Under the pieces are notes generated by a model that was not told where the DNA came from, ran no database searches, and saw only the letters and a program-made list of their open reading frames with translations. A stretch of DNA of 64,000 bases, taken from positions 124,001 to 188,000 of the forward strand of contig JAMPEJ010000003.1 in the NCBI GenBank assembly GCA_023665205.1, written 5' to 3'. This DNA is from Corallococcus sp. Lineage in GTDB: Bacteria > Bacillota > Clostridia > Christensenellales > CAG-314. Below, piece by piece: positions 1 to 64,000 of this stretch. Position numbers and translations under genes: made by a program. Each line of letters begins with the position of its first letter. The first letter of the stretch is position 1.

Positions 1-247
1 TTGTAAAGTTTATCGTATCGGCAACGTACTCGTCGCCTTGCTTGTGCGAACCGCGGGAAATATTTTTCATCGCCTGAAAAATTATCGCGTGGTTGGGCTG
101 ATAAAAGTCCGACGGCTGTAATCTTTCTACGATTTCCATTTGCATTGCCGTGTTGCGCATTATGCAGCACAAAAGGTTTTGTTCCGCCTCCACGCTGTTA
201 GGCAATACGGTGTAGTCGCGCGGTTTTGTTTCGTTTCGCTTAGCCAT
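1..247 (-). CDS. dnaB: Replicative DNA helicase DnaB, N-terminal part (cut by window edge)
   Basis: The first 82 codons of a minus-strand gene that runs out of the window. The product matches the start of hexameric replicative helicases: a short basic leader, then LPNSVEAEQNLL, a run resembling the LPxxxEAExxxLG motif at the start of the DnaB N-terminal domain, followed by the region around SDFYQPNHAIIFQAM. DnaB unwinds the parental duplex at the replication fork. The ATG at 245-247 is preceded by AAAGGAG and by a good promoter at 343-371. The ATPase domain is not visible, so activity cannot be judged; the N-terminal pattern makes the family call fairly safe. Confidence 0.85.
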   Translation of the reverse strand, partial: MAKRNETKPRDYTVLPNSVEAEQNLLCCIMRNTAMQMEIVERLQPSDFYQPNHAIIFQAMKNISRGSHKQGDEYVADTINFT

Positions 248-342
248 AAGCAAAGTGCTCCTTTGTGTAAAGTTGCCAAAAAAGCGGCAAGTCGCGCATT
301 TGCTTTAACGCTAAGCAACCGCCGCAAAATTTTCCTTTTAGC

Positions 343-371
343 ATTATACTATTTTTTTGCGGAATAGGCAA
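343..371 (-). promoter_or_regulatory. Promoter of dnaB
   Basis: Minus strand: TTGCCT (366-371), a 17-base spacer, TATAAT (343-348). It lies about 95 bases before the dnaB ATG, so a short untranslated leader is expected. Confidence 0.7.
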
Positions 372-403
372 TAAGGTAAGCGGAAAATGTCACGGAATAT
401 TTT

Positions 404-1732
404 TCACGGCATATAACCGTTTGCTTGCGGTATCAAAAACGAACCGTCCACGTCATCTTCCACACAATCTTGCGGACGCTGAAGCGTACCGCGAGCAATT
501 ACTTTATCTACTTTCTTGTATGTGTTTTGGCGGATAAGTTTACGCAAAACGAGATTGCCTGTTGAGTCGTAGTAGTTGAGATAGGACTTTGATTTTACGC
601 CGTCGCTGCCGTACACAATGACTTTGCTTTGGTCCTCGTAGACGAGTTCCGGATATTTGTTGCCGTCGGTAATTTCCACCACGGAAAACTTTTCACGCGT
701 TTCCACGCTTTCGCGCACTACTTTGTAAACGTTCGGACAACCGTATACGGTAAATGTGACGGATTTATTTTTATCCGAAACGCTTGCCGAAACATACAAC
801 GGGCATGAAGTATCGTTGACGAAAGTAAGATCCGCGCCGGCATCCGACACCATTGCGTCAAACCCTGCCGCAACGTACGAGGACACCAGCGAATGCTGGC
901 ATGCCTTGGGAGACAGTTCCGAAAGCAGCAATGCGTTGTACAAAGTTGTGGAAACTTGGCATACGCCTCCGCCAACCCCCTCTACGTAATTGCCGTCCAT
1001 TATTACTTTGGAAGTTTTGTAACCTGCTTCCGCCGTGCGAGGTCCAACAACTCGGTTGAAGGAGAACTCCTCGCCGACGTCCACCGTTGTGCCGTTGATT
1101 GCAAGCGCCGCCTTTTTGACGTTGAAGCAGCGGTTTGCGCCGCTTGTTTGATAGTAGGTGGTAAAACTTGCCTTTTTGACTGTATTTTTTTGTAAATCGG
1201 CAACGGTAACAGCCTTGTCTACGGCAAGAGGCAGTTGCACCTCTATTTTTCGGCCGCAACTTTTTAGTAGAGCATCGAACAGCTTATCTTGGTCTACAGT
1301 CACGCCGTCGGCGCCTTTTGTGTAATGAAAACCGGTTTTGTCAAACGTTACGATTGCATCCTTCCTGTCTACTTTGACGAATGCAAATTGCTCTACTATA
1401 TTTTTGAAATTAGGCAAAACGTAGTTGTACGACGCTTCGCGAGGCAGACCCGCGGATATGAGACGATCTGCCGCGGCTCGCTTTGACTTGGCGCTGCCGT
1501 ACAAAGCGCGTACGTCCGCCGTTTGGGAAAAATCCCGCGATTCTTCTTTTAGATCGTAATGGCACGTAACGCCGTTATAGGAAATTTCCGCAACCACGTT
1601 CCAAGGCTCGGACGCCTGCGCGGCCTGCGCCTCCGAAGCGAAACCTACGGAAAAAAATTGCAACATAACAAAAACGCTTGCAATAAATGCAAGCGTAAAT
1701 GCAACCAGGAGTAACGTTTTGAAATTTCTCAT
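404..1732 (-). CDS. VanW family protein, exported
   Basis: 442 residues with an N-terminal signal/anchor segment (about 8-30). The central part carries the VanW signature GGGVCQVSTTLYNA at about residues 250-265, preceded by a region resembling the peptidoglycan-binding-like domain that often precedes VanW. The C-terminal part (YLNYYDSTGNLVLRKLI) could be a G5-like fold. VanW proteins are associated with the cell wall; their biochemical role is not established and the name does not imply vancomycin resistance. The ATG overlaps the stop of the upstream PHP gene by four bases (ATGA), so the two are translationally coupled. Confidence 0.8.
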   Translation of the reverse strand: MRNFKTLLLVAFTLAFIASVFVMLQFFSVGFASEAQAAQASEPWNVVAEISYNGVTCHYDLKEESRDFSQTADVRALYGSAKSKRAAADRLISAGLPREASYNYVLPNFKNIVEQFAFVKVDRKDAIVTFDKTGFHYTKGADGVTVDQDKLFDALLKSCGRKIEVQLPLAVDKAVTVADLQKNTVKKASFTTYYQTSGANRCFNVKKAALAINGTTVDVGEEFSFNRVVGPRTAEAGYKTSKVIMDGNYVEGVGGGVCQVSTTLYNALLLSELSPKACQHSLVSSYVAAGFDAMVSDAGADLTFVNDTSCPLYVSASVSDKNKSVTFTVYGCPNVYKVVRESVETREKFSVVEITDGNKYPELVYEDQSKVIVYGSDGVKSKSYLNYYDSTGNLVLRKLIRQNTYKKVDKVIARGTLQRPQDCVEDDVDGSFLIPQANGYMP

Positions 1733-2577
1733 ATACCCAGAATCGTTCTTGTGTAACTGCTTGGCGAAAAACTTTTCGACCCCAACATAACTCCGTGCGT
1801 ATAATCGTGAAAATCGCTTCCGCCGGTGACGATAAGTTTGTATTTTTTCGCCATTTTACAAAAGAACTTACGCTCGGCGTTATTATGTGTAAAATATTGC
1901 GCTTCAATACCACCGAGACCGGCCAAAACCAACGGACGTAAAAAGCGTTCGAATTCGGCATAGTTCATGCGCAAATTTTTGGGGTGAGCAAGCACGGGGA
2001 TAGCCCCGAAACGCAACGCAAACTGAACCGCCTCCACAGGGGTAAGACGTTTCGTCTGCACGTAACAGAGTTTTCCCGCCCCGAGATACTTTTCAAAGGC
2101 TTCCTGCGAATTTTTAACTATGCCGCGGCGAACCATTTCGCGCGCGATGTCTCCGCGCCCGATAGAACCGTCGCTTTTGAGAGAAGCGATATCTATGTCT
2201 ATTCCGTTCTCGTCAAATTTTTGCTGCATTTGACGATTGCGTTCGCGGCGGAAATCGGATATGCGGCGCATTTCCTCTTCAAAGCCCAAAGCGTCCATAT
2301 CCAAGTTGAACGCCAATACGTGCACTTCCTTTCCGCTCATTACGGAGGAAAGTTCCGTACCAACGACAAACCCTATGCCGAGTTCGGCAGCGCGTTTTTG
2401 GGCGCGTTTTACTCCGCAAACTGTGTCGTGGTCGGTAAGAGAAATGCAGTCAAGGCCTTTTTCGCAAGCCATCTCTACTATTCTCTCCGGCGTAAAAATG
2501 CCGTCGGAACAGTTTGAGTGTATGTGAAAATCACACTGCGTGTGTGGAGCGCATTTTATGCGGGAATCGAATTTCAT
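1729..2577 (-). CDS. PHP domain phosphoesterase (TrpH/YciV-like)
   Basis: 282 residues when started at the ATG at 2575-2577; a longer reading from a TTG at 2604 adds nine unlikely residues. It shows the ordered PHP metal-binding motifs: DFHIH near residue 16, LTDHDT about 50, LAHPKN about 190 and GGSDFH near the C-terminus. Members of this branch include RNase AM (YciV/TrpH), which removes nucleotides 5'-3' from short RNA and 3',5'-bisphosphonucleotides; the substrate here is inferred only from the family. Neither start has a strong ribosome binding site. Coupled to the VanW gene downstream. Confidence 0.8.
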   Translation of the reverse strand: MKFDSRIKCAPHTQCDFHIHSNCSDGIFTPERIVEMACEKGLDCISLTDHDTVCGVKRAQKRAAELGIGFVVGTELSSVMSGKEVHVLAFNLDMDALGFEEEMRRISDFRRERNRQMQQKFDENGIDIDIASLKSDGSIGRGDIAREMVRRGIVKNSQEAFEKYLGAGKLCYVQTKRLTPVEAVQFALRFGAIPVLAHPKNLRMNYAEFERFLRPLVLAGLGGIEAQYFTHNNAERKFFCKMAKKYKLIVTGGSDFHDYTHGVMLGSKSFSPSSYTRTILGI

Positions 2578-2733
2578 ACCGTAAATATACCAAAAACGAC
2601 GCAAAAAGTCAATATTATACGAAATTCCGCCGCAGAGATTTCAAAAACGGATTATACCGCATTAAATATTCATGAGCAATTGCAAAAGGCAAGAATGTAT
2701 TTGACAAATACCGGAGTTAAATTTCATTGTATC

Positions 2734-2769
2734 AAAAAAAGAAAACGCCCTTTCCGGCGTTTTCTTTTT
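2734..2769 (-). terminator. Rho-independent terminator
   Basis: GAAAACGCC / GGCGTTTTC inverted repeat (2741-2764) with T-rich tails in both directions. It lies just after the stop of the Cys-rich lipoprotein gene (minus strand). Confidence 0.8.
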
Positions 2770-2780
2770 AGTATTGCATT

Positions 2781-5690
2781 CTAGGCGTTGGCGGAACGGC
2801 TTGCCAGTACGTTGTGAGTTGCGTAAGTAAACGTGATAGAAACTATACGTGCCTGACTGTTGTCGGCATTGTACTCAAAATATCCCAAAGCCGAGGCAAA
2901 GGCAAATTCCAACGTAGCCTTTTTGGTAAGGGGATTGATTTCGTACGCGTCGATAGCCGATTTATGTAATCTGTCGGTACCTACGTTTATCGTGTTGTGA
3001 ACGACTTCGTCCAGTTTGTAGTTTTGATACTCTATTACCACTCCCGTAACGTAAGCATTGTTTACCACAAAACGCGTAAACGATCCCTTGTACAATCTGC
3101 CGCTGTCGTTGGTGTTGCCGTCGTATTCGTAAGTCAAATATTCGTTGACCGTATACGGATCGGCATCCCAAACGCTCGTATTTATATTGTCGATCTTAAC
3201 GCTCATTTCGTTTGTTGTATCGTAAACGAATTGCGCGTTGATATCTCCCGTCACTCTAACCGAGAACTGTCCGTTTTCGTCAGTGGAATAAGCCTTACCG
3301 TTGACGATGATAGATTTGAGCACGGCGCCGTCTTTGTTGCCGTAGCAAGTGAAAGTTACCGTTTCGCCCAGCACCAAACTTTGCGGGCTGTTAGTGTTAT
3401 CGGAAAACGTTTCGCCGCACTCCGACTCGGCGACGACGTTACCCAAGTTAGTATCGTTTACGGACATATTCATAGTAAACAAGTCCGAGCCCGTCGAACT
3501 CAACACGGAAATAATTTCCGCATCGGCAAAATAACTGTCGGCGTCGTCCAAAACGAGGTGACCCTTGATTGTGATTATGTCTCCCTCTCCGATATTTGAC
3601 AGATCGGTCGTTGCGGGGAACAAAATTTGACAATCGTCGGTTGCGCTCACGTTATCCCATACCCACAGTCTGCCGTATCCGACGTTTTCCAAAACGTCTA
3701 ACGTAATTTCGTAAATATCGTAGGACGGAACGTCGGCTTCCAGATTCAAGATCAGTTCCACCATTCGATCAATGCTTTCCAGAACTATATACTTGGGCGC
3801 AAGTATAAATATATCCTCGGCAAACTTTTCGATTACGCAGGTTTGGGAACTGAAATATCTGCCGCAAAGCGTACATTGCCAGTAAGAATAATTTCCGTCC
3901 TCCGTTTCCGTTACGGGTTTTGCCTTGAACTCCACAGGCTCGTGTCCGCCCTCCACCGGAAGCGAAACGTGTCGTACGTCTCCGCAACGGGAACAGCGCT
4001 CGTCGTATTCCGTGTCGTTACAGCAATCGCCCTCAACGTAACTTTCTTCCACTTGCAGGTAACTGTGAGACAATACTTTTTCGGTATCTTGATTGTAATT
4101 GCAAACTTGGCAAGTACGGCGCGTAACAGTGGTTTCTCCGCAAGTTGTTGCTTGCTGAATTACCGTTTCTTTGCCGAAACTGTGGTTGCCCGTATCCGTG
4201 CGATCGCAGCGCGAACATGTCTTCCAGTGTCCCGTTGCATCGCCCTGATACGAAGACCAGTCGTGTCCCAATTTTTCCGTAGGCGTAGAAGACTTTTCGT
4301 GGCAGCGCGAACACTGGGTTTCGTTGCTTCCCGCCGCAGTACAAGTAGCGGGCGTCAACACTATGCCCGTGGGCTGGTAGTCGTGTCCCAATTTGTCGAT
4401 ATTGGAGCCCTGTGCATCCACGCGGCCGCATATCGTGCAAACCATGCTTTTGCGTCCTGCTTCCGTACAGGTAGGTTCTTTGGTCGTTTGCAAAGTATTG
4501 GCGTGAGAAGCGCGTTCCAATTCCGTTCCGCAAACGGGGCATTCCTTCCAATGCTGAGTACCGTGAGTTGTTACCCAATCGGACGGTTGATGCAAGCCCG
4601 TCGCAGAAATAACCGTGTGGAAAATTTCGCCGCACACTGTGCAGGTTTTGTCCTGATGACCGTTCTGTCCGCAGGTCGCGGCTTTGTTGTGTCCGTCGGG
4701 ACATTCGGCATCGGCGCCGACAAGATCTGCGTCCATGGAGTCGTGTCTTACAAAAATAAACTCGCTGCAACGCGCGCACTGCAATCTGTGTCCGGTCGAA
4801 TTGTGCTCACCCAAAACGGGATTGTCGAAATCGTGTCCCAGCGGATTGGTTTGACGCGTGGTTTGGTAGTCACAAACCTCGCACTGCACCTTTTCGCTAC
4901 CTTGTGACGTGCAACCGGCAGCCTTGACGGTTTCCGTGACCACGTATCCGTGCGCGGTTTTGGGATTGTCGGGATCTACCGCGCCGCAAGCAGCGCAAGC
5001 CATCCAGTGGTTTGCAGAGGTGATTTCCCTTTTAGTAAAATCGTGCGGAGCAAGCGGCAACTCCGTTATCTGTTTATGTCCGCACTCGCAACTGTAAACG
5101 TTTTTGCCTTGCACCGTGCAAGTGGAGGACGAAGAAAGTTCGTTTTCAAAAGTATCGTGGCTATGAACCGTTTTAGGCGTATCGGGATCTACGGCCGTGC
5201 AATCCTTATTTGCACATACGATCCAGTGATACGTATCGTCCGACGCATACTTAGTAAAGTTGTGTTCCAAAAGATTGAGCGTCGTTGTTTGCTCGTGACC
5301 GCAAACGCACTTGTACACGTCTTTGCCCTGCACCGTGCAAGTAGAATCGACGTGGAAAACCAAAGTCAAATGCTCGTGGTCAGACTTTGCCGTATCGGGA
5401 TCGACCTGCGTGCAGCCGTTGTTGGCGCACACTAACCAATGCCCCGACTCGTCGACGGCATATTTTGTAAAACTGTGTTCCAATTTGTCGATAGCCTGAG
5501 TATAACTGTCACCGCAAGAACAGGTAAACGTTTTTTCTCCTACGGAATAGCAGGTGGCTTCCTTGGTGATTTTTTCCGCATACTCGTGAGTATGACCGCA
5601 AGCGCTTAGAGCAAAAATGCAGGCAAGCAGCGTTACCGTAAACAGCACTAAGCCGACAGTTTTAGCAATGAGAGACTTGTTTGATTTCAT
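2781..5690 (-). CDS. Large lipoprotein with tandem CxxC (zinc-ribbon-like) repeats
   Basis: 969 residues. The N-terminus has a hydrophobic segment ending in a lipobox (ALSACGH), so the mature protein should be anchored outside the membrane. Residues about 35-620 are a long series of degenerate repeats of about 45 residues, each holding CxxC pairs (for example CTVCGE, CPVCGT, CSRCHE, CQVCNY, CTLCGR) and a 'GHDF/EHSF' element. Such repeats recur in surface proteins of gut clostridia; their function is unknown. The C-terminal third has no CxxC pairs and looks like beta-sandwich surface domains. The start has ACGGAG upstream and its own promoter (5763-5791). Secretion of so many cysteines suggests bound metal or disulfides; this is inference. 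Confidence 0.7.
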   Translation of the reverse strand: MKSNKSLIAKTVGLVLFTVTLLACIFALSACGHTHEYAEKITKEATCYSVGEKTFTCSCGDSYTQAIDKLEHSFTKYAVDESGHWLVCANNGCTQVDPDTAKSDHEHLTLVFHVDSTCTVQGKDVYKCVCGHEQTTTLNLLEHNFTKYASDDTYHWIVCANKDCTAVDPDTPKTVHSHDTFENELSSSSTCTVQGKNVYSCECGHKQITELPLAPHDFTKREITSANHWMACAACGAVDPDNPKTAHGYVVTETVKAAGCTSQGSEKVQCEVCDYQTTRQTNPLGHDFDNPVLGEHNSTGHRLQCARCSEFIFVRHDSMDADLVGADAECPDGHNKAATCGQNGHQDKTCTVCGEIFHTVISATGLHQPSDWVTTHGTQHWKECPVCGTELERASHANTLQTTKEPTCTEAGRKSMVCTICGRVDAQGSNIDKLGHDYQPTGIVLTPATCTAAGSNETQCSRCHEKSSTPTEKLGHDWSSYQGDATGHWKTCSRCDRTDTGNHSFGKETVIQQATTCGETTVTRRTCQVCNYNQDTEKVLSHSYLQVEESYVEGDCCNDTEYDERCSRCGDVRHVSLPVEGGHEPVEFKAKPVTETEDGNYSYWQCTLCGRYFSSQTCVIEKFAEDIFILAPKYIVLESIDRMVELILNLEADVPSYDIYEITLDVLENVGYGRLWVWDNVSATDDCQILFPATTDLSNIGEGDIITIKGHLVLDDADSYFADAEIISVLSSTGSDLFTMNMSVNDTNLGNVVAESECGETFSDNTNSPQSLVLGETVTFTCYGNKDGAVLKSIIVNGKAYSTDENGQFSVRVTGDINAQFVYDTTNEMSVKIDNINTSVWDADPYTVNEYLTYEYDGNTNDSGRLYKGSFTRFVVNNAYVTGVVIEYQNYKLDEVVHNTINVGTDRLHKSAIDAYEINPLTKKATLEFAFASALGYFEYNADNSQARIVSITFTYATHNVLASRSANA

Positions 5691-5762
5691 TGTGAACTCC
5701 GTAAAGTTTTGTAGGCATTACCGGTTGCGTTACGCAACTCGGCAACGAATTTTGCACACAAT

Positions 5763-5791
5763 ATTATACAACTTCGATCTATATTTTGCAA
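5763..5791 (-). promoter_or_regulatory. Promoter of the Cys-rich lipoprotein gene
   Basis: Minus strand: TTGCAA (5786-5791), 17-base spacer, TATAAT (5763-5768), about 70 bases before the start codon. Confidence 0.7.
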
Positions 5792-5850
5792 TACCCTTTT
5801 TTAAGAACGAACCGTAAACGTATTTTAACACACAAAACGCGCTTACAGAA

Positions 5851-5886
5851 ATAAAGGCAATGCGTTTTAACGCACTGCCTTTCATT
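5851..5886 (-). terminator. Terminator after the GGGtGRT gene
   Basis: AAAGGCA-TGCG / CGCA-TGCCTTT hairpin at 5854-5883, about 30 bases beyond the stop of the GGGtGRT gene. The tail on the minus strand is only weakly T-rich. Confidence 0.6.
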
Positions 5887-5914
5887 ATATGTTTTGATTT
5901 GTAATGTCAAATAT

Positions 5915-6913
5915 TTATTTGGCAAGACTTACGGCCACTGCGCATGCCACGGTGGCTCCGACCATAGGATTGTTACCCATACCGATCAAACCCATCATCT
6001 CGACGTGAGCGGGAACGCTGCTGCTGCCTGCAAACTGCGCGTCGCTGTGCATACGTCCCATGGTGTCCGTCATGCCGTAAGACGCGGGACCGGCAGCAAC
6101 GTTGTCCGGGTGCAACGTACGTCCGGTACCGCCACCGGATGCCACGGAGAAATACTTCTTGCCGTTTTCCGTGCACCACTTTTTGTAAGTGCCCGCAACG
6201 GGATGTTGGAAACGCGTGGGGTTGGTGCTGTTTCCGGTAATGGAAACGTCCACCTTTTCAAAGCGCATGATCGCCACGCCTTCGTTTACGTCGTCCGCGC
6301 CGTAGCAGCGAACCTTGCTGCGTTCTCCGTCGCTGAACGCCACTTCGCGAACTATGGTCAGTTCGTCAGTGTATTGATCGTACTTGGTTTGCACGTAAGT
6401 AAAGCCGTTGATACGCGAAATGATGTAGGCAGCGTCTTTGCCGAGACCGTTCAAAATTACGCGCAGCGGTTTTTTACGTGCCTTGTTGGCGTTACGGGCA
6501 ATACCGATTGCGCCTTCTGCAGCGGCAAAACTTTCGTGACCGGCAAGAAAAGCAAAGCAGTCGGTTTCTTCACGCAAAAGCATTGCGCCCAAATTGCCGT
6601 GGCCGAGACCCACTTTGCGGTTGTCTGCAACTGATCCGGGGATACAAAACGCTTGCAGACCGAGTCCAATACATTCGCTGGCTTCGGCGGCGGTTTTTAC
6701 TCCCTTTTTGAATGCGATCGCGCAACCCAAAGTGTACGCCCAAACAGCGTTTTCAAACGCGATCGGTTGAACGCCTTTGACGATTTCTTCCACGTTTACG
6801 TCGTGAGAAAGGCAAATATCGCGCGCTTCTTCCAAATTTTTCAATCCGTATTTTTTCAGTTCGGAATTGATTGTGTCTATTCTTCTTTCGTAACCTTCAA
6901 ATTTGATAGCCAT
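5915..6913 (-). CDS. GGGtGRT protein (function unknown)
   Basis: 332 residues, soluble, no signal peptide. It carries the motif ASGGGTGRTLHPDN at about residues 254-267 that gives the family its name, and an alanine/glycine-rich C-terminus. The reaction is unknown. In many anaerobic Bacillota this gene sits beside a NifU-like scaffold gene, exactly as here (18-base gap to the upstream gene), which suggests a role linked to iron-sulfur or another metal cofactor. The start has a strong GGGGAGG-AAAGGA region. The pair is followed by a terminator. Confidence 0.85.
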   Translation of the reverse strand: MAIKFEGYERRIDTINSELKKYGLKNLEEARDICLSHDVNVEEIVKGVQPIAFENAVWAYTLGCAIAFKKGVKTAAEASECIGLGLQAFCIPGSVADNRKVGLGHGNLGAMLLREETDCFAFLAGHESFAAAEGAIGIARNANKARKKPLRVILNGLGKDAAYIISRINGFTYVQTKYDQYTDELTIVREVAFSDGERSKVRCYGADDVNEGVAIMRFEKVDVSITGNSTNPTRFQHPVAGTYKKWCTENGKKYFSVASGGGTGRTLHPDNVAAGPASYGMTDTMGRMHSDAQFAGSSSVPAHVEMMGLIGMGNNPMVGATVACAVAVSLAK

Positions 6914-6931
6914 TTTCCTTTCCTCCCCTTT

Positions 6932-7624
6932 TTACTCGTTGCGCGGAATGATATACTTCGCGGCGTTTTCAAAACGTCCGTAGTGCTTCTTTGCCTTTTC
7001 GAGAGCCTCGTTACCGGATACGCCTTCGGAAACCAACTTCATCATCACTCCCAAGTTGACGTATTCGTAGCCGATGATTTCGCCGTCCTTATCGAGGGCG
7101 CAGCGCGTAACGTAGCCTTCTGCCATTTCCAAATAGCGCGGTCCCTTTACTTTTGTGGAATACATCGTTCCCACTTGGCTGCGGAGACCTTTGCCCAAGT
7201 CTTCCAAACCTGCGCCGACAGGCAAACCGGCGTCGGAAAAAGCCGATTGACTGCGACCGTAAACGATTTGCAAAAACAGTTCTCTCATAGCAACGTTAAT
7301 GGCGTCGCAGACAAGGTCGGTGTTGAGAGCTTCGAGAAGCGTTTTGCCCGGCAAAATTTCCGCTGCCATTGCGGCGGAGTGAGTCATGCCGCTGCAACCG
7401 ATGGTTTCCACCAACGCTTCCTCTATAACGCCGTTTTTGATATTCAGCGTAAGTTTGCAAGTGCCTTGTTGAGGCGCGCAGCAACCGCAGCCGTGCGTAA
7501 GCCCGCTGATATCTTTGATATCGTAGGCTTGCACCCATTTGCCCTCTTCGGGGATGGGAGCCGGACCGTGATTGCAACCCTTCTTCACGCATTGCATAAG
7601 TTCTACTTCGTGCGAGTATTGCAT
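6932..7624 (-). CDS. NifU-like iron-sulfur scaffold family protein
   Basis: 230 residues. The first 150 resemble the NifU/IscU fold, with VETIGCSGMTHSAAMAAEIL matching the region around a conserved scaffold cysteine, and extra cysteines at THGCGCCAPQQGTC (about 43-56). That CGCC cluster is not part of ordinary IscU/SufU and marks the subgroup that pairs with GGGtGRT proteins. The C-terminal 80 residues are an extension of unknown role. Likely first gene of a two-gene operon. GGAGG lies 12 bases before the ATG, a slightly long spacing. Confidence 0.75.
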   Translation of the reverse strand: MQYSHEVELMQCVKKGCNHGPAPIPEEGKWVQAYDIKDISGLTHGCGCCAPQQGTCKLTLNIKNGVIEEALVETIGCSGMTHSAAMAAEILPGKTLLEALNTDLVCDAINVAMRELFLQIVYGRSQSAFSDAGLPVGAGLEDLGKGLRSQVGTMYSTKVKGPRYLEMAEGYVTRCALDKDGEIIGYEYVNLGVMMKLVSEGVSGNEALEKAKKHYGRFENAAKYIIPRNE

Positions 7625-7952
7625 AGTGAGTTTTATCCTCCATAAATAATTTTCAAACTTTTTTAATTATAGCACGCCAAGCCTTTTTGCGCAATGTTTT
7701 ACTTGCAAAAAATGCATTTGCAAATTTGATGTCGACATAAAATTTGTTAAAGTTCGTCAGTAACGATACTGTACTACAAATTGAACGTACCGAACGATCC
7801 GCGTTTACAAGCAGACGTAATTACAAAAAAAACGCGACCCCTGCCGTCAACGCCGTTTGACTATAACATGCGTTTGCAGTGCAAAAACGCGCTCCGAAAA
7901 AACGGAGCGCGTTTGTATATTTAATCTACGTCAAAATTGCCGTAACGTTTGT
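7625..7952. other. Intergenic region
   Basis: 328 bases without a supported gene. It holds the upstream region of the NifU-like gene and, at 7883-7914, the terminator of the lipoprotein operon. I see no clear promoter or riboswitch. Confidence 0.5.
7878..7915 (-). terminator. Terminator of the ABC/lipoprotein operon
   Basis: AAACGCGCTCCG / CGGAGCGCGTTT perfect 12-base arms around a six-base loop (7885-7914), followed on the minus strand by T residues. Confidence 0.85.
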
Positions 7953-10259
7953 CTAAGCAACGGAGTGCACGCCGCCCAAAATAACGCCGAAATAGGGGTA
8001 CTTGCTGCCGGCATTACCGGAACCCGCATTCATATAAATGCACATCAGGTCGCTGGGGTTAGCCCATGCGGCAAAACTTGCACCCGTAGGATCCGCCAAA
8101 CTTGTGGTAGTGTTCATATATGCATATGCGCTGCCGCTCTTAAACAATACCGTATTGTAGGCTTTCAAACCGCCGTTTACGCCTGCGGCGCCTGCGGTTT
8201 CTCCCCAATATACGGGGTCCTCCATAGAGTACGTTTCCTGAGACGAACCGTTATCGCGGATAAAGTCGCCCTTGATCCAAAGACGGTTAGCGTCGTCCTT
8301 TGCCGCACTCATAATATCGCCCGGTTCGGGGCAGATGACGGCAATCAGGTTGAGCAGTTTTTCCGCGCCGCCCTCGGCGTTGTTGTGCTGCATGGTAAGA
8401 CGTACGTATCCTTGCAAAAGTTGATCCATATCCTTGATTTTGTTAAACAGCAATTGCGCGTTAAAAATCGAATACCAAGATTCCGTACCCGCCGCATAGG
8501 CTTCCAACACAGATTTGTCGTCCACCGTTACGGAGCATTTGCGCTTGCTGTAATCGTCCGTAGGATCGTATCTGTCGATTTTTCTTTCGCCGTCCACTAC
8601 TATCATAAGCGGACCGCCGGCGCCTTTCAATACGCTGTTAGAAACGTTGACCTTCGTGCGGAACAGATAGATCATATTGGAATATGCGTCGGTAAGTTTG
8701 CTATCGGTAAGATTGATTGCGGAACTTCCGTATTCCGATTCCGTCGAGACGTATCCCGAATTGCTGATAACGATGATATGCGTGTAGCACGTGCGCATAT
8801 TGACGTTAGTAATATCCAAACGGTCTGTGCCTGTGATAAGTCCTAAAAGACCTGCGGCAACTCCGTCGGAAGATTCGCTTTTGCCCATATTGCCCGTAAT
8901 ATCCACGTTTTCCATGGTAAGGTTCAAAACAACGTTCGTAGACGTCTTGACAGAACCCAAAATCGCCCAGTGAGATTTAGGATTGTTGCCGGCATTCTTT
9001 TCGTTGGTAACGTAACTTACCAATTGACGGCCGCTGTTTTCGGCTTCTACAGTCTTAAGCGACATATAGTTGCCGGATACGCTGCACTGGTTCGTCATAT
9101 ACAGCGCCTTTTGTATAGTGTTGATAGAATAGTCTTCCTGACCGCCGTTCCAAAGACGGAACGTTCCGCCGTCGCCTACGCCGTCGATCAAGGATCCCAA
9201 AAGTTCAGAACCTTCAGGGAAGTTGCATGCGTCGAAAAATTCCTTAGCCTGCGAATATCCGCGTTGATATTTGTTGCTGCCGTTTTCCAAATTTACAACC
9301 GTACCTTCCTCCCAGAAATAGTCTTTGGGAAGATTATCCGGATTTATTTCAATATCCCCGTGCAGCACGATTTGAGTAACGTCCGTGTATTCGGAAAGTT
9401 TTTTGTCGTCCCAACGCAACGTTCTGTCTTTTTGATTTGCCCAATGTTTGACGTTGAGATTGTCGTATACGGACAAACCGAACATATCGTAGACGTTGTA
9501 CGCGTCAACTACCATAAATTCAATCGTCAGCGTGGTTTCCTCCAAGGTATCCGCAACCTTGTAAATATCCGTATCTAAACTTACCTCCATTTTGAAGTAT
9601 TCGCCGTTGGCAACTTCGTTAAATTTGTAGTAGTTTCCGCTTTTGGTAACGTAAGTTGCGGTCTGATCTGGCGTAAGTGCCGTGTATGCCGCGTCTAAAT
9701 CGGACTTTGTACTCAACTTCATTGTAGTGGCGACGTTGGAACCGAGATCTTTCAATTCGCCGTTTTCACTTCCCTCGACCAGAGGAGAAAATTGGAATTT
9801 GTTGACTGAACCCACCTTGTATACTGCGCCGGATTGCGTAAAAGCGTCCTCGTTGCCTGTGTTATCGGCAGATCGGGACAAATACGTACCGTAACTTTCA
9901 GGATACCTGAACGATCTTACCGTGGCGTTTATCGGCGTATCGCCGGCGACGATTTCGATGGCGAACTCTGCCGTTTTTCCACCATAGGTGACGGTCAAAG
10001 TAGCGGAGCCTTCCTGCGCGGTGCTTATTTGATTGTACTTAACGCCGCTGTCGGTAAACTTGACTTCGTCGGTCGCGCCGTCCTCGTAGGTGACGGTCAA
10101 AACGCCTTTGGAGTAGTCGATAACGTCGCCCACGTGGTAGACGCTGTCGATAGTGCCGTTTTTGACTTCTATTTTGGCAACGGGATTACTGCACGCCGCC
10201 AAAGACAAAGAAAGTGCAAATACAAGCACAAGCATTACTGCGGTTAGTATTTTTTTCAT
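7953..10259 (-). CDS. Lipoprotein with Ig-like domain and beta-helix-like region
   Basis: 768 residues. The signal peptide ends in a lipobox (SLAACSN), giving a membrane-anchored extracellular protein. Residues about 25-105 look like a bacterial Ig-like (Big_3) domain (VGDVIDYSKGVLTVTYEDGATDEV). The middle (about 400-600) has repeated short strands with Asn/Asp/Ser turns (VDITGN, LDITNVNM, VNVSNSVLKGAGG) typical of right-handed parallel beta-helix proteins, often carbohydrate-active or adhesive. No catalytic motif was recognised. It is the last gene of a minus-strand operon with an ABC transporter, 61 bases after the small anchored protein gene, so it may bind or process the transported substrate. 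Confidence 0.65.
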   Translation of the reverse strand: MKKILTAVMLVLVFALSLSLAACSNPVAKIEVKNGTIDSVYHVGDVIDYSKGVLTVTYEDGATDEVKFTDSGVKYNQISTAQEGSATLTVTYGGKTAEFAIEIVAGDTPINATVRSFRYPESYGTYLSRSADNTGNEDAFTQSGAVYKVGSVNKFQFSPLVEGSENGELKDLGSNVATTMKLSTKSDLDAAYTALTPDQTATYVTKSGNYYKFNEVANGEYFKMEVSLDTDIYKVADTLEETTLTIEFMVVDAYNVYDMFGLSVYDNLNVKHWANQKDRTLRWDDKKLSEYTDVTQIVLHGDIEINPDNLPKDYFWEEGTVVNLENGSNKYQRGYSQAKEFFDACNFPEGSELLGSLIDGVGDGGTFRLWNGGQEDYSINTIQKALYMTNQCSVSGNYMSLKTVEAENSGRQLVSYVTNEKNAGNNPKSHWAILGSVKTSTNVVLNLTMENVDITGNMGKSESSDGVAAGLLGLITGTDRLDITNVNMRTCYTHIIVISNSGYVSTESEYGSSAINLTDSKLTDAYSNMIYLFRTKVNVSNSVLKGAGGPLMIVVDGERKIDRYDPTDDYSKRKCSVTVDDKSVLEAYAAGTESWYSIFNAQLLFNKIKDMDQLLQGYVRLTMQHNNAEGGAEKLLNLIAVICPEPGDIMSAAKDDANRLWIKGDFIRDNGSSQETYSMEDPVYWGETAGAAGVNGGLKAYNTVLFKSGSAYAYMNTTTSLADPTGASFAAWANPSDLMCIYMNAGSGNAGSKYPYFGVILGGVHSVA

Positions 10260-10320
10260 ACTGAATTTGTTCTCCTTTCTTTTTTGTTACGTATATTTCA
10301 GCGCCCGAAGGCGTTATTGC

Positions 10321-10815
10321 CTATTCCATATAAACCAACAGGTTCATAATCGCATTGCTTCCGTCTGTGGAACGGAAAGTGACTACTATATCCGCTTTTT
10401 GCTTGAAAGTGATAACGTTGTTTCTAAGCGAAGCGCTGTTACTTTGGTCGCCGCCTTCGCCAACGACACCGCCTTTGCTGTCGTAAGAAATGACGATTTT
10501 CAAATTACGGTTTGTTGCGTCGTTAGGTAATATTTCGTAATCGGCAACGACGGTCAAGCCGTCTTCGTACGGCACAAACACGTAGTAGGTGTTCGGCTGA
10601 CTGGGATGGACGCGAATTTGATTTTTAGCGTCGGACCCATCCGGATAGTATGTGTATACCGTGTTGTTTCCGTCGTTTAACACCACCTGCGTCGGTACGA
10701 TACGGTCGATATACACCTTGACGTTGTAGGACATAATCTTCATTCCGAATATGCCCACTATCACGACGGACAGGACAAACACTATCAATAGAATTAGAAC
10801 GGTAGATTTTTTCAT
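10321..10815 (-). CDS. Single-pass anchored protein of the ABC operon
   Basis: 164 residues: an N-terminal transmembrane segment (about 5-27) followed by an extracellular, strand-rich domain of about 130 residues. No family recognised. It starts nine bases after the permease gene ends and is certainly co-transcribed with it. A role as periplasm-side accessory subunit of the transporter is inferred from position only. Confidence 0.6.
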   Translation of the reverse strand: MKKSTVLILLIVFVLSVVIVGIFGMKIMSYNVKVYIDRIVPTQVVLNDGNNTVYTYYPDGSDAKNQIRVHPSQPNTYYVFVPYEDGLTVVADYEILPNDATNRNLKIVISYDSKGGVVGEGGDQSNSASLRNNVITFKQKADIVVTFRSTDGSNAIMNLLVYME

Positions 10816-10824
10816 ACGCGCGCC

Positions 10825-12480
10825 CTACTTTTCCGCATAGTACAGTTTGCAACGCACAAAGAACAAGTACGCCCTTGCGCCCAGCAAAACCGCCGTGACA
10901 ATAAGCACCTTGACAAGCGCTTTGACAATGCTTTCGTTAGACAAAAAATACAAAACAAACGCCACTACGGCCGACAAAACCGTAGCAATGAGCATAGCCT
11001 TGCGTTCGTTCGGGTTATCGTAGTCCAAGCCCAATGTTTGGAAATTTTCCGTTTTGGGATTCATGACGTCCAATTCCGCGCTCCACAGCAAATGAGCCAA
11101 ACCTGTGAATATTACTATAAAGCACAACATGGCCGCTTCGCCTGCCGACGTGCCGCTTACCGCGGCATACAAAATAACGGCAAATACCGAAGATACGACG
11201 AGCAATACGGCGCGGGTCACAAGACGTGAGCAGGTTATTGTCAACATTTTGACCGGGCGCGTTTTTTCCAAGTTGCGCGCACCGCCGTCACGGCTGTAAA
11301 CCGAAGCGTAAGCCGTATTGAAAGACAAAGCCGTCATCAATATTACCAACGTACTGAAAGCGCGCGTCATGATTTGTCCGGTCATACTGGTATTCATTGC
11401 AGCGTACACCTTGTTCAATGCGTACACCAACGCTGCAGGTAGAACCACTTGCAAAACAACGCTTACTATAAACTTGCTGCTGCGAAAATTGCGTTGCAGA
11501 TCCTGCCAAAACATACTGCTGAGATTACCGTGCACTTTGTTTTTGCGAGGAGGAACTACGCGTTTTTCGTATTCGAACTGTCTGCTGGCCATCCTGAAAA
11601 ACAACGGACGCGCCAGCAAAAACGCCAAGCCCAAACTTGCGGCGAGCACTGCGGTCAGAATGCCGAAATACGCCATAGTCATACCGGAAAGCAATGCGGA
11701 GGAAATCTTGAGCGTACCGCCTATCACCATAAGATTGACGTAGTGATACGGAGCGAAAATTCCGGCGAAACTACGCAAAAACTTTTGTATGCCGGCGGAT
11801 ATACTACCCCATTGTCCGATCAAGTTTATGTTTTGGGGAATCTTGCCGATGACGACAAAAAACAGCCACACGGCCAACACCGTTACTACAGTTGTAAGCG
11901 CCAGTTGAAGCCAACGGTAACGACGCACGAAATTGCCTACAAACAATGCGGGAATACTTATTATCGACGCCAAAGCGACAGGCAATAGCGAAAACAGGAA
12001 GAAGCATACGATAAGCCACGGATAAAAGTACCACACTGCGCCGCCGGTGATACCGTACGCCAAATACATAGGTACGGTAAAAGTAAGGTTGCGTTTAAGT
12101 TCGAATATAAAGTACACGATAAGTTTGGACAAAAACACGCCCGCGTGTCCGACAGGCAGCGTCAAAAGTACGGCGTTATCCTTAGACAGATACAGCGTTT
12201 CCGTCAGTCCTACGATACAGGAAACAAGCGACATCAACTGTATCACCGTAAAAATCACCGTGATGACCGTATCCGGCAAAACGTCTCCGAAAGAGAAAAT
12301 GCCGAACTTTTTACACAGTTTGAACACAAAGTAGAACGCTATGGTAATAATTGCAAACAGCAATGCGTATAACACCGACTTAAACAACAAGGACTTTTTG
12401 TTGCGAATAAACGAAAGGTCGATTTTGTCGCGAAGCTGCATTACGACAAGCGTTTTAAGATTGGAAACAGTCTCGCGCAT
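10825..12480 (-). CDS. ABC-2-like / putative ABC exporter permease
   Basis: 551 residues with about ten to twelve hydrophobic segments and a large central cytosolic loop rich in Arg/Lys (KRVVPPRKNKVHGNLSSMFWQDLQRNFRSSKF). The pattern resembles 'putative ABC exporter' permeases of Bacillota, in which an EKR/YLSKDNAVLLTLPV region after the second to third helix is typical. The ATG directly abuts the TAA of the upstream ATPase fusion gene, consistent with a stoichiometric partner. Substrate unknown; export rather than import is likely because the ATPase is of the type used by ABC-2 exporters. Confidence 0.7.
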   Translation of the reverse strand: MRETVSNLKTLVVMQLRDKIDLSFIRNKKSLLFKSVLYALLFAIITIAFYFVFKLCKKFGIFSFGDVLPDTVITVIFTVIQLMSLVSCIVGLTETLYLSKDNAVLLTLPVGHAGVFLSKLIVYFIFELKRNLTFTVPMYLAYGITGGAVWYFYPWLIVCFFLFSLLPVALASIISIPALFVGNFVRRYRWLQLALTTVVTVLAVWLFFVVIGKIPQNINLIGQWGSISAGIQKFLRSFAGIFAPYHYVNLMVIGGTLKISSALLSGMTMAYFGILTAVLAASLGLAFLLARPLFFRMASRQFEYEKRVVPPRKNKVHGNLSSMFWQDLQRNFRSSKFIVSVVLQVVLPAALVYALNKVYAAMNTSMTGQIMTRAFSTLVILMTALSFNTAYASVYSRDGGARNLEKTRPVKMLTITCSRLVTRAVLLVVSSVFAVILYAAVSGTSAGEAAMLCFIVIFTGLAHLLWSAELDVMNPKTENFQTLGLDYDNPNERKAMLIATVLSAVVAFVLYFLSNESIVKALVKVLIVTAVLLGARAYLFFVRCKLYYAEK

Positions 12481-14892
12481 TTATTTGTCGCTCCCTTGCG
12501 TTTGGTCTTGCTTTTCGCTTTGTTCCGGGTTGTTTATCGGTTGTTCCGTTTGAGTATCGGACTTGTCCGATTCGGACGCGGGTTCCGCCCGATTGGACTT
12601 GCCGAGTTTGCCGAAGAGACCGCGTTTGGTTTTTGCGGGTTTTTCCTCCACGCCACTTGCAGTAACGCCGTCCACCGCAATAGGATTGACCTCGCTGCCG
12701 TTTATCGTTTGCATGTAGAATTCTTCCAAACTTTCGCCGTTGGTTTCCATTTGGTGAACGTCCTTGACGCACTGGATCTGCCCCTTACGAATGATGGCGA
12801 TCTTATCGCAGATACGCTCTACTACGTCGATAATGTGACTGGAAAAGAACACCACGTTGCCTTCCTTTGCATGACGTTTCATACATTCTTTTACTTGATA
12901 AATACTGTTTGGGTCCAACCCCGTCAAAGGCTCGTCCAGTATCCACACTTTGGGGTTATGGATAAGCGCCGACATTATGGTAACTTTCTGCTTCATACCG
13001 TGCGAATACGTTTTTATAGGGTTGTCTATTGCCGACTGAAATTCGAACAATTCGATAAATCTGTTCAGGCGCTCGTCGCGGTCTTCCTGCGAAACGCCGT
13101 ACAAATCTGCAATATAGTTGATATATTCGCGCGCCGTAAGCCTTTCGTACAAGGCGTAATGGTCAGGCACAAAACCGATTTGCTTCTTAGCCTGAACAGG
13201 CTGAGTTTTGACGTCGTAGCCGCACACCTCTATGGAACCGTCCGTTATGGTCTGAATACCGACGATGCTTTTGATGATCGTAGATTTTCCCGCCCCGTTA
13301 GGACCGAGGAAACCGAATATCTCGCCGCCTACGACTTCCAAATCGGCGTCCTTGACCGCGTAGACGTCGCTTGCTCCGTAGCGCTTGGTGAATTTTTTCA
13401 AAACCAGTTTGTTTGCGTTTTCCATACTCATAGGCTCCTCTATGCTTCTGCCTGCCAGTTTAACTTGCAATGCCAAGTTGTCGACTTTTATCTTTTTGTT
13501 GCGGGCGGCGATATCCTGCCAACCGGTTATAACGCCGAACGCCAGTTCGTACACAAACCATACTGCAAACGCCAAGCCCACGTACACCAACAAAAACAAA
13601 AATTGATACACGGGATAGAAAGTGAAATTCAAGTCGCCGATATCGAACTGCCACACCACGTTGCGGGTTTTTTCCGCCCACGTACCCAGTTTTTCCGCAA
13701 TGAAATCGCTGTTGAGGAAAAAGTAGTCCACGTCCGGATTGTAGTTGGTAAACCAAGCGTTAAACACTATCATCAGCACAAAATAAACCGCAAACCCCAC
13801 CATGCTATACTGAAACTCTTTCCAACGCGGACGGCGGAATATTCCCAAGCCAACTATAAGAAGCGGCATAAAAAATGCCTGATAATGATTGAGATAGAAC
13901 CGCCACACAAAGGGGGAAATAAACGGATGCGTAGAATTGTAGTTTGGCATCAACAACGCAAACAACGCGCCCAATACGTTTATAAAATAGGTAAAGTAGA
14001 AAAGTTTTTTCCACTTGAACGTGAGGCACAAAGGAGTGATAAACATTGCCGTGTTGCACAAATGCAACGGTAAATTGGTTACCCAATCCTTGCTTATGAA
14101 ATCGGCGAATTTGTAAAACAGCATAAAGTTTATCAGACCCGCCCAAGCGTAATACATCATAGAAAAACGGCGCGTTTCGTCTGATTTGTCTTTCAAAAGC
14201 AGATACAGCACCACCGGTATGACGAACGCCGGATACAGCAACAGCCTGTGATACAAATTAAGGTTTTTGGGGTTGGTGGAAAACTTGAGAGGATCCAACA
14301 AGACGTTGAATGTGAAACTTGGCAAAGAAGCCAAGACTAACCCCAAAATGCCCAAAGCAAACCAAAGCCATTCCGTCTTATGCAAAAGTATCTTGCGAGC
14401 GTTTACTACGGTATAAACGACGCAAAAGCCCAAGCCTATCCCCGCTTCTACCGACATAAGCAGAGCACGGTAGTCAAACGCGGAAAGCGCAGCGTTGCCG
14501 GTTATGGCAGTCACGTGATTGAACAAAAAAGCAAAGTTTATCAAAAACGTAAACGACGCGAAAAAAGATACCAGCGCCGGCATACTTTTCAATTTGAAAA
14601 ATGGCGCCAAAATAATCAATAATTCCGCAGCATTGGCAAACCATACCTGAAAAAGCGCCAAGACGATCCATCCCTTAGCGGAGAAAGTCGCATCGGATAC
14701 TTTCAAATTCGAAATAGAAAGTATTGCGTCGCGACCGGTCATATAGCGCACGAAAAACACCGTCGCCAAAATAAGCGAAAGAGATTTGAAAAATATATTG
14801 AGTTTTTTCGAGGCTTTGAAGTGCAACAGTATGCCTACTCCGACCAAAACCGCTGCTACTAACGCCGCCGTAAGATAATATAATATCAACAT
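12481..14892 (-). CDS. Fusion: YwaF/TMEM164-like membrane domain + ABC transporter ATPase
   Basis: 803 residues from the ATG at 14890-14892 (AAAGGAAG nine bases before); a 33-residue longer reading is unlikely. Residues 1-480 form an integral membrane domain with about a dozen helices, containing LPLHLCNTAMFI and FYLNHYQAFF, which resemble conserved segments of YwaF/TIGR02206 and TMEM164 proteins. Residues about 490-720 are an ABC ATPase: GPNGAGKST (Walker A), YSHGMKQK (signature variant), WILDEPLTGLDP (Walker B) and a switch His in FFSSHI. A charged, probably disordered cytosolic tail of about 75 residues ends the protein. An internal GAGGAG (13435-13440) nine bases before an in-frame ATG (13423-13425) could also give a free 314-residue ATPase. 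The permease gene follows at once. Confidence 0.8.
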   Translation of the reverse strand: MLILYYLTAALVAAVLVGVGILLHFKASKKLNIFFKSLSLILATVFFVRYMTGRDAILSISNLKVSDATFSAKGWIVLALFQVWFANAAELLIILAPFFKLKSMPALVSFFASFTFLINFAFLFNHVTAITGNAALSAFDYRALLMSVEAGIGLGFCVVYTVVNARKILLHKTEWLWFALGILGLVLASLPSFTFNVLLDPLKFSTNPKNLNLYHRLLLYPAFVIPVVLYLLLKDKSDETRRFSMMYYAWAGLINFMLFYKFADFISKDWVTNLPLHLCNTAMFITPLCLTFKWKKLFYFTYFINVLGALFALLMPNYNSTHPFISPFVWRFYLNHYQAFFMPLLIVGLGIFRRPRWKEFQYSMVGFAVYFVLMIVFNAWFTNYNPDVDYFFLNSDFIAEKLGTWAEKTRNVVWQFDIGDLNFTFYPVYQFLFLLVYVGLAFAVWFVYELAFGVITGWQDIAARNKKIKVDNLALQVKLAGRSIEEPMSMENANKLVLKKFTKRYGASDVYAVKDADLEVVGGEIFGFLGPNGAGKSTIIKSIVGIQTITDGSIEVCGYDVKTQPVQAKKQIGFVPDHYALYERLTAREYINYIADLYGVSQEDRDERLNRFIELFEFQSAIDNPIKTYSHGMKQKVTIMSALIHNPKVWILDEPLTGLDPNSIYQVKECMKRHAKEGNVVFFSSHIIDVVERICDKIAIIRKGQIQCVKDVHQMETNGESLEEFYMQTINGSEVNPIAVDGVTASGVEEKPAKTKRGLFGKLGKSNRAEPASESDKSDTQTEQPINNPEQSEKQDQTQGSDK
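13423..13440 (-). promoter_or_regulatory. Internal ribosome binding site and start codon inside the fusion gene
   Basis: Minus strand GAGGAG (13435-13440), nine bases, then ATG (13423-13425), in frame with the ABC domain. The two Glu codons of the fusion linker (SIEEP) form the Shine-Dalgarno sequence. A second in-frame ATG lies at 13429-13431 but is too close. Confidence 0.5.
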
Positions 14893-15234
14893 ATTTTTTT
14901 GCTTCCTTTGTGTTTTTTGTTTTGCCGACAACCGCGCGGGCTTTGCGAAACGTCCGTGTCGGATTGCAACAAAAAAATCCGTCCTGCACATAGAGTGTGC
15001 ACAAAAAACGGATTTAGTTTACTTGGGTTACAATTGTAAGCCGAAATACCGCACGGGGGGGGTATGCGCGTATAAAAACAAACCGTATGCGGCAGTCAAT
15101 ACTGCATCGTGCCACAAAGCGGCAAAAATTGACTAATGCAATACGCACAAAGCCTATTATTTCCTCGGCGAAGCATACCGTCCTAGCGCACGCAAAAAAG
15201 CGGCGCTTGGAAAAAGCAACCCTGCTATTAAGTT
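14893..15234. other. Intergenic region with G-run and imperfect dyad
   Basis: 342 bases without a supported gene. An imperfect inverted repeat (AAATCCGT ... ACGGATTT, about 14975-15016) precedes the fusion gene and could be a leader hairpin. A run of eight G follows at about 15054-15061. No convincing promoter seen. Confidence 0.4.
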
Positions 15235-15684
15235 TTAAGCCAAAAAGGCCACGTGTTGTTTATAGGAAAATACGCAAACTCGGCTGACCGACTTTTGCGA
15301 AAACAATTTGCCGTTTCTTTGCGACGTTCTGAAAAAACGCATTGCAACGGATGCGGCGGTGAATTTGAGAATGCAGCCGACGGCTGTCGCCACCACTGCG
15401 ATGGAAAACGCTACAAATTTGTACTGCGCAAATAAAGAAAGTATAACGGCTACGTTTTGCGTCATAAACGAACGCAAACCGCTTTCCAACAAACGCACAA
15501 ACTCCATCGAAACGGGTTTGACGTTATCGAACAACAGTACGACGCAAACGTTCAAAACTAAATAGACCAATACTGCAAGCAAAAATTTGACAATACACCT
15601 TACGGTGTTGCCTATTTTACGCGCCGTGGTATTGAGTTTTTCCAGTCCGTCTTCGATGTCGAAGCACTCCGGTAAAGGTTGCAT
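15235..15684 (-). CDS. Hypothetical membrane protein
   Basis: 149 residues with two or three hydrophobic segments (about 30-52, 76-90, 92-112) and a short soluble N-terminus. The ATG has AGAGG at a suitable distance. No family recognised; no operon partner, since it is separated by over 250 bases on both sides. Confidence 0.5.
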   Translation of the reverse strand: MQPLPECFDIEDGLEKLNTTARKIGNTVRCIVKFLLAVLVYLVLNVCVVLLFDNVKPVSMEFVRLLESGLRSFMTQNVAVILSLFAQYKFVAFSIAVVATAVGCILKFTAASVAMRFFRTSQRNGKLFSQKSVSRVCVFSYKQHVAFLA

Positions 15685-15891
15685 AAGGCCTCTTTACTGT
15701 TGCAAAAATCGTTAGCATATGCGTTTTGACCGCACGCCTAAACGTAAGACAATTGTAAATTAACGGACAAAATATGTCAATACAATTGCAGTAAAAATGG
15801 AAAAAGCACGCCGTTTTTTTAATAATATTAAACAAAAAACGTAATTTTTGCGCAAAAAACCGAAACATTCCGTGCGCCGCGACAATACAAA

Positions 15892-15929
15892 TACAAAAAA
15901 TTCACGCCCGTATTTGGGGCGTGAATTTA
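15892..15929 (-). terminator. Terminator of the transglutaminase-like gene
   Basis: AAATTCACGCCC / GGGCGTGAATTT, 12-base arms (15898-15928), followed on the minus strand by six T. Confidence 0.85.
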
Positions 15930-15939
15930 CTACATACCG

Positions 15940-18900
15940 TTATTTTTTCTTTTTTTCGGCGGTCGTTTTAGATGACGTCTTTGAAGAAGACGAACTCTTA
16001 GAAGCCGGTTTTGCGGAAGCAGATTTCGCGGCAAATTTTGTCGCCGTGGATTTAGGCACGGACTTGGTTGCCGCAGCAGTTTTGGTTTTGCTTGCATCCG
16101 ACTTGTTTTTTGCAGGCTGCGCCGTTGCCGGTTTTGCTTTTTTCGTACCCGTCGACGCGACGGATTTTGCGCCTCCGGTCGTTGCAGACGACTTGGCTGC
16201 CGCAACCGACGTAGATTTTACCGTATTGCCTGTTTTGGTTTGTTTGGGCGTAGCCGACGTAGATTTCTTTGCAGAAGACTTTTTGCCGGAAGAAGATTTA
16301 GCCGTTTTGGAAGCGCCCGCCGTAGCAGTTTGCTTCTTGTTTTTAACCAAGAACCACCAAGCGGCAAATCCTGCGCCGGCAAGTACCAACACGACGGCAA
16401 TCACGCCGATAACGATACCCGCGACGTTTGGAGAATTCGGGGCGAGAGGATCGGCCGACTTGTCTAAAACGTCAAAAACTGAGAAGCCTTTGTTTTGATA
16501 TTCTTCGGCTATTTTCTCGTTTACAAAGGTTACTTCCAACATTCCGCCGTTGGAGTTTAAGTCGTTTTTGGAAATGGTAATGCTGCATTGCTTAGCGTCG
16601 GAAACGGTCAAGGCTTTGCCGTTAAGCGTCACTTTGCCGATGACAAACCCTTCGTCCGCCTTCAAATCGTAAGAAATGGTTTCTCCGGTAATTTCCGCAA
16701 TACCGCTTTTGCCGTTGGTCGCGACAGTTCCTTTGCCTCCGTTTACGGTTGCGTACACAAAGGACTGACTTCCGTTTTGTACCGCCGCGCTGGTATTTTT
16801 GACCTGAACGATAGTAAACGGGCTGAAACTTGTAACCTTGGCGATAAGACCGTATTCCGTAACTATTACGGGGATTTCCTCTACGCCGATAATATTTTTA
16901 TCTGCGTCGCGTTTGTAGTGATAAATTTTGAAAGTGGTTCCCGCATCGTCGGGGCTGTATCCGTCGGGAAAACCGAACGCAACCTGCATATAACTGCCGT
17001 TGGGGACGTCTCTGACCATTCCGCAGATTTGCAGGTCTATCTCATACGTTGAAGAAGCTATGATTTCGTCGCTCTTTATGCCGGTTTCCTGTTTCAAAAC
17101 CGCATCCATTTGCTGCTCCTGCGCAGAAGTGGGCTTACTTGCAACCAGTACCAACTGACTGCGTTGACTCTCGGCAAAATACTTGCCGTTTTCGTCTTTG
17201 AAATCGGTTACGGACAAATCGGAATTATCCAAAATCTTGGGTTGTCCGAATACGCTCATATACAATCTGCCGTCGTTGAACACCTTACTGCACACTACGC
17301 TTTTGCCCTTGAAAGAGTATGCGACGGGATCGGGAACTTTTTTACTTTTAACTCCGACAAGATTTACGGGAGTAAAGTAATAGGAAGCCATATTGTGAAC
17401 GTACATTTTGCTGGGAGTAAACTTAAAAGTTATCGTTCTGTCGCCGTCCCAATTAAAATCGGTCAATACGGCGTGTTCTTTTACCGTATCGTTACCGTGC
17501 GACGTTACGTAATCAATGCCTATATCTTCTTGAGACGCGCCTTCGGCAAGTTCGAGTTTGTCGCTGTATACTATTTTTATGTCGTACGTTTTGTCAACGG
17601 GCAAATCGCCTCCGTTGGACGGAGTGCCTATTCCTCCCGGTGAGGGAATGTAGGATTGATAACCGTTATTTTGATAAGGCGCCGTAGGTTCTACGACAAA
17701 ATGTTCTTGAGTAAGCGTGCCTTCTTTATAAGCGTAACAGAAAGGCTTTCCGGCGTTTTCACTACCTTCGGGATACGTCGAGCCGAGACTGTCGTCCGGC
17801 AAAATATCAACTAAGGCGAACTGTACGTACTCGGTAGAAGGATACACGAACGTACTTGTGTCCGTCTCGTTAAATTGGAACGGCGTAGCTGCTACAACGT
17901 TATAGTTGATACAATGATACCATGCCGACCAAACGGAAGCGTCGCTGTTATCGCGGTAAGCGTAGCGGTAAACGAGATACTTACCTTCGTCTTGCAATTT
18001 GTATGCACTCTTGTCACCGAAAGATATTGTCAAATTCAAAATCTTACCGTAACTGGCAGTATCGGTGTATTCGCCGATAACGGTCATACCGTTTTCGTCG
18101 CTGTCAACTCCGAAATCGTAAGGCTTTAACGCAGGATAACGGAGTTCGTAGCCGGAAGATGACACGACGTTATCTTCGCTGTACTTTTCGTCAATTGCTT
18201 GACCGCCTACAAGCATCCATTTGTTATCAGAGGTTGTATTGTTAGTCGGGTCGACCATATACCATTGTCCGTCAACCTGAACATAGTTCCACATGTGCGG
18301 CTGATATCCGCCCTTATCATTGTTGTAAACATATCCCTGAACTAGTACGCAAGGGATATTGAGCCTATCCAACACGGCTTTGAAGCCCTTTGCATAACCT
18401 TCGCAAACCGATTCGTTTTTGATCAGAGAACCGTACGCGGAATAGATAAACGGCGCTTTGTCGGTATCAACGTTGCGGTCGCCCTCCACTTTTGTACCGT
18501 AGCCGTAGACGTTGTGTTCGCCCAAGTAACCGTTTACGTATTCGATTTTTTCTTTAACCGTCGTCTTTTTGTTTGCTTCTGCCGCAATTGCCGTCACCTT
18601 GCTTTCGTAAGCGTCGATTGCCGATTGCAATTCCGCTTGCGAACTCCAATTGCCGACGTAAGTATTAAGCACTCTGCTGGAATCCAAATACGCAGCGTAT
18701 TCTTTGCCGTTTTGCCCTGCGCTTATAGACGTAGAGAAAACGTCAGCATAAAACAAGTCGGGGTGGTCCATATAGAATGCGTCGCGTCCCGCGCCGTAGG
18801 ACTTTGCAAGTTTGTCGCTTGCGCCGTTGACGTAGGCGGCGACCTGTTCGCTTGTCGCAACGTTGTTTGCGATCAAATCGTACTGAACGGCTCCCTTTTT

Positions 18901-19116
18901 GAATTCTCCGTTATTTGCGAGTTGTTCAAAAGCGGAATAAAATTTTTGCGCCAATGCGTCGTTGGACAGTTGTTCGTAGTAATATTTGTTTGAGTAATCC
19001 ACGCTTGCCGCGTTTGCAGTCAAACCGCCTATAACAAGACCGGACCCCGCAATCAACGCAAATAACATTGCGATGCAAATTGCAAAAGCGCCGACGCGTT
19101 TTGTTATCGTTTTCAT
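15940..19116 (-). CDS. Transglutaminase-like surface protein with Lys/Ala/Ser cytosolic tail
   Basis: 1058 residues from the ATG at 19114-19116, which has AGGAGGT at the right distance; a longer reading from 19185 is rejected. A signal peptide (1-37, ending TANAAS) leads into a domain with the transglutaminase-like triad: Cys238 in SVCEGYAKG, His274 in QPHMWNYV and Asp289 in YMVDPTNN. Such domains act as cysteine proteases, isopeptidases or cross-linkers. Several strand-rich domains follow. A transmembrane helix lies at about 895-921. The last 137 residues are almost only Lys, Ala, Ser and Thr (KKSSAKKSTSATPKQ-like), resembling histone H1 tails, and should face the cytosol. Function of the tail unknown. 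Confidence 0.75.
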   Translation of the reverse strand: MKTITKRVGAFAICIAMLFALIAGSGLVIGGLTANAASVDYSNKYYYEQLSNDALAQKFYSAFEQLANNGEFKKGAVQYDLIANNVATSEQVAAYVNGASDKLAKSYGAGRDAFYMDHPDLFYADVFSTSISAGQNGKEYAAYLDSSRVLNTYVGNWSSQAELQSAIDAYESKVTAIAAEANKKTTVKEKIEYVNGYLGEHNVYGYGTKVEGDRNVDTDKAPFIYSAYGSLIKNESVCEGYAKGFKAVLDRLNIPCVLVQGYVYNNDKGGYQPHMWNYVQVDGQWYMVDPTNNTTSDNKWMLVGGQAIDEKYSEDNVVSSSGYELRYPALKPYDFGVDSDENGMTVIGEYTDTASYGKILNLTISFGDKSAYKLQDEGKYLVYRYAYRDNSDASVWSAWYHCINYNVVAATPFQFNETDTSTFVYPSTEYVQFALVDILPDDSLGSTYPEGSENAGKPFCYAYKEGTLTQEHFVVEPTAPYQNNGYQSYIPSPGGIGTPSNGGDLPVDKTYDIKIVYSDKLELAEGASQEDIGIDYVTSHGNDTVKEHAVLTDFNWDGDRTITFKFTPSKMYVHNMASYYFTPVNLVGVKSKKVPDPVAYSFKGKSVVCSKVFNDGRLYMSVFGQPKILDNSDLSVTDFKDENGKYFAESQRSQLVLVASKPTSAQEQQMDAVLKQETGIKSDEIIASSTYEIDLQICGMVRDVPNGSYMQVAFGFPDGYSPDDAGTTFKIYHYKRDADKNIIGVEEIPVIVTEYGLIAKVTSFSPFTIVQVKNTSAAVQNGSQSFVYATVNGGKGTVATNGKSGIAEITGETISYDLKADEGFVIGKVTLNGKALTVSDAKQCSITISKNDLNSNGGMLEVTFVNEKIAEEYQNKGFSVFDVLDKSADPLAPNSPNVAGIVIGVIAVVLVLAGAGFAAWWFLVKNKKQTATAGASKTAKSSSGKKSSAKKSTSATPKQTKTGNTVKSTSVAAAKSSATTGGAKSVASTGTKKAKPATAQPAKNKSDASKTKTAAATKSVPKSTATKFAAKSASAKPASKSSSSSKTSSKTTAEKKKK

Positions 19117-19176
19117 ACATACCTCCTGATTTATATAGAGTACGGTTTCGGTGGAAACCGCATTTTTTACCGATAT

Positions 19177-19205
19177 ATTATACACATTTTGAATTGACAG
19201 CGCAA
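19177..19205 (-). promoter_or_regulatory. Probable promoter of the transglutaminase-like gene
   Basis: Minus strand TTGCGC (19200-19205), 17-base spacer, TATAAT (19177-19182), about 60 bases before the ATG. The -35 half is weak. Confidence 0.5.
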
Positions 19206-19292
19206 CTTTTTTGATGTGGTTTTACGTGTGCCATTTAACATAAACAAGTATAACAAAATACCGACTAAAACAACAAAGAGCATGAATAAACA

Positions 19293-19323
19293 AAAAAGGA
19301 ACGCGGTTATTTCGCGCTCCTTA
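19293..19323 (-). terminator. Terminator after the DUF3592-like gene
   Basis: AAGGAGCGCG / CGCGTTCCTT (one G-T pair) at 19297-19322 with six T on the minus strand. It lies about 50 bases beyond the stop of the gene at 19374. Confidence 0.75.
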
Positions 19324-19373
19324 TCTGCTGCGACCCAAAGCAAGCCGCCGTAATCTGGCGGAGAAGTAGTTAC

Positions 19374-19886
19374 CTAAAACGAATTTTCTGTTTGCAATCG
19401 CTTTTGTTTTTCTTTATGTATTTTTACGGAAGTTATTACAATACCTACCGTATCGGCACAAATCAATATAACCGAAATTACAACCCACGTTACGGCATAT
19501 CCGATATCCGGTTTTTCTCCAACGGGAAAACATTCGCCTTTGCCGTCGATATAAATTTCGATTTTTTCGCCTATATGTTGCTCCGCTTCTTTCGAGGTTT
19601 TGTAAATCAAGTCTAAAATTCCCCGGTATTTGGTGCCGTCTTCATCGATAAATCGATATACGCAAGACCACGGAGAACGAATACCGCTTTGAGTACAGCC
19701 GTAAATTTCAGCCGTTGCAGTTTTACCGTCTACAATCATTTTCTGACGGTGTTTTACGTTGACTAATCCTACACAACAGAAAATCATTACACCGCATAAT
19801 ATCAAAAAGCCGATACAAAAAACAACAAGGAACCTTGCCTTGCTTGCCGTGCGCGTTCGTGAATACGACGTAATAGATTCGTCCAT
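19374..19886 (-). CDS. Two-helix membrane protein, DUF3592-like
   Basis: 170 residues from the ATG at 19884-19886 (AGAGG ten bases before); the TTG at 19907 is less likely. Helices lie at about 16-40 and 125-150 with an extracellular strand-rich domain between (TATAEIYG..., YRFIDEDGTKYRG, IGEKIEIYIDGKG), the arrangement seen in DUF3592 proteins. Function unknown. Monocistronic, with its own terminator. Confidence 0.55.
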   Translation of the reverse strand: MDESITSYSRTRTASKARFLVVFCIGFLILCGVMIFCCVGLVNVKHRQKMIVDGKTATAEIYGCTQSGIRSPWSCVYRFIDEDGTKYRGILDLIYKTSKEAEQHIGEKIEIYIDGKGECFPVGEKPDIGYAVTWVVISVILICADTVGIVITSVKIHKEKQKRLQTENSF

Positions 19887-20443
19887 AAAGTAATTTACCT
19901 CTAACAAATATTATATCGTACACGAATGAAATATCTCAATATTTTTTATTTGTCGCGTGATACGATGTAATAACGAACGATTGACTGTAATTAAACGTAG
20001 TTAAATGCAGTTAGGCGTCGTTATTTATGTAATTATAGCAAAAAACAAACGACCTTTCAACCGTATAACGCCGTAAAAAATTCAAAAGGCACTTTAGCGG
20101 CTTCTTGATATAATGATATAACAAGCACCCGCCACAAAACCGAACAAACGCCACAGCAAAGGGCGGCAACTAAAATTCGTGGACACTCGCAGGCTTTCCG
20201 TATTACTCAAATTTTCTTTTGCGATTGAGGTATATTTCTTAAACAAAAAAATAAACCTTATTCTTGTGAAAGACATTCGTTTTAGATTTTGACTGTGTTT
20301 GTAGTACGAAAATACTGCCTTTCCAAAAAGCAGAGAATGGTTGCGATTGCGTTTTTGTAAGTGCGAGAGCTACGGGAGTTTACACAGACGTAACCGAGCG
20401 CGAGTACGTAAAAAGGGCGCATCGTGCGCCCTTTTATGACTTT
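19887..20443. other. Intergenic region, no supported gene
   Basis: 557 bases. It holds near-repeats of a GTTA-rich motif at about 19988-20020 (AATTAAACG, AGTTAAATGCAGTTAGG) and, at 20411-20435, the terminator of the tRNA-Ala. A 60-codon minus-strand frame at 20094-20276 has no support. Confidence 0.4.
20410..20436 (-). terminator. Terminator of tRNA-Ala(GGC)
   Basis: GGGCGCA / TGCGCCC hairpin (20415-20431) with T residues on the minus strand, starting 13 bases after the CCA end. Confidence 0.8.
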
Positions 20444-20519
20444 TGGTGGAGATAACGAGATTCGAACTCGTGACCTTTTGACTGCCAGTCAAACGCGCTA
20501 CCAACTGCGCCATACCCCC
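20444..20519 (-). tRNA. tRNA-Ala (anticodon GGC)
   Basis: 76 bases including encoded CCA. All arms fold: acceptor GGGGGTA/TATCTCC with the G3-U70 alanine identity pair, D-arm GCGC/GCGC, anticodon stem TTTGA/TCAAA with loop CTGGCAG, T-arm ACGAG/CTCGT. Its first 19 bases and upstream DNA are repeated at 20660-20785. Confidence 0.95.
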
Positions 20520-20626
20520 ACGTATTATTAAGTTAAAATATAATTCTCTATATGATTTCAAGCAGTTGGTAGCGCCCAAGGCGCTTCCTCGCTTCAAGCA
20601 CAGCTTTCGCGGGCTTTGGCTAACAA
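20501..20626 (-). repeat. Direct repeat copy 1, including 5' end of tRNA-Ala(GGC)
   Basis: 126 bases identical to 20660-20785 (period 159). It contains the first 19 bases of the tRNA gene, its presumed promoter region and, at about 20569-20582, an inverted copy of the D-arm (minus strand GCGCTACCAACTGC). Confidence 0.9.
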
Positions 20627-20659
20627 CAGCATACTATGCTGTTGTTTTAACGCGTCGCC

Positions 20660-20785
20660 CCAACTGCGCCATACCCCCACGTATTATTAAGTTAAAATAT
20701 AATTCTCTATATGATTTCAAGCAGTTGGTAGCGCCCAAGGCGCTTCCTCGCTTCAAGCACAGCTTTCGCGGGCTTTGGCTAACAA
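20660..20785 (-). repeat. Direct repeat copy 2, with truncated tRNA-Ala
   Basis: Second copy of the 126-base unit. The tRNA sequence stops inside the D-loop (GGCGCAGTTGG) and continues into unrelated DNA that includes a short palindrome (AACAGCATA/TATGCTGTT, about 20624-20645). Confidence 0.9.
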
Positions 20786-20821
20786 ATGTGCCGCGCCAAA
20801 ACTTATGTCTAAGAGGCAACT

Positions 20822-20875
20822 GAGTCCATAGCCTAACGCCGACAGGTGCGAACGCCGCACGCGAAGTATACCCCC
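20822..20875 (-). repeat. tRNA-Ala-headed chimeric element A
   Basis: On the minus strand it starts with the tRNA-Ala acceptor sequence GGGGGTAT and continues with a GC-rich segment (GGCGTTCGCACCTGTCGGCG). A homologous element, with the same GGGGGTATAC start and the same core, stands before the tRNA-Ala(CGC) at 30810-30882. Confidence 0.7.
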
Positions 20876-21104
20876 GAAATCTTTAACAGTATAGCACAAA
20901 AAACTTGTAATATCAACAATTTGACGACAAAAAAATTTACTGCGGCAGTGCAAACGCAAAGTAAATAAATTACAAATCAGCAACGACGTTTTTTGCGTAT
21001 AGAGATTTGCTCCGACATTTACCCGTATTTTACCCATGTTATATCAGCACACAAAACTTTTGCAAAATAACATATAGTCAATCTACTCTCGACGAACTTC
21101 CGTG

Positions 21105-21863
21105 TTACTCCACTTCATACGGGATATTTTCTTTGCGGGCGGAGACGGTCAAACCCACCACGGATACTGCGCCGGCTTTCTTCAACACCTTAGCGCATTC
21201 GTTCAAAGTGGCGCCTGTCGTCTTGACGTCGTCTATAACCAAAACGCGTTTTCCTTTAACGTCGGCATTCACCTTGTAAGCGCCTACAAGATTTTCCTTC
21301 CTGTCGGCCTTGCCCAACTTTTCCTGACGTTCCGTTTCCTTTACTTTTACGATAGCATCCAAATAACTGTCGCAACGATCCATAATATCGCAAAAATATC
21401 TTGCCAACAATTGCGACTGATTGTATCCGCGCTTTCGCTTGGACTTGGCGCTCATCGGCGGAAAACAAACGACGTCAAACTGCAAATTGTGTTTACTTGC
21501 TAAATATGCAAGATACTTTGCAAAAATTTTGGCATAACGGCCTCTACCGCCGAATTTCATTAACAAAATTGCCTTTTGCACTGCGCCTTCGTAACTGAAT
21601 GCAGAATAAGACCTTTCAAAATACATTTTGTCAAACGCGCAATTACCGCAATAATCTTCATCGCCTTCAATTCCTACGCCGCAGCGTTTACAAGTTTTGC
21701 CGTTGTTGAAGACGATGTTTTTCTTGCAGTCCGAACAAAAGCCAAGGCCGTCAAATATCTCCCGACCGCAAACCATACACGAAAATTCTACCGGAGCGAC
21801 GGCTTCGGCAATCTTATCTAATATGGAGCGCATCTTATACTTGAAAGAACGTTTAGAATTCAT
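21105..21863 (-). CDS. comF: ComF family phosphoribosyltransferase-like protein
   Basis: 252 residues. N-terminal zinc-ribbon-like part with four CxxC pairs (CMVCG, CSDC, CKRCG, CGNC; about 28-75), then a type I PRTase-like domain with the PRPP-loop form VLVIDDVKTTGAT at about residues 210-222. In naturally competent Bacillota ComFC takes part in DNA uptake in the cytosol beside the ComFA helicase. No comFA is next to it here. The start lacks a strong ribosome binding site; Met11 is an alternative. Confidence 0.85.
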   Translation of the reverse strand: MNSKRSFKYKMRSILDKIAEAVAPVEFSCMVCGREIFDGLGFCSDCKKNIVFNNGKTCKRCGVGIEGDEDYCGNCAFDKMYFERSYSAFSYEGAVQKAILLMKFGGRGRYAKIFAKYLAYLASKHNLQFDVVCFPPMSAKSKRKRGYNQSQLLARYFCDIMDRCDSYLDAIVKVKETERQEKLGKADRKENLVGAYKVNADVKGKRVLVIDDVKTTGATLNECAKVLKKAGAVSVVGLTVSARKENIPYEVE

Positions 21864-22025
21864 AACGGTTTACCACGCAATACGCACTACTGAGTTACAT
21901 ACTAAAACAAAACTATATATAAACAGTATAAATATTTCCGATTGTATACGGTGGACAATAAAACCCAAAAATTACGTTTTCGGTAGTTTTATATTTGCAT
22001 TACGACGTCATACTTGGTTGAAAAA

Positions 22026-22268
22026 TTATATTTTTAGATTTTCTTCCATAAACAACGGGCTGTTCAAAAACTCGCTTACCGACATATCGAAACCTCCCGC
22101 AATAAGTATGGTTGTCGACAACAAATTATCGTTGACAGTTTCGTGAACGATATTTTTAAGAGTGGAATGCGTAACGCCGCTGTTCATAGCCAATCTGTAA
22201 CGTGTCATACCTTTTTCTTTTAACAATTCTTTTATTCTCAATGCAAGAGCGTGACTGACTGTATTCAT
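22026..22268 (-). CDS. Small HTH (XRE-like) regulator
   Basis: 80 residues from the ATG at 22266-22268. A helix-turn-helix covers about residues 8-60 (LRIKELLKEKGMTRYRLAMN, then HSTLKNIVHE as recognition helix). It is a Cro/C1-type fold without a sensor domain. A longer reading from 22301 has no better ribosome binding site. Target unknown. Confidence 0.7.
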   Translation of the reverse strand: MNTVSHALALRIKELLKEKGMTRYRLAMNSGVTHSTLKNIVHETVNDNLLSTTILIAGGFDMSVSEFLNSPLFMEENLKI

Positions 22269-22569
22269 ACTTGATACCCGCTTAAATATGGTTTTGTACA
22301 ACTATAATTTTAGTATGAAACGTAACGAGCATATAGTTGCACGCAACCATAAATTTAATTAATTACGAATACAGAAAAAAAACCGCGGGGAAACATTATA
22401 GCAGAAAATAAAGCAAAGAAAAATACGTCGAATTAAAATAACGGCAGATTATTGACGATTGCCGCCAGACAGTGCGACAAAAAACACTGCCAATACGGCA
22501 GTGTTGCGGCGACGGTTTGCAATAGACATAAATTGCATTTTTAGTTTCAATTGTACTGTGATCAATTGA
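22269..22569. other. Intergenic region
   Basis: About 300 bases, AT-rich, with the terminator of the downstream-oriented membrane protein gene at 22478-22505. A TGATCAATTGATCA palindrome lies at about 22559-22572 over the gene end. Confidence 0.4.
22478..22505 (-). terminator. Terminator of the DUF1624 gene
   Basis: ACACTGCC / GGCAGTGT hairpin (22484-22504), followed on the minus strand by six T. Its stem sequence is nearly the same as the terminator at 23546-23575. Confidence 0.75.
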
Positions 22570-23484
22570 TCACAAAAACAGACCAATAAAGTTGACTATG
22601 AGCCAAAGAACTGCAATGCACAAAACAGGCATAGTAAAATAAGCAACAAATGAATGCTTGCCGAGAATCATGATCGGCGAAAGCCACTTTGGCGGAGTTT
22701 TGCGTTTTAACCTTGTTGTTTTGTCACCGTAAACGTGCTTTCCGAAAACGCCGCCCAAAATAAAGAAGCCTATGTGCGGAATGAGCGGTTCGAAGTTATT
22801 TTGAGAAACCTGATATGCGTGCTTATTGTAAATGAAAAGCGCAAAGAAATCGTTTTTGACGTATATTCCGCCGGTATGAAATTTGTTGACGAAAAAAAGC
22901 GTAACGCCGGCAACCGCAATCAACGCGCCCAGAATAAGCCTGTAAATATCGGGAATTTTAAGTTTATCCAAAACGTACCAAAATGTTGCGGATAGGGTGA
23001 GTACGGCAATTATATTAAAAAGAACGTATCCTTTTATTATATCGGGAATTATAAAGTGAAGCGCCAGATATCCGCCCATAACTACTAGGCATACTACCCA
23101 AAACTTAATCAGACGTGTTACGCTGCTGCGCGAAAACTGACAGCTTATTCCCGACATAAAACAAATCAACCACAGCACAAAAGGATAAAAGTAAGTGCAA
23201 AAACTGCTGTTGATGTAGGTTACGGCTGCATGTCCGATAGCTTTTCCGAATTCCGTTTGAAATTGAAATAAATGCAAATAATATGAAAAACGGCAAACGT
23301 GGTCGAAAATTACCCCGACTATGATTATACCGCGGATAAGATCCAATTCCCAAGCCCGAAGCCTTTTTCCTTCTATATTGTAAGTAAAAAAATTTTTAAT
23401 TTTTGTTTTAAGTTTTTTACCTTTTCCCACGTCCGATTGGGGAGCGTTAGGTTCTTCGTGATTGTTTGTTTCGATGTTTTGCAT
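22570..23484 (-). CDS. DUF1624 / heparan-glucosaminide N-acetyltransferase-like membrane protein
   Basis: 304 residues with about eight helices. The opening RAWELDLIRGIIIVGVIFDHV matches the first helix of the DUF1624/HGSNAT catalytic family (R..E.D..RG......D). These transmembrane acyltransferases move acetyl groups across the membrane onto sugars; activity and substrate here are inferred. About 45 charged residues precede the first helix. Monocistronic with its own terminator. Confidence 0.75.
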   Translation of the reverse strand: MQNIETNNHEEPNAPQSDVGKGKKLKTKIKNFFTYNIEGKRLRAWELDLIRGIIIVGVIFDHVCRFSYYLHLFQFQTEFGKAIGHAAVTYINSSFCTYFYPFVLWLICFMSGISCQFSRSSVTRLIKFWVVCLVVMGGYLALHFIIPDIIKGYVLFNIIAVLTLSATFWYVLDKLKIPDIYRLILGALIAVAGVTLFFVNKFHTGGIYVKNDFFALFIYNKHAYQVSQNNFEPLIPHIGFFILGGVFGKHVYGDKTTRLKRKTPPKWLSPIMILGKHSFVAYFTMPVLCIAVLWLIVNFIGLFL

Positions 23485-23545
23485 AATTATTCAAGCGTGT
23501 TTAACGTAAGCAAAATAAGTTAATACTGCATTGCGTATTCAGAAA

Positions 23546-23575
23546 TAAAAAACACTGCCGAAGGACAGTGTTTTG
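23546..23575 (-). terminator. Terminator after the tRNA-Ile pseudogene
   Basis: AAAACACTG / CAGTGTTTT hairpin with a T-rich tail, directly after the CCA of the degenerate tRNA-Ile copy. Confidence 0.75.
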
Positions 23576-23710
23576 GTTGGAGCAAGTGGACTCGTGCAAG
23601 GAGCGCAGAGATGCCCCTAAGCACATTTGCAAGGCAAATCGCGTCCTCAGTACCCCACCTTATTTGGCGAAAGACACGCCAATGTTTCAGGGTGGTGCTC
23701 TAACCTACCG
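23576..23710 (-). pseudogene. tRNA-Ile-like pseudogene with two inserted segments
   Basis: Minus strand: GGTAGGTTAGAGCACCACCCTG (read as D-loop to anticodon, 23688-23710), then about 24 bases with a TTGGCG/CGCCAA hairpin inside the anticodon loop, then ATAAGGTGGGG, then about 59 unrelated bases replacing the T-stem 5' half, then GAGTCCACTTGCTCCAACCA, an intact tRNA 3' end. The acceptor 5' strand is missing. The 59-base insert resembles 31328-31379. Confidence 0.75.
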
Positions 23711-23715
23711 TACAA

Positions 23716-23745
23716 AGAAAGTACCGCTTTTTCTGCGGTACTTTT
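23716..23745 (-). terminator. Terminator of tRNA-Ile
   Basis: AAAGTACCGC / GCGGTACTTT hairpin directly after the CCA end of the functional tRNA-Ile, ahead of the pseudogene. Confidence 0.7.
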
Positions 23746-23821
23746 GGTTGGAGCAAGTGGACTCGAACCACCGACCCCCACCTTATCAGGGTGGTGCTCT
23801 AACCTACTGAGCTATGCTCCA
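23745..23821 (-). tRNA. tRNA-Ile (anticodon GAT)
   Basis: 77 bases with encoded CCA. Acceptor TGGAGCA/TGCTCCA, D-arm GCTC/GAGC, anticodon stem CCACC/GGTGG with loop CTGATAA, T-arm GGTGG/CCACT. Discriminator A, matching the UGGU of the ileS T-box. Flanked by partial copies of itself on both sides. Confidence 0.95.
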
Positions 23822-23986
23822 TCGTTGCATTATTCATTTTGTGCATAATCCGTTTCAGCTGTCACCACCCTGTGTTTCATTGTGGTGCTCTAACCTACTG
23901 AGCTATGCTCCATCGTTGCATTATTCATTTTGTGCATAATCCGTTTCAGCTGTCACCACCCTGTGTTTCATTGTGGTGCTCTAAGC
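23791..23986 (-). repeat. 91-base tandem repeat carrying the tRNA-Ile 5' half
   Basis: Units 23791-23881 and 23882-23972 plus a partial third (to 23986), period 91. Each unit has the tRNA-Ile 5' acceptor strand and D-arm together with the presumed promoter DNA before it. In the extra copies the anticodon arm is degenerate (CACCACAATGAAACACAGGG). Confidence 0.9.
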
Positions 23987-24023
23987 CTAGCGAGCGATGT
24001 TTCAAAATATGGCACTTGACGAT

Positions 24024-24099
24024 TGGTGGAGATGAGCGGGATCGAACCGCTGACCCCCTGCTTGCAAGGCAGGTGCTCTCCCAGCTGAGCTACACCCCC
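24024..24099 (-). tRNA. tRNA-Ala (anticodon TGC)
   Basis: 76 bases with CCA. Acceptor GGGGGTG/CATCTCC with G3-U70, D-arm GCTC/GAGC, anticodon stem CCTGC/GCAGG with loop CTTGCAA, T-arm AGCGG/CCGCT. It lies upstream of the tRNA-Ile on the same strand. Confidence 0.95.
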
Positions 24100-24310
24100 A
24101 TATCCGTCAAGTGCTAATAAATAATACCATTATAATGTATTTGTGTCAATTATTTGCAAAGAAATTTTTGCAAAAGTTATAAATTTCGCAGAATAAGCCG
24201 TTTTATGCAAATATGTCAATACGCACATATATATAAGTAAAGTTATACAGTATAAGTTTCTCGTTGAGAATAATACTAGCACAAAAATTAAAGTTTTTTA
24301 CCGCAAGACG

Positions 24311-24339
24311 TTTACAAAATACAATTTGTGTGCTAGAAT
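24311..24339 (+). promoter_or_regulatory. Promoter of tRNA-Val
   Basis: TTTACA (24311-24316), 17-base spacer, TAGAAT (24334-24339), 16 bases before the tRNA 5' end. Confidence 0.7.
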
Positions 24340-24355
24340 GATAACACAAATTTAC

Positions 24356-24431
24356 GGGCGATTAACTCAGCTGGGAGAGTGTCTCCTTGACGTGGAGGAA
24401 GTCACAGGTTCGAGTCCTGTATCGCCCACCA
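24356..24431 (+). tRNA. tRNA-Val (anticodon GAC)
   Basis: 76 bases with CCA. Acceptor GGGCGAT/ATCGCCC, D-arm ACTC/GAGT, anticodon stem TCTCC/GGAGG with loop TTGACGT, T-arm ACAGG/CCTGT. Confidence 0.95.
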
Positions 24432-24436
24432 CACGA

Positions 24437-24476
24437 TGCCCAGTCGAACCCGCAAAGGTTTGAGTGGGTATTTTTA
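24437..24476 (+). terminator. Terminator of tRNA-Val, repeat copy 1
   Basis: CCCAGTCGAACC / GGTTTGAGTGGG hairpin followed by five T. The run CAGTCGAACCCGCAAAGGTT (24441-24460) recurs exactly at 25422-25441. Confidence 0.7.
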
Positions 24477-24815
24477 TTGAAAAACACGTTTGGGGACGTT
24501 TTTTTATTCGTTAGGTTACCTATAAAAATACGACAAAAATTGTAAAGCGCGAAAATTTTACGCGTGTCCCGAATTTCAGTTGACGCCTATTGCTGGACAT
24601 TTTCATTTACTCTTTTAATTGTGTTTGTTGGCTACGCCACAGCGTCATTTTAGTTTTTGACGGTAATATATAATTGAAAAATAAAGTCGTTTGTGCTATT
24701 ATGTACTTACTCGAACAAAGCGTTATGAAGCAATGTTTTGCGGTTATGATCAGTAATTTAACGCAAATCTAAATTAAATATTTGCACCGATTAAATACTA
24801 TAAGGAGAAATCGAA

Positions 24816-25343
24816 ATGCTGTCTTTGCGCGATATGCGAAAGGAAGATATCGAAGATTATGTACGTTGGTTTACCGTTCAAATCGATTGGGGCCAAACCG
24901 ATGCCCCGTGGGAGCCATTTGAAACAACCGCCGACGAAGAACGAAAAAATTGGACGGAAATCTTCAATGAGACGCAGAATATTCCTTTTAATCAAATCCG
25001 TCAAAGATTTGAAATCGAAGTAGACGGCGTACATATCGGGTGGGTAAGCGCTTATCAAGATACGGAATGGTTTCCGAACCCCGACAAACGCTACGCTATC
25101 GGTATCGATATACCGGAAGGTCGTTTTCGCGGAAAAGGATACGGTACCATTGCATTTGAACAATTTATAGACTATTATCGTAAAAAAGGACACGACAAAC
25201 TTTATACGCAAACTTGGTCCGGCAACGTCGCAATGATTGCTGTTGCCCAAAAACTTGGTTTTGTTGAGATTGGGCGCAAAGCGGATTATCGTTTGGTGGA
25301 AGGCAAACTTTACGACGCGCTAACTTTTGAGTTGAAATTATAA
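24816..25343 (+). CDS. GNAT family N-acetyltransferase (RimJ/RimL-like)
   Basis: 175 residues, start preceded by AAGGAG. The acetyl-CoA loop is visible in IPEGRFRGKGYGTIA (about 98-112, R/Q-x-x-G-x-G/A), followed by the NVAMIAVAQKLGFVEIGR segment typical of motif B. Members acetylate ribosomal proteins, antibiotics or small molecules; the substrate is not evident. The gene stands alone between two copies of a tRNA-Val-linked repeat 981 bases apart, which suggests acquisition as a cassette. Confidence 0.85.
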   Translation: MLSLRDMRKEDIEDYVRWFTVQIDWGQTDAPWEPFETTADEERKNWTEIFNETQNIPFNQIRQRFEIEVDGVHIGWVSAYQDTEWFPNPDKRYAIGIDIPEGRFRGKGYGTIAFEQFIDYYRKKGHDKLYTQTWSGNVAMIAVAQKLGFVEIGRKADYRLVEGKLYDALTFELKL

Positions 25344-25410
25344 ATTTAACAGATAAAAATTGCCATTTTAATTGCAGTATAATATTCGTTTTAGGTTACT
25401 GCTTCTACGC

Positions 25411-25456
25411 CATACAATGCTCAGTCGAACCCGCAAAGGTTTGGTTGGGTATTTTC
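25411..25456 (+). repeat. Copy 2 of the tRNA-Val 3' flanking repeat
   Basis: 22 bases (25422-25443) are identical to 24441-24462, with a diverged continuation GG(T)TGGGTATTTT. Just before it, GCTTCTACGCCATACAATGC may be a decayed tRNA 3' end. Confidence 0.6.
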
Positions 25457-25458
25457 TT

Positions 25459-25489
25459 AAAAAAACACGCAAATAAGCGTGTTTTTTCG
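25459..25489 (+). terminator. Terminator of the GNAT gene
   Basis: AACACGC / GCGTGTT hairpin followed by six T on the plus strand; A-rich on the other side so it may work both ways. Confidence 0.7.
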
Positions 25490-25847
25490 TTTTCAGCACT
25501 TTTACAAAAATAGTCAAATCGACAATGATCAAGGCAGCGGTATTTACGCTTAATTAAGAGACCAACGTAATGCAATAATGAAAAACATAATTTTTTCGAT
25601 GTTTGCAATTTTTCTTTTTCATCTAACGGAACGAAATACGATAAAGTTACAAAACTGTACGAAATCGTGTCCAATTCCACATGCATAATAAACTTTGCCT
25701 TGAAAAATGAGGAAGTTATTTACGTCTTTACGATGCCTACGTCGCGGCAAAAATCATAATTTCGAGAATAACGGACGAACAAAAAGCGACAACATTGACC
25801 TGAGACAGAAAACACACGCCCATAGGATAACCTGAATTCTTTGACAA

Positions 25848-26225
25848 TCAATTCGTTTCCGCGCCAACAAAACTGTCGGTTTTGCGCGTTACCAGATAAA
25901 TATACCAAACAAGACCCGCAACCGGTATAAACAGCACTAGTATATACAGTCCGCTTTTTCCCACGTCGTGCATACGTCTGAAAATAAGCGAGACCGACGG
26001 TATCAGTTCCACCAAGCAAAATAGCGCAAAGACCGAAATCATGACGATGCTGAACAAGTTGATTGCGGGATCGACTCCCAACAGACTGTAAAGCAACAAA
26101 CCTATCAACATAAGCATAATTACGGCGTTGGGCAAAACTCCCAGCCAAAATTCCTTTCGTGAGGAACGCCCATCAAAATCGAATGCGCGTGTAAAAAACA
26201 GTTTGAAAGCGTTTTGCATAGTCAT
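25848..26225 (-). CDS. DUF805 family membrane protein
   Basis: 125 residues with three to four helices. The start NAFKLFFTRAFDFDGRSSRKEFW and the later RRMHDVGKSGLYILVLFIP match the two conserved parts of DUF805 proteins (R.S R.E.W and RRLHD.G.SG). Function unknown. No strong ribosome binding site seen before the ATG. Confidence 0.85.
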   Translation of the reverse strand: MTMQNAFKLFFTRAFDFDGRSSRKEFWLGVLPNAVIMLMLIGLLLYSLLGVDPAINLFSIVMISVFALFCLVELIPSVSLIFRRMHDVGKSGLYILVLFIPVAGLVWYIYLVTRKTDSFVGAETN

Positions 26226-26419
26226 ACGTTAAGCATAGACTTGCGGTCAAAAATTTATTCGTTTTTCGCATTTTTAGTTATGCCGTATTTTATAAAATCA
26301 CTGCGTACAAACTAGAAAACGCATTAGTTTGTATTAATTTTTCGGCGTTTACGACTCATACAAATACGTACTGTCGCCTTTGCACCGCCGCACACACCGA
26401 TTATCAGACGTATATAAAA

Positions 26420-26456
26420 TGCGCTCCGCAAGTTACAAAAACATGCGGAGCGCATA
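26420..26456. repeat. Perfect inverted repeat
   Basis: ATGCGCTCCGCA / TGCGGAGCGCAT with a 13-base loop. It has no T-tail, so it is not a simple terminator. Confidence 0.7.
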
Positions 26457-26476
26457 TGGTTCACCTCTACGCCAAA

Positions 26477-26507
26477 ATAAAAAACGAGGGGCAAATCCCT
26501 CGTTTTT
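26477..26507 (-). terminator. Terminator of the M60-like gene
   Basis: AAAACGAGGG / CCCTCGTTTT hairpin with T-rich tails in both directions, 25 bases after the stop codon. Confidence 0.8.
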
Positions 26508-26531
26508 TTATTATATATAAGCATAAACCGT

Positions 26532-29500
26532 CTAGAAAATCAATACCGAATCGATATTCGCTTCCCCGACACACTTGACCACCACACTGTGCTTACCCTG
26601 CGCCAACTCCGACGTAAGATAGCAAACGGCAAAGTCGTTATCGTCTTTTTTTAACGCGATCGACTCTACTAATTGACCGTCAACGTACACTTCAAAATTC
26701 TTACCGTAATATTTCGAAGAAATAATTCCTACGCGCGTACCTTCGAATTCGAACTTCATCTCCGCGCCCTTATCGCCCACGTAAACGTGTCCGAAACTGG
26801 AACTTGCCTGTTCCGCTTTCCATGGACCCGTGCATAAAAATTTGTCGTTATCCGGAGAGTACTGCTTGCCTCCTTTTATTTCCACCGCTTTCAACAATTC
26901 TATTCCGCCGATAATTATCTCTCCGCTGTAGGATTCGGTAATAACCAACTTGTAATAACGTAAGTAGGCGGCGTCAAAATTAACGGTCACAGTGCTGCCG
27001 GAACGCGGAACGTTGGTAAATTCTCCTACCGTAAAAAATTCCTCTCCGTCTAAGCTGCCGTAAAGAGTAAAGCTTTTGGCAACTTTCCAATCGCCGTTAG
27101 GTCTGTACTGACTGTAAATCGTCATGCGGTTTACAACTTGCGCCTTACCGGTATCGATAACCAATTCCAAAGGCTTGCTTGCACTGACTCCTTCTTTCGT
27201 ATGAATAAAAGTAGCATTATTACCGTCCGTAAGATTAGAAAGCGGATAGTTACCCCAACCCCAATTTAACGGGGGAGCAACATAATTGTGAGATACGACT
27301 TCTTCCGAAGTTGCAAATTCGTACTCCGTGTAGTCGTAATCGTATTCGCGCGTATAGAAGTAGTCGCTTTCAAATTGCTTCGTAAATTCGTACGACTGTC
27401 TGTAAGCGGTAGCGTAAGTGGCGCTTGTAGGAGGTACCGGAGTAGTATTGCTTGCTTCCTCCGCAGTGACTTCTTGACCGCGTTCGTTGTAGTAATGAGT
27501 GCGGGAAGTAACTGCAGTTGCATCGCCCGCGGGTACTTCGTTACCATCCGCGTCGTAGAACTTTTCCACCGTAGTATACATCGGAGTAGTCCAACTTCCT
27601 ATACCCAAGCCGACGTAACTTGCCGTATTGGCTTTTGGAGATAACGGCACGGTTATCAGCACCTCCTTAAAATAGATCCATTCTTCCGCATTGACGTACA
27701 CGTCTTTGTAGGTATTGGGATCGTTCAAACGGAAATCCGCACTGCCGGTGCTTGGAGCCTTCTCTTCCTGTATATAGGCAACCTTCTCATAAGTTTTTCC
27801 GTTATCGCGAGAGATGTACAACGCGCAACTTATGCGGCCGCGCAAGTAAATTCTGTACATACCGGCCTCGGGGAAATACAGTTTGCCTTTGATTTCGAAT
27901 ATCTGATTTTTATTTACGACGTAACCTTCGTAAGCCGGATTGTTGACGTTAGCGTCGGAATCGCCGTACAACCAAACGTCCGTATTGCTGTTTTGCGAGA
28001 TGTTTTTGTTATCGACGGTTTCCGCACTTATAGCGCCGCGGTAGTTGTTTTCGTAAGCTTCCGCAGCGTCGGTGTAATTTTCCCCCTCCTCAAAAGTGTA
28101 AACCGTACGTTCCAAAATAGCTTTGTTGCTTTCGTGCGACTGCTGAAATTCCAAAATCAAATCCACGTCGTCAAGCGGCTTGCCGTTGTAGGTATGACTG
28201 CCGTCTTCCGTAGTTATTTCTACCGTGACGTAAATTTTACCGGAGTTCAATTCCTCGTTGGGCGTAAACTTGTATACGCCTTTGGTTTCCGTTTCTTCAA
28301 ACTTGCCGTTGATAGCGTCCGCCCTTACGTTTTTTACCGTTGCCTTAAAGCCGTTGCCTACGACTATGCTGCCGTATTCATACTGACTGTCGTCATTGAC
28401 GTGATACTCTCGCAGATCCACAATATAGGATTTGCCGGAAGGAATAACAAACGGCTGCATTGTGGAAATTTCCCGCTTTTCCACCGTTCCGTCGTCATTG
28501 ACGTAATTGTACGTTCTACCCGTCTGATAAACGCTGGATACGGGAACAAACGTCGGATAATCGGTGGCGGCCGGAGTTACCACGCTGCCGGTATAGGCGG
28601 TAATTTGCGATGCAAAATAAGTGAAATCCAGATGAGTATTTGCCGCCCATTTGTTGAAGTAAGCGGCGCCGGATGCGCCCGTAGACTTGATAAACGCGTC
28701 CTGCCCCAAGTTGTGCAACAACGTTGCGTAAACAGCCAAACCGTTTGTAGAGTTTATCTCGCCTGTATTTACGCGGTTGAGCGCCCAAGTGGCGCTTGTA
28801 TAACAGTTCCAGCCGGAAAGACCTGATCCGCCGTAAGAACTCAATTGCCGCGCGGAGGAAATCTTTGTAAACAAACTGTACGAGACCAGATTCAGCGCAT
28901 TGTTTGTAACTTCGCCAGTGTAACCGACGCCGTAATTTTGGAAATTGTGGTGATACTCGTGCATATTGCCCCAAGCGCCGGAAGTAACGAAAGAATTGTA
29001 GTTCAAGGAACTTGTCATCCAACCCGCAGGGCAGTTGACGGACCGCCTTCCGGGGAAAGCAACCGCAGCGCCGGCGGCAACGAACGGGTCGTACAAAAAG
29101 ACTATGCCTTGATTAGATACTCTGCTGCTGACAAGCGATATTTTTTCCCAAAGTATAGCCGCCTTGTATAGGTCGTCGTAACTGAAATTTTTTGCATAGT
29201 ACATGGGTCCGGAATGAAGCACGCCGCTATCCCATACTTCCAAATCGAAGTACGGCGCGGAAGACTTAGCATACGTTTCGTACTCTTCCTTCGTCGTTAC
29301 GCCCAATATAAAGTGAGCATAGTTTACTCCGCCGGAAATTGTAACCGAAAACGTGGACGACTCCGAACGGATATATATGGGACCGCCCAAGAAAGAGCCT
29401 ACGTAAGCGGTATATACGCCGTCTTCCAGTTCTGCCGTATCTTTGGTTATGTTCATTGTATTCAAGATAACCGGCATACGGTTAAAGTTTCTGGCCGACC

Positions 29501-30533
29501 AAATATTGTTGGCCTGACCGTTGTACAGCGCCTGCCCGATATGCACCGTTATGCCGGACGTTGCGTTCATGTCCGACTCGCTTATCTGAATTTTGATAAC
29601 CTCTCCGGCCGGAGCATAAAGCCCCGTTACGCTGTAATAACTACCGTACGTTCTCGGACGGAAAGTAAGACGTTTGATTACGGCAGGTTCGTCGTCGGCA
29701 ACGTTGCCCATGTACAAATTTACGGAACCGGTATGTTTGTAAAGTTGCGTTATGCCGCCGTCCGGCACAGTGTAATCGCTGCGTGTCCCGACGTACAAAT
29801 TGCCGTCCTTGTCCATCCAATCGTAAAGGCCGCCCGTATTAGTTGTAGGTTTGGCGCACAACTTTTTATTTTCTGCAAGTATAGCGTTTTTCTGTTCCGT
29901 AGTAAGAGATAAAGTGTGATCGTACTCGGGATAGCCTGTTTCCAACCCTCCGTCGCGAATTCCGTCCACGGGTTTGTACCTTTCCACAGTTCCCAACACT
30001 TCCGACGAATACCCTACCTTAGTTGCGCTTTTGTAAGCGTTTACAAACGGAATATCAAGAGAATCGTTGCAACTCTTTAACCCCAACGCCAAACCCAGAC
30101 AAAGCGAAAAAGTTAGTACAAGCAGCATTATTATCGCGCAAATACGGAAAGTTTCCGTCTTGACAAATTCCTCTACGGTCATTTCCGCGATGCGTTTGCC
30201 CTGCCGTGCGGAATCGGCGCGCGATGCAGAGTCGGTTTTCGTATTATCGTGCAAGTTGTCCGCAACGGATTTTGATCTTGCCGACACGCTTTTTTTAGTT
30301 TTAGGCAACGACTCGGACTTAGGCGCTGCGGCCTCGGCAGACTTTACGTCTGCGGGGACTTTCTCCGAAGCAGATTTTGCACGAGACGGCTTGGAGGTCT
30401 GCGTCTTAGCGTTTGACGTTTTGGGAGTCTTTGCAGCGGTTTTAGACGTATCCGAGACCGAATTTGCGGTAGCGGACTTTTTCGTTTCGTTTTCCGAATG
30501 CTTTACGTTGGATTTCTTTTCTTTATCCGTCAT
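26532..30533 (-). CDS. M60-like (mucin/glycoprotein-directed) metallopeptidase, membrane anchored
   Basis: 1333 residues. Residues 1-130 are a Lys/Ser/Ala/Thr-rich cytosolic segment without hydrophobic residues; one helix at 131-152 anchors the protein with its bulk outside. The zinc motif HEYHH is at 525-529, followed by FQNYGVGYTGEVTNNA, fitting the M60/enhancin pattern HExxH...E. Downstream are strand-rich modules and a discoidin-like (F5/8 type C, CBM32) domain at about 1088-1214 (LSNLTDGNNATF ... LRYYKLVITES), then a last sugar- or glycan-binding-like domain. Known M60 members cleave O-glycosylated mucins. The ATG is preceded by AGGAG. Second M60-like protein in the window at 34309. Confidence 0.85.
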   Translation of the reverse strand: MTDKEKKSNVKHSENETKKSATANSVSDTSKTAAKTPKTSNAKTQTSKPSRAKSASEKVPADVKSAEAAAPKSESLPKTKKSVSARSKSVADNLHDNTKTDSASRADSARQGKRIAEMTVEEFVKTETFRICAIIMLLVLTFSLCLGLALGLKSCNDSLDIPFVNAYKSATKVGYSSEVLGTVERYKPVDGIRDGGLETGYPEYDHTLSLTTEQKNAILAENKKLCAKPTTNTGGLYDWMDKDGNLYVGTRSDYTVPDGGITQLYKHTGSVNLYMGNVADDEPAVIKRLTFRPRTYGSYYSVTGLYAPAGEVIKIQISESDMNATSGITVHIGQALYNGQANNIWSARNFNRMPVILNTMNITKDTAELEDGVYTAYVGSFLGGPIYIRSESSTFSVTISGGVNYAHFILGVTTKEEYETYAKSSAPYFDLEVWDSGVLHSGPMYYAKNFSYDDLYKAAILWEKISLVSSRVSNQGIVFLYDPFVAAGAAVAFPGRRSVNCPAGWMTSSLNYNSFVTSGAWGNMHEYHHNFQNYGVGYTGEVTNNALNLVSYSLFTKISSARQLSSYGGSGLSGWNCYTSATWALNRVNTGEINSTNGLAVYATLLHNLGQDAFIKSTGASGAAYFNKWAANTHLDFTYFASQITAYTGSVVTPAATDYPTFVPVSSVYQTGRTYNYVNDDGTVEKREISTMQPFVIPSGKSYIVDLREYHVNDDSQYEYGSIVVGNGFKATVKNVRADAINGKFEETETKGVYKFTPNEELNSGKIYVTVEITTEDGSHTYNGKPLDDVDLILEFQQSHESNKAILERTVYTFEEGENYTDAAEAYENNYRGAISAETVDNKNISQNSNTDVWLYGDSDANVNNPAYEGYVVNKNQIFEIKGKLYFPEAGMYRIYLRGRISCALYISRDNGKTYEKVAYIQEEKAPSTGSADFRLNDPNTYKDVYVNAEEWIYFKEVLITVPLSPKANTASYVGLGIGSWTTPMYTTVEKFYDADGNEVPAGDATAVTSRTHYYNERGQEVTAEEASNTTPVPPTSATYATAYRQSYEFTKQFESDYFYTREYDYDYTEYEFATSEEVVSHNYVAPPLNWGWGNYPLSNLTDGNNATFIHTKEGVSASKPLELVIDTGKAQVVNRMTIYSQYRPNGDWKVAKSFTLYGSLDGEEFFTVGEFTNVPRSGSTVTVNFDAAYLRYYKLVITESYSGEIIIGGIELLKAVEIKGGKQYSPDNDKFLCTGPWKAEQASSSFGHVYVGDKGAEMKFEFEGTRVGIISSKYYGKNFEVYVDGQLVESIALKKDDNDFAVCYLTSELAQGKHSVVVKCVGEANIDSVLIF

Positions 30534-30688
30534 AAATCGTTCTCCTATTTTTCCTATATTTTGTTATACTTAATCTATTTTATCAAATAAAAGCGCGTCT
30601 AGTCAATATTTTTTCAGTCCTAAAAAATTTATGCGAATTTTTTCTCGCACGTAAAAGCTTAATCGGAAATTTAGAATGCGCAAAACTA

Positions 30689-30717
30689 TTGACAAAATAT
30701 CCGCAATCGTGTAGAAT
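30689..30717 (+). promoter_or_regulatory. Promoter of tRNA-Ala(CGC)
   Basis: TTGACA (30689-30694), 17-base spacer, TAGAAT (30712-30717). The tRNA begins about 170 bases later, a long leader for a tRNA gene. Confidence 0.75.
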
Positions 30718-30809
30718 AACGAAGTATCTGCAAATTACAAATGCCGAAATTAGGAAAGTGTTTGCAGTACAAATATTTAGGGAAAAACGTTCTCTGTTAT
30801 TATAAGTTT

Positions 30810-30882
30810 GGGGGTATACTCCGCTACGCTCCGTGGCGTTCGCACCTATCGGCGCTCGGCTAAGGGCTCTGACCGTACCCCC
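30810..30882 (+). repeat. tRNA-Ala-headed chimeric element C, tRNA-sized hairpin
   Basis: 73 bases beginning GGGGGTA and ending TACCCCC, so the two ends pair like an acceptor stem. The inside has no D, anticodon or T-arm consensus but shares the core GGCGTTCGCACCTRTCGGCG with 20822-20875 near tRNA-Ala(GGC). Confidence 0.75.
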
Positions 30883-30894
30883 GCAAATAAGTTT

Positions 30895-30970
30895 GGGGGT
30901 ATGGCTCAGTTGGTAGAGCGATGCGTTCGCAACGCATAGGTCACGAGTTCGAATCTCGTTATCTCCACCA
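30895..30970 (+). tRNA. tRNA-Ala (anticodon CGC)
   Basis: 76 bases with CCA. Acceptor GGGGGTA/TATCTCC with G3-U70, D-arm GCTC/GAGC, anticodon stem ATGCG/CGCAT with loop TTCGCAA, T-arm ACGAG/CTCGT. Confidence 0.95.
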
Positions 30971-31000
30971 GCAAGCGGCTTGCTTATTGGTCGCAAACTA

Positions 31001-31029
31001 AAAGGAACGCAATTACAGCGTTCCTTTTT
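31001..31029 (+). terminator. Terminator of tRNA-Ala(CGC)
   Basis: AAAGGAACGC / GCGTTCCTTT hairpin with T-tail, 30 bases after the CCA. Confidence 0.8.
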
Positions 31030-31133
31030 CCTTTGCTTCCTTTTGCTTCGCCGCCCTTCTATTGCAATAATCAAGACAGTCCGAAATGACGTAGCGCTCC
31101 GTTACACTCCGCTTACCCTTCGCTCCGCTCGGG

Positions 31134-31153
31134 ACGAATCTCGTTATCTCCAC
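31134..31153 (+). pseudogene. tRNA-Ala 3' fragment (T-loop to CCA)
   Basis: 20 bases identical to the last 20 of tRNA-Ala(CGC) (GAATCTCGTTATCTCCACCA). The break lies in the T-loop right after TTC, the same place as in the tRNA-Ile pseudogene. Confidence 0.85.
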
Positions 31154-31327
31154 CAACGTCGCAACACGACGTATTAAGCAAGGATTGCAACATTTTGTTG
31201 CAATCCTTTGCATTTGTGTCAGTTGCTCCTTTTCCCCACAAAAGCCTTTTTGTGGGGACCCCGAAAAGCTTGGTACATCGTACCAAGTCTTTTTTGTTGC
31301 TCACGCATAGTTCATGCGATCGCGAAC

Positions 31328-31402
31328 ACGCGCTTTGCTTTGCAAAGCCGCTGAGGGGCGTCGCTTCCGCTCCTTGCACGCAACGCATAGGTCACGAGTT
31401 CG
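31328..31402 (+). pseudogene. Insert plus internal tRNA-Ala fragment
   Basis: 31380-31402 is identical to the tRNA-Ala(CGC) part from the anticodon loop to the T-loop (GCAACGCATAGGTCACGAGT...). It is preceded by a 52-base segment ending CGCTCCTTGCAC, which resembles the large insert of the tRNA-Ile pseudogene. Confidence 0.75.
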
Positions 31403-31763
31403 CGCAAGCGTTACTTACAGTGCGGCACATTGCAAATGATCTACCGTTTACAGGAAACTGCAAATTTGTTATTTCGCCGGATACAAACAAAAAACGAACT
31501 TTCATTTTCACAGAAAGTATATTTCGTTTCTCATTTATATCACGCATCAATACTTCTACGTTCCGCCAACAATTTGGATTGTCCGACGCGGAGAAAATTA
31601 CAAATTGATCGGATTTCAATTTATAAAGAATTTAAGCATTTATAAAATATTTTACACGTAATATATGTTAAACGTCTCGCCAAAGCCAATACACATCGAA
31701 CAAGTAGATCCACTGTTGTTTTGGTCAAACAGAGACAAAGAATATATTATAGGAGAATTTTAT

Positions 31764-31997
31764 ATGGAAGAAAACACCACTTACGCAGAAACACCCGTAA
31801 CAACAACGCCTACGGCAGAAGATCTTTGCGGATCTGTGAACATTCTCGACACCGTACATCTTAAAAACCTTGTAGACGATCTTGCAAAGCTTTACAGCAC
31901 GTCCGTTTGCACGAAGGTGGCAAGAGACATGAAAATTGCGTCGGAAAAACGACTTATTGAAGCAATCCGCGCAAATCTTGACCGCTACGAGGGCTAG
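31764..31997 (+). CDS. Small hypothetical protein
   Basis: 77 residues, starting at an ATG with AGGAG seven to eight bases before; a longer in-frame reading from 31665 is not needed. The N-terminal 25 residues are Thr/Pro-rich; the rest is a helical region with two Cys and a charged end (MKIASEKRLIEAIRANLDRYEG). No family recognised. It stands alone with a terminator. Confidence 0.55.
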   Translation: MEENTTYAETPVTTTPTAEDLCGSVNILDTVHLKNLVDDLAKLYSTSVCTKVARDMKIASEKRLIEAIRANLDRYEG

Positions 31998-32029
31998 GCG
32001 TAAAACACAGCCGTTTTACGTCCGCATAA

Positions 32030-32065
32030 CAGAAAGGCTTGACGCAACACGTCAAGCCTTTCATT
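32030..32065 (+). terminator. Terminator after the small hypothetical gene
   Basis: AAAGGCTTGAC / GTCAAGCCTTT hairpin (32033-32061); preceded by another dyad CGTAAAAC/GTTTTACG at 31999-32020. Confidence 0.65.
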
Positions 32066-32079
32066 GTAGCCTATACGGC

Positions 32080-32108
32080 TTGATTAGAGTATAAAATTGT
32101 GATACAAT
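32080..32108 (+). promoter_or_regulatory. Promoter of the zinc-ribbon protein gene
   Basis: TTGATT (32080-32085), 17-base spacer, TACAAT (32103-32108), 28 bases before the ATG. Confidence 0.7.
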
Positions 32109-32136
32109 TATTTACATAACAAAGCGAGGTTGTACA

Positions 32137-33771
32137 ATGAACGTAGAACAATGGGAAGACATAATAAAAAACGGACGAAGCGACGTGCTTGAAGAAATAC
32201 TGAAGCAATACGCAGATATTTTTGAAAAGTGCGAATCGCAGGAAGAATTGTACGAAACAGCCCCGACCGAACTTTTGCACAAATTGACGCTAAACGGCGA
32301 CGACGAAGCATGCGCACATTACGTAAGACGCCGCATAGACGAGGATACGCTGATTGCCGAAGACATGAAGTATCTAAAATCTGCAATACTTAATCTCGGG
32401 TTCGAGGCGGCGCTTTTGGGCGGTTGGCTGTACGGTATGAAAGACTGCATCTATAAAGATCCATTTATGGAATATGTGTCGTACGTCGTTTTGGAGCAAT
32501 ACGGCAACGACCGAGCGCACAAGTTGCTGTCGAAAGCCTACAAAAAAGACCGCGAGTTGATAGAAAAAGCCGAAGCCACAGTACTTAACCGCCAAGTTGA
32601 TCTTTGGGCCGTTGAGCATATTCGCGGAGCGCTGTTGAACATTCGAGTGAATACACACCGCATGGAAAAGGACAGCCGATTCCCCGAATACAAACTGGCG
32701 TACCTTACCGAAGTGTATTTGACTGAAACCACGGGCAGAGAAACGGACGGCGAAAACATATTTGTGGGATACCTCCGCAGCAAAAAGCGTGACGACGACA
32801 TGCAACGCATGACAGACGGTATAATAGACGAGATTTGCTCCGTAGCTGACAAAATGCACGTCCCGACAGTGGATTTTACGCTGGAAGGAAAGAGGTTGTA
32901 CCACTACGGCGGCGGTCCGACGAAAAAATACGACGTATCGAAAGATAAAATAACAATTATTTCCGACGCTGAAATGAACGTTAAAGTGACCGACGATACG
33001 CTTGCGGGCAACGTTTGCACCGCGTGCGGCGGCACGCTAGGTCCGGACGGAGTGTGCGTCTTTTGCGGACGCAAGGCCGCGGTAAAGGAAAAGAACGGCA
33101 TTTACATAAAGCGCAGCAAAGATGCCGAAGCAATGATTTGCACGCAATGCGGCGCACCGGTACATGTAGAAACGGGCGGAAACACCGCTTTTTGTTCGGC
33201 ATGCGGCACGACGTTCGTAATCAACGGCAACGCGCTGAAATTTGAGATACCCGGGCTGAACTACGAGAACATCCGCGCCGATATGCCCGAAGGCGCAACG
33301 CTTCCCGACGTCAAATTTGTTCGCGCAAGCGTAGCCGACGACAGAGTGACGGCGATTATGCCAAAAAACTTTATCGTAATGCCCGAAAAACTGCGACGGA
33401 TAAAATACCGCGCAAACGCGCCGCGTTACATCTACACCACCCCCGACTCCACGGTCAACCTGACGATGAGTATCGGCGGTTCGCTTAAAAACAGCGACGT
33501 GTTCGCATTCGGACAGCAGATGTTAAGCGCACTGAAAAACGCAAACCCGACGGCTCAGTTCGGCGAATCCAAACAAATTACTCACAAAAGAAACGTCTTT
33601 TATTTTGATTTTATCGTTGCGGGCATGGATCAAAAAATTTACAACGCAATGTTCTTTTTTTCATTCGGCGGACAGCAAGGCATGGGCTCGTGGAACTGTC
33701 TGGGAAAGGACAGGTGGTATTGGGCGGCCGTCTTTGAGCATGCGGTAAAAACCATGGAATTTAACGATTAA
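32137..33771 (+). CDS. Cytosolic protein with two zinc ribbons, unknown function
   Basis: 544 residues, no signal peptide or helix. The N-terminal 230 residues are alpha-helical and repeat-like. Two zinc ribbons follow: CTACGG...CVFCGR (about 290-310) and CTQCGA...CSACGT (about 333-357). The C-terminal 180 residues contain strands and a hydrophobic pocket-like part. I do not recognise a family. The promoter is strong and the gene is monocistronic. Confidence 0.7.
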   Translation: MNVEQWEDIIKNGRSDVLEEILKQYADIFEKCESQEELYETAPTELLHKLTLNGDDEACAHYVRRRIDEDTLIAEDMKYLKSAILNLGFEAALLGGWLYGMKDCIYKDPFMEYVSYVVLEQYGNDRAHKLLSKAYKKDRELIEKAEATVLNRQVDLWAVEHIRGALLNIRVNTHRMEKDSRFPEYKLAYLTEVYLTETTGRETDGENIFVGYLRSKKRDDDMQRMTDGIIDEICSVADKMHVPTVDFTLEGKRLYHYGGGPTKKYDVSKDKITIISDAEMNVKVTDDTLAGNVCTACGGTLGPDGVCVFCGRKAAVKEKNGIYIKRSKDAEAMICTQCGAPVHVETGGNTAFCSACGTTFVINGNALKFEIPGLNYENIRADMPEGATLPDVKFVRASVADDRVTAIMPKNFIVMPEKLRRIKYRANAPRYIYTTPDSTVNLTMSIGGSLKNSDVFAFGQQMLSALKNANPTAQFGESKQITHKRNVFYFDFIVAGMDQKIYNAMFFFSFGGQQGMGSWNCLGKDRWYWAAVFEHAVKTMEFND

Positions 33772-33844
33772 AAATATTGGGCATATAAACTAACGGCAAA
33801 CAAAACGATCAAACAAAGTATGCCAAGACAAACAGACACCTTCA

Positions 33845-33883
33845 AAAGAGAAAGACGTAGCGTTACTTCTTTCTCTTTGTTAT
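33845..33883 (+). terminator. Terminator of the zinc-ribbon protein gene
   Basis: AAAGAGAAAG / CTTTCTCTTT hairpin with a T-rich continuation. Confidence 0.6.
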
Positions 33884-34114
33884 TCTTTAGCATTGTAAAG
33901 TTGCGTACTAATTTATATGTTTACAAATTAAATCCAGTCATTAGATATGGCAAGCGAACGCAACGGCGACGTTATATTTGCACGGTTTTGCAAAACGTTT
34001 GAAAATTATTATCTACGGTGATATGATATGTTCATTTTTAGTGCCGTTTAGCAAAATAAAAATTTCTTCGCTTTACAGCCGGCTCGGAATTTTTGTTGTA
34101 AAAGACGGCAATGA

Positions 34115-34148
34115 AATACGGTATTCGCTTGACAGTGAATACCGTATT
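34115..34148. repeat. Inverted repeat
   Basis: AATACGGTATTC / GAATACCGTATT, 12-base perfect arms. It could be an operator or a converging terminator without a T-tail. Confidence 0.6.
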
Positions 34149-34308
34149 GTTTCGCTTAAAAATGCAACTGATAAATTTCAGTTTTTTATTTACTATATAA
34201 AGTATGTTTTTTAGCGTTCCGTTTTTACGACTTTTCAGCAATTATTTTTTCTTTGGATTACCGAAAATGCGGAAAGCAATTTTTGCTGTTACACTTATAT
34301 TTACGCGC

Positions 34309-37300
34309 TTAACGGGACCTGCGTTTTTTCAACACTATCAGCGCAACGGCTACGCCCGCGCCTATCGCAACAACCGTTCCAACTACGATACCGACGATAA
34401 GCCCCACTTTCGGACCGTCGGCATCCGACACGGGCGGTTTTTCCACGTCTTTGTAAACCGCCACGACGTCCGTGTCTTCCGAAAAAGTTACGGTCGTGCC
34501 TGCTTCTACTATTTCGCCGTTGACAAGCCAATGCAAAAATTCTTTATTCTCCGGCGTGTCGTCCGGAGCGGTAAGGCATATGGAAGCATTTATTTCGTAT
34601 TCGTACTCGAACAAAGCCAATGATCCTTTGACGTAACTCTTTACGGTGACGGTAACGATGTTTTTGGGCTGTTCCGTTTCGGAAATTTGCGCCACTACGG
34701 CTATTGCCGTAAACGGCTCAGTAACGGCGATTTGAGCCCCTGCGGCATACTTTACACCGTTTACTTCCCAATACAAAAACTCGTTGCCCACGTTTACTTT
34801 TGGCTTTGCAAAAGTATGCAACGCATTGTAACTGTAACTGAGTTCTTCCGTTTCGTTTTCCACTACAGTATCGTCGCCGGCAATAGGTCCCTTGTTAACT
34901 ACGGTGGTTACGGTAATTTTATTTTCCGTATTTATCTGCGCAAAAACCGCAACTATTTCGCTATCGCACGTTACGGTGTACGTAGAACCGACGTAATATT
35001 TTACTCCGTTTACAGACCAGTATTTAAGTTCTCTGCCCAACGAAGGTGCAACGGCATTCAAGTTTATAACAGCGCCGTTGGGATAAATTACGGTGTTTTC
35101 CGAATCCTCTATTACGGTTGTAACGTTCCAAGTGTCTGTGTAGACTGCTGTTGCCACGATATCGCGAGTTACCTTAACCGTTTGATTGGCTTGATACTTT
35201 TTACCCTCGATTTCCCAATGCGAAAATACCTTTCCGAAAACGACTTGAGGCGTAGGCAACGTTACGGAACCGCCGTATTCGTATTGAGAGGAATTTTCCA
35301 CGCCTTGAACTACGGTGACCACCGAGTGCAAACGCTTTATAACTGCGCTAAATTCCAAGTCGCGAGATATTTCCACGCCTTCCGCATAAGCGTAATAGTT
35401 GCCGTTTGAACAGTTCCAGCCGAATACGACTTCGCCGTCGGGCGTTTTCATGGGAAGATAATATACAACGTTTTGACGAAGTAAAAGCGTTTCGGAATAG
35501 GTATTGTAAACTAGTTTAACCTTGTAATAGTCCTTGACGCCGGCTACGACCGCAACGTTGCCGACAACAGATATTGTCTGTCCCACTTTGTAATCTTTGC
35601 CGTCAATAGTATATTGCTCGATATACTTGCCTTCGGGCAATTCGTCAAATCTCTCGGGCAAAGTGAAACTTCCCCAGTTTACCGAAGTTTCAAACGAACC
35701 CGAACCGTAATTTACAGTTATTAACGCTTGATTAGGATAAACCTTTACTCCTATGCCCTTTTCAAACTGAGCGTGACCGTTCAATATCTTGTACGATACG
35801 GCGGCATCCGTAATAATTTCCGCGCTCATACCAGTAACGCTTTCGCAAAGAACCAATCCGTCGGACGGAATGCTTTTGGAAAGGCGTATCTCGCATTCCG
35901 ACAAGTCGGGCAGACCGCTTTTTAACTCAAACACGGCCGGAGGCGAAGCTTTGGTATCGTATACCTTGTAGATAACCCCTGCGATCTTTCCGCCGTTCAA
36001 ACTTGTTTTTCCTCTGTACATATAAACTGCGTCGCCGAGGTTGGCCGTATTGTTGCGGACAGTACAATTGACAAGTTGTATATATCTTGACGTATTGTCT
36101 ATATCCGTATATACCCCTCCGCCGTTCGCTGTTGCAGTGTTGTCCGTAATACTTGCGCCGTACAGTTCAACGTTATTCTGCGTATAGATACCTCCGCCGT
36201 TTGCCGCGCGGTTGTCGCTGATTACAACTTGGGTGTAGCTGCCGTTTACCTTGTCTCTGTTGTGGAACGAAGAAGTTCCGGTATATTCCAACTCGCATAT
36301 TCCGCCGCCTTTTGACGAAGCGACGTTGCCGGTCAAAGCAAGTCCGCGTATGGCGATATTTGAACGCCCGTTAAGGAATATTCCTCCGCCGTCCGTAGCG
36401 CTGTTATTTTTGATAACGCAACCGTTAAGATACACTGCCGCAAGCGAATCGACATACAAACCGCCGCCGCGCGCAGTGGAAATATTGTTTTGCAAGGTTA
36501 CGTTGTTTAAGCTTATCGTACAACTTTTAACATATATGAGCGAACCGTTTTGTGCAAAGTCGTTGCCGTCCAAAATTATGGGCGAACTTGTAGCTACGGT
36601 ATTGTTATTGGTCTGCGTGCCGAAGAACGTATTGGCCGTTATATTGAACAGATGTCCGGCCGCGTTTTTCGTTATGGTTACGGCTTTGCCGTCCGTAAAC
36701 ACAGCGGGATCGGGAACGATAGAAAGTTGCTTGTTGATAACAATTCCTCCGTCTTTCAAGTCCTTCAACAAGTAAATCGTATCGCCGGCAACTGCGGCAG
36801 CTACCGCCTCTTTAAGCGAATCGTATTTAACTTCGCCTATTCTGCAAACGGCGGTCTGCTCGTCTGCGACGGGAGACACTTCTCTAGGATCGCCCGTGCA
36901 ATTGAACATTCTGTCGTAAGCGTAAACTTTGTATTTCGGCGTCACTCCTTCGCCGTAAGAATAGGAATCGGTGTAACTTGTGCCGTAAGTTACGCCCAAA
37001 ACCTGCCACTTGCCGTCGATATAACTTTGAACTTCGTAACAGAGATGAGACTCCGCATTTCGCGGCGACGGCAGCAACAGCGTATAACTGCCGGAAGAAC
37101 CCATTATGTCGCTGATTTCCACCGTTTGCGAAGAATCGTAGCAAGCGGCCCAACTGTCCGACAGCGTTCCGCCGTTAAGTTTAGCGTATCTGTATTGATC
37201 GTTATTTACGTACCAAAATTTTTTTCCGTCGGCCGTTATTCTGCCTTCAGCCTTGGCCGAATCCATCGCTTCCTTAAATTCGGCAGAGGTTTTTTCGTAA

Positions 37301-39927
37301 GAGAAACGGTTGCCCGAATTAAATTTGCCGCTTGTAAAGTAGAAGCCCCAGCGTTCGAAATATTCCGTCATATCCACGCCTGTCGCAAGGGAGGAGAAAT
37401 AACACAGTTTTTCCGTGCTGTCCGTAACGCTTGCACCCGACGTTTCAAAACAGTACAGCTGCTGTAAATTTGCCCAATAACCCGGATGCGCGCCCTCTAT
37501 TATCCACCAAAAATCGCAGTTGTCGTTGCCGTTGCCGTAATATTTACCGACCTTTGCGGAAAAGTCCGATGCGAGATTTTTGGAAACGTTGGAAACGTTT
37601 ATTCTGTCGTTAAAAGCGCCGTCCACCATATAGATGTTGAAAATTGCCCACATATTATTGGTAACTTCAGGAATTTTCATTCTGAAATTATCCAACATAT
37701 GACCGAATTCGTGAGCAAATGCCCAACCGAGAGTCCACTTTTGCACCATTGCGCCGAACGTCGCCGTATCTATAATACCGATATGTTCCGTATATGCAAA
37801 GGCGTACATACCGGCATAGGGCTGAACTATTCTGTAATTAGCCTTGATGAATTTGTTTTTTTCGTTGTAGTACGGTTTGTTCTCGTCAAATTCCACTCCG
37901 CCGAACGCAAGCGTGTCTACGGTATACTTTCTCCACTTGTCTAAATTGAATTGGGGCGAAGAACCGCCTTTTACGTAGGAATTATACGCAAGGGTCGCAG
38001 TACAGGACAAAATTGCGTTACCCGTCACCGCCTCGAAAGCGTCAACGGTTATGGACGAGTCGTTGGGATCGGTAAGACGCTCGTAAAAATCCGTTAATAT
38101 TACCCTGAACGTACCCTCGTCGTCTCCGTCGTGAAATACGGGATAAAGATATCCGCCCTCAATATATACCTTAACGTTGGAGGACTGCTGATCGCTCGTA
38201 TAAGGATTGATGATGTGTATGGGACCGCCGGCGGCAATTGCCTTGGTATAACTGCCGTTGGCTTTGAAATTGGGAAAGACTATCTCGTTTTTACCTTTGT
38301 GCAAAGTAAAAGTACGCATCCAACTGTTCCATGCGCCGTATATCTGCGTAAACGCAACGCTCGGTAGCGGATCGTCGTCCTCCGCGTCCACGTAAATCGT
38401 GATTGTTTCTCCCGTAGTGCCGCCGATTCCGATAACCTGCCTGTTGGTACCGAAACTGGACTGTTGCAAAGTGTTGCGGCAATAGTCCACTAAGTCGCCG
38501 TTTTGCTCTATCGTGTTTTTGGCATTTGGATCGGTAGAAAATTCTCTGTAAACGTCCTTTTTCATGGCGCCGGTCATAATTGCTTCCGCCCTGTCCAAAA
38601 TAGGCTTAAGGCTCTTTTCGTAACTGACGCTCTGCTTTGCCTCGGCACGCAGTTCGTTTAGTTTTTCTATGGTATATCCTTCTTTGATCTCATACTGAGC
38701 GTAATCGGTAAATATCCCGTTTACTTTATCTATCGTTTCCTGAATATTTGCGTCCGCAGACTTTATCAAAAACATTTCGGAACAGGCGACTATCGGCATA
38801 CCGTCGGCAATTTCGGAAAAAACGGTAACTTCTGCAAATTCCAAAACTAATTTTTTGCACGTCAACGGCTCGGGGAAAGCAAAGTCGGCATAACCCCAAT
38901 CGTTGCCGGGCGTTCCGGAAAAAGAAAATTTCCTTTCTGTGCCGTCTTCCCGAGTTGCCACCACGTTCAGCAAAGTGGGAAATCCGCTGAAATTGCGTTT
39001 GCCGTTTCGCGTGTAGTACGAACAGCCGAAAACTATGGAATCGATCGTTTGCTCTCTTTCCATAGTAAGCGTAACTTTATTTTGGAAGATTTCGGTATTA
39101 TACGACTCGGACTGCCAATAGGTTGAAGCGTTTTTATCAAAGGCATTGGCAACGTTTCCGCCGCCGTTAGCACGTATTTTCATTTCTTCGGCCGTTACGG
39201 AATTGGAAACAAGATAGTTTACGTTTCCGTGATTGCCGCTTGCTTTTACTGTCGGTTTGATCACGTCGTCAGACTTATAAAATGCGACGTCCATTGCGGC
39301 GGCAACCTTCGTTCCGCCAAACACGCCGGTATAGACGCTGACTTCCGCAAATTCCAGCTTGATCCTGTCGCAATCTACCGTTTCGGGCAAAGTAAATACT
39401 ACGTCCTCGGAAAAATCTTTTGCAGGCTCGCTCATACACGTGCCTACAAGGGTAAAATTGTCGTTACCGTTTGCAACGTATACGTTAAGCGTAGTGGGAT
39501 ATCCGCTGAAATAGCGGACGGGATCTCTGGAATAGTACGAACTTCTGTAACGGATGCTCTTTAACGGAAACGATTTGACGAAATTTACCGAAACGTAGTT
39601 TTGGAAAGTCTCGTCGTTTCCTTTTTCCGAAATCCAAAAAGTTTTGTCGTTGCCGTCGAACATTTTGTCAAGAGCGTAATTATCTCTTGCGCCGCCGTTA
39701 TTTGCATACGACTTGATTTCTGACGAGGCGACTTCATAAATACTTTTATACTGTGTGCCGGCGAACTGCGAACCGGCGTATTTTTGCAACGTCATATCTC
39801 CGCCGACAACGTTTGCCAATGCGGAATCTTTTTCGGCAGGCAAAGAAAGCGCCGCCGCAATTACAAGAAACATAGCCGTTACAAAACTTAAAAACCAAAG
39901 TAAAAAATTTCTTACTTTAGAATGCAT
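34309..39927 (-). CDS. Giant M60-like metallopeptidase surface protein
   Basis: 1872 residues, GGAGG before the ATG. Signal peptide (about 10-33), two discoidin-like (F5/8 type C) domains at about 65-215 and 245-395 (FDGNDKTFWIS; FDKNASTYWQS), a spacer, then the zinc motif HEFGH at 739-743 inside AHEFGHMLDNFRMKIPEVTNN as in M60/enhancin proteins. From about 1022 to 1300 a parallel beta-helix with GGGIYTQNN/GGGVYTD repeats is seen, then four or more InlB-like repeats (TVVQGVENSS, YWEVNG), and a C-terminal helix (about 1845-1867) with KKRRSR stop-transfer. Domain order suggests a mucin- or glycoprotein-binding protease on the cell surface. Confidence 0.85.
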   Translation of the reverse strand: MHSKVRNFLLWFLSFVTAMFLVIAAALSLPAEKDSALANVVGGDMTLQKYAGSQFAGTQYKSIYEVASSEIKSYANNGGARDNYALDKMFDGNDKTFWISEKGNDETFQNYVSVNFVKSFPLKSIRYRSSYYSRDPVRYFSGYPTTLNVYVANGNDNFTLVGTCMSEPAKDFSEDVVFTLPETVDCDRIKLEFAEVSVYTGVFGGTKVAAAMDVAFYKSDDVIKPTVKASGNHGNVNYLVSNSVTAEEMKIRANGGGNVANAFDKNASTYWQSESYNTEIFQNKVTLTMEREQTIDSIVFGCSYYTRNGKRNFSGFPTLLNVVATREDGTERKFSFSGTPGNDWGYADFAFPEPLTCKKLVLEFAEVTVFSEIADGMPIVACSEMFLIKSADANIQETIDKVNGIFTDYAQYEIKEGYTIEKLNELRAEAKQSVSYEKSLKPILDRAEAIMTGAMKKDVYREFSTDPNAKNTIEQNGDLVDYCRNTLQQSSFGTNRQVIGIGGTTGETITIYVDAEDDDPLPSVAFTQIYGAWNSWMRTFTLHKGKNEIVFPNFKANGSYTKAIAAGGPIHIINPYTSDQQSSNVKVYIEGGYLYPVFHDGDDEGTFRVILTDFYERLTDPNDSSITVDAFEAVTGNAILSCTATLAYNSYVKGGSSPQFNLDKWRKYTVDTLAFGGVEFDENKPYYNEKNKFIKANYRIVQPYAGMYAFAYTEHIGIIDTATFGAMVQKWTLGWAFAHEFGHMLDNFRMKIPEVTNNMWAIFNIYMVDGAFNDRINVSNVSKNLASDFSAKVGKYYGNGNDNCDFWWIIEGAHPGYWANLQQLYCFETSGASVTDSTEKLCYFSSLATGVDMTEYFERWGFYFTSGKFNSGNRFSYEKTSAEFKEAMDSAKAEGRITADGKKFWYVNNDQYRYAKLNGGTLSDSWAACYDSSQTVEISDIMGSSGSYTLLLPSPRNAESHLCYEVQSYIDGKWQVLGVTYGTSYTDSYSYGEGVTPKYKVYAYDRMFNCTGDPREVSPVADEQTAVCRIGEVKYDSLKEAVAAAVAGDTIYLLKDLKDGGIVINKQLSIVPDPAVFTDGKAVTITKNAAGHLFNITANTFFGTQTNNNTVATSSPIILDGNDFAQNGSLIYVKSCTISLNNVTLQNNISTARGGGLYVDSLAAVYLNGCVIKNNSATDGGGIFLNGRSNIAIRGLALTGNVASSKGGGICELEYTGTSSFHNRDKVNGSYTQVVISDNRAANGGGIYTQNNVELYGASITDNTATANGGGVYTDIDNTSRYIQLVNCTVRNNTANLGDAVYMYRGKTSLNGGKIAGVIYKVYDTKASPPAVFELKSGLPDLSECEIRLSKSIPSDGLVLCESVTGMSAEIITDAAVSYKILNGHAQFEKGIGVKVYPNQALITVNYGSGSFETSVNWGSFTLPERFDELPEGKYIEQYTIDGKDYKVGQTISVVGNVAVVAGVKDYYKVKLVYNTYSETLLLRQNVVYYLPMKTPDGEVVFGWNCSNGNYYAYAEGVEISRDLEFSAVIKRLHSVVTVVQGVENSSQYEYGGSVTLPTPQVVFGKVFSHWEIEGKKYQANQTVKVTRDIVATAVYTDTWNVTTVIEDSENTVIYPNGAVINLNAVAPSLGRELKYWSVNGVKYYVGSTYTVTCDSEIVAVFAQINTENKITVTTVVNKGPIAGDDTVVENETEELSYSYNALHTFAKPKVNVGNEFLYWEVNGVKYAAGAQIAVTEPFTAIAVVAQISETEQPKNIVTVTVKSYVKGSLALFEYEYEINASICLTAPDDTPENKEFLHWLVNGEIVEAGTTVTFSEDTDVVAVYKDVEKPPVSDADGPKVGLIVGIVVGTVVAIGAGVAVALIVLKKRRSR

Positions 39928-40316
39928 AACGTTCCTCCATAACTATGACTGTATATTTATAATTATATATAAAAAATCTCCATTCTGTCAAACTCCTTTT
40001 TACGGCGATTGCAAACGATTATAACGGCGTACAGATAAAATGAGGTTCTTAAGAGACTGCGCAAAGTTTTTTATGACGGCTATTACAACCGATGAATTTC
40101 GCTAAACTATCTTTGATACCGCGATTATTCAATTGATTTACACGGCACGATCGGCGAATTTATTGTAAGGTAGCAGTACGACGACGCAGAAAAAAGTTTT
40201 TTGCGTGCGACGCGGAATATAAAACGTATATTGGGCAATAATCTTTGCGGAAACAATAATATAAGGAGACGCGTGCGAAAAAAAGTTTCCGAATAAACGC
40301 GCGCAAACAAATTGCA
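39928..40316. other. Intergenic region between divergent genes
   Basis: 389 bases with the M60 gene promoter at 39962-39991. An AAGGAG followed by a seven-codon frame starting GTG (40276) precedes the CotF-like gene but is too short to call. Confidence 0.4.
39962..39991 (-). promoter_or_regulatory. Promoter of the giant M60-like gene
   Basis: Minus strand TTGACA (39986-39991), 18-base spacer, TATAAT (39962-39967). Confidence 0.75.
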
Positions 40317-40772
40317 ATGAAACTGAACCAAAAAGAATCGCAACTGATTACCGAACTGAAAACGCAGGAGCAACTTTGCGTGCAAAAGTACGATTTTTAC
40401 GCTACGCAGGCAAAAGATCCCGAATTGAAAAGTCTTTTTAAGAAAATCGCACGCTACGAACAGACGCATTACGACATGCTGGACAATCTGTCCAACGGAA
40501 TTATGCCGCAAATAAAACATAAGTCTCCGCTAGCCGTCAGTTACGAACCTAAAGCGACGCATACGGGAGACAAAACAAGCAAAGACTTTGACAAATTTTT
40601 GTGCACGGATATCATCGCAACGGAGAAATACGTGGCGACGGCGTACAACGACGACTTGTTCTACTTTGCATCTACCGACGTAAGAAACGTACTTAACGCC
40701 ATAATGACCGACGAACAAAACCATGCCGAAATGATTTGGAAATACAAAGTTGCCAATAAAATGACGGCTTAA
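40317..40772 (+). CDS. Spore coat protein CotF-like (ferritin-like helical bundle)
   Basis: 151 residues. It matches the Coat F pattern: QLITELKTQEQLCVQKYDFYA, then DPELKSLFKKIARYEQTHYDML, and in the second half IIATEKYVATAYND and MTDEQNHAEMIWKY, that is, paired ExxH/ E...H helices of a ferritin-like fold. CotF family proteins are found in spore coats; metal binding is possible. The upstream region has no strong ribosome binding site next to the ATG, and the promoter was not identified. Confidence 0.8.
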   Translation: MKLNQKESQLITELKTQEQLCVQKYDFYATQAKDPELKSLFKKIARYEQTHYDMLDNLSNGIMPQIKHKSPLAVSYEPKATHTGDKTSKDFDKFLCTDIIATEKYVATAYNDDLFYFASTDVRNVLNAIMTDEQNHAEMIWKYKVANKMTA

Positions 40773-40842
40773 ATGCAAATGCCTGGCAAACGTTGTCGAT
40801 CAAACGACGCAAATACTTTACAATGATGCCCAATAAATAAAA

Positions 40843-40888
40843 CGTCCGACTGCACTTGGAAAAATGCAATCGGGCGCTTTTTATTGTA
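40843..40888. terminator. Bidirectional terminator
   Basis: CGTCCGACTGCA / TGCAATCGGGCG dyad with T-rich tail for the CotF-like gene and A/T-rich tail on the other side for the convergent surface protein gene. Confidence 0.7.
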
Positions 40889-40915
40889 GAAAATTTATAC
40901 GACCGGACGCTGTCG

Positions 40916-42625
40916 TTATTCGTCCGACTTATCGTTGTTATCCGTCGTATCCGCATTCTTACCGGACTTAGTTTCATTGTTTGCCGTTTCCGCGTTTACG
41001 GAGCGGGCGTCTTCCGTTTCGGGCTTTTTGGGTTTGATGCAAAGAACAACTACAATGCCCACTGCGGAAAGTCCTGCAATTACGTACAGAATGATTTTCC
41101 ATACGTCGGTGCTGCTGACGGTTTTGTCTTCCGCATTTTTAACGAACAAATCCAACGTAGTAGTATCGCTTTCGTACAGTTGATCGTCAACCAAGGAATA
41201 TACAATCCTGTAAACAGGCTTGTTATCCGCCAATACGTCGCTTGCAAGCGGAGTAATGACGCCTGCGCTGGTTATGCAATTTTCGTAACCTTCTGCAACT
41301 TCCTCGCCTTTGACTAAAATAGGATCTTTGGTCCAATCGTTGGTCTTGGTATCCCACTTGTACACTTTGTAATTGACCGTTACGGAACCGTTATCGATGT
41401 AGCGGAGATTTGTTTTGATCGTGTAGTTAGCGTCTACCGTCAAACCGTTGTCGCGCGTGGAGATCATATCCGACGTAAGGCCGTTATTGTCTCTGTAAGC
41501 GGGAGCGGATGCATCGCCGAACCAAATATCGATACGGTCGGAACGGACTTCCGTACCTGCGTTATCCGTCAAAACCGTGCCGTTGCTGTCTTTTACGACA
41601 AAACGGAATACCCACCAACCGATACGGCTTGTGCTGCTTGTAGTACCGATAACGTTGATGTCAGTGCCGATTTCAACAGTATTCCAACTGGCAAAATCTT
41701 TGTAGTCTACCGTCGGCGTAGCGTATTGAACGTAAACTTTGTCCGATCCTTCGGCTACGGCAAACCTCTTGGCCGTGTCTCCGGTGGTAAACGTCGCGAC
41801 GTTATCGTCGCCTTTTTCGTAGTTGACTGAACCGAGCGACAAACCGTTGCGGGTCACAGCAACCTTTTTGGTAGTATCAAAAACCAACTTGACAGACTTG
41901 TCCGCAAGCGTGCCTTCCCATGTGCCCACGAATTTGTTATCGCTGTCGCTGCTTTCTGTTTTATTGAGAGTAGCCGTTTTTGTTATGCCGTTTTGTTCCC
42001 ACTCCACGCTCAACTCAGTGTCGGACGCAAGAGACGCCTTCCAATTACCGAACTTGAGGGTGTAGGAAATACCCTTGAATATACTTTCCACCTTGGCCTC
42101 GTCTGCAAGCCAATCGTAATCGAATTGGAAAGTTTCCGAAGCGCCTTGAACCTTGTCCACGTTTTTTACTTCGTCCAACTCGGCAAAGGTACTGTCAACG
42201 TATGCGATTTCGCGGCGGGCAAAAGTTTTGGTATACAATTCCACACGGGGATCGCCCTCGTTTTCGCCGGCTGTTGTGTCTTTGAAAGTCAACGTGTTTG
42301 CGGCAGAATCGTAAGTAACTTCCAACGTAACGTCGTCCTTATCAAACGTAGGCGTAAAAACTCCGGACACAAACGAATACTTGCCGGAGACGTTAGCAGT
42401 ACGCGTAGTTGTGGATTCTCCCGTCGTTTCTTTGTACTTTATGGTGCCGGAGAATTCCTTTTCCGTAACTTTGATACGGCTGCCGTCATCGTTTGCGGCG
42501 TCGTTTTCCGCCCAAGCGCCGACAAGATTAGGAGCGCTGCCGTCTGCTGCGAAAGCTACCGCCGAAACGGAAAATACGCTTACGCAAAGCACCAATGCTA
42601 TCAACAAACTTACTATCTTTTTCAC
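40916..42625 (-). CDS. Cell-surface protein with C-terminal anchor, unknown function
   Basis: 569 residues starting at GTG (42623-42625), which has GGAGG at the right distance; longer readings lack this. Signal peptide (1-27, VSAVAFAAD), several beta-rich modules resembling each other (WAENDAANDDGSRIKVTEKEFSGTIKY; WEGTLADKSVKLVFDTTKKVAV), possibly lipocalin-like repeats, a transmembrane helix near 510-530 and an Asp/Asn/Lys-rich tail of about 40 residues. No enzyme motif. Its promoter is strong (42704-42732), so an abundant product is likely. Confidence 0.6.
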   Translation of the reverse strand: MKKIVSLLIALVLCVSVFSVSAVAFAADGSAPNLVGAWAENDAANDDGSRIKVTEKEFSGTIKYKETTGESTTTRTANVSGKYSFVSGVFTPTFDKDDVTLEVTYDSAANTLTFKDTTAGENEGDPRVELYTKTFARREIAYVDSTFAELDEVKNVDKVQGASETFQFDYDWLADEAKVESIFKGISYTLKFGNWKASLASDTELSVEWEQNGITKTATLNKTESSDSDNKFVGTWEGTLADKSVKLVFDTTKKVAVTRNGLSLGSVNYEKGDDNVATFTTGDTAKRFAVAEGSDKVYVQYATPTVDYKDFASWNTVEIGTDINVIGTTSSTSRIGWWVFRFVVKDSNGTVLTDNAGTEVRSDRIDIWFGDASAPAYRDNNGLTSDMISTRDNGLTVDANYTIKTNLRYIDNGSVTVNYKVYKWDTKTNDWTKDPILVKGEEVAEGYENCITSAGVITPLASDVLADNKPVYRIVYSLVDDQLYESDTTTLDLFVKNAEDKTVSSTDVWKIILYVIAGLSAVGIVVVLCIKPKKPETEDARSVNAETANNETKSGKNADTTDNNDKSDE

Positions 42626-42703
42626 AATATTCCTCCGCACGGGTAAAACCCGTAATTGCGTTGCGGAACTATACTTTGGGCATAGTACCACATATATACG
42701 GAT

Positions 42704-42732
42704 ATTTTACCTTTTTTGAGTTTTGTTGTCAA
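42704..42732 (-). promoter_or_regulatory. Promoter of the surface protein gene
   Basis: Minus strand TTGACA (42727-42732), 17-base spacer, TAAAAT (42704-42709), about 80 bases before the GTG. Confidence 0.75.
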
Positions 42733-42967
42733 CGGTTTGCAAGCAAATAGACTGCGCTTTGCCTCAAAAGGCACGGTAAAACCACTTGCGCGCACAACAA
42801 ACTAACCTTTTGTTGAAAAAACGCATAGCATAAAACGTACAGACGCACCTTGCGGCCAAAAGGCTTTATACGGCGCAACCCGTCACTGAAAAGACAAGAA
42901 GTCGGCGACTGCTTAGCGTACCCGCATATCGGGCATACATACAAACCGCGCCGCGTTGGAGAAACGA

Positions 42968-43489
42968 ATGAATAACGTACTGTTTGTGATATTTACCGCC
43001 GTATGCGTTTCGATAGACAGTTTTATCGCGGGTTTTTCGCTTTCGCTAAACAAAAGAAAAAGCGTAACTCTGCCGATGACGGTTGCGGCAGTCACTTTTG
43101 TTATGTGCCTTATTGCCGGAGTTGCGGCAACGCTTTTGCACGGTGCGTTGCAGCAATACGGCAGTTTTATCGGCGCAAGTATTTTGATATGCTTGGGGAT
43201 CGCCAATTTGTTGAGGCGCAACTCGCAAACGCTGGAAAACGTTTCTTTTTTTCAATGTTTTGCAATCGGCTTCGGCGTAGGTTTGGACGGTGCGGCGGCT
43301 ACCCTATCGCTTGTGCTGCAAGGGATGGGCGACGCCTTGACGGTTTCGCTGATAGTAGCTTTAACGCACTTTTTTACCGTTTATTTGGGACAGCATATGG
43401 CAACGAAAAATATACCGGCAAAGCACGCCAATCTTTTTGCGGCGGCAACGTTTTTCGTGCTGGCTGCAATAAAACTTTTGGATATATAA
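42968..43489 (+). CDS. MntP/YtaF-like membrane transporter
   Basis: 173 residues, six helices, ATG with TTGGAG before it. AVCVSIDSFIAGFSLSL (helix 1) and FGVGLDGAAATLSL (helix 4) carry the paired Asp signature of the MntP manganese efflux family and of the sporulation protein YtaF. The protein is near the usual length of 180-190. Efflux of divalent metal is inferred. No yybP-ykoY riboswitch could be found upstream. Confidence 0.75.
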   Translation: MNNVLFVIFTAVCVSIDSFIAGFSLSLNKRKSVTLPMTVAAVTFVMCLIAGVAATLLHGALQQYGSFIGASILICLGIANLLRRNSQTLENVSFFQCFAIGFGVGLDGAAATLSLVLQGMGDALTVSLIVALTHFFTVYLGQHMATKNIPAKHANLFAAATFFVLAAIKLLDI

Positions 43490-43502
43490 ATCGCTAAAAC
43501 GC

Positions 43503-43542
43503 AAACAAAAAACGCTTAAAAAATTTCAAGCGTTTTTTATAG
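43503..43542. terminator. Bidirectional terminator
   Basis: AACGCTT / AAGCGTT hairpin with flanking A and T runs, serving the MntP-like gene and ileS. Confidence 0.7.
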
Positions 43543-43575
43543 TACAATTTGTCTTTTTCGTTGGAATACCCGAGC

Positions 43576-46500
43576 CTACGCCTTTGTGAGATACAGCGTG
43601 AATATTTCGCCGTTCAAATCCCATTCCTTTGCAAAAGCGCCGTCTTTTGCCGCAACAACTGCGTTTGCAAGCGTACCGCCAGCAATCTCCGCAACGTTAT
43701 TTGCAAATATCTTTGCCAGACGTTCGTCCGCATCGTAACCTACGATTATATGGTCGGTAACGACAAAGTTGCATTCCTTGCGCATGGTTTGAATTTTTGA
43801 AACAATCTCGCGCACGATGCCTTCTTCTATAAGGTCGTCGGTGAGAGTAACGTCCAATGCTACCGTATCGCCGCAGTCGGATACCACCGAGTAACCGTCC
43901 TTGTTACGGCTGGAAACCAACAAATCCTGTTCCTCCACAACGACCTCTTCACCGTCGATATCGAAGGAGTGCTTGCCGCCGTTTTTGACTGCGTCCACCA
44001 CTTCGCGCGCCTTTGCGCCGAGATTCGCCAAATGCTCGCGGATCTTAATGAGCAACTTGCCGTACTTGGGTCCCAACGTTCGCATTTGCGGTTTGACTTC
44101 GTAATCTGCAAATCCGCCCGCGTCTTCCACCATTACGACTTCTTTGACGTTAAGTTCGTTTTTGACTATTTCCGTCATTTCTTCGTCAAAGTCTCCCTTT
44201 GTTGCCACGTACATTTTGGATAGAGGCTGACGGTTTTTGATATTGGCGGCATTGCGGGCGCTACGTCCCAACACCACTATGTCCAATACTTTTTCCATTG
44301 CTGAATTCAAACGTTTGTTGATACGTTTTTCGTCGGCCTTGGGGTAACTGCACAGATGCACCGATTTTGGTGCGTCGGCAAAAAAGTTTGCCGTAATATT
44401 TTGATATATGCTTTCCGTAATAAACGGCACAAAGGGCGCTGCAACCTTAACAAGAGTATCCAAAACGGTGTACAGCGTCATATAAGCGGCCTGTTTGTCC
44501 GCCGTCCACTCGCTTCCCCAATAACGCTCGCGCGAGCGGCGCACGTACCAATTGGACAGCATATCCGTAAACTTTTCTACGGCACGGGCAGTCTCGGTAA
44601 TTTCGTACCGCGACAAACCTTCGTCCACCGTCTTGACAAGTTGGTTCACTTCCGACAATATCCACTTGTCCATAAGAGTAAGTTTGCACTTTTTAAGATC
44701 GTACTTGCTCGGATCGAAGTCGTCGATATCGGCATACAATACGTAAAATGCATAGGTATTCCACAACGTACCCAAAAAGCGGCGTTGCGTTTCCGATACG
44801 GCGTCGTCGTAAAAACGGCTGGGCAGCCACGGACTGGACGACGTGTAAAAATACCAACGCACTGCGTCCGCGCCTTGCTTGTTGAAACTGTCCCACGGAT
44901 CTACTACATTACCTTTGTGTTTGGACATTTTAACGCCGTGCTCGTCGCCGACAAGCCCCAAAACGATACAGTTTTTGAACGGCGCTTTGCCGAACAGTAA
45001 AGTAGAAACGGCAAGCAGCACATAAAACCAACCGCGCGTTTGGTCGACGGCCTCGCTTATGAAATCAGCCGGAAAATACTGTTCGAACAAATCCTTGTTT
45101 TCAAACGGGTAATGGAACTGCGCGTAAGGCATCGAGCCGCTGTCAAACCAACAATCGATAACTTCCGGCGTGCGAACGTACTCGCCGCCGCATTCACACT
45201 TCCACTTGCAACCGTCGATAAACGGACGGTGAAGTTCTATATTTTCGCTGCAACCGCACTTGTCCGCAAGTTCCTTTCTGCTGCCGATAACGTGCACCTT
45301 GCCGCACTTATCGCACACCCAAACCGGTAACGGCGTACCCCAATATCTGTCGCGGGAAATACCCCAATCGATCACGTTTTCCAAAAAGTTTCCCATACGG
45401 CCCGACCCGATCGTCGGAGGGATCCAATTGACGGAAGCGTTTGCAGCAAGCAGTTTTTCTTTTACGGCTGGGTCGGTCATCTTGACAAACCAAGACTTAC
45501 GCGCGTAGTAAATAAGCGGAGTATCGCAGCGCCAACAGTGAGGGTAACTGTGTTCGTACATAAGTTCGCTAAACAGCAAACCGCGCTGTTTCAAGTCGCG
45601 CAAAATCTGCTTATCCGCAGCCTTGCAGAAAACACCGGTAAGGTCGGAGCACCCCGCCACAAACTTGCCGTCCTCGCCGACAAGTTGCACAAGAGGCAGA
45701 TTATACCTACGCCCGACGTTTGCATCGTCCTCGCCGAATGCCGGCGCTATATGAACTATACCCGTGCCGTCGGTAAGCGTTACGTAGTCGTCGTTGGTAA
45801 CAAAGTAGCAATCTTCCTTTGGGTGCGCGTAGTCAAAAAGAGGCTTGTAATGCATTCCCTCGTAGTAAGCGCCTTTATGAATTTCCGACACGGAGTACGT
45901 GCCTTCCTCAAAATGTTTGCTCACAAGTTCGTTTGCCAAAATATAGCGCGCCCCTTCGTGTTCGACAGTAGCGTAGTCAAAGTCGGCGTTCATACACAAC
46001 GCAACGTTACTCGGCAGCGTCCAAGGCGTGGTAGTCCAAGCCAAAAAGTAAGTATCGGGTTTATCAACCAATTGAAACTTAGCAACGGCGGACTTTTCCT
46101 TGACGTCCTTGTACCCTTGGGCAACTTCGTGACTGGACAAAGCCGTTCCGCAACGCGGGCAATAGGGGACGATTTTGAAACCTTTGTACAAAAGCCCTTT
46201 TTCGTGAATTTGCTTTAACGCCCACCACTCCGACTCGATGTAGTCGTTATCGTAGGTGACGTAGGGATGTTCCATATCCGCCCAGTAAGCAACGCGATCG
46301 GATAGTTGTTCCCACTCGCCCTTATATTTCCACACCGATTCCTTGCACTTTTCGATAAAAGGTTCTATGCCGTATTCTTCGATTTGCTTTTTACCGTCGA
46401 TACCGAGCAGTTTTTCCACTTCCAATTCCACAGGCAAACCGTGTGTATCCCAACCGGCCTTGCGCAGTACCTTTTTGCCCTTCATTACTTGATAACGCGG

Positions 46501-46704
46501 GATAAGATCCTTTATGGAGCGCGTAAGCACGTGCCCGATATGCGGCTTGCCGTTAGCCGTCGGGGGACCGTCGTAAAAGGTGAAACAACCGCTGCCTTTA
46601 GCCGCAGTTTGCTCGAATATTTTGTTTTCCCTCCAAAATTTGAGAACTTCTTTTTCTCTGTCAACAAAGTTCAACGAACTGTCAACTTTTTTGTATTTGG
46701 ACAT
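43576..46704 (-). CDS. ileS: Isoleucyl-tRNA synthetase (type 2-like)
   Basis: 1042 residues from the ATG at 46702-46704 (AAGGAGG before). HIGH motif as PHIGH (54-58), KMSK as KMSKHKG at about 591, editing domain with GWDTHGLPVELEVEK, and zinc ribbons (CPRCGTALSSHEV; CDKCGK). The GWDTHGLPVE form, YCPRCGTALSSHEVAQGY and the long C-terminus are typical of the eukaryote-like IleS2 group, which is often insensitive to mupirocin. It charges tRNA-Ile in the cytosol. A T-box leader lies upstream (46929-47372), separated by repeats. Confidence 0.95.
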   Translation of the reverse strand: MSKYKKVDSSLNFVDREKEVLKFWRENKIFEQTAAKGSGCFTFYDGPPTANGKPHIGHVLTRSIKDLIPRYQVMKGKKVLRKAGWDTHGLPVELEVEKLLGIDGKKQIEEYGIEPFIEKCKESVWKYKGEWEQLSDRVAYWADMEHPYVTYDNDYIESEWWALKQIHEKGLLYKGFKIVPYCPRCGTALSSHEVAQGYKDVKEKSAVAKFQLVDKPDTYFLAWTTTPWTLPSNVALCMNADFDYATVEHEGARYILANELVSKHFEEGTYSVSEIHKGAYYEGMHYKPLFDYAHPKEDCYFVTNDDYVTLTDGTGIVHIAPAFGEDDANVGRRYNLPLVQLVGEDGKFVAGCSDLTGVFCKAADKQILRDLKQRGLLFSELMYEHSYPHCWRCDTPLIYYARKSWFVKMTDPAVKEKLLAANASVNWIPPTIGSGRMGNFLENVIDWGISRDRYWGTPLPVWVCDKCGKVHVIGSRKELADKCGCSENIELHRPFIDGCKWKCECGGEYVRTPEVIDCWFDSGSMPYAQFHYPFENKDLFEQYFPADFISEAVDQTRGWFYVLLAVSTLLFGKAPFKNCIVLGLVGDEHGVKMSKHKGNVVDPWDSFNKQGADAVRWYFYTSSSPWLPSRFYDDAVSETQRRFLGTLWNTYAFYVLYADIDDFDPSKYDLKKCKLTLMDKWILSEVNQLVKTVDEGLSRYEITETARAVEKFTDMLSNWYVRRSRERYWGSEWTADKQAAYMTLYTVLDTLVKVAAPFVPFITESIYQNITANFFADAPKSVHLCSYPKADEKRINKRLNSAMEKVLDIVVLGRSARNAANIKNRQPLSKMYVATKGDFDEEMTEIVKNELNVKEVVMVEDAGGFADYEVKPQMRTLGPKYGKLLIKIREHLANLGAKAREVVDAVKNGGKHSFDIDGEEVVVEEQDLLVSSRNKDGYSVVSDCGDTVALDVTLTDDLIEEGIVREIVSKIQTMRKECNFVVTDHIIVGYDADERLAKIFANNVAEIAGGTLANAVVAAKDGAFAKEWDLNGEIFTLYLTKA

Positions 46705-46743
46705 AGAGTTTAGCCTCCTTAATAGTACAATTGCTTTTTGAAC

Positions 46744-46786
46744 GTCATTTCGACCTAAGACAACAGCCGAAGCGGAGAAATTTAGG
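46744..46786 (+). repeat. Dispersed repeat, copy 1
   Basis: Starts GTCATTTCGACC and ends GGAGAAATTTAGG. Same family as copies at 46807, 46861, 47021, 51624 and 60884. This copy is in the opposite orientation to the next two. Confidence 0.7.
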
Positions 46787-46806
46787 CAAAACCGCACAAA
46801 TAATTT

Positions 46807-46850
46807 CGGTTGCGCTTGCGCTGGATGTCTCGGCGTTGCTCGACATGACA
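46807..46850 (-). repeat. Dispersed repeat, copy 2
   Basis: Reads on the minus strand TGTCATGTCGAGCAACG... and ends near the CAAGCGCAACCG block. It lies in the ileS leader. Confidence 0.7.
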
Positions 46851-46860
46851 TTATTAGATT

Positions 46861-46913
46861 CGGTTACGCTTGCGCTAGACCTCTCCACGCGCTGACGCTT
46901 GGTCGAGGTGACA
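46861..46913 (-). repeat. Dispersed repeat, copy 3
   Basis: Minus strand TGTCACCTCGACCAAGCG..., GGAGAGGTCTAGC, GCGTAACCG. Directly downstream of the T-box terminator. Confidence 0.75.
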
Positions 46914-46928
46914 TATTGTAATTTTAAT

Positions 46929-46966
46929 AAAATAAAAAGAGCAGGGCGTTTGAAAAAACGCTCTGC
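46929..46966 (-). terminator. T-box terminator hairpin
   Basis: GCAG-A-GCGTTT / AAACGC-C-CTGC (46941-46966) followed by TCTTTTTATTTT. Mutually exclusive with the antiterminator. Confidence 0.8.
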
Positions 46967-47020
46967 AAAAAGAGTTTACCATTTCAAACAGGTACGCTTG
47001 ATTGCAACGAAAAGTGGTTT

Positions 47021-47071
47021 TTGCGGCTTCGCCTAGATTTCTCCGTGCGCTGCGCTTAGTCGAAATGACAC
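47021..47071 (-). repeat. Dispersed repeat, copy 4, inside the T-box leader
   Basis: Minus strand TGTCATTTCGACTAAGCG..., GGAGAAATCTAGGCG, AAGCCGC. It separates stem I from the antiterminator. Confidence 0.75.
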
Positions 47072-47378
47072 AAGAATGTCGGCATCGAAACGACAAAAAT
47101 AACCGAAAACATTGCGCAATACAAGTTATACCGTGTGCTGCGATAACGGAACACTACCGTATTTGACTACTACGTTCATATGCGCAACGCTGTAATGTTA
47201 CGCAAAAAAACGGTTCGCCGAATCTGCTTGCAAGGTGATGGCTGAATACCACACGAGATTTATCTCGCACTTTCGGTAAGATTAGTCGCGCCTTGCACCG
47301 CTTTTGGCACGCTCTCTGTGCAAATCTTGTTCCGCAGTCTTGTCCCTGCTCAAACGCATTTTATATTTGATTTTCTAC

Positions 47379-47407
47379 ATTTTAGCAAATTGCTTGAAAC
47401 TTGGCAA
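47379..47407 (-). promoter_or_regulatory. Promoter of the T-box/ileS transcript
   Basis: Minus strand TTGCCA (47402-47407), 17-base spacer, TAAAAT (47379-47384); predicted start near 47372. Confidence 0.7.
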
Positions 47408-47497
47408 GTGATTTATCATTTATTTGCCCACTGATGATCTTCCTTCTTGCCTAACCGAAAACAGTTTAGCCAAATGTGCTCAATATAATCGATTCTA

Positions 47498-48157
47498 TTA
47501 TAAAGTAACTACTTCCATTATATCACGCAATCTTGGATCAATCAACTCTAGCATATCAGAATAAATTATACAGTGAAATTTCTCTAAAGCAATATCTACT
47601 GTAGTCTTATCCTTACCTTGACCGATTGAAAAATCCAATTCACTATCCTTAATCGCCCTATACAATATATCTACACATTTGCTATTAAAATAGTTTATAT
47701 CGATTAGCAGATATTCATTCGAAATACAACGTGACAACAAAGCCGTCAAACCAATCTTTCCACTCACATCCTCAGAACTCGCAATTCTAAGTATTGATTC
47801 TTTAATTGCGGCAATTTGTTCCGCAAATTGTCTGGCTTGTTCAAAGGAATCGCCTAGAAGTATTAAATTCTTATTGACATAGTTATTTGGATTCTGCGAT
47901 TTATACGGCTTGGCACTTGTAATGATTTCGTCCTTGCCCGCGAGTCTAACTAACATTTTAAGCCAAACATTTGTTTTTCTTTGCTCCGACAAAAGTTGCA
48001 TGAGTTGGGTTGAAATTGCAGATAAATTGTCGCAAGAACTACTTAAATCGTGTAACGTACTCTCCATATTTATTATTAATTGGAGCATTTCTTTTTCACG
48101 ATCCTCTTTTTCTTGGCGATGTTGCTCTACTTGATATTGATATTCATTCCAATCCAT
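47498..48157 (-). CDS. Hypothetical coiled-coil protein, AT-rich
   Basis: 219 residues, cytosolic. The first 60 residues are charged and predicted coiled coil (YQYQVEQHRQEKEDREKEMLQ), the rest helical. No family recognised. Base composition is more AT-rich than its neighbours and codon use (many AAT, ATA, CAA) differs, which suggests acquisition. The ATG is preceded by AAAGGAG. It does not appear to be in an operon. Confidence 0.6.
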   Translation of the reverse strand: MDWNEYQYQVEQHRQEKEDREKEMLQLIINMESTLHDLSSSCDNLSAISTQLMQLLSEQRKTNVWLKMLVRLAGKDEIITSAKPYKSQNPNNYVNKNLILLGDSFEQARQFAEQIAAIKESILRIASSEDVSGKIGLTALLSRCISNEYLLIDINYFNSKCVDILYRAIKDSELDFSIGQGKDKTTVDIALEKFHCIIYSDMLELIDPRLRDIMEVVTL

Positions 48158-48216
48158 ATGATTGATTCTCCTTTAGAATATTTTTATACAAAAACTATTT
48201 TTAAAATTTGATTTTG

Positions 48217-48435
48217 CTAATTTTTATTGTCGGACTTCTTTTTCAGTTTGCGTTCGTTGCCGTTTTCGTCTACAACGTAAGTGTTGTCCAAAGTTTGAAT
48301 CACGCCCTTGCGCCACTCGGCAATATACTCGGCACGCAGTTGTTGCTGCTCCGCCTTTTCCGCGTCCGTCAAGCCTTCCGCCGTTTTGGACTTGCGTGCA
48401 AGTTGATTTATTCTGTCTATTTTTTCGTTAAGCAT
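48217..48435 (-). CDS. DUF896 family small protein (YnzC-like)
   Basis: 72 residues from the ATG at 48433-48435. MLNEKIDRINQLARKSKTAEGLTDAEKAEQQQLRAEYIAEWR is the DUF896 pattern of a two-helix hairpin. The family's founding member in Bacillus is YnzC, induced in the SOS operon with YneA; no such neighbours here. A charged C-terminal tail follows. Start Met13 of a longer frame is chosen because of GGGGG just before it. Confidence 0.8.
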   Translation of the reverse strand: MLNEKIDRINQLARKSKTAEGLTDAEKAEQQQLRAEYIAEWRKGVIQTLDNTYVVDENGNERKLKKKSDNKN

Positions 48436-48499
48436 TACAATTTTCCCCCGAATATTTATACAAAATTTCAAATATCAAGTACGCAACGAGTGCTGCGCT

Positions 48500-50716
48500 T
48501 CATTCAGTACAACCCCAAATTACCTTTGCCTTTGTTTTGCCGGTATCAACCTCATCCCAAAATTCCGTCCAAGTTCCGTTTTGCTTTTGCAACTGACAGC
48601 GAATTTGTATGTCTGGACAACCGTAGCAGACCCACGCTCCCATATGCACAACAGTATCGGGAATAAACAAACTTGTTATAAATTTGCAATTCTGAAAAGC
48701 ATAGTCCTGAATATTGTCGACAACATACTGTTGCCCGTTGTATTCCACAGAGCGAGCAATTGTAACTTTTCCTTTCAAATTGATAGGTTGTAATCCTAAA
48801 AACGCGTGATTGCCGTTCAACGAATACACCAAACCGTCGGAAAACACAAACGTCCATCCGCACTTTGCGGCATTGTTATTTTTGCAATCCCACACCACGC
48901 TATGGTACTCGTCCTCATGCCAACCGTCACTCCAACCGGAAGGTCGGGATGCGTCATCGCAATACACAATTCCTGTTGAAAAACAAGAAGTACCTACATA
49001 CTCCACTCCGAGAGGCATATCGATACGGGTAAATGACCGACACCCCATAAAAGCGGCCTGCCCCAAATACTTTAGCGACGACGGCAATTTGAAACTGTTG
49101 AGATAACTGCAGTTTGCAAATGCATACTGATCTATTCTTTGAATGGTTTGAGGCAAAACCAAGTTTTCCGTTTTTTCATTTTTGAAAAAAGCGTATTCCA
49201 TAATTTCCGTCACGACGTAATCCGTCCCGCTGTAATTGACGACTTGCGGAATGGTAACGTCTACCCCGATATCGTTAGCTACGGAAAAAACTTTTGCAAC
49301 TCCGTCCTTCAAAGCATACTGAACACCGTCTTGCGTAACGTAAATATTACCGTCTGCAGCGACGTCGTTGTTTATATAATCGAAAATTACCGGACGCTTG
49401 GGCAAACGTTGATTGGAATTGGTATTCCAACCGCCGTCCCAGTAATTCGGCAAGTTGTTACCGACCGACGCGTCCTCGGCATATACGACCAGTCGGTAGC
49501 ACCCGTCAAATGCACTGTACCCAACGCCTATACCGTGCGGCACGACCACTCGAACAAGATTTACGCAATCTTGCAAAGCATAATTATTTATCTTTTTGCC
49601 TCCGTTGATTGTCAGCGAAGTTACCGTGCGGGGCAGATTTTGAAGGAAATCCGCGGGCATAGTTGCGGAAATAATATTTGTATGCGTTAAATCGGCAACA
49701 GCGGCAATATCCGCAGGACAGACAAAATTTGTTTCGGTGCCGTCGAACGCAACTGCCCAGTTGTTAAAAAAGGTAACTCCGTTTGTTTTGGTAAGACCGA
49801 GTTTGCCGCAACCGGAAAACACGTCTTTGCCAAGTGTCGGCGGATTAGTTTGAGCAACCTCGAATTCTTTCAATGCCGAGCAATTTGCAAAAGCGCCGTC
49901 TCCGATAGACCGTGTCGCAAACTTTATTTTTTCTAACCCCGTGCAACCTTCGAAAGCATGTGCGCCTATCGCATCCGCATTGTAAATATCAACGTTGCGA
50001 ATATGCGTGTTGCCTTTGAAAGCGCTTTCTCCGATTGTGTGAATACCGTATTGTGCAATGTAGTATGCGTCAAAAATAACATTCGGTTCTTCGGCATACC
50101 ATTTTACCAATTCCTCGCCGCATATTTGGGAAACGACGTAATCTTTGTCGAAAGTAAATTTGTAAGAACCGTAATTGTCATTCCACGTTACGGTACTCGA
50201 CGAATCCGTTGCAAAATCCAACCTATTCAACTTGGCGCGTCTGTAACTGCCGTCTTCGTAGTAGATGCCGTAATCGACGTCCAAATAAGGCTCGTACACC
50301 GAATAATACAACGATCTGTCGTACTCGTCGATATAATGTAAACTTGGAACGGAGTCCTTGCTCATTTTTATTTCCCGTATATTTTTTGCCTTGTAGTCGC
50401 TTTCACCGTTGTAAGCGGTATCGTAGTTGACGTACTTGACGAAGCTATTGTCATCGAAAACTATTTCTATGCGTCGGCAAGACGGAGAGTCGTCCGTTAT
50501 TTCCCCGTCAATATACTCCCAGATCAGGTCTGTTTTTGACACAGGTTCACCTAGCACTTTTTGTACGCTTTCCTTACTGTCGCCTATACTTATGTCGTCT
50601 ACTTTGTCTGCACGGTAGATGTTTTTTAAGTGTAAAATTAAAAACGCTACGCCGACAGCCAAAACGGCAGCAATGATCAACGATGCTGTAATGCCGATTT
50701 TTGCGGATTTTTTCAT
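48500..50716 (-). CDS. BspA-type leucine-rich repeat protein with N-terminal SmpA-like domain
   Basis: 738 residues from the ATG at 50714-50716 (GGGAGA before). A membrane anchor or signal (about 7-30), then VDDISIGDSKESVQKVLGEPVSKTDLIWEY, a pattern like the SmpA/OmlA (BamE-like) fold. From about 200 on are BspA-type LRR units (IGESAFKGNTHIRNVDI, IGAHAFEGCTGLEKIKF, MEYAFFKNEKTENLVLP, YAFANCSYLNSFKLP, YAFQNCKFITSLFIP). BspA LRR proteins bind host matrix or cells. The pairing with an SmpA-like domain is unusual. It is likely surface exposed. Confidence 0.75.
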   Translation of the reverse strand: MKKSAKIGITASLIIAAVLAVGVAFLILHLKNIYRADKVDDISIGDSKESVQKVLGEPVSKTDLIWEYIDGEITDDSPSCRRIEIVFDDNSFVKYVNYDTAYNGESDYKAKNIREIKMSKDSVPSLHYIDEYDRSLYYSVYEPYLDVDYGIYYEDGSYRRAKLNRLDFATDSSSTVTWNDNYGSYKFTFDKDYVVSQICGEELVKWYAEEPNVIFDAYYIAQYGIHTIGESAFKGNTHIRNVDIYNADAIGAHAFEGCTGLEKIKFATRSIGDGAFANCSALKEFEVAQTNPPTLGKDVFSGCGKLGLTKTNGVTFFNNWAVAFDGTETNFVCPADIAAVADLTHTNIISATMPADFLQNLPRTVTSLTINGGKKINNYALQDCVNLVRVVVPHGIGVGYSAFDGCYRLVVYAEDASVGNNLPNYWDGGWNTNSNQRLPKRPVIFDYINNDVAADGNIYVTQDGVQYALKDGVAKVFSVANDIGVDVTIPQVVNYSGTDYVVTEIMEYAFFKNEKTENLVLPQTIQRIDQYAFANCSYLNSFKLPSSLKYLGQAAFMGCRSFTRIDMPLGVEYVGTSCFSTGIVYCDDASRPSGWSDGWHEDEYHSVVWDCKNNNAAKCGWTFVFSDGLVYSLNGNHAFLGLQPINLKGKVTIARSVEYNGQQYVVDNIQDYAFQNCKFITSLFIPDTVVHMGAWVCYGCPDIQIRCQLQKQNGTWTEFWDEVDTGKTKAKVIWGCTE

Positions 50717-50886
50717 AAATTCTCCCAAAAATTATTTGTTTGGATTATAACACAGATTTACCGTGTTATCAAGCGGAACTTTTTTGCTATCAATACGGAT
50801 CCGCACGTCTGTAAGAAAATTGATTTAGAATTGCTTTGGCACATCTTTGACGACATTTTTGCCCAAAATGCGCCGCGGCGAAACAC

Positions 50887-50915
50887 TTGCCAATTATCGG
50901 GATGTGTTGTATAAT
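50887..50915 (+). promoter_or_regulatory. Promoter of the SRP RNA
   Basis: TTGCCA (50887-50892), 17-base spacer, TATAAT (50910-50915); start expected near 50922. Confidence 0.8.
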
Positions 50916-50921
50916 ACATTC

Positions 50922-51150
50922 ACTGTGCTAGGCGGGGAGCCAGCGGTGCCCTGTTACCTACAATCCGCTACAGTAGGGCTGAAAGTTGCAGACGGCTTTT
51001 TGCGTGGAAAGCAGGAAGTCGCAAGGAGTGTTGATACCAAGGTCTTGTGCAACGTGAAACTGCGAACCGTGTCAGGGTGGGAACACAGCAGCACTAAACA
51101 GATTGAGCGTGTGCCACAAGGTTGCTTTGGAGTAGCCGCCTACGAAAATA
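50922..51150 (+). ncRNA. ffs: Signal recognition particle RNA, large type
   Basis: GTGCTAGGCGGGGAGCC and the Alu-domain-like CGGTGCCCTGTTACC...TAGGGCTGAA lie at the 5' end; the SRP54-binding core GTCAGGGTGGGAACACAGCAGC is at about 51074-51095. The 5' GCTAGGCGG pairs with 3' CCGCCTA (to about 51144). This long form with an Alu domain is typical of Bacillota. Ends are approximate. Terminators follow at 51200 and 51243. Confidence 0.9.
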
Positions 51151-51197
51151 CCGTTTCGGCGTAGACTGTCAACTGCAACGCACAGTATTTGAAAAAA

Positions 51198-51232
51198 CCA
51201 AACGGTCGTTTACATCAACGACCGTTTCTATT
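51198..51232 (+). terminator. Terminator after SRP RNA
   Basis: AACGGTCGTT / AACGACCGTT hairpin followed by TCTATTT. Confidence 0.75.
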
Positions 51233-51240
51233 TGGTAATG

Positions 51241-51271
51241 ATAAAGGACGCGATATTTGCGTCCTTTTTGC
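51241..51271 (+). terminator. Second terminator after SRP RNA
   Basis: AAAGGACGC / GCGTCCTTT hairpin with five T. Confidence 0.75.
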
Positions 51272-51623
51272 ATTTTGAAAAGATACTCAATCAAAAACCT
51301 TCTTACCGAAGCGAATTGATTCAACATAGAATATCCATTGCGTTCGTTAAACTGCTTATGACTAAACGCAAACCGTTTAGCAATGCCATCCACTTTCCGC
51401 AATCGACCGCAGAGAGTGAAGCGCTTGAAGCCGAGGACATACTGACTTGGCGACATCGCGGAGCGCTAGACTCCCAAGCCGTATGCCTAAGCAATTATTA
51501 TACATCTTTCCTTTATCCGCTTGAAAATTGCGAACGCAGTGAGCTACAGGTACGAGGGCGTTGTATTTTGCGATATCTTGAGCGCAAACCAAATCGAGGC
51601 GCGGAACGCAATTTCCAAACAAT

Positions 51624-51666
51624 TTTACGCTTGCGCTAGACGTCTCGGCTACGCTGGACATAACAT
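51624..51666 (-). repeat. Dispersed repeat, copy 5
   Basis: Same family as the ileS-leader copies; minus strand TGTTATGTCCAGCGTAGCC...CTAGCGCAAGCG. It stands 50 bases downstream of the sigE stop. Confidence 0.65.
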
Positions 51667-51718
51667 AAGTCCGCGTTGTTGAAATCTTCCTTTATACACT
51701 TGAATACGGCAAGCGCCC

Positions 51719-52423
51719 CTATACCAGTTTACCGATTTCCTTTTTAAGGCGGGAAATTATCTTTTTTTCCAAACGGGATATGTATGACTGCGATATACCC
51801 AGCATATCCGCTACTTCCTTTTGGGTGCGCTCCTCGTTGCCGTCCAAACCGAAACGCATTTCGATGATTTGCTGCTCGCGCTTTGTAAGACGCGAAAGTC
51901 CTTCGTTTAACAGTTGACGCTCCACCTGCGTTTCCATATGAGTGTACACGGCGTCGGTTTCCGTCCCCAGAATATCAGCAAGCAGCAATTCGTTTCCCTC
52001 TCCGTCCACGTTTAACGGCTCGTCAAGGCTAACTTCCTGCTTACGTTTGGACAGTTTGCGAAGATACATCAAAATTTCGTTTTCGATACAACGGCTGGCG
52101 TAAGTCGCCAACTTTATCTGTTTTTCCGGCTTGAAAGAGTTTATCGCCTTGATAAGCCCGATCGTGCCCACCGATACCAAGTCTTCCATATCCAACCCGC
52201 TGCTCTCGAATTTTTTTGCCAAAAATACCACCAGGCGCAGATTATGCTCCACAAGCGTATCCTTTGCTTCGTTGTCGCCTTGTGCGACTTTGCTTAGCAA
52301 CAGACTTTCCGTCTCGGCATCCAACGGGTGCGGCAGCACTTCCGTTCCGCACAGATAGTGAACGGCTTTTTGCGAAAGAGCAAACTTTTCCAACAGTTTT
52401 TTAAGTAGTGACAGCGGTTTCAT
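51719..52423 (-). CDS. sigE: Sporulation sigma factor SigE (pro-form)
   Basis: 234 residues, closely matching SigE along its length. An N-terminal pro-segment (about 1-27, with VHYLCGTEVLP where the processing site is expected) precedes region 2 (HNLRLVVFLAKKF, GTIGLIKAINSFKPEKQIKLATYASRCIENEILM) and region 4 with the helix-turn-helix TQKEVADMLGISQSYISRLEKKI. SigE directs the first mother-cell programme after SpoIIGA removes the pro-segment. Its ATG overlaps the spoIIGA stop (ATGA). Confidence 0.95.
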   Translation of the reverse strand: MKPLSLLKKLLEKFALSQKAVHYLCGTEVLPHPLDAETESLLLSKVAQGDNEAKDTLVEHNLRLVVFLAKKFESSGLDMEDLVSVGTIGLIKAINSFKPEKQIKLATYASRCIENEILMYLRKLSKRKQEVSLDEPLNVDGEGNELLLADILGTETDAVYTHMETQVERQLLNEGLSRLTKREQQIIEMRFGLDGNEERTQKEVADMLGISQSYISRLEKKIISRLKKEIGKLV

Positions 52424-53217
52424 ATTTCACCCCCGAATATTTGGTTAGACAACAAAAGTTCGTATTGAGTTTGGCATTTTTCGGCAGGCAACGCCAAATA
52501 TACGTCGCATAAGGGACAATCTTTGCATTGCAACTTGGCAGGCACTGCCGCAACCGTTTTGCTTCCTGCAAGGGTGGCAATAGATACGGAAACTGCGGCC
52601 CCATTTAGCGTTTGCGACGCAAAAAACTCGGCAAATCCCCTGAATTTTTTTGTTACGAAGCACACCGGTACGCCGTTGTGACAAACGGTGTTTCCGCTGT
52701 CGCAAAAACCTGAAACACTGTAAGTTGCGTCGCCTAGAACCACTTGCACTTTTTTGATAAACGGCGCGACTTTTTTTGTTTGCTTGACGAAAACCGCAAC
52801 CGAATAACACAAAAAAATAACAAGTCCGACAGCCAAAAAATACACGAACAACGGCACGGGCATATTGTAGCAAAGTCCGTTTTGCGAAAGGTAATCCACT
52901 TGCAGCAAGTTGAACAGCCCGACTATTGCGCCGCCCGTAACAAAGGTATATGCAAGCGTCAGCAAAATATGCCAAAAAAGTTTTTTGCCGAAACCCACCG
53001 TAACTATGCACATTAAAAAAAGACACGCTGCTTTGGCGGGATATATCCAAAAACCGTCCACGTACACCGTTGCAAGCGCAGTAACCGTACCTACGCCTGC
53101 CCCTAGCGCCACTCGCCACCAACGAAAGCGGATTTTGAGCGTGAGACAAGCGCAAGACAACAAAATGCAATCCATTGTGAAGTTGTCCAAAAACGCGTAT
53201 TCCAAATAGACGGCCAT
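52420..53217 (-). CDS. spoIIGA: Sporulation sigma-E factor processing peptidase SpoIIGA
   Basis: 265 residues from the ATG giving MAVYLEYAFLDNFTMD, the usual start of the family. Five helices fill about residues 1-140; a cytosolic aspartic-protease-like domain follows with Asp173 in FCDSGNT as the catalytic residue. SpoIIGA dimerises in the septal membrane and is activated by SpoIIR from the forespore. Translationally coupled to sigE. The start has only a weak ribosome binding site. Confidence 0.9.
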   Translation of the reverse strand: MAVYLEYAFLDNFTMDCILLSCACLTLKIRFRWWRVALGAGVGTVTALATVYVDGFWIYPAKAACLFLMCIVTVGFGKKLFWHILLTLAYTFVTGGAIVGLFNLLQVDYLSQNGLCYNMPVPLFVYFLAVGLVIFLCYSVAVFVKQTKKVAPFIKKVQVVLGDATYSVSGFCDSGNTVCHNGVPVCFVTKKFRGFAEFFASQTLNGAAVSVSIATLAGSKTVAAVPAKLQCKDCPLCDVYLALPAEKCQTQYELLLSNQIFGGEI

Positions 53218-53342
53218 ACCGAAATTGTAACGCAAGCGCCGTTGCAAAAATTTGCAAAGTTTGTTTAAGCCTTGACTTTTGTGTAGAAAATGCCCGCTCC
53301 CAATTTAGAGCAGGCATTTCTGTTTGAAATATCGTATTACGT

Positions 53343-54014
53343 TTACTTTTTCGTGACTTCCACTTCGCGGAATATATCTCCGTTGACGTAGGGCGCGGGA
53401 TTTACGTATTTGCCGTCTTTTTTGACGGAAAGGTGCAGGTGCGCTCCGTCTAAATACTCGTCGGATGCCGTAGTGCTGACCGTGCCTACTACGTCGCCTT
53501 TTTTGAGCACGTCGCCTTTTTTGACGGCAACGTCGCCCAACGACGCATAAGTAGCCACCACGTTGTCGCCGTGGTCGATCGTGACCGCATTACCCATGCC
53601 CATCGTATATTTTACTTCGATAACCGTGCCGTCGTACATCGCCGTAACGTCGGTACCTTCGTTAGCGGCGATATCCACGCCCATGTGCGCTTGCCACCAA
53701 CCGAGAGTACTGCTTTGCTCAAACATAGAAGCGTCGGTACCGTCGTTAAACTGTACGGTGATTTTGCTTGCCGCAATAGGAGAAGCGAAGAAGACCTTTT
53801 CTATTTGCGGTACTACGGGATCGGGAACAGTAGGTTTGTTGTCGTCGGGATTGGGATCTACCACGACGGGGCTATCCGTCGGGTCGGACGTTTTGGAAAG
53901 AGTAACAGCTAAAACGACCGCAGTAATTGCCAGTACGCAGAAGATAATCAGCAAAAGAGCCGCGTTATTTTTGAGAAAGCGCGAAAATTTGCTTTTGGGT
54001 TTTGTTGTATTCAT
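53343..54014 (-). CDS. spoIIQ: SpoIIQ-like M23 (LytM) endopeptidase
   Basis: 223 residues, ACGGAGG before the ATG. One helix (about 18-38), a Pro-rich linker, and an M23 domain at about 75-205 with all zinc ligands: His110 and Asp114 in HMGVD, His192 and His194 in HLHL. Bacillus SpoIIQ lacks part of this motif, while clostridial SpoIIQ keeps it, so this protein could be an active endopeptidase. It is expected in the forespore membrane, forming the engulfment channel with SpoIIIAH. The location near sigE supports the call. Confidence 0.75.
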   Translation of the reverse strand: MNTTKPKSKFSRFLKNNAALLLIIFCVLAITAVVLAVTLSKTSDPTDSPVVVDPNPDDNKPTVPDPVVPQIEKVFFASPIAASKITVQFNDGTDASMFEQSSTLGWWQAHMGVDIAANEGTDVTAMYDGTVIEVKYTMGMGNAVTIDHGDNVVATYASLGDVAVKKGDVLKKGDVVGTVSTTASDEYLDGAHLHLSVKKDGKYVNPAPYVNGDIFREVEVTKK

Positions 54015-54155
54015 TTTTTGCCTCCGTTTTTGTTTGTTTAGATTTTTTACCCAATCGAAAAAGTTTATACGCCCAAACGGAAAAATTTGTTGTAAGCCGT
54101 AACTTCGGAAACTGTCCGGTAAATCACGTAACCGTCAAGCGCAAATTTTCTAACT

Positions 54156-54626
54156 TTAATAACTGTCCAAAATCAACGGAAATCCGACGGTAACGACGTT
54201 GCCGTCAAAAGCCGCCTGAACGTTGACCTTTTCGCCGCACAAGTCGATGCCGCCGCATATTTTATCGCTGAGGCCGCACACGGAAACCAAATTGCCCGAT
54301 TGCCAACGGGAGACTTCCCGTATGCCGAAGTAACGGCAAATTTGGTCAAAGTCGCTTTGCGTAGCGGCAAACTTTACGCTTAAACCGTCTATGCCGTTGC
54401 ATCCTGCAAGTATCCTGTCAACATCGGATACGGTGCACTCAACCAAACGGCCGTTACCCATTTCGGTAAAAGGCGAATCTGTCTGTTTGCAATATATTGC
54501 CACTTTGGCATTCGGCGGAAATACGCGTATATTTTGCACAAACGGCCGCGGCGTATAAACCAACATCACGCCGATGACTATAGCGCACAACGCCAATACG
54601 GTAAAATATCTGATTGCTTTTTTCAT
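54156..54626 (-). CDS. Exported protein upstream of spoIIQ, possibly YwmB-like
   Basis: 156 residues with a signal or anchor (about 1-24) and a small mixed domain. It lies directly upstream of the SpoIIQ-like gene, a place held by the ywmB-murA-spoIID set in some relatives, and its end (VNVQAAFDGNVVTVGFPLIL) fits weakly with YwmB. Family membership is uncertain. The start at Met49 of the open frame is chosen because the hydrophobic residues before it have low-complexity Phe/Leu content. Confidence 0.45.
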   Translation of the reverse strand: MKKAIRYFTVLALCAIVIGVMLVYTPRPFVQNIRVFPPNAKVAIYCKQTDSPFTEMGNGRLVECTVSDVDRILAGCNGIDGLSVKFAATQSDFDQICRYFGIREVSRWQSGNLVSVCGLSDKICGGIDLCGEKVNVQAAFDGNVVTVGFPLILDSY

Positions 54627-54756
54627 CAGTAAAAGTGTTGCCAAAACAAAAGCGAAACAAAATCGCCAAAACAAGAAAAATTGTAGAAAAAACTCTAATA
54701 TGGAAAAAAATTTTGACGACAAACAGCAAACGAATCGCCGCAAATAACGGATAAAA

Positions 54757-54788
54757 CAAAAACGCCGCAACAGACGCGGCGCAAAAAA
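54757..54788 (-). terminator. Hairpin between prs and the YwmB-like gene
   Basis: CGCCGC / GCGGCG with T-rich minus-strand tail. Confidence 0.6.
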
Positions 54789-54811
54789 CCAGACCGTTTA
54801 GTAAATACCTA

Positions 54812-54847
54812 AAATCAAAAAATACCGCAATCTATTTTGCGGTATTC
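54812..54847 (-). terminator. Terminator of prs
   Basis: AATACCGCAA / TTGCGGTATT hairpin (54821-54846) with a T-rich tail on the minus strand. Confidence 0.75.
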
Positions 54848-54906
54848 GTATATTCAATATTCAAAGCAGAAATTATAAGCCGTCCGCTTCGCATTATGCG
54901 CAAAAT

Positions 54907-55860
54907 TTATTCGTACAATTTGGAAACAGGCAAATCGGTATAAACGCGCTCTATTGCTTCCGCAAACATATCGGCGATGGTAACGACTTTGATTTTGGGC
55001 AAGCGTTTTTCTTCCGGCAAATCGATCGTGTCCAAAACAACCAACTGCGACAGTCTGCTTTGTTCCAAGCGTTCGATAGCGGGACCGGACAAGACGGCAT
55101 GAGAGCAACAGGCGATAACTTCCTTTGCGCCGTGCTGGAACAATGCTTCTGCGCCTTGGCAGATCGTGCCGGCCGTATCCACAAGGTCGTCTATCATAAG
55201 GCAGGTTTTGCCCTCTACGTCGCCGATCACATTCATCACTTCCATAACGTTTGCTTTGGGACGGCGTTTATCGATGATAGCCATCGGAACGTTGAACCGC
55301 GTTGCAAGCGCGCGACTGCGCGTGACGCTTCCCATATCCGGACTGACTATAATAAGATCCTGCGGCAAACCTTTTTTTCGGAAATAGTTGGCCAAAACCG
55401 GCATTCCCATAAGATTGTCCACCGGAATATTGAAAAAGCCTTGCAACTGGCTGCTGTGCAAATCCATCGTAAGCACGCGGTTTGCGCCTGCCGTTTGCAA
55501 AATATCTGCCACAAGTTTGGCGGAAATGGGATCTCTTGCGCGCGATTTACGGTCTTGACGGGCATAGCCGAAGTAAGGTATAACGGCGGTGATGCGTCCT
55601 GCGGAAGCGCGCTTCAAAGCGTCGATTATGACCAGCAAATCCATTAGATTGTCGTTGACGGGGTGGCACGTGGATTGCACCACGAATACGTCGCAACCGC
55701 GCACGGTTTCTTTGATATAAATGGAACTTTCTCCGTCGGAAAAGCGCCCTACGTCCAGTTTTCCCAACTCTATGTTTAGATGTTTGCAGATCGCCTCCGC
55801 CAACTTTTTGTTGGAATTTCCGGAAAAAATCTTGATGTTTCCATGCGCTTGACTGACCAT
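54907..55860 (-). CDS. prs: Ribose-phosphate pyrophosphokinase
   Basis: 317 residues from the ATG at 55858-55860 (GGGGGAG before). It makes PRPP from ribose 5-phosphate and ATP. Visible: GRFSDGE/SIYIKETVRG, the flexible loop DRKSRARDPISAKLVAD (about 98-115), MDLHSSQLQGFF with the catalytic His, and the PRPP loop CLMIDDLVDTAGT at about 215-227. Typical length. Monocistronic, terminator downstream. Confidence 0.95.
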   Translation of the reverse strand: MVSQAHGNIKIFSGNSNKKLAEAICKHLNIELGKLDVGRFSDGESSIYIKETVRGCDVFVVQSTCHPVNDNLMDLLVIIDALKRASAGRITAVIPYFGYARQDRKSRARDPISAKLVADILQTAGANRVLTMDLHSSQLQGFFNIPVDNLMGMPVLANYFRKKGLPQDLIIVSPDMGSVTRSRALATRFNVPMAIIDKRRPKANVMEVMNVIGDVEGKTCLMIDDLVDTAGTICQGAEALFQHGAKEVIACCSHAVLSGPAIERLEQSRLSQLVVLDTIDLPEEKRLPKIKVVTIADMFAEAIERVYTDLPVSKLYE

Positions 55861-55982
55861 AAATACGCTCCCCCGCACGCAATTTTCTGCGTAATTCAAT
55901 TGTAAGGTTTCGGAGCAAAAGTGTCAAGTAAAACGCCGCCCGTAAACGCCGATATCGAAAAAAATTGCAAAGCTGTTTTGAG

Positions 55983-56513
55983 TTAGCGGTTACTTTGCCA
56001 TCTTTGAATAATTTCCCAAAGTTTGGACTTGTAGACTATTCCGCTGCCGCTGCCTTCGCCGCCCACAAAACACAAAGGCGGATATACCACGCACCACCAA
56101 TTGTTTCCGCTGCCGCTGCCCAGTTCGATAATAAGCGCATCATACACGCCTGCGGGCAGCGTCGTGCCGTTGTACGAACGGTCGGGGAACGATTCCTCGC
56201 AAACGCGCACCGTCGCTTGGTAATCTTTGCCGTATTCGGCAAGAGTTTTGTCGCACACTTGCTTTATGCCGTCAACGCGGCTTTTTACTATCTGCATTGC
56301 CTTTTCCTTATCGGTTGCCTCGGAAAGATATGGCGTCAGGTAATCCACCACGGCGGTTTTGACGACGTATTTGACGCTTTGATCGGTTTCGGCATTGCTG
56401 TCGGCGCGAATATGTATACGCAAAAAATCGCCGTTGGTTTGCGTCTTTGGTATCAGTACTATTGCGGCGATTACGACGACCAACGCTACGGCCGCAAAAA
56501 TAATCTTTTTCAT
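55983..56513 (-). CDS. spoIIR: Stage II sporulation protein R
   Basis: 176 residues from the ATG at 56511-56513. A signal peptide (about 1-22) precedes LRIHIRADSNAETDQSVKYVVKTAVVDYLTP, the SpoIIR opening, and NNWWCVVYPPLCF near the C-terminus. SpoIIR is secreted by the forespore and triggers SpoIIGA to process pro-SigE. Its gene lies within 3 kb of spoIIGA-sigE here. Confidence 0.9.
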   Translation of the reverse strand: MKKIIFAAVALVVVIAAIVLIPKTQTNGDFLRIHIRADSNAETDQSVKYVVKTAVVDYLTPYLSEATDKEKAMQIVKSRVDGIKQVCDKTLAEYGKDYQATVRVCEESFPDRSYNGTTLPAGVYDALIIELGSGSGNNWWCVVYPPLCFVGGEGSGSGIVYKSKLWEIIQRWQSNR

Positions 56514-56583
56514 ATTACACCTGCCTTGCGCCAAGCAAAACGCGCTTGGAAATTTCTTTCATGCTTAGAGTTTGGACAAGGCG

Positions 56584-56617
56584 CAAAAAAACAACGCGTA
56601 AAAGTGCGCGTTGTTTC
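56584..56617 (-). terminator. Terminator of ispE
   Basis: AACAACGCG / CGCGTTGTT hairpin followed on the minus strand by seven T. Confidence 0.8.
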
Positions 56618-56664
56618 GCTATATATGAAAAATTTTGTCGCAAAAAACTTTATTAAAAAATCAT

Positions 56665-57534
56665 TCATTTGATGCCTTTTTTAACCGACTTGCAAACTCT
56701 GGTGTCGAAACCGTTACATCGCAACAATTTTGTTAAAACAGTGGCGTCACTTTTTGTTGAACACGCAATATAGAAAGCGCTGCCGCTGCCGGTCATGTTG
56801 CACACAATACCGCGTTCGGAGCAAAAACGCAAATAATCTTCCGCCCAAGAAGAAAGAGAAAGCGCAGCAGGTTGCAAATTATTGCCAAAACACAAAACGG
56901 CTTCGTCAAAAAAGCCCATTTGCAACATATCTACCAATCGGTCGTTATTGCGAAACGTCGGTTTTTGCGGCAATTTGTCAAAAGCGGCGTAAACTTCCGC
57001 CGCGCTCATTGACGTAGGGAAAGTAGTAAGAGCAAAATACAAAGGATCGAGCAGTTTTTTTTGCGACACGTCGTCGCCCTTGCCGCACAGACGCGCCAAA
57101 CCGCCGTGCAACATATAATAAACGTCGCTGCCAATATCGGAGCAAAGAACGTGCACCATAGGACTGTTTAAGGGCACTTTGTGCAACTTGCAAAGACAAT
57201 ATATCACCGCAGCCGCATCCGCCGAAGATCCGCCCATGCCTGCGCCGACGGGAATACCCTTTTTAATATCTATTTGACAGCCATCGGTTTGAAAAGCATT
57301 TTGAAATGCCGTTGCGGCGCGATAGGCAGAGTTTTGCAAATCGGGAACGTCAGCATTGCAATTGACGATAATATCCTTGTAAACGTGCGGCTTGACCGTG
57401 ACGACGTCAAACACGTCTACACTGGTTACTACGCTGTCCACCGAGTGGAACTTTCCCTGCACCGAATAAAATTCGCCAAGTTTGGGATAAACGTTCAACG
57501 ATAAATTTAGTTTTGCATAAACACGTACTTTCAT
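56665..57534 (-). CDS. ispE: 4-(cytidine 5'-diphospho)-2-C-methyl-D-erythritol kinase
   Basis: 289 residues of the GHMP kinase family: starts KVRVYAKLNLSLNV, has the ATP loop IPVGAGMGGSSADAAAV at about 94-110 and the late TGSGSAFYIA glycine motif. It phosphorylates CDP-methylerythritol in the MEP isoprenoid pathway. Ordinary length. Monocistronic, with ispE terminator downstream. Confidence 0.93.
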   Translation of the reverse strand: MKVRVYAKLNLSLNVYPKLGEFYSVQGKFHSVDSVVTSVDVFDVVTVKPHVYKDIIVNCNADVPDLQNSAYRAATAFQNAFQTDGCQIDIKKGIPVGAGMGGSSADAAAVIYCLCKLHKVPLNSPMVHVLCSDIGSDVYYMLHGGLARLCGKGDDVSQKKLLDPLYFALTTFPTSMSAAEVYAAFDKLPQKPTFRNNDRLVDMLQMGFFDEAVLCFGNNLQPAALSLSSWAEDYLRFCSERGIVCNMTGSGSAFYIACSTKSDATVLTKLLRCNGFDTRVCKSVKKGIK

Positions 57535-57579
57535 TTCGTCACTATTTTAGCATATTGCGCTTTGTTTGAAAAGAGAAAC

Positions 57580-57612
57580 AAAGAAAAACTCCGAAAGTAT
57601 GTTTCGGAGTCG
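57580..57612 (-). terminator. Terminator of the HTH gene
   Basis: ACTCCGAAA / TTTCGGAGT hairpin followed on the minus strand by TTTTTC. Confidence 0.75.
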
Positions 57613-57632
57613 AAATCGGTTACACGCCAAAG

Positions 57633-57956
57633 TTACCTGTCCAGCAAGCCTTTGGCAAAACCGACCAGTTGGCCTTTGTTTTGGACAGTCATCTTGCGGT
57701 ACAGTTGCAACAGTTCCGCTTCGTCGAAAGTAAGTTGTTCGCCCTGCACTTCCACTATGCCTGTTCCGTAGTTTTCTCTGCCCAACAGTTCATCGGTAGT
57801 ACAACCGAAGTAATCGGCAAAAGCAATTATTCTTTCAATACTAGGTTCCACTCTGCCTTTTTCATAATCGCATATATTTCCACTGGATATATGAAATATT
57901 TGAGCCAATTCCCTCTGCGTTAGTCCTTTTTCTTTGCGCAGGTCTGCTAATTTCAT
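57633..57956 (-). CDS. XRE family transcriptional regulator
   Basis: 107 residues. HTH at about 3-55 (LRKEKGLTQRELAQIFHISSGNICDYEKGRVEPSIERIIAFADYF), ending in the usual TTDELLGR. The C-terminal 45 residues form a short helical domain. Preceded by GGAGGC. It is transcribed away from another HTH gene, with dyads in the spacer. Confidence 0.85.
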   Translation of the reverse strand: MKLADLRKEKGLTQRELAQIFHISSGNICDYEKGRVEPSIERIIAFADYFGCTTDELLGRENYGTGIVEVQGEQLTFDEAELLQLYRKMTVQNKGQLVGFAKGLLDR

Positions 57957-57974
57957 TTTTAGCCTCCTTTTGCT

Positions 57975-58031
57975 CGAAATTTTAGAAAAATTCGCAAAAT
58001 CAGTATTGACAATTCTAAATTTTAGTATAAT
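57975..58031. promoter_or_regulatory. Putative operators and promoter between divergent HTH genes
   Basis: Two dyads: CGAAATTTTAGAAAAATTCG (57975-57994) and CTAAATTTTAG (58015-58025). TTGACA (58006-58011) and TATAAT (58026-58031) flank the second one with a 14-base spacer; the exact promoter is uncertain. Confidence 0.5.
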
Positions 58032-58140
58032 ATTGTACTTATATTTAGAGCAAATAGGGCTTAAATGGATAATTTCAGCAAAATCATAAATAAATATCCA
58101 AAATATTTATTTTAGTAAACTAATTACAAAGGAGAGACAA

Positions 58141-58338
58141 ATGAATACTATAGACGCAAATTTATTGGAAAATTACAGGATAAGTCGGAATTTGTCCAAA
58201 GAGGAGTTTTGCAAAAAGTGCGATATCGATACCTTGATTTACGACAAAATTTTGAAGAGGGAATACGATTTTAACATTGTTGAATTATTCAAAATTGCAA
58301 AGGAACTGAAATTACATATAAAAGATATGTTTCTGTGA
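58141..58338 (+). CDS. Small HTH protein
   Basis: 65 residues, start preceded by AAAGGAGAG. A minimal Cro/C1-like fold: LENYRISRNLSKEEFCKKCDIDTLIYDKILK, then a C-terminal helix. Divergent to the XRE gene, sharing the dyad-rich promoter region. Could be a regulatory partner. No family name assigned. Confidence 0.65.
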   Translation: MNTIDANLLENYRISRNLSKEEFCKKCDIDTLIYDKILKREYDFNIVELFKIAKELKLHIKDMFL

Positions 58339-58342
58339 CAAA

Positions 58343-58380
58343 CTAAATATCCGCCGGCATTGACGGCGGATATTTTTTTA
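58343..58380 (+). terminator. Terminator of the small HTH gene
   Basis: AAATATCCGCCG / CGGCGGATATTT with T7. Confidence 0.85.
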
Positions 58381-58384
58381 ATAA

Positions 58385-58421
58385 TAAAAATCCACCGGTA
58401 CAGCCGGTGGTTTTCTTTTAA
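58385..58421 (+). terminator. Second terminator-like hairpin
   Basis: AAAATCCACCGG / CCGGTGGTTTT hairpin, T-rich after it; could act both ways. Confidence 0.6.
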
Positions 58422-58462
58422 CGATAAGCCGCGGACAAATGTAAAAAATCAGCGGCTTTTCA

Positions 58463-58499
58463 ATAGAAAAATACGGCGCACCAAAGCGGTACGCCGTAA
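58463..58499 (-). terminator. Terminator of rplM-rpsI
   Basis: TACGGCGTACC / GGTGCGCCGTA-like hairpin on the minus strand followed by TTTTTCTATT. Confidence 0.75.
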
Positions 58500-58504
58500 G
58501 TAAA

Positions 58505-58915
58505 TTATCTCTTGGAGAATTGAGGAGCTTTACGCGCTTTCTTCAAGCCGTATTTCTTTCTTTCCTTCATACGGGGGTCACGAGTCAAGAAACCGTTCTT
58601 TTTCAAAACAGCCTTGTCTTCGCCCGCCACGACCAACGCACGGGAAATTCCGTGACGGATAGCGCCCGCCTGACCCGTGTAGCCGCCGCCGCAAACGTTT
58701 ACTTCTACGTTGTACTTTGTCAACGTTTCCGTAGCGTTCAACGGTTGACGCACGATGTACTTCAACGTGTCCAATCCGAAGTAGTTGTCTATATCGCGTT
58801 TGTTGATAGTGATCGTTCCGTTGCCGCCGGGAATAAGCCTAACGCGTGCAATGGACTTTTTTCTTCTGCCGGTTCCCCAAAATTGAACCTTTTTGGATGC
58901 TTTGACCTTTGCCAT
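58505..58915 (-). CDS. rpsI: 30S ribosomal protein S9
   Basis: 136 residues. [17 protein letters not shown], then [19 protein letters not shown] and the C-terminal [25 protein letters not shown], whose last Arg reaches the P-site tRNA. Ordinary length. Second gene of the rplM-rpsI operon, 16 bases after rplM. Confidence 0.97.
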
Positions 58916-58931
58916 TGTTTATTCCCTCCTG

Positions 58932-59366
58932 TTATCTCAACGCCAACACTTCGGGGTGTTGCGCTTCGTGCTTGTGTTCCGCGCCTTTGTATACGCGAAG
59001 TTTTTTGAGCATTTGACGACCGAGGCTGTTTTTGGGCAACATACCCTTGACGGCCTTCATCATTGCAAAATCGCTGCGTTCCGCCATAAGCTTGCCGTAC
59101 TTGGTCTGTTTCAAGTGACCGGGACGCGGGCTGCGACGAACGTAAAATTTTTGATCGAGTTTTTTACCGGTTAGGACTACCTTATCGCAATTCAATACGA
59201 TAACGCAATCACCCGTATCTACGTTGGGGGTAAAGGTGGGTTTGTTTTTACCGCGAAGCACCGACGCAACTTGACTTGCAACGCGTCCCAAGGGCAAACC
59301 TGCGGCGTCGACAACGTACCATTTTCTTTCGACGGCTTCCTTTTTTGCCATATATGTTTTTACCAT
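58932..59366 (-). CDS. rplM: 50S ribosomal protein L13
   Basis: 144 residues from the ATG at 59364-59366 (CAGGAG before). [43 protein letters not shown] and the [21 protein letters not shown] motif define L13. First gene of the operon, with a strong promoter and about 138-base leader that may be an autoregulatory L13 leader. Confidence 0.97.
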
Positions 59367-59504
59367 TGTTGTTTCTCCTGTTTTGTCGCAAAAAAACGCG
59401 ACGCTATTTAAGTTTGTTTGCTGTTCACGGTTGGGCAATTACCGCCAGTGGAATGCGGTTTAGACAAGGCAGAGCTTAAAATACCCTGTCGAACTGTCCA
59501 CAGC
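59367..59504 (-). promoter_or_regulatory. Leader of rplM, possible L13-binding autoregulatory leader
   Basis: 138 bases between predicted start and ATG. GACAGTTCGACAGGG, CCGCATTCCACTGGCGG and CCGTGAACAGC may be helices or the conserved region of ribosomal leader L13. A match to the known L13 leader was not checked. Confidence 0.4.
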
Positions 59505-59510
59505 CTTTAT

Positions 59511-59539
59511 ATTATATAGAAGAGCAAAAACCTTGTCAA
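59511..59539 (-). promoter_or_regulatory. Promoter of rplM-rpsI
   Basis: Minus strand TTGACA (59534-59539), 17-base spacer, TATAAT (59511-59516): consensus. Confidence 0.85.
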
Positions 59540-59604
59540 GCAAAAAAAGCAATTTGCAGAGCGCCGCTGTGTCGTTTTTTATGCGACGAACATCGACGTG
59601 CCGT

Positions 59605-59646
59605 ACAAAAAAACGCAATGCGCGCAATAAACGCATTGCGTTTTTT
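59605..59646 (-). terminator. Terminator of the ECF-truA operon
   Basis: AAACGCAATGCG / CGCATTGCGTTT with T on the minus strand. Confidence 0.8.
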
Positions 59647-59725
59647 AATATAACAGGTTTGAAACGTTTTGCAGCGACTAAAACCGCCGTACAACAAAAG
59701 AAAACGCATCGGCTTTTTTAGAGCG

Positions 59726-60088
59726 CTACGTATTACTTTGTTCTGCGCGGCGCGAACGTTTTTCCGAAACTTTTTCGACGATCGTTTGAAAAATCCACAT
59801 GATAAAGGCCAACGGAGACAGCGCAATAAGCAGCGTCCCCACCACCACAATAGTAACCGAAAGCCCCAATCTGTTTTTGCCGCGTTTTGTTGCGACGCAT
59901 ACGATAAGCGTTACAACGTAACACAACAAAAACACGCCGCATGCGGCCGCCAAAACGTATTCCAACAAAATACCGAACAAAGTCGTTTCGCCGCCCATTA
60001 CACATAGCGACGCTATTGCAAAACCCGTTGCGCAAAAAAGAAATATGCACAGCGCCGCAAGCGCGCCGTCGTACCGTTTGTTTTTCAT
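59726..60088 (-). CDS. Hypothetical membrane protein after truA
   Basis: 120 residues with three helices (about 9-30, 36-66, 75-100) and a basic C-terminus. Starts by four-base overlap with the truA stop, so it is coupled to truA. No family recognised. Confidence 0.65.
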   Translation of the reverse strand: MKNKRYDGALAALCIFLFCATGFAIASLCVMGGETTLFGILLEYVLAAACGVFLLCYVVTLIVCVATKRGKNRLGLSVTIVVVGTLLIALSPLAFIMWIFQTIVEKVSEKRSRRAEQSNT

Positions 60089-60837
60089 AATTCCAAATCC
60101 TTATCGCTGTAAAATACTTTTTCCAAAGTCAAGCCCTTTGCGGGCAAAGTTTTGAACGTCAGTTTGCGTCCGTCAAGCATATCGGTTACGTCTTGCAAGT
60201 TAAATTTGCCTTTGCCTACTTCCACCAACAATCCGCACATTATACGCACTTGGTTGTACAAAAATGCGTTGCCGTTTACCCAAAATTCCAACGTGCCCTG
60301 CGGCGTTTCCACAATATCGAAACTGTTGACTGTGCGCACGGTACCTTTAAGGTTGCTTCCCGCCTTTTGAAAAGCGGAAAAATCGTGCGTGCCCACAAGC
60401 ATTTGCGCGGCGCGGCGCATTGCGGCAACGTCCAAATGTTTGTACGTTTGCGCATGGTTGACGTCCAAAGTGGGTCTACGCGTAGGCGAAACGTACATAC
60501 GGTAGCAATACGTCTTGGACAATGCGGAGAAACGTGCGTCGAAAGTTTGCGGCACCGTTTGAGCCTCGGTTACGGCGATCGTTTCCGGCAAAGCGACGTT
60601 AAGCCCCAAGCACAGTTTGTAAGGGTTGACGGACTTGTCCGTATCGAAATGCACGGTTTGCCCCTTGGCGTGTACGCCTTTGTCCGTGCGGCCAGCGGCG
60701 CTAGTACGGATAGGACAGCCGAAATATTCCGTCAATGCGCGTTCCAATTCGTCCTGTACGGAAACGCCGTTTTTTTGGCTTTGCCAACCGCAAAAATCCG
60801 TCCCAACATATTCGATTGTAAGTTTGATTCGAGCCAT
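60085..60837 (-). CDS. truA: tRNA pseudouridine(38-40) synthase TruA
   Basis: 250 residues. Catalytic Asp52 in AAGRTDKGVHA; GTHDFSAFQKAG and RIMCGLLVEVGKG are the usual later motifs. It modifies positions 38-40 in the anticodon arm of many tRNAs. Lies after ecfT, separated by a dispersed repeat. Confidence 0.95.
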   Translation of the reverse strand: MARIKLTIEYVGTDFCGWQSQKNGVSVQDELERALTEYFGCPIRTSAAGRTDKGVHAKGQTVHFDTDKSVNPYKLCLGLNVALPETIAVTEAQTVPQTFDARFSALSKTYCYRMYVSPTRRPTLDVNHAQTYKHLDVAAMRRAAQMLVGTHDFSAFQKAGSNLKGTVRTVNSFDIVETPQGTLEFWVNGNAFLYNQVRIMCGLLVEVGKGKFNLQDVTDMLDGRKLTFKTLPAKGLTLEKVFYSDKDLEL

Positions 60838-60883
60838 ACGACGAGTTTTCTTTTATTTCCTTATTTCTTCAAAAGCCATTGTA

Positions 60884-60943
60884 GGGGGCGCTTCGCCAGA
60901 TCTCTCCACTACGGCAAGGACAGCCTTCGGTCGAGATGACGTA
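60884..60943 (-). repeat. Dispersed repeat, copy 6
   Basis: Minus strand reads GTCATCTCGACCGAAGGC..., GGAGAGATCTGGCGAAGCGC. It sits between ecfT and truA, inside an otherwise tight operon. Confidence 0.75.
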
Positions 60944-60948
60944 CCCTG

Positions 60949-61809
60949 TCAAAAGTATAGCCAGTGCATCACTTCGCCCCAAACGCCGGTAAGCGCGTTC
61001 CATTGGTCTTTCATAGCAAACAAAACGAATATCGCGGCAAAGAAAACCACCGTGATAAACGCGCCGAGAAAATCTCTCCAAGAAAGCTTCATTACGCGCA
61101 TTTGCGTACGTTTTTTCGCGCCTTCGTAGCAGCGGCTGTTCATAGCGTTGGCAAGTTCTTCCGCACGGCGGAAACCTCCCACAAGCAACGGAATAAGAAT
61201 AGGCACGAAAGCCTTTGCGCGCTTGAACAAATTGCCTGTGTCGAAATTTGCGCCGCGCGCCTTTTGGGCGCGTATTATGCGGTCTGTTTCCTCGATTAGA
61301 CTTGGGATAAAAGACAGCGTCAAACTCATGATAAGGGCCAGTTCGTGCACGGGAAACCTTATCACACGCAAGGGCTTCAACAAACTTTCTATTGCATGCG
61401 TAAGATCTACCGGCGTTGTGGTAAGAGTCAGCAAACTGCTTCCCACAACAAGATAGGTAAGACGCAAAAATATTTTAGCGGCATATATAAGTCCGTCGTC
61501 GTAAATGTGAAATATCCACCACTCGCACAGCAAATTGCCCGTTTTGGTAAAAAACACGTTGAGTATCGCCGTCAAAATCAAGATGAACAAAATGCCTTTT
61601 ATGGATTTCAAAATAGACCTTAGCGGTACGCGCGAAAAACCGATTGCCAAAACAAGAAACAACGTTATCCACAAGTACCCCGCAAAACTGTTGACGAAAA
61701 ATATGCCGACCATAAACAACAGCACCAAAACCAGTTTGATACGGGCGTCCATTTTGTGTACGAAGGAATTTGCCAGATAATACTGACCGAAGGTTACGTC
61801 ACGAAGCAT
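60949..61809 (-). CDS. ecfT: ECF transporter transmembrane protein EcfT
   Basis: 286 residues from the ATG at 61807-61809 (GGAGG eight bases before; a GTG nine bases earlier is too close to it). Starts MLRDVTFGQYYLANSFVHKMDARIK as in the family, has about five helices and the two coupling-helix motifs ARG-containing segments (AQKARGANFD; AMNSRCYEG). EcfT links the two ATPases to vitamin-binding S-components. Overlaps ecfA2 by 11 bases. Confidence 0.95.
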   Translation of the reverse strand: MLRDVTFGQYYLANSFVHKMDARIKLVLVLLFMVGIFFVNSFAGYLWITLFLVLAIGFSRVPLRSILKSIKGILFILILTAILNVFFTKTGNLLCEWWIFHIYDDGLIYAAKIFLRLTYLVVGSSLLTLTTTPVDLTHAIESLLKPLRVIRFPVHELALIMSLTLSFIPSLIEETDRIIRAQKARGANFDTGNLFKRAKAFVPILIPLLVGGFRRAEELANAMNSRCYEGAKKRTQMRVMKLSWRDFLGAFITVVFFAAIFVLFAMKDQWNALTGVWGEVMHWLYF

Positions 61810-62668
61810 CGTTTTCACCTCCGTCTTTCATTGCGGCGATTGCATTCGCAACGTCGTCGACCGTTTTGACGCCGTCGGGAAGCACAATACCCGACTTTTC
61901 CAATACGTTTAGCACGCGAGCCATTTCCGGCACTTCCAAGTTCATTGCAGATATTTCTTCCTCGTTACGGAAAAGCGCGCGAGGAGGCAAATCGTATGCG
62001 ACCTTGCCGTTTTGAAAAACTATAACGCGGGAAGCGTTTTCAAAAACTTCGTTCATATCGTGCGAAACCATAATAACGGTTACGCCTTGCTCGCGGTTGA
62101 GACTGTTGACCAGCGACAAAATTTCCTTTTTGCCGCGAGGGTCCAATCCTGCCGTAGGTTCGTCCAAGACCAACACTTTCGGTTTCATTGCAAGAACGCC
62201 TGCAAGCGCGACGCGACGCTTTTCGCCGCCGGAAAGATCGAACGGGGATTTTTTGCCGACAACGTCCGCATCCATACCGACAAGAGACAGCGCTTCCTTT
62301 GCAAGCGCGACGCATTTTTCCTTATCCTCGCCAAAATTTTTAGGACCGAAACAAACGTCCTCCAAAACGGTATCGGCAAACAATTGATATTCCGGATACT
62401 GAAACACCATGCCGACTTTACTGCGAAGCGCTTTTAAGTCGGGTTTTTTGGCGGACAAGTCGTGACCGCAAACTTCCAATTTGCCCTGCTGCACGCGGAT
62501 AAGCGCATTGAGATGCTGCAAAAAAGTAGTTTTACCACTGCCGGTATGACCGACGATCGCAACGAATTCGCCGTCGTTTATTTGCAGACTTACGTTGTCT
62601 ACCGCCTTTTTTTCAAAGGGAGATTTTTTGTTGTAGGTAAAGGTCAGATCTTGCGCAATAATTGACAT
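61799..62668 (-). CDS. ecfA2: ECF transporter ATPase EcfA2
   Basis: 289 residues. Walker A GHTGSGKTT, Q-loop FQYPEYQLF, signature LSGGEKRR, Walker B VLVLDEPTAGLDP and the switch His in MVSHDMNEV are all intact. It overlaps ecfA1 by 25 bases and ecfT by 11, so the module is tightly coupled. Confidence 0.95.
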   Translation of the reverse strand: MSIIAQDLTFTYNKKSPFEKKAVDNVSLQINDGEFVAIVGHTGSGKTTFLQHLNALIRVQQGKLEVCGHDLSAKKPDLKALRSKVGMVFQYPEYQLFADTVLEDVCFGPKNFGEDKEKCVALAKEALSLVGMDADVVGKKSPFDLSGGEKRRVALAGVLAMKPKVLVLDEPTAGLDPRGKKEILSLVNSLNREQGVTVIMVSHDMNEVFENASRVIVFQNGKVAYDLPPRALFRNEEEISAMNLEVPEMARVLNVLEKSGIVLPDGVKTVDDVANAIAAMKDGGENDAS

Positions 62669-63618
62669 AATCTACCTCCCAACGCTTTGGCGTCGCTTTC
62701 GTCAGCATCAACGTCGAAACCCGATCCGTTTAGTTTTTGCGCAAGCCGAACTGTGCGCGGCGGCTGCAAGCCGACTTGCCGCAACAATTCGGAATTGGCA
62801 AAAATTTCCTTCGGAGCACCTGTTGCCACGACGCGGCCGCCGTTCATAACCACGACTTTGTCGCAATCCAAGACTTCCTCCATAAAGTGGGTAATCAATA
62901 AAACGGTCATACCATCGCCGTTCAGACGGTGAGCGACTTCCAACACTTCTTTTCTACCTTGCGGATCCAACATAGCGGTAGATTCGTCCAACACCAACAG
63001 TTGAGGCCGTATTGCAAGAGCGCCTGCAATAGCTATGCGCTGTTTTTGACCTCCGGAAAGTTTGTGCGGAGAATTTTTGGCAAAGTCCTGCATTCCTACC
63101 GCTTGCAAAGCCGCATTTACGCGTTCAACTATTTCCGGTTGCGGCACGCCCAAGTTTTCCGGTCCGAAAGCCACGTCCTCTTCCACTATGCTTGCAACCA
63201 TTTGATTGTCGGGATTTTGAAATACCATACCGACGTTTTTGCGAATATCGAATATACCGTTTTTGTCCGTAGTGTCCGTACCCAACACCTTTACTGAACC
63301 GGAAGACGGCGTAAGCAAGCCGTTGGTCAGTTTTGCAAGCGTAGATTTGCCGCAGCCGTTGTGTCCGACAAGCGCCACGAAAGAACCGCGCTCCAATTCC
63401 AGCGTTACTCCCTCTACGCCCACCGCCTGACCGACCGTTCCGTCGTCGTTGTACGCCTTGTAGTAATGACTTACGTTATCGAAACGGACAATGACGTTAT
63501 CGTCCCATGCGGGGGCGGACGCTTTACCGATTTCCGGTTGCGCCGCTTGCGTTTGCACTGCCGAAAGCGGAGTTTCGGCACTAATTTGTTCGGTTTTCGT
63601 TTTATGCTTTTTCGCCAT
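62644..63618 (-). CDS. ecfA1: ECF transporter ATPase EcfA1, with N-terminal extension
   Basis: 324 residues. Walker A GHNGCGKST, FQNPDNQMV, signature LSGGQKQR, Walker B LLVLDESTAMLDP (Ser in place of Pro, usual for EcfA1) and ITHFMEEV are present. About 40 extra residues (KKHKTKTEQISAETPLSAV) precede the usual start; they are probably disordered. The ABC domain itself is of normal length. Confidence 0.93.
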   Translation of the reverse strand: MAKKHKTKTEQISAETPLSAVQTQAAQPEIGKASAPAWDDNVIVRFDNVSHYYKAYNDDGTVGQAVGVEGVTLELERGSFVALVGHNGCGKSTLAKLTNGLLTPSSGSVKVLGTDTTDKNGIFDIRKNVGMVFQNPDNQMVASIVEEDVAFGPENLGVPQPEIVERVNAALQAVGMQDFAKNSPHKLSGGQKQRIAIAGALAIRPQLLVLDESTAMLDPQGRKEVLEVAHRLNGDGMTVLLITHFMEEVLDCDKVVVMNGGRVVATGAPKEIFANSELLRQVGLQPPRTVRLAQKLNGSGFDVDADESDAKALGGRLCQLLRKI

Positions 63619-63690
63619 AGTCGCTCCAAAACGAATATATAGAATAATTATACAGTTTTTTTACCCGTTTGGCAAACAAATAGCAATCGA

Positions 63691-63719
63691 TTGACAAACG
63701 GAGAGAAAAAGAGTATCAT
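63691..63719 (+). promoter_or_regulatory. Promoter of rnpB
   Basis: TTGACA (63691-63696), 17-base spacer, TATCAT (63714-63719). Confidence 0.75.
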
Positions 63720-63726
63720 TTACGCG

Positions 63727-64000
63727 TAGAAGACAGTCGGACGGTTGCGTGGGGCAACTCACGAGGAAAGTCCGAGCACCACAGAGCAAGAGTGCAGGCT
63801 AACGGCCTGTGAAGGCGACTTTAAGGAAAGTGCAACAGAAATATACCGCAAGCTCAACCGCTTGTAAGGGTGGAAATGCAGGGTAAGAGCCTACACACGC
63901 TTTGGCGACAACGCGTGCATGTAAACCCCACTCGGTGCAAGAAATGAGACCAAATGCCTGCTCGGCATCTCGACATATTCGCTTGATTGTATCGGTAACG
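63727..64000 (+). ncRNA. rnpB: RNase P RNA, 5' part (A-type), cut by window edge
   Basis: GTCGGACGGTTGCGTGGGG, then the universal GAGGAAAGTCCGAGC (about 63763-63777), ACAGAAATATACCGC, GGTAAGAGCC and GTAAACCCCA. The order and the extra stems fit the ancestral (A) class. The 3' end lies outside the window. Confidence 0.93.

Follow-up and report, generated by a model that had tools for sequence, protein, structure and literature searches.

Introduction

In excerpts of the Islander report (PMC4383910), a regenerated tRNA gene with a displaced fragment is the mark of the tRNA islands made by tyrosine integrases; Islander rejects candidates below 2 kb, and island size peaks at 13.6 and 39.9 kb. Phage Ms6 recombines in the T-loop of a tRNA-Ala gene over a 26-bp core, according to excerpts of PMC1762012. 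For the casposase of A. boonei, the excerpted texts state that a motif, TCAAATC, upstream of the duplication matters (PMC6614799, PMC6977970). REP and other short palindromic elements are thought to be moved by Y1 (TnpA-REP) transposases, as put in an excerpt of PMC8266576.

Here we describe a tRNA-Ala(CGC) gene followed by two displaced pieces of itself. The window, that is, the whole stretch of DNA analysed, is 64,000 nucleotides long (bases 124001-188000 of contig 10) and belongs to a genome of 1.49 Mb in 16 contigs. The segment between the gene and the first displaced piece is referred to hereafter as E. Since related bacteria show this arrangement at a variety of tRNA genes, E is likely to be a tiny mobile element.

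The tRNA-Ala(CGC) locus

The intact target gene, tRNA-Ala(CGC), lies on the plus strand at 30895-30970 (ARAGORN; Rfam, 71.1 bits). Its positions 56-76 (30950-30970, plus strand) form the first copy of a 21-nt duplication and correspond to the presumed restored 3' end; they match exactly the displaced second copy at 31135-31155 (plus strand). E, which is gene-free and 164 bp long, fills the space between the two copies (30971-31134, plus strand), an arrangement also seen in relatives. It contains a terminator-like hairpin of 11 pairs with a T run (31000-31028, plus strand), which is a covarying helix in 34 elements, and ends in a right segment (GAAATGACGTAGCGCTCC...CTCGGGA; 31083-31134, plus strand) that alignments show to be conserved. 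The window's copy scored 137.3 bits with a covariance model of E, which was built from 34 elements including this one. E together with its 21 nt folded better than all 200 shuffled versions (z -3.7).

A second, 24-nt piece of tRNA-Ala(CGC), positions 34-57, is an exact match at 31379-31402 (plus strand) and has the appearance of a truncated remnant of a longer displaced copy. It is preceded by an insert of a second family (31320-31378, plus strand; left end approximate), which was aligned with a complete relative and is common to the tRNA-Ile and tRNA-Arg(CCG) loci. Both displaced fragments have the same orientation as the intact gene. Upstream, at 30810-30882 (plus strand), an insert read from the sequence consists of tRNA positions 1-8, 57 bp and an inverted GTACCCCC, with 12 bp between it and the intact tRNA; part of this insert is also present in relatives. 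A large Peptidase M60 (enhancin-like) protein with an F5/8 type C domain adjoins the locus (window 26535-30533).

A reading of the window from its sequence only had reported that both fragments are exact copies. This was confirmed, with coordinates shifted by 1-2, but its placement of the break after TTC (TTC^G) was not: C56 or C34 is the first base of the copied piece, and the base ahead of it differs, so the junction is TT^C.

Similar pieces were sought with 13-nt exact words in 131 kb of the 1.49-Mb genome, comprising tRNA surroundings and the window. Same-orientation pieces of the gene itself were present within 500 bp at eight of the 43 tRNA genes of this genome, and non-cognate matches of at least 15 nt were confined to two tRNA-Ala genes with a common 3' end. 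The fragments are therefore not chance matches.

Junctions between E and tRNA genes

The general pattern in relatives was an intact tRNA gene, about 160 bp of E directly after CCA and then the last 21 nt of the same tRNA (C56-A76). The stretch that ends at the first tRNA-Ala(CGC) fragment of the window recurs in relatives. Copies of tRNA 3' ends were counted in 205 tRNA contexts, which yielded 83 distinct exact copies of at least 14 nt; as the contexts were chosen by their match to E or to a tRNA, the counts describe junctions and not a rate. Sixty-three of the 83 copies were 21 nt long, three were 22 nt and four were 24 nt, the remainder ranging from 14 to 70 nt. The rightward match ended at CCA or no more than 3 bases from it in 62 of 83 copies and extended for at least 30 bases in eight of 83, which are tandem arrays. 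Bases 53-55 of the tRNA read GTT in 210 of 217 contexts, which makes the junction GTT^C.

The sequence-only reading had preferred a targeted process to random decay, and this preference gained support from the break at T55^C56 in 63 of the 83 exact 3'-end copies, from the many tRNA types concerned and from empty sites in relatives (below). The second-family pieces and truncated copies, which look decayed, and the 20 of 83 copies that are not 21 nt long could speak for tRNA pseudogenes that arose by random tandem duplication and then decayed, or else for an assembly error. Either explanation is very improbable given the prevailing 21-nt junction, which was seen again in 25 genomes and across the named assemblies of several projects.

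Structure of E

Fifty-seven units with the right-end motif were 151-174 bp long (median 162). The last base of E was A in 56 of the 57, and the end was mostly GGA or AGA. No closed frame longer than 46 aa occurred in these 57 units, nor was an integrase gene present in any unit examined. The left part of E is a long hairpin with a terminator-like core. When 34 sequences were compared, 15 of 21 predicted pairs had survived, in one sequence or more, the replacement of both partners. The right third contains GAAATRAYGTAGCGCTCC and a last small hairpin. E itself matched nothing in Rfam, either in the window at gathering scores or at five loci at E-values up to 0.5.

The segment before the right third, hereafter the arm, can pair with tRNA positions of about 59-69; in many but not all units it is an inverted piece of the unit's own target tRNA. 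The longest complementary run of the arm averaged 5.68 with its own tRNA vs 4.12 with other tRNAs, and the maximum in 300 draws was 4.49 (53 of 78 units, the 25 that lack the anchor motif having been left out). When bulges were allowed, 25 of 54 units had their own tRNA among the strongest 10% in a set of about 120 alternatives; the 54 were drawn from 82, of which 28 without the anchor motif were set aside, and are not independent of each other. The mean rank was better than half in 14 of 17 tRNA types. The signal was missing at Ala(CGC), Ser(TGA) and Leu(CAA), the window's own element included, whose arm is poor (a run of 4; mean rank for tRNA-Ala(CGC), 0.78).

The duplication might also be produced by staggered-cut transposition, with the strands cut by a transposase or casposase-like integrase at T55/C56 and behind A76; the 21 nt would then be a target-site duplication that arises with each insertion, and E would have no tRNA sequence besides the arm. 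A 21-nt duplication, and the position of E beside many tRNA types with matching copies, are what such cuts would leave, and excerpts on casposases describe insertion at tRNA 3' ends with duplications (PMC6614799, PMC6977970). The duplications in those excerpts are 14-15 bp, however, and in the M. mazei case the overlap with the tRNA gene is confined to its last 4 bp. In addition, Cas1 was found in 5 of 25 genomes, that of the window not among them, terminal inverted repeats are absent from E (6.74 of 16 matches vs 6.43 in shuffled sequences, 57 units), and a target-matching arm would need rewriting at every jump. We consider staggered cutting unlikely, although well short of far-fetched.

Distribution and empty sites

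The covariance model had matches in all 25 genus genomes examined, at 4-40 places each (E-value up to 0.01). Across the order, 58 of 297 genomes had a match: 16 of the genus, four of the family but of other genera, and 38 outside the family. Two genomes from other genera of the family had no match to the model, and 28 of the 38 matching genomes from other families had a single match, which may be a mere terminator-like hairpin. From the matches we took 178 (150 in the genus and 28 outside), of which 116 (88 and 28, respectively) were in the sequence analysed. Within the genus, 59 of 88 matches started at most 14 nt from a tRNA CCA, and these followed 21 tRNA types; ten of the 88 lay further from a tRNA and 19 had no tRNA called upstream, several of the latter following a CCA-like remnant or lying at a contig end. 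The 21-nt copy was exact at 27 of the 59 adjacent matches and had one mismatch at seven and two at two (36 of 59 with at most two mismatches), while at the other 23 it had three or more mismatches or was absent. Outside the genus, 13 of 28 places adjoined CCA, and five of these 13 had a 21-nt copy with at most one mismatch.

The conserved motif was also present in 38 stretches of named records, titled as uncultured Clostridia or Clostridiales (isolates Lapin, Reindeer, Roe deer and others), Corallococcus sp. and Candidatus Fimimonas. Candidatus Fimimonas is placed under Myxococcaceae in the NCBI taxonomy and most related records are titled Clostridia; this is probably a naming error. Among the eight of 21 phage records listed, the match was in the tRNA part only. 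A plasmid search gave no match with the E part, and no viral contig carried the E motif.

Empty sites were looked for by comparing 83 filled with 134 unfilled contexts within tRNA types, and the pairs ranked 1, 3 and 5 were used. In each, the flanks aligned from base 0: Ala(CGC) in genomes G004 and G014, Ser(TGA) in G003 and G011, and Val(GAC) in G034 and the window genome, the last being the empty one. The pair ranked 2, Pro(GGG), was rejected as the flank is itself E-like, and the pair ranked 4 (L040) was left out as its alignment starts at base 4 rather than 0. Since the flank directly after CCA in one genome is the flank after the displaced copy in the other, E and its 21 nt must have arrived or departed together. 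An identical picture would result if the DNA between the 21-nt repeats were precisely lost. We think it very probable that E and its 21 nt are inserted units.

Elements at the same tRNA in different genomes had a mean identity of 0.618 (87 pairs; 59 elements), and those at different tRNAs 0.572 within a genome (126 pairs) and 0.565 between genomes (1498 pairs). The best pair of whole elements at different tRNAs reached 0.84; as no near-identical whole elements were found at two tRNA types, recent jumping is unproven. For the left hairpin alone, identity reached 92% (88 bp) when a Val(CAC) element was compared with a Gln(CTG) element and 89% (90 bp) for Arg(CCG) against Gln(CTG), yet the arm, right part and 21 nt of these elements differ. 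Judged by these alignments, exchange of modules among target-specific elements would explain the hairpins at least as well as recent jumps. An element after tRNA-Met (G018 contig 54, 3604-3773) ends in the 21-nt 3' end of tRNA-Ser(GGA), a hybrid that fits recombination between elements. In G003 and G005, the 3' end found at the close of Pro(CGG) elements resembles that of Val(TAC).

These figures also bear on vertical inheritance of a selected structure, in which the duplicated 3' end is kept with E as a functional RNA or a spare recombination site, while the empty sites have arisen by loss. Matches to the model in 25 of 25 genomes, a covarying helix, and 21-nt copies that are often exact while the bodies of E average only about 0.57-0.62 identity would suit a structure under selection. 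Such a history agrees poorly with the patchy occurrence of E by tRNA and genome, with the tandem arrays and the matches away from tRNAs, and with the different insert families at the same tRNA genes, and we give it a small probability.

A second insert family and upstream inserts

The sequence-only reading had held that two unrelated tRNA genes share one insert joined at the same kind of site. The likeness on which this was based is real: the DNA before the second tRNA-Ala(CGC) fragment resembles the insert beside tRNA-Ile (81% identity over 53 bp, E-value 1.6e-6), and it also resembles a stretch downstream of tRNA-Arg(CCG) (77% over 68 bp, E-value 5.5e-6). A common insert thus exists, but the two tRNA-Ala fragments adjoin two different insert families, E and this one. 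At the tRNA-Ile locus, all on the minus strand, the intact tRNA-Ile(GAT) gene (23745-23821) is accompanied by a displaced 21-nt copy of its positions 57-77 (23574-23594), the second-family insert (23595-23652, far end approximate; the 53 bp align with 31328-31380), a fragment of positions 15-36 (23687-23708) and, upstream of the gene, a 5' fragment of positions 1-31 (23882-23912).

In another genome (G017, locus L296) tRNA-Ala(CGC) is followed by a complete second-family insert and then by a copy of positions 34-76. The insert and the copy meet at GTT^CG of the anticodon loop, and the duplication reaches about 55-60 bp past CCA into the genomic flank. By this comparison, the 34-57 fragment of the window appears to be the truncated counterpart of the 34-76 copy. 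We infer that it is a decayed relic of the other insert family, whose entry at the similar GTT^CG in the anticodon loop would have produced a longer duplication. At tRNA-Ile the second family has the T-loop junction and a 21-nt copy in the window genome, G017 and G034. The same kind of site, GTT^CG, is therefore used in the tRNA-Ile T-loop and in the tRNA-Ala(CGC) anticodon loop. In our reading of the alignments, the edges of the family in the window genome lie elsewhere within the tRNA 3' end at tRNA-Arg(CCG) and tRNA-Pro(CGG). The TTC rule is thus not general for this family, and these differing junctions count in part against the sequence-only reading.

Inserts also occur upstream of tRNA genes. 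In 214 contexts there were 20 copies of a tRNA 5' end (at least 14 nt); seven of the 20 were 19 nt long and ended at G19 of the D-loop, and others were 31 or 36 nt long and ended in the anticodon arm. Many of them precede an inverted piece of the tRNA. In the window, upstream inserts with inverted tRNA pieces were noted at 20562-20734 (tRNA 1-19), 23882-23912 (1-31) and 30810-30882 (1-8). The first belongs to tRNA-Ala(GGC) (20444-20519, minus strand), where the 5' fragment 1-19 (20660-20678, minus strand), upstream of the gene, is followed by an insert and an inverted D-arm. The tRNA-Leu(CAA) region of locus L108 has a second tRNA-Leu copy, in which the last 70 nt are intact and the D-loop is interrupted by a GC-rich insert (about 45 bp).

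Pieces with one edge at a mature tRNA end and the other in a loop or stem (56-76 downstream; 1-19, 1-31 and 1-36 upstream) could be taken for tRNA fragments (a 5' piece 1-19, a 5' half, a 3' piece with CCA) that were reverse transcribed and copied into DNA, and the window genome has two reverse-transcriptase matches. However, a reverse transcriptase was found in only 4 of 25 genomes and one copy in G017 runs past CCA into the genomic flank. CCA was encoded in all 203 tRNA contexts examined, so no RNA-only base could show. An origin by reverse transcription is highly doubtful.

Candidate recombinases

The sequence-only reading had proposed a search for a recombinase encoded elsewhere in the genome. 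The window genome has one match to the tyrosine-recombinase family. We take this single match to be of Xer-like length. Phage_integrase genes were present in 24 of the 25 genomes of the genus, the window genome having one. Reverse transcriptase was not found in 21 of the 25 (found in four, with two matches in the window genome), Y1 transposase not in 13 (found in 12; the match in the window genome has stop codons) and Cas1 not in 20, the window genome among them (found in five). These searches were made on draft genomes, in which some genes may be missed. Found in 4, 12 and 5 of the 25 genomes, reverse transcriptase, Y1 transposase and Cas1 were rejected as a general mover. Near tRNA-Gln(CTG) of the window genome (392145-392219) there are the remains of a Y1 transposase gene, interrupted by stops (C8:392490-392660), and a match to reverse transcriptase (C8:393696-394178).

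Tyrosine-recombinase genes lay within about 2 kb of matches to E at loci L273-L277 and L283. At L283 a truncated E precedes a XerC/D-like gene; this locus was rejected as an autonomous form, the whole 16.3-kb contig having no second 21-nt copy. In four other genomes (L274, L275, L278 and L279) a tyrosine-recombinase gene of 299-313 aa is upstream of, and divergent from, tRNA-Leu(CAG). An NCBIfam scan of three of these four genes (that of L279 was not included) gave two that score like the L283 gene, the L274 gene being more distant. We therefore do not claim an autonomous form of E. At L275 (2497-3257, G005 contig 13) about 760 bp with a second E lie between two copies of the tRNA-Leu(CAG) 3' end; a small gene there reads, in our labelling, like a zinc-ribbon protein, and this unit is possibly a cargo-carrying form.

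Discussion

Our overall reading, to which we give a probability of roughly 0.55, is that E is a miniature integrative element that splits the tRNA gene at T55^C56, restores the tRNA and is moved in trans by a tyrosine recombinase. E would integrate by splitting the gene in the T-loop between T55 and C56; integration would restore the 3' end of the tRNA and displace the old 21 nt. E itself would be mobile but non-autonomous, with a site-specific recombinase of the tyrosine-integrase type acting on its ends in trans; this kind of enzyme is suggested by the geometry, which is that of tRNA genomic islands. The inverted arm may pair with the 21-nt segment to give a folded, single-stranded recombination site, and the terminator of E may keep the tRNA gene working. 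The tyrosine-recombinase step taken singly has a probability that we would set slightly below even.

It counts against an integrase that each E would have to carry the 3' end of its own tRNA, yet matches follow 21 tRNA types. The lack of an integrase gene in every E unit examined and the single, Xer-like match in the window genome also weigh against it. A further reading is targeting by base pairing, with E as a class of gene-free mobile elements of its own: the arm, complementary to T-arm and acceptor sequences in the host tRNA, would fold with the 21-nt target into a single-stranded site and be repeatedly re-aimed, so that one family could have colonised about 20 tRNA types with the tRNA genes left intact. 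We regard this as a speculative and rather improbable scheme.

If integration by splitting of tRNA genes is correct, these genes in the bacteria studied here host swarms of mobile units about 100 times smaller than the tRNA islands that are usually mapped, units too small and too gene-poor for an island finder whose criteria are an integrase gene and a length of 2 kb or more. The elements would provide a naturally occurring set of recombination sites, each fitted to one of about 20 tRNAs, with which the choice and switch of tRNA targets by integrases could be studied, and the origin of a class of tRNA pseudogene fragments would be explained.

In the literature, such elements were not recognised in titles and the openings of abstracts, which does not prove their absence from print. 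E would represent tRNA-split integration, a known kind of event, at a scale and copy number that we have not seen described. REP elements, in the excerpted description, resemble E as short, gene-free, hairpin-rich repeats; E differs in occupying mostly one site of tRNA genes with a 21-nt copy, and Y1 transposase was found in 12 of 25 genomes. The palindromes of Volvox organelles are, in excerpts of PMC2670323, likewise tiny and selfish-looking, some of them nested, with a mover that is not settled, but they reside in organelle DNA and are not bound to one tRNA junction. MITEs are defined by terminal inverted repeats, which E lacks. The TCAAATC motif in the target of the A. boonei casposase is, as we read it, the T-loop. 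Family 2 casposons share with E insertion at tRNA 3' ends with a direct duplication (PMC6614799, PMC6977970, in excerpts); unlike E they have, in the same excerpts, a 14-15-bp duplication, terminal inverted repeats and their own cas1 gene. E differs from tRNA islands and prophages in its length of about 160 bp, its structure, its lack of an integrase or any other gene, its 4-40 model matches per genome and the inverted piece of the target tRNA that it often carries. It resembles them in having an intact tRNA and a displaced 3' fragment of the same orientation that starts in the T-loop or anticodon loop, at C56 of the T-loop for E (63 of 83) and at C34 of the anticodon for the second family in G017.
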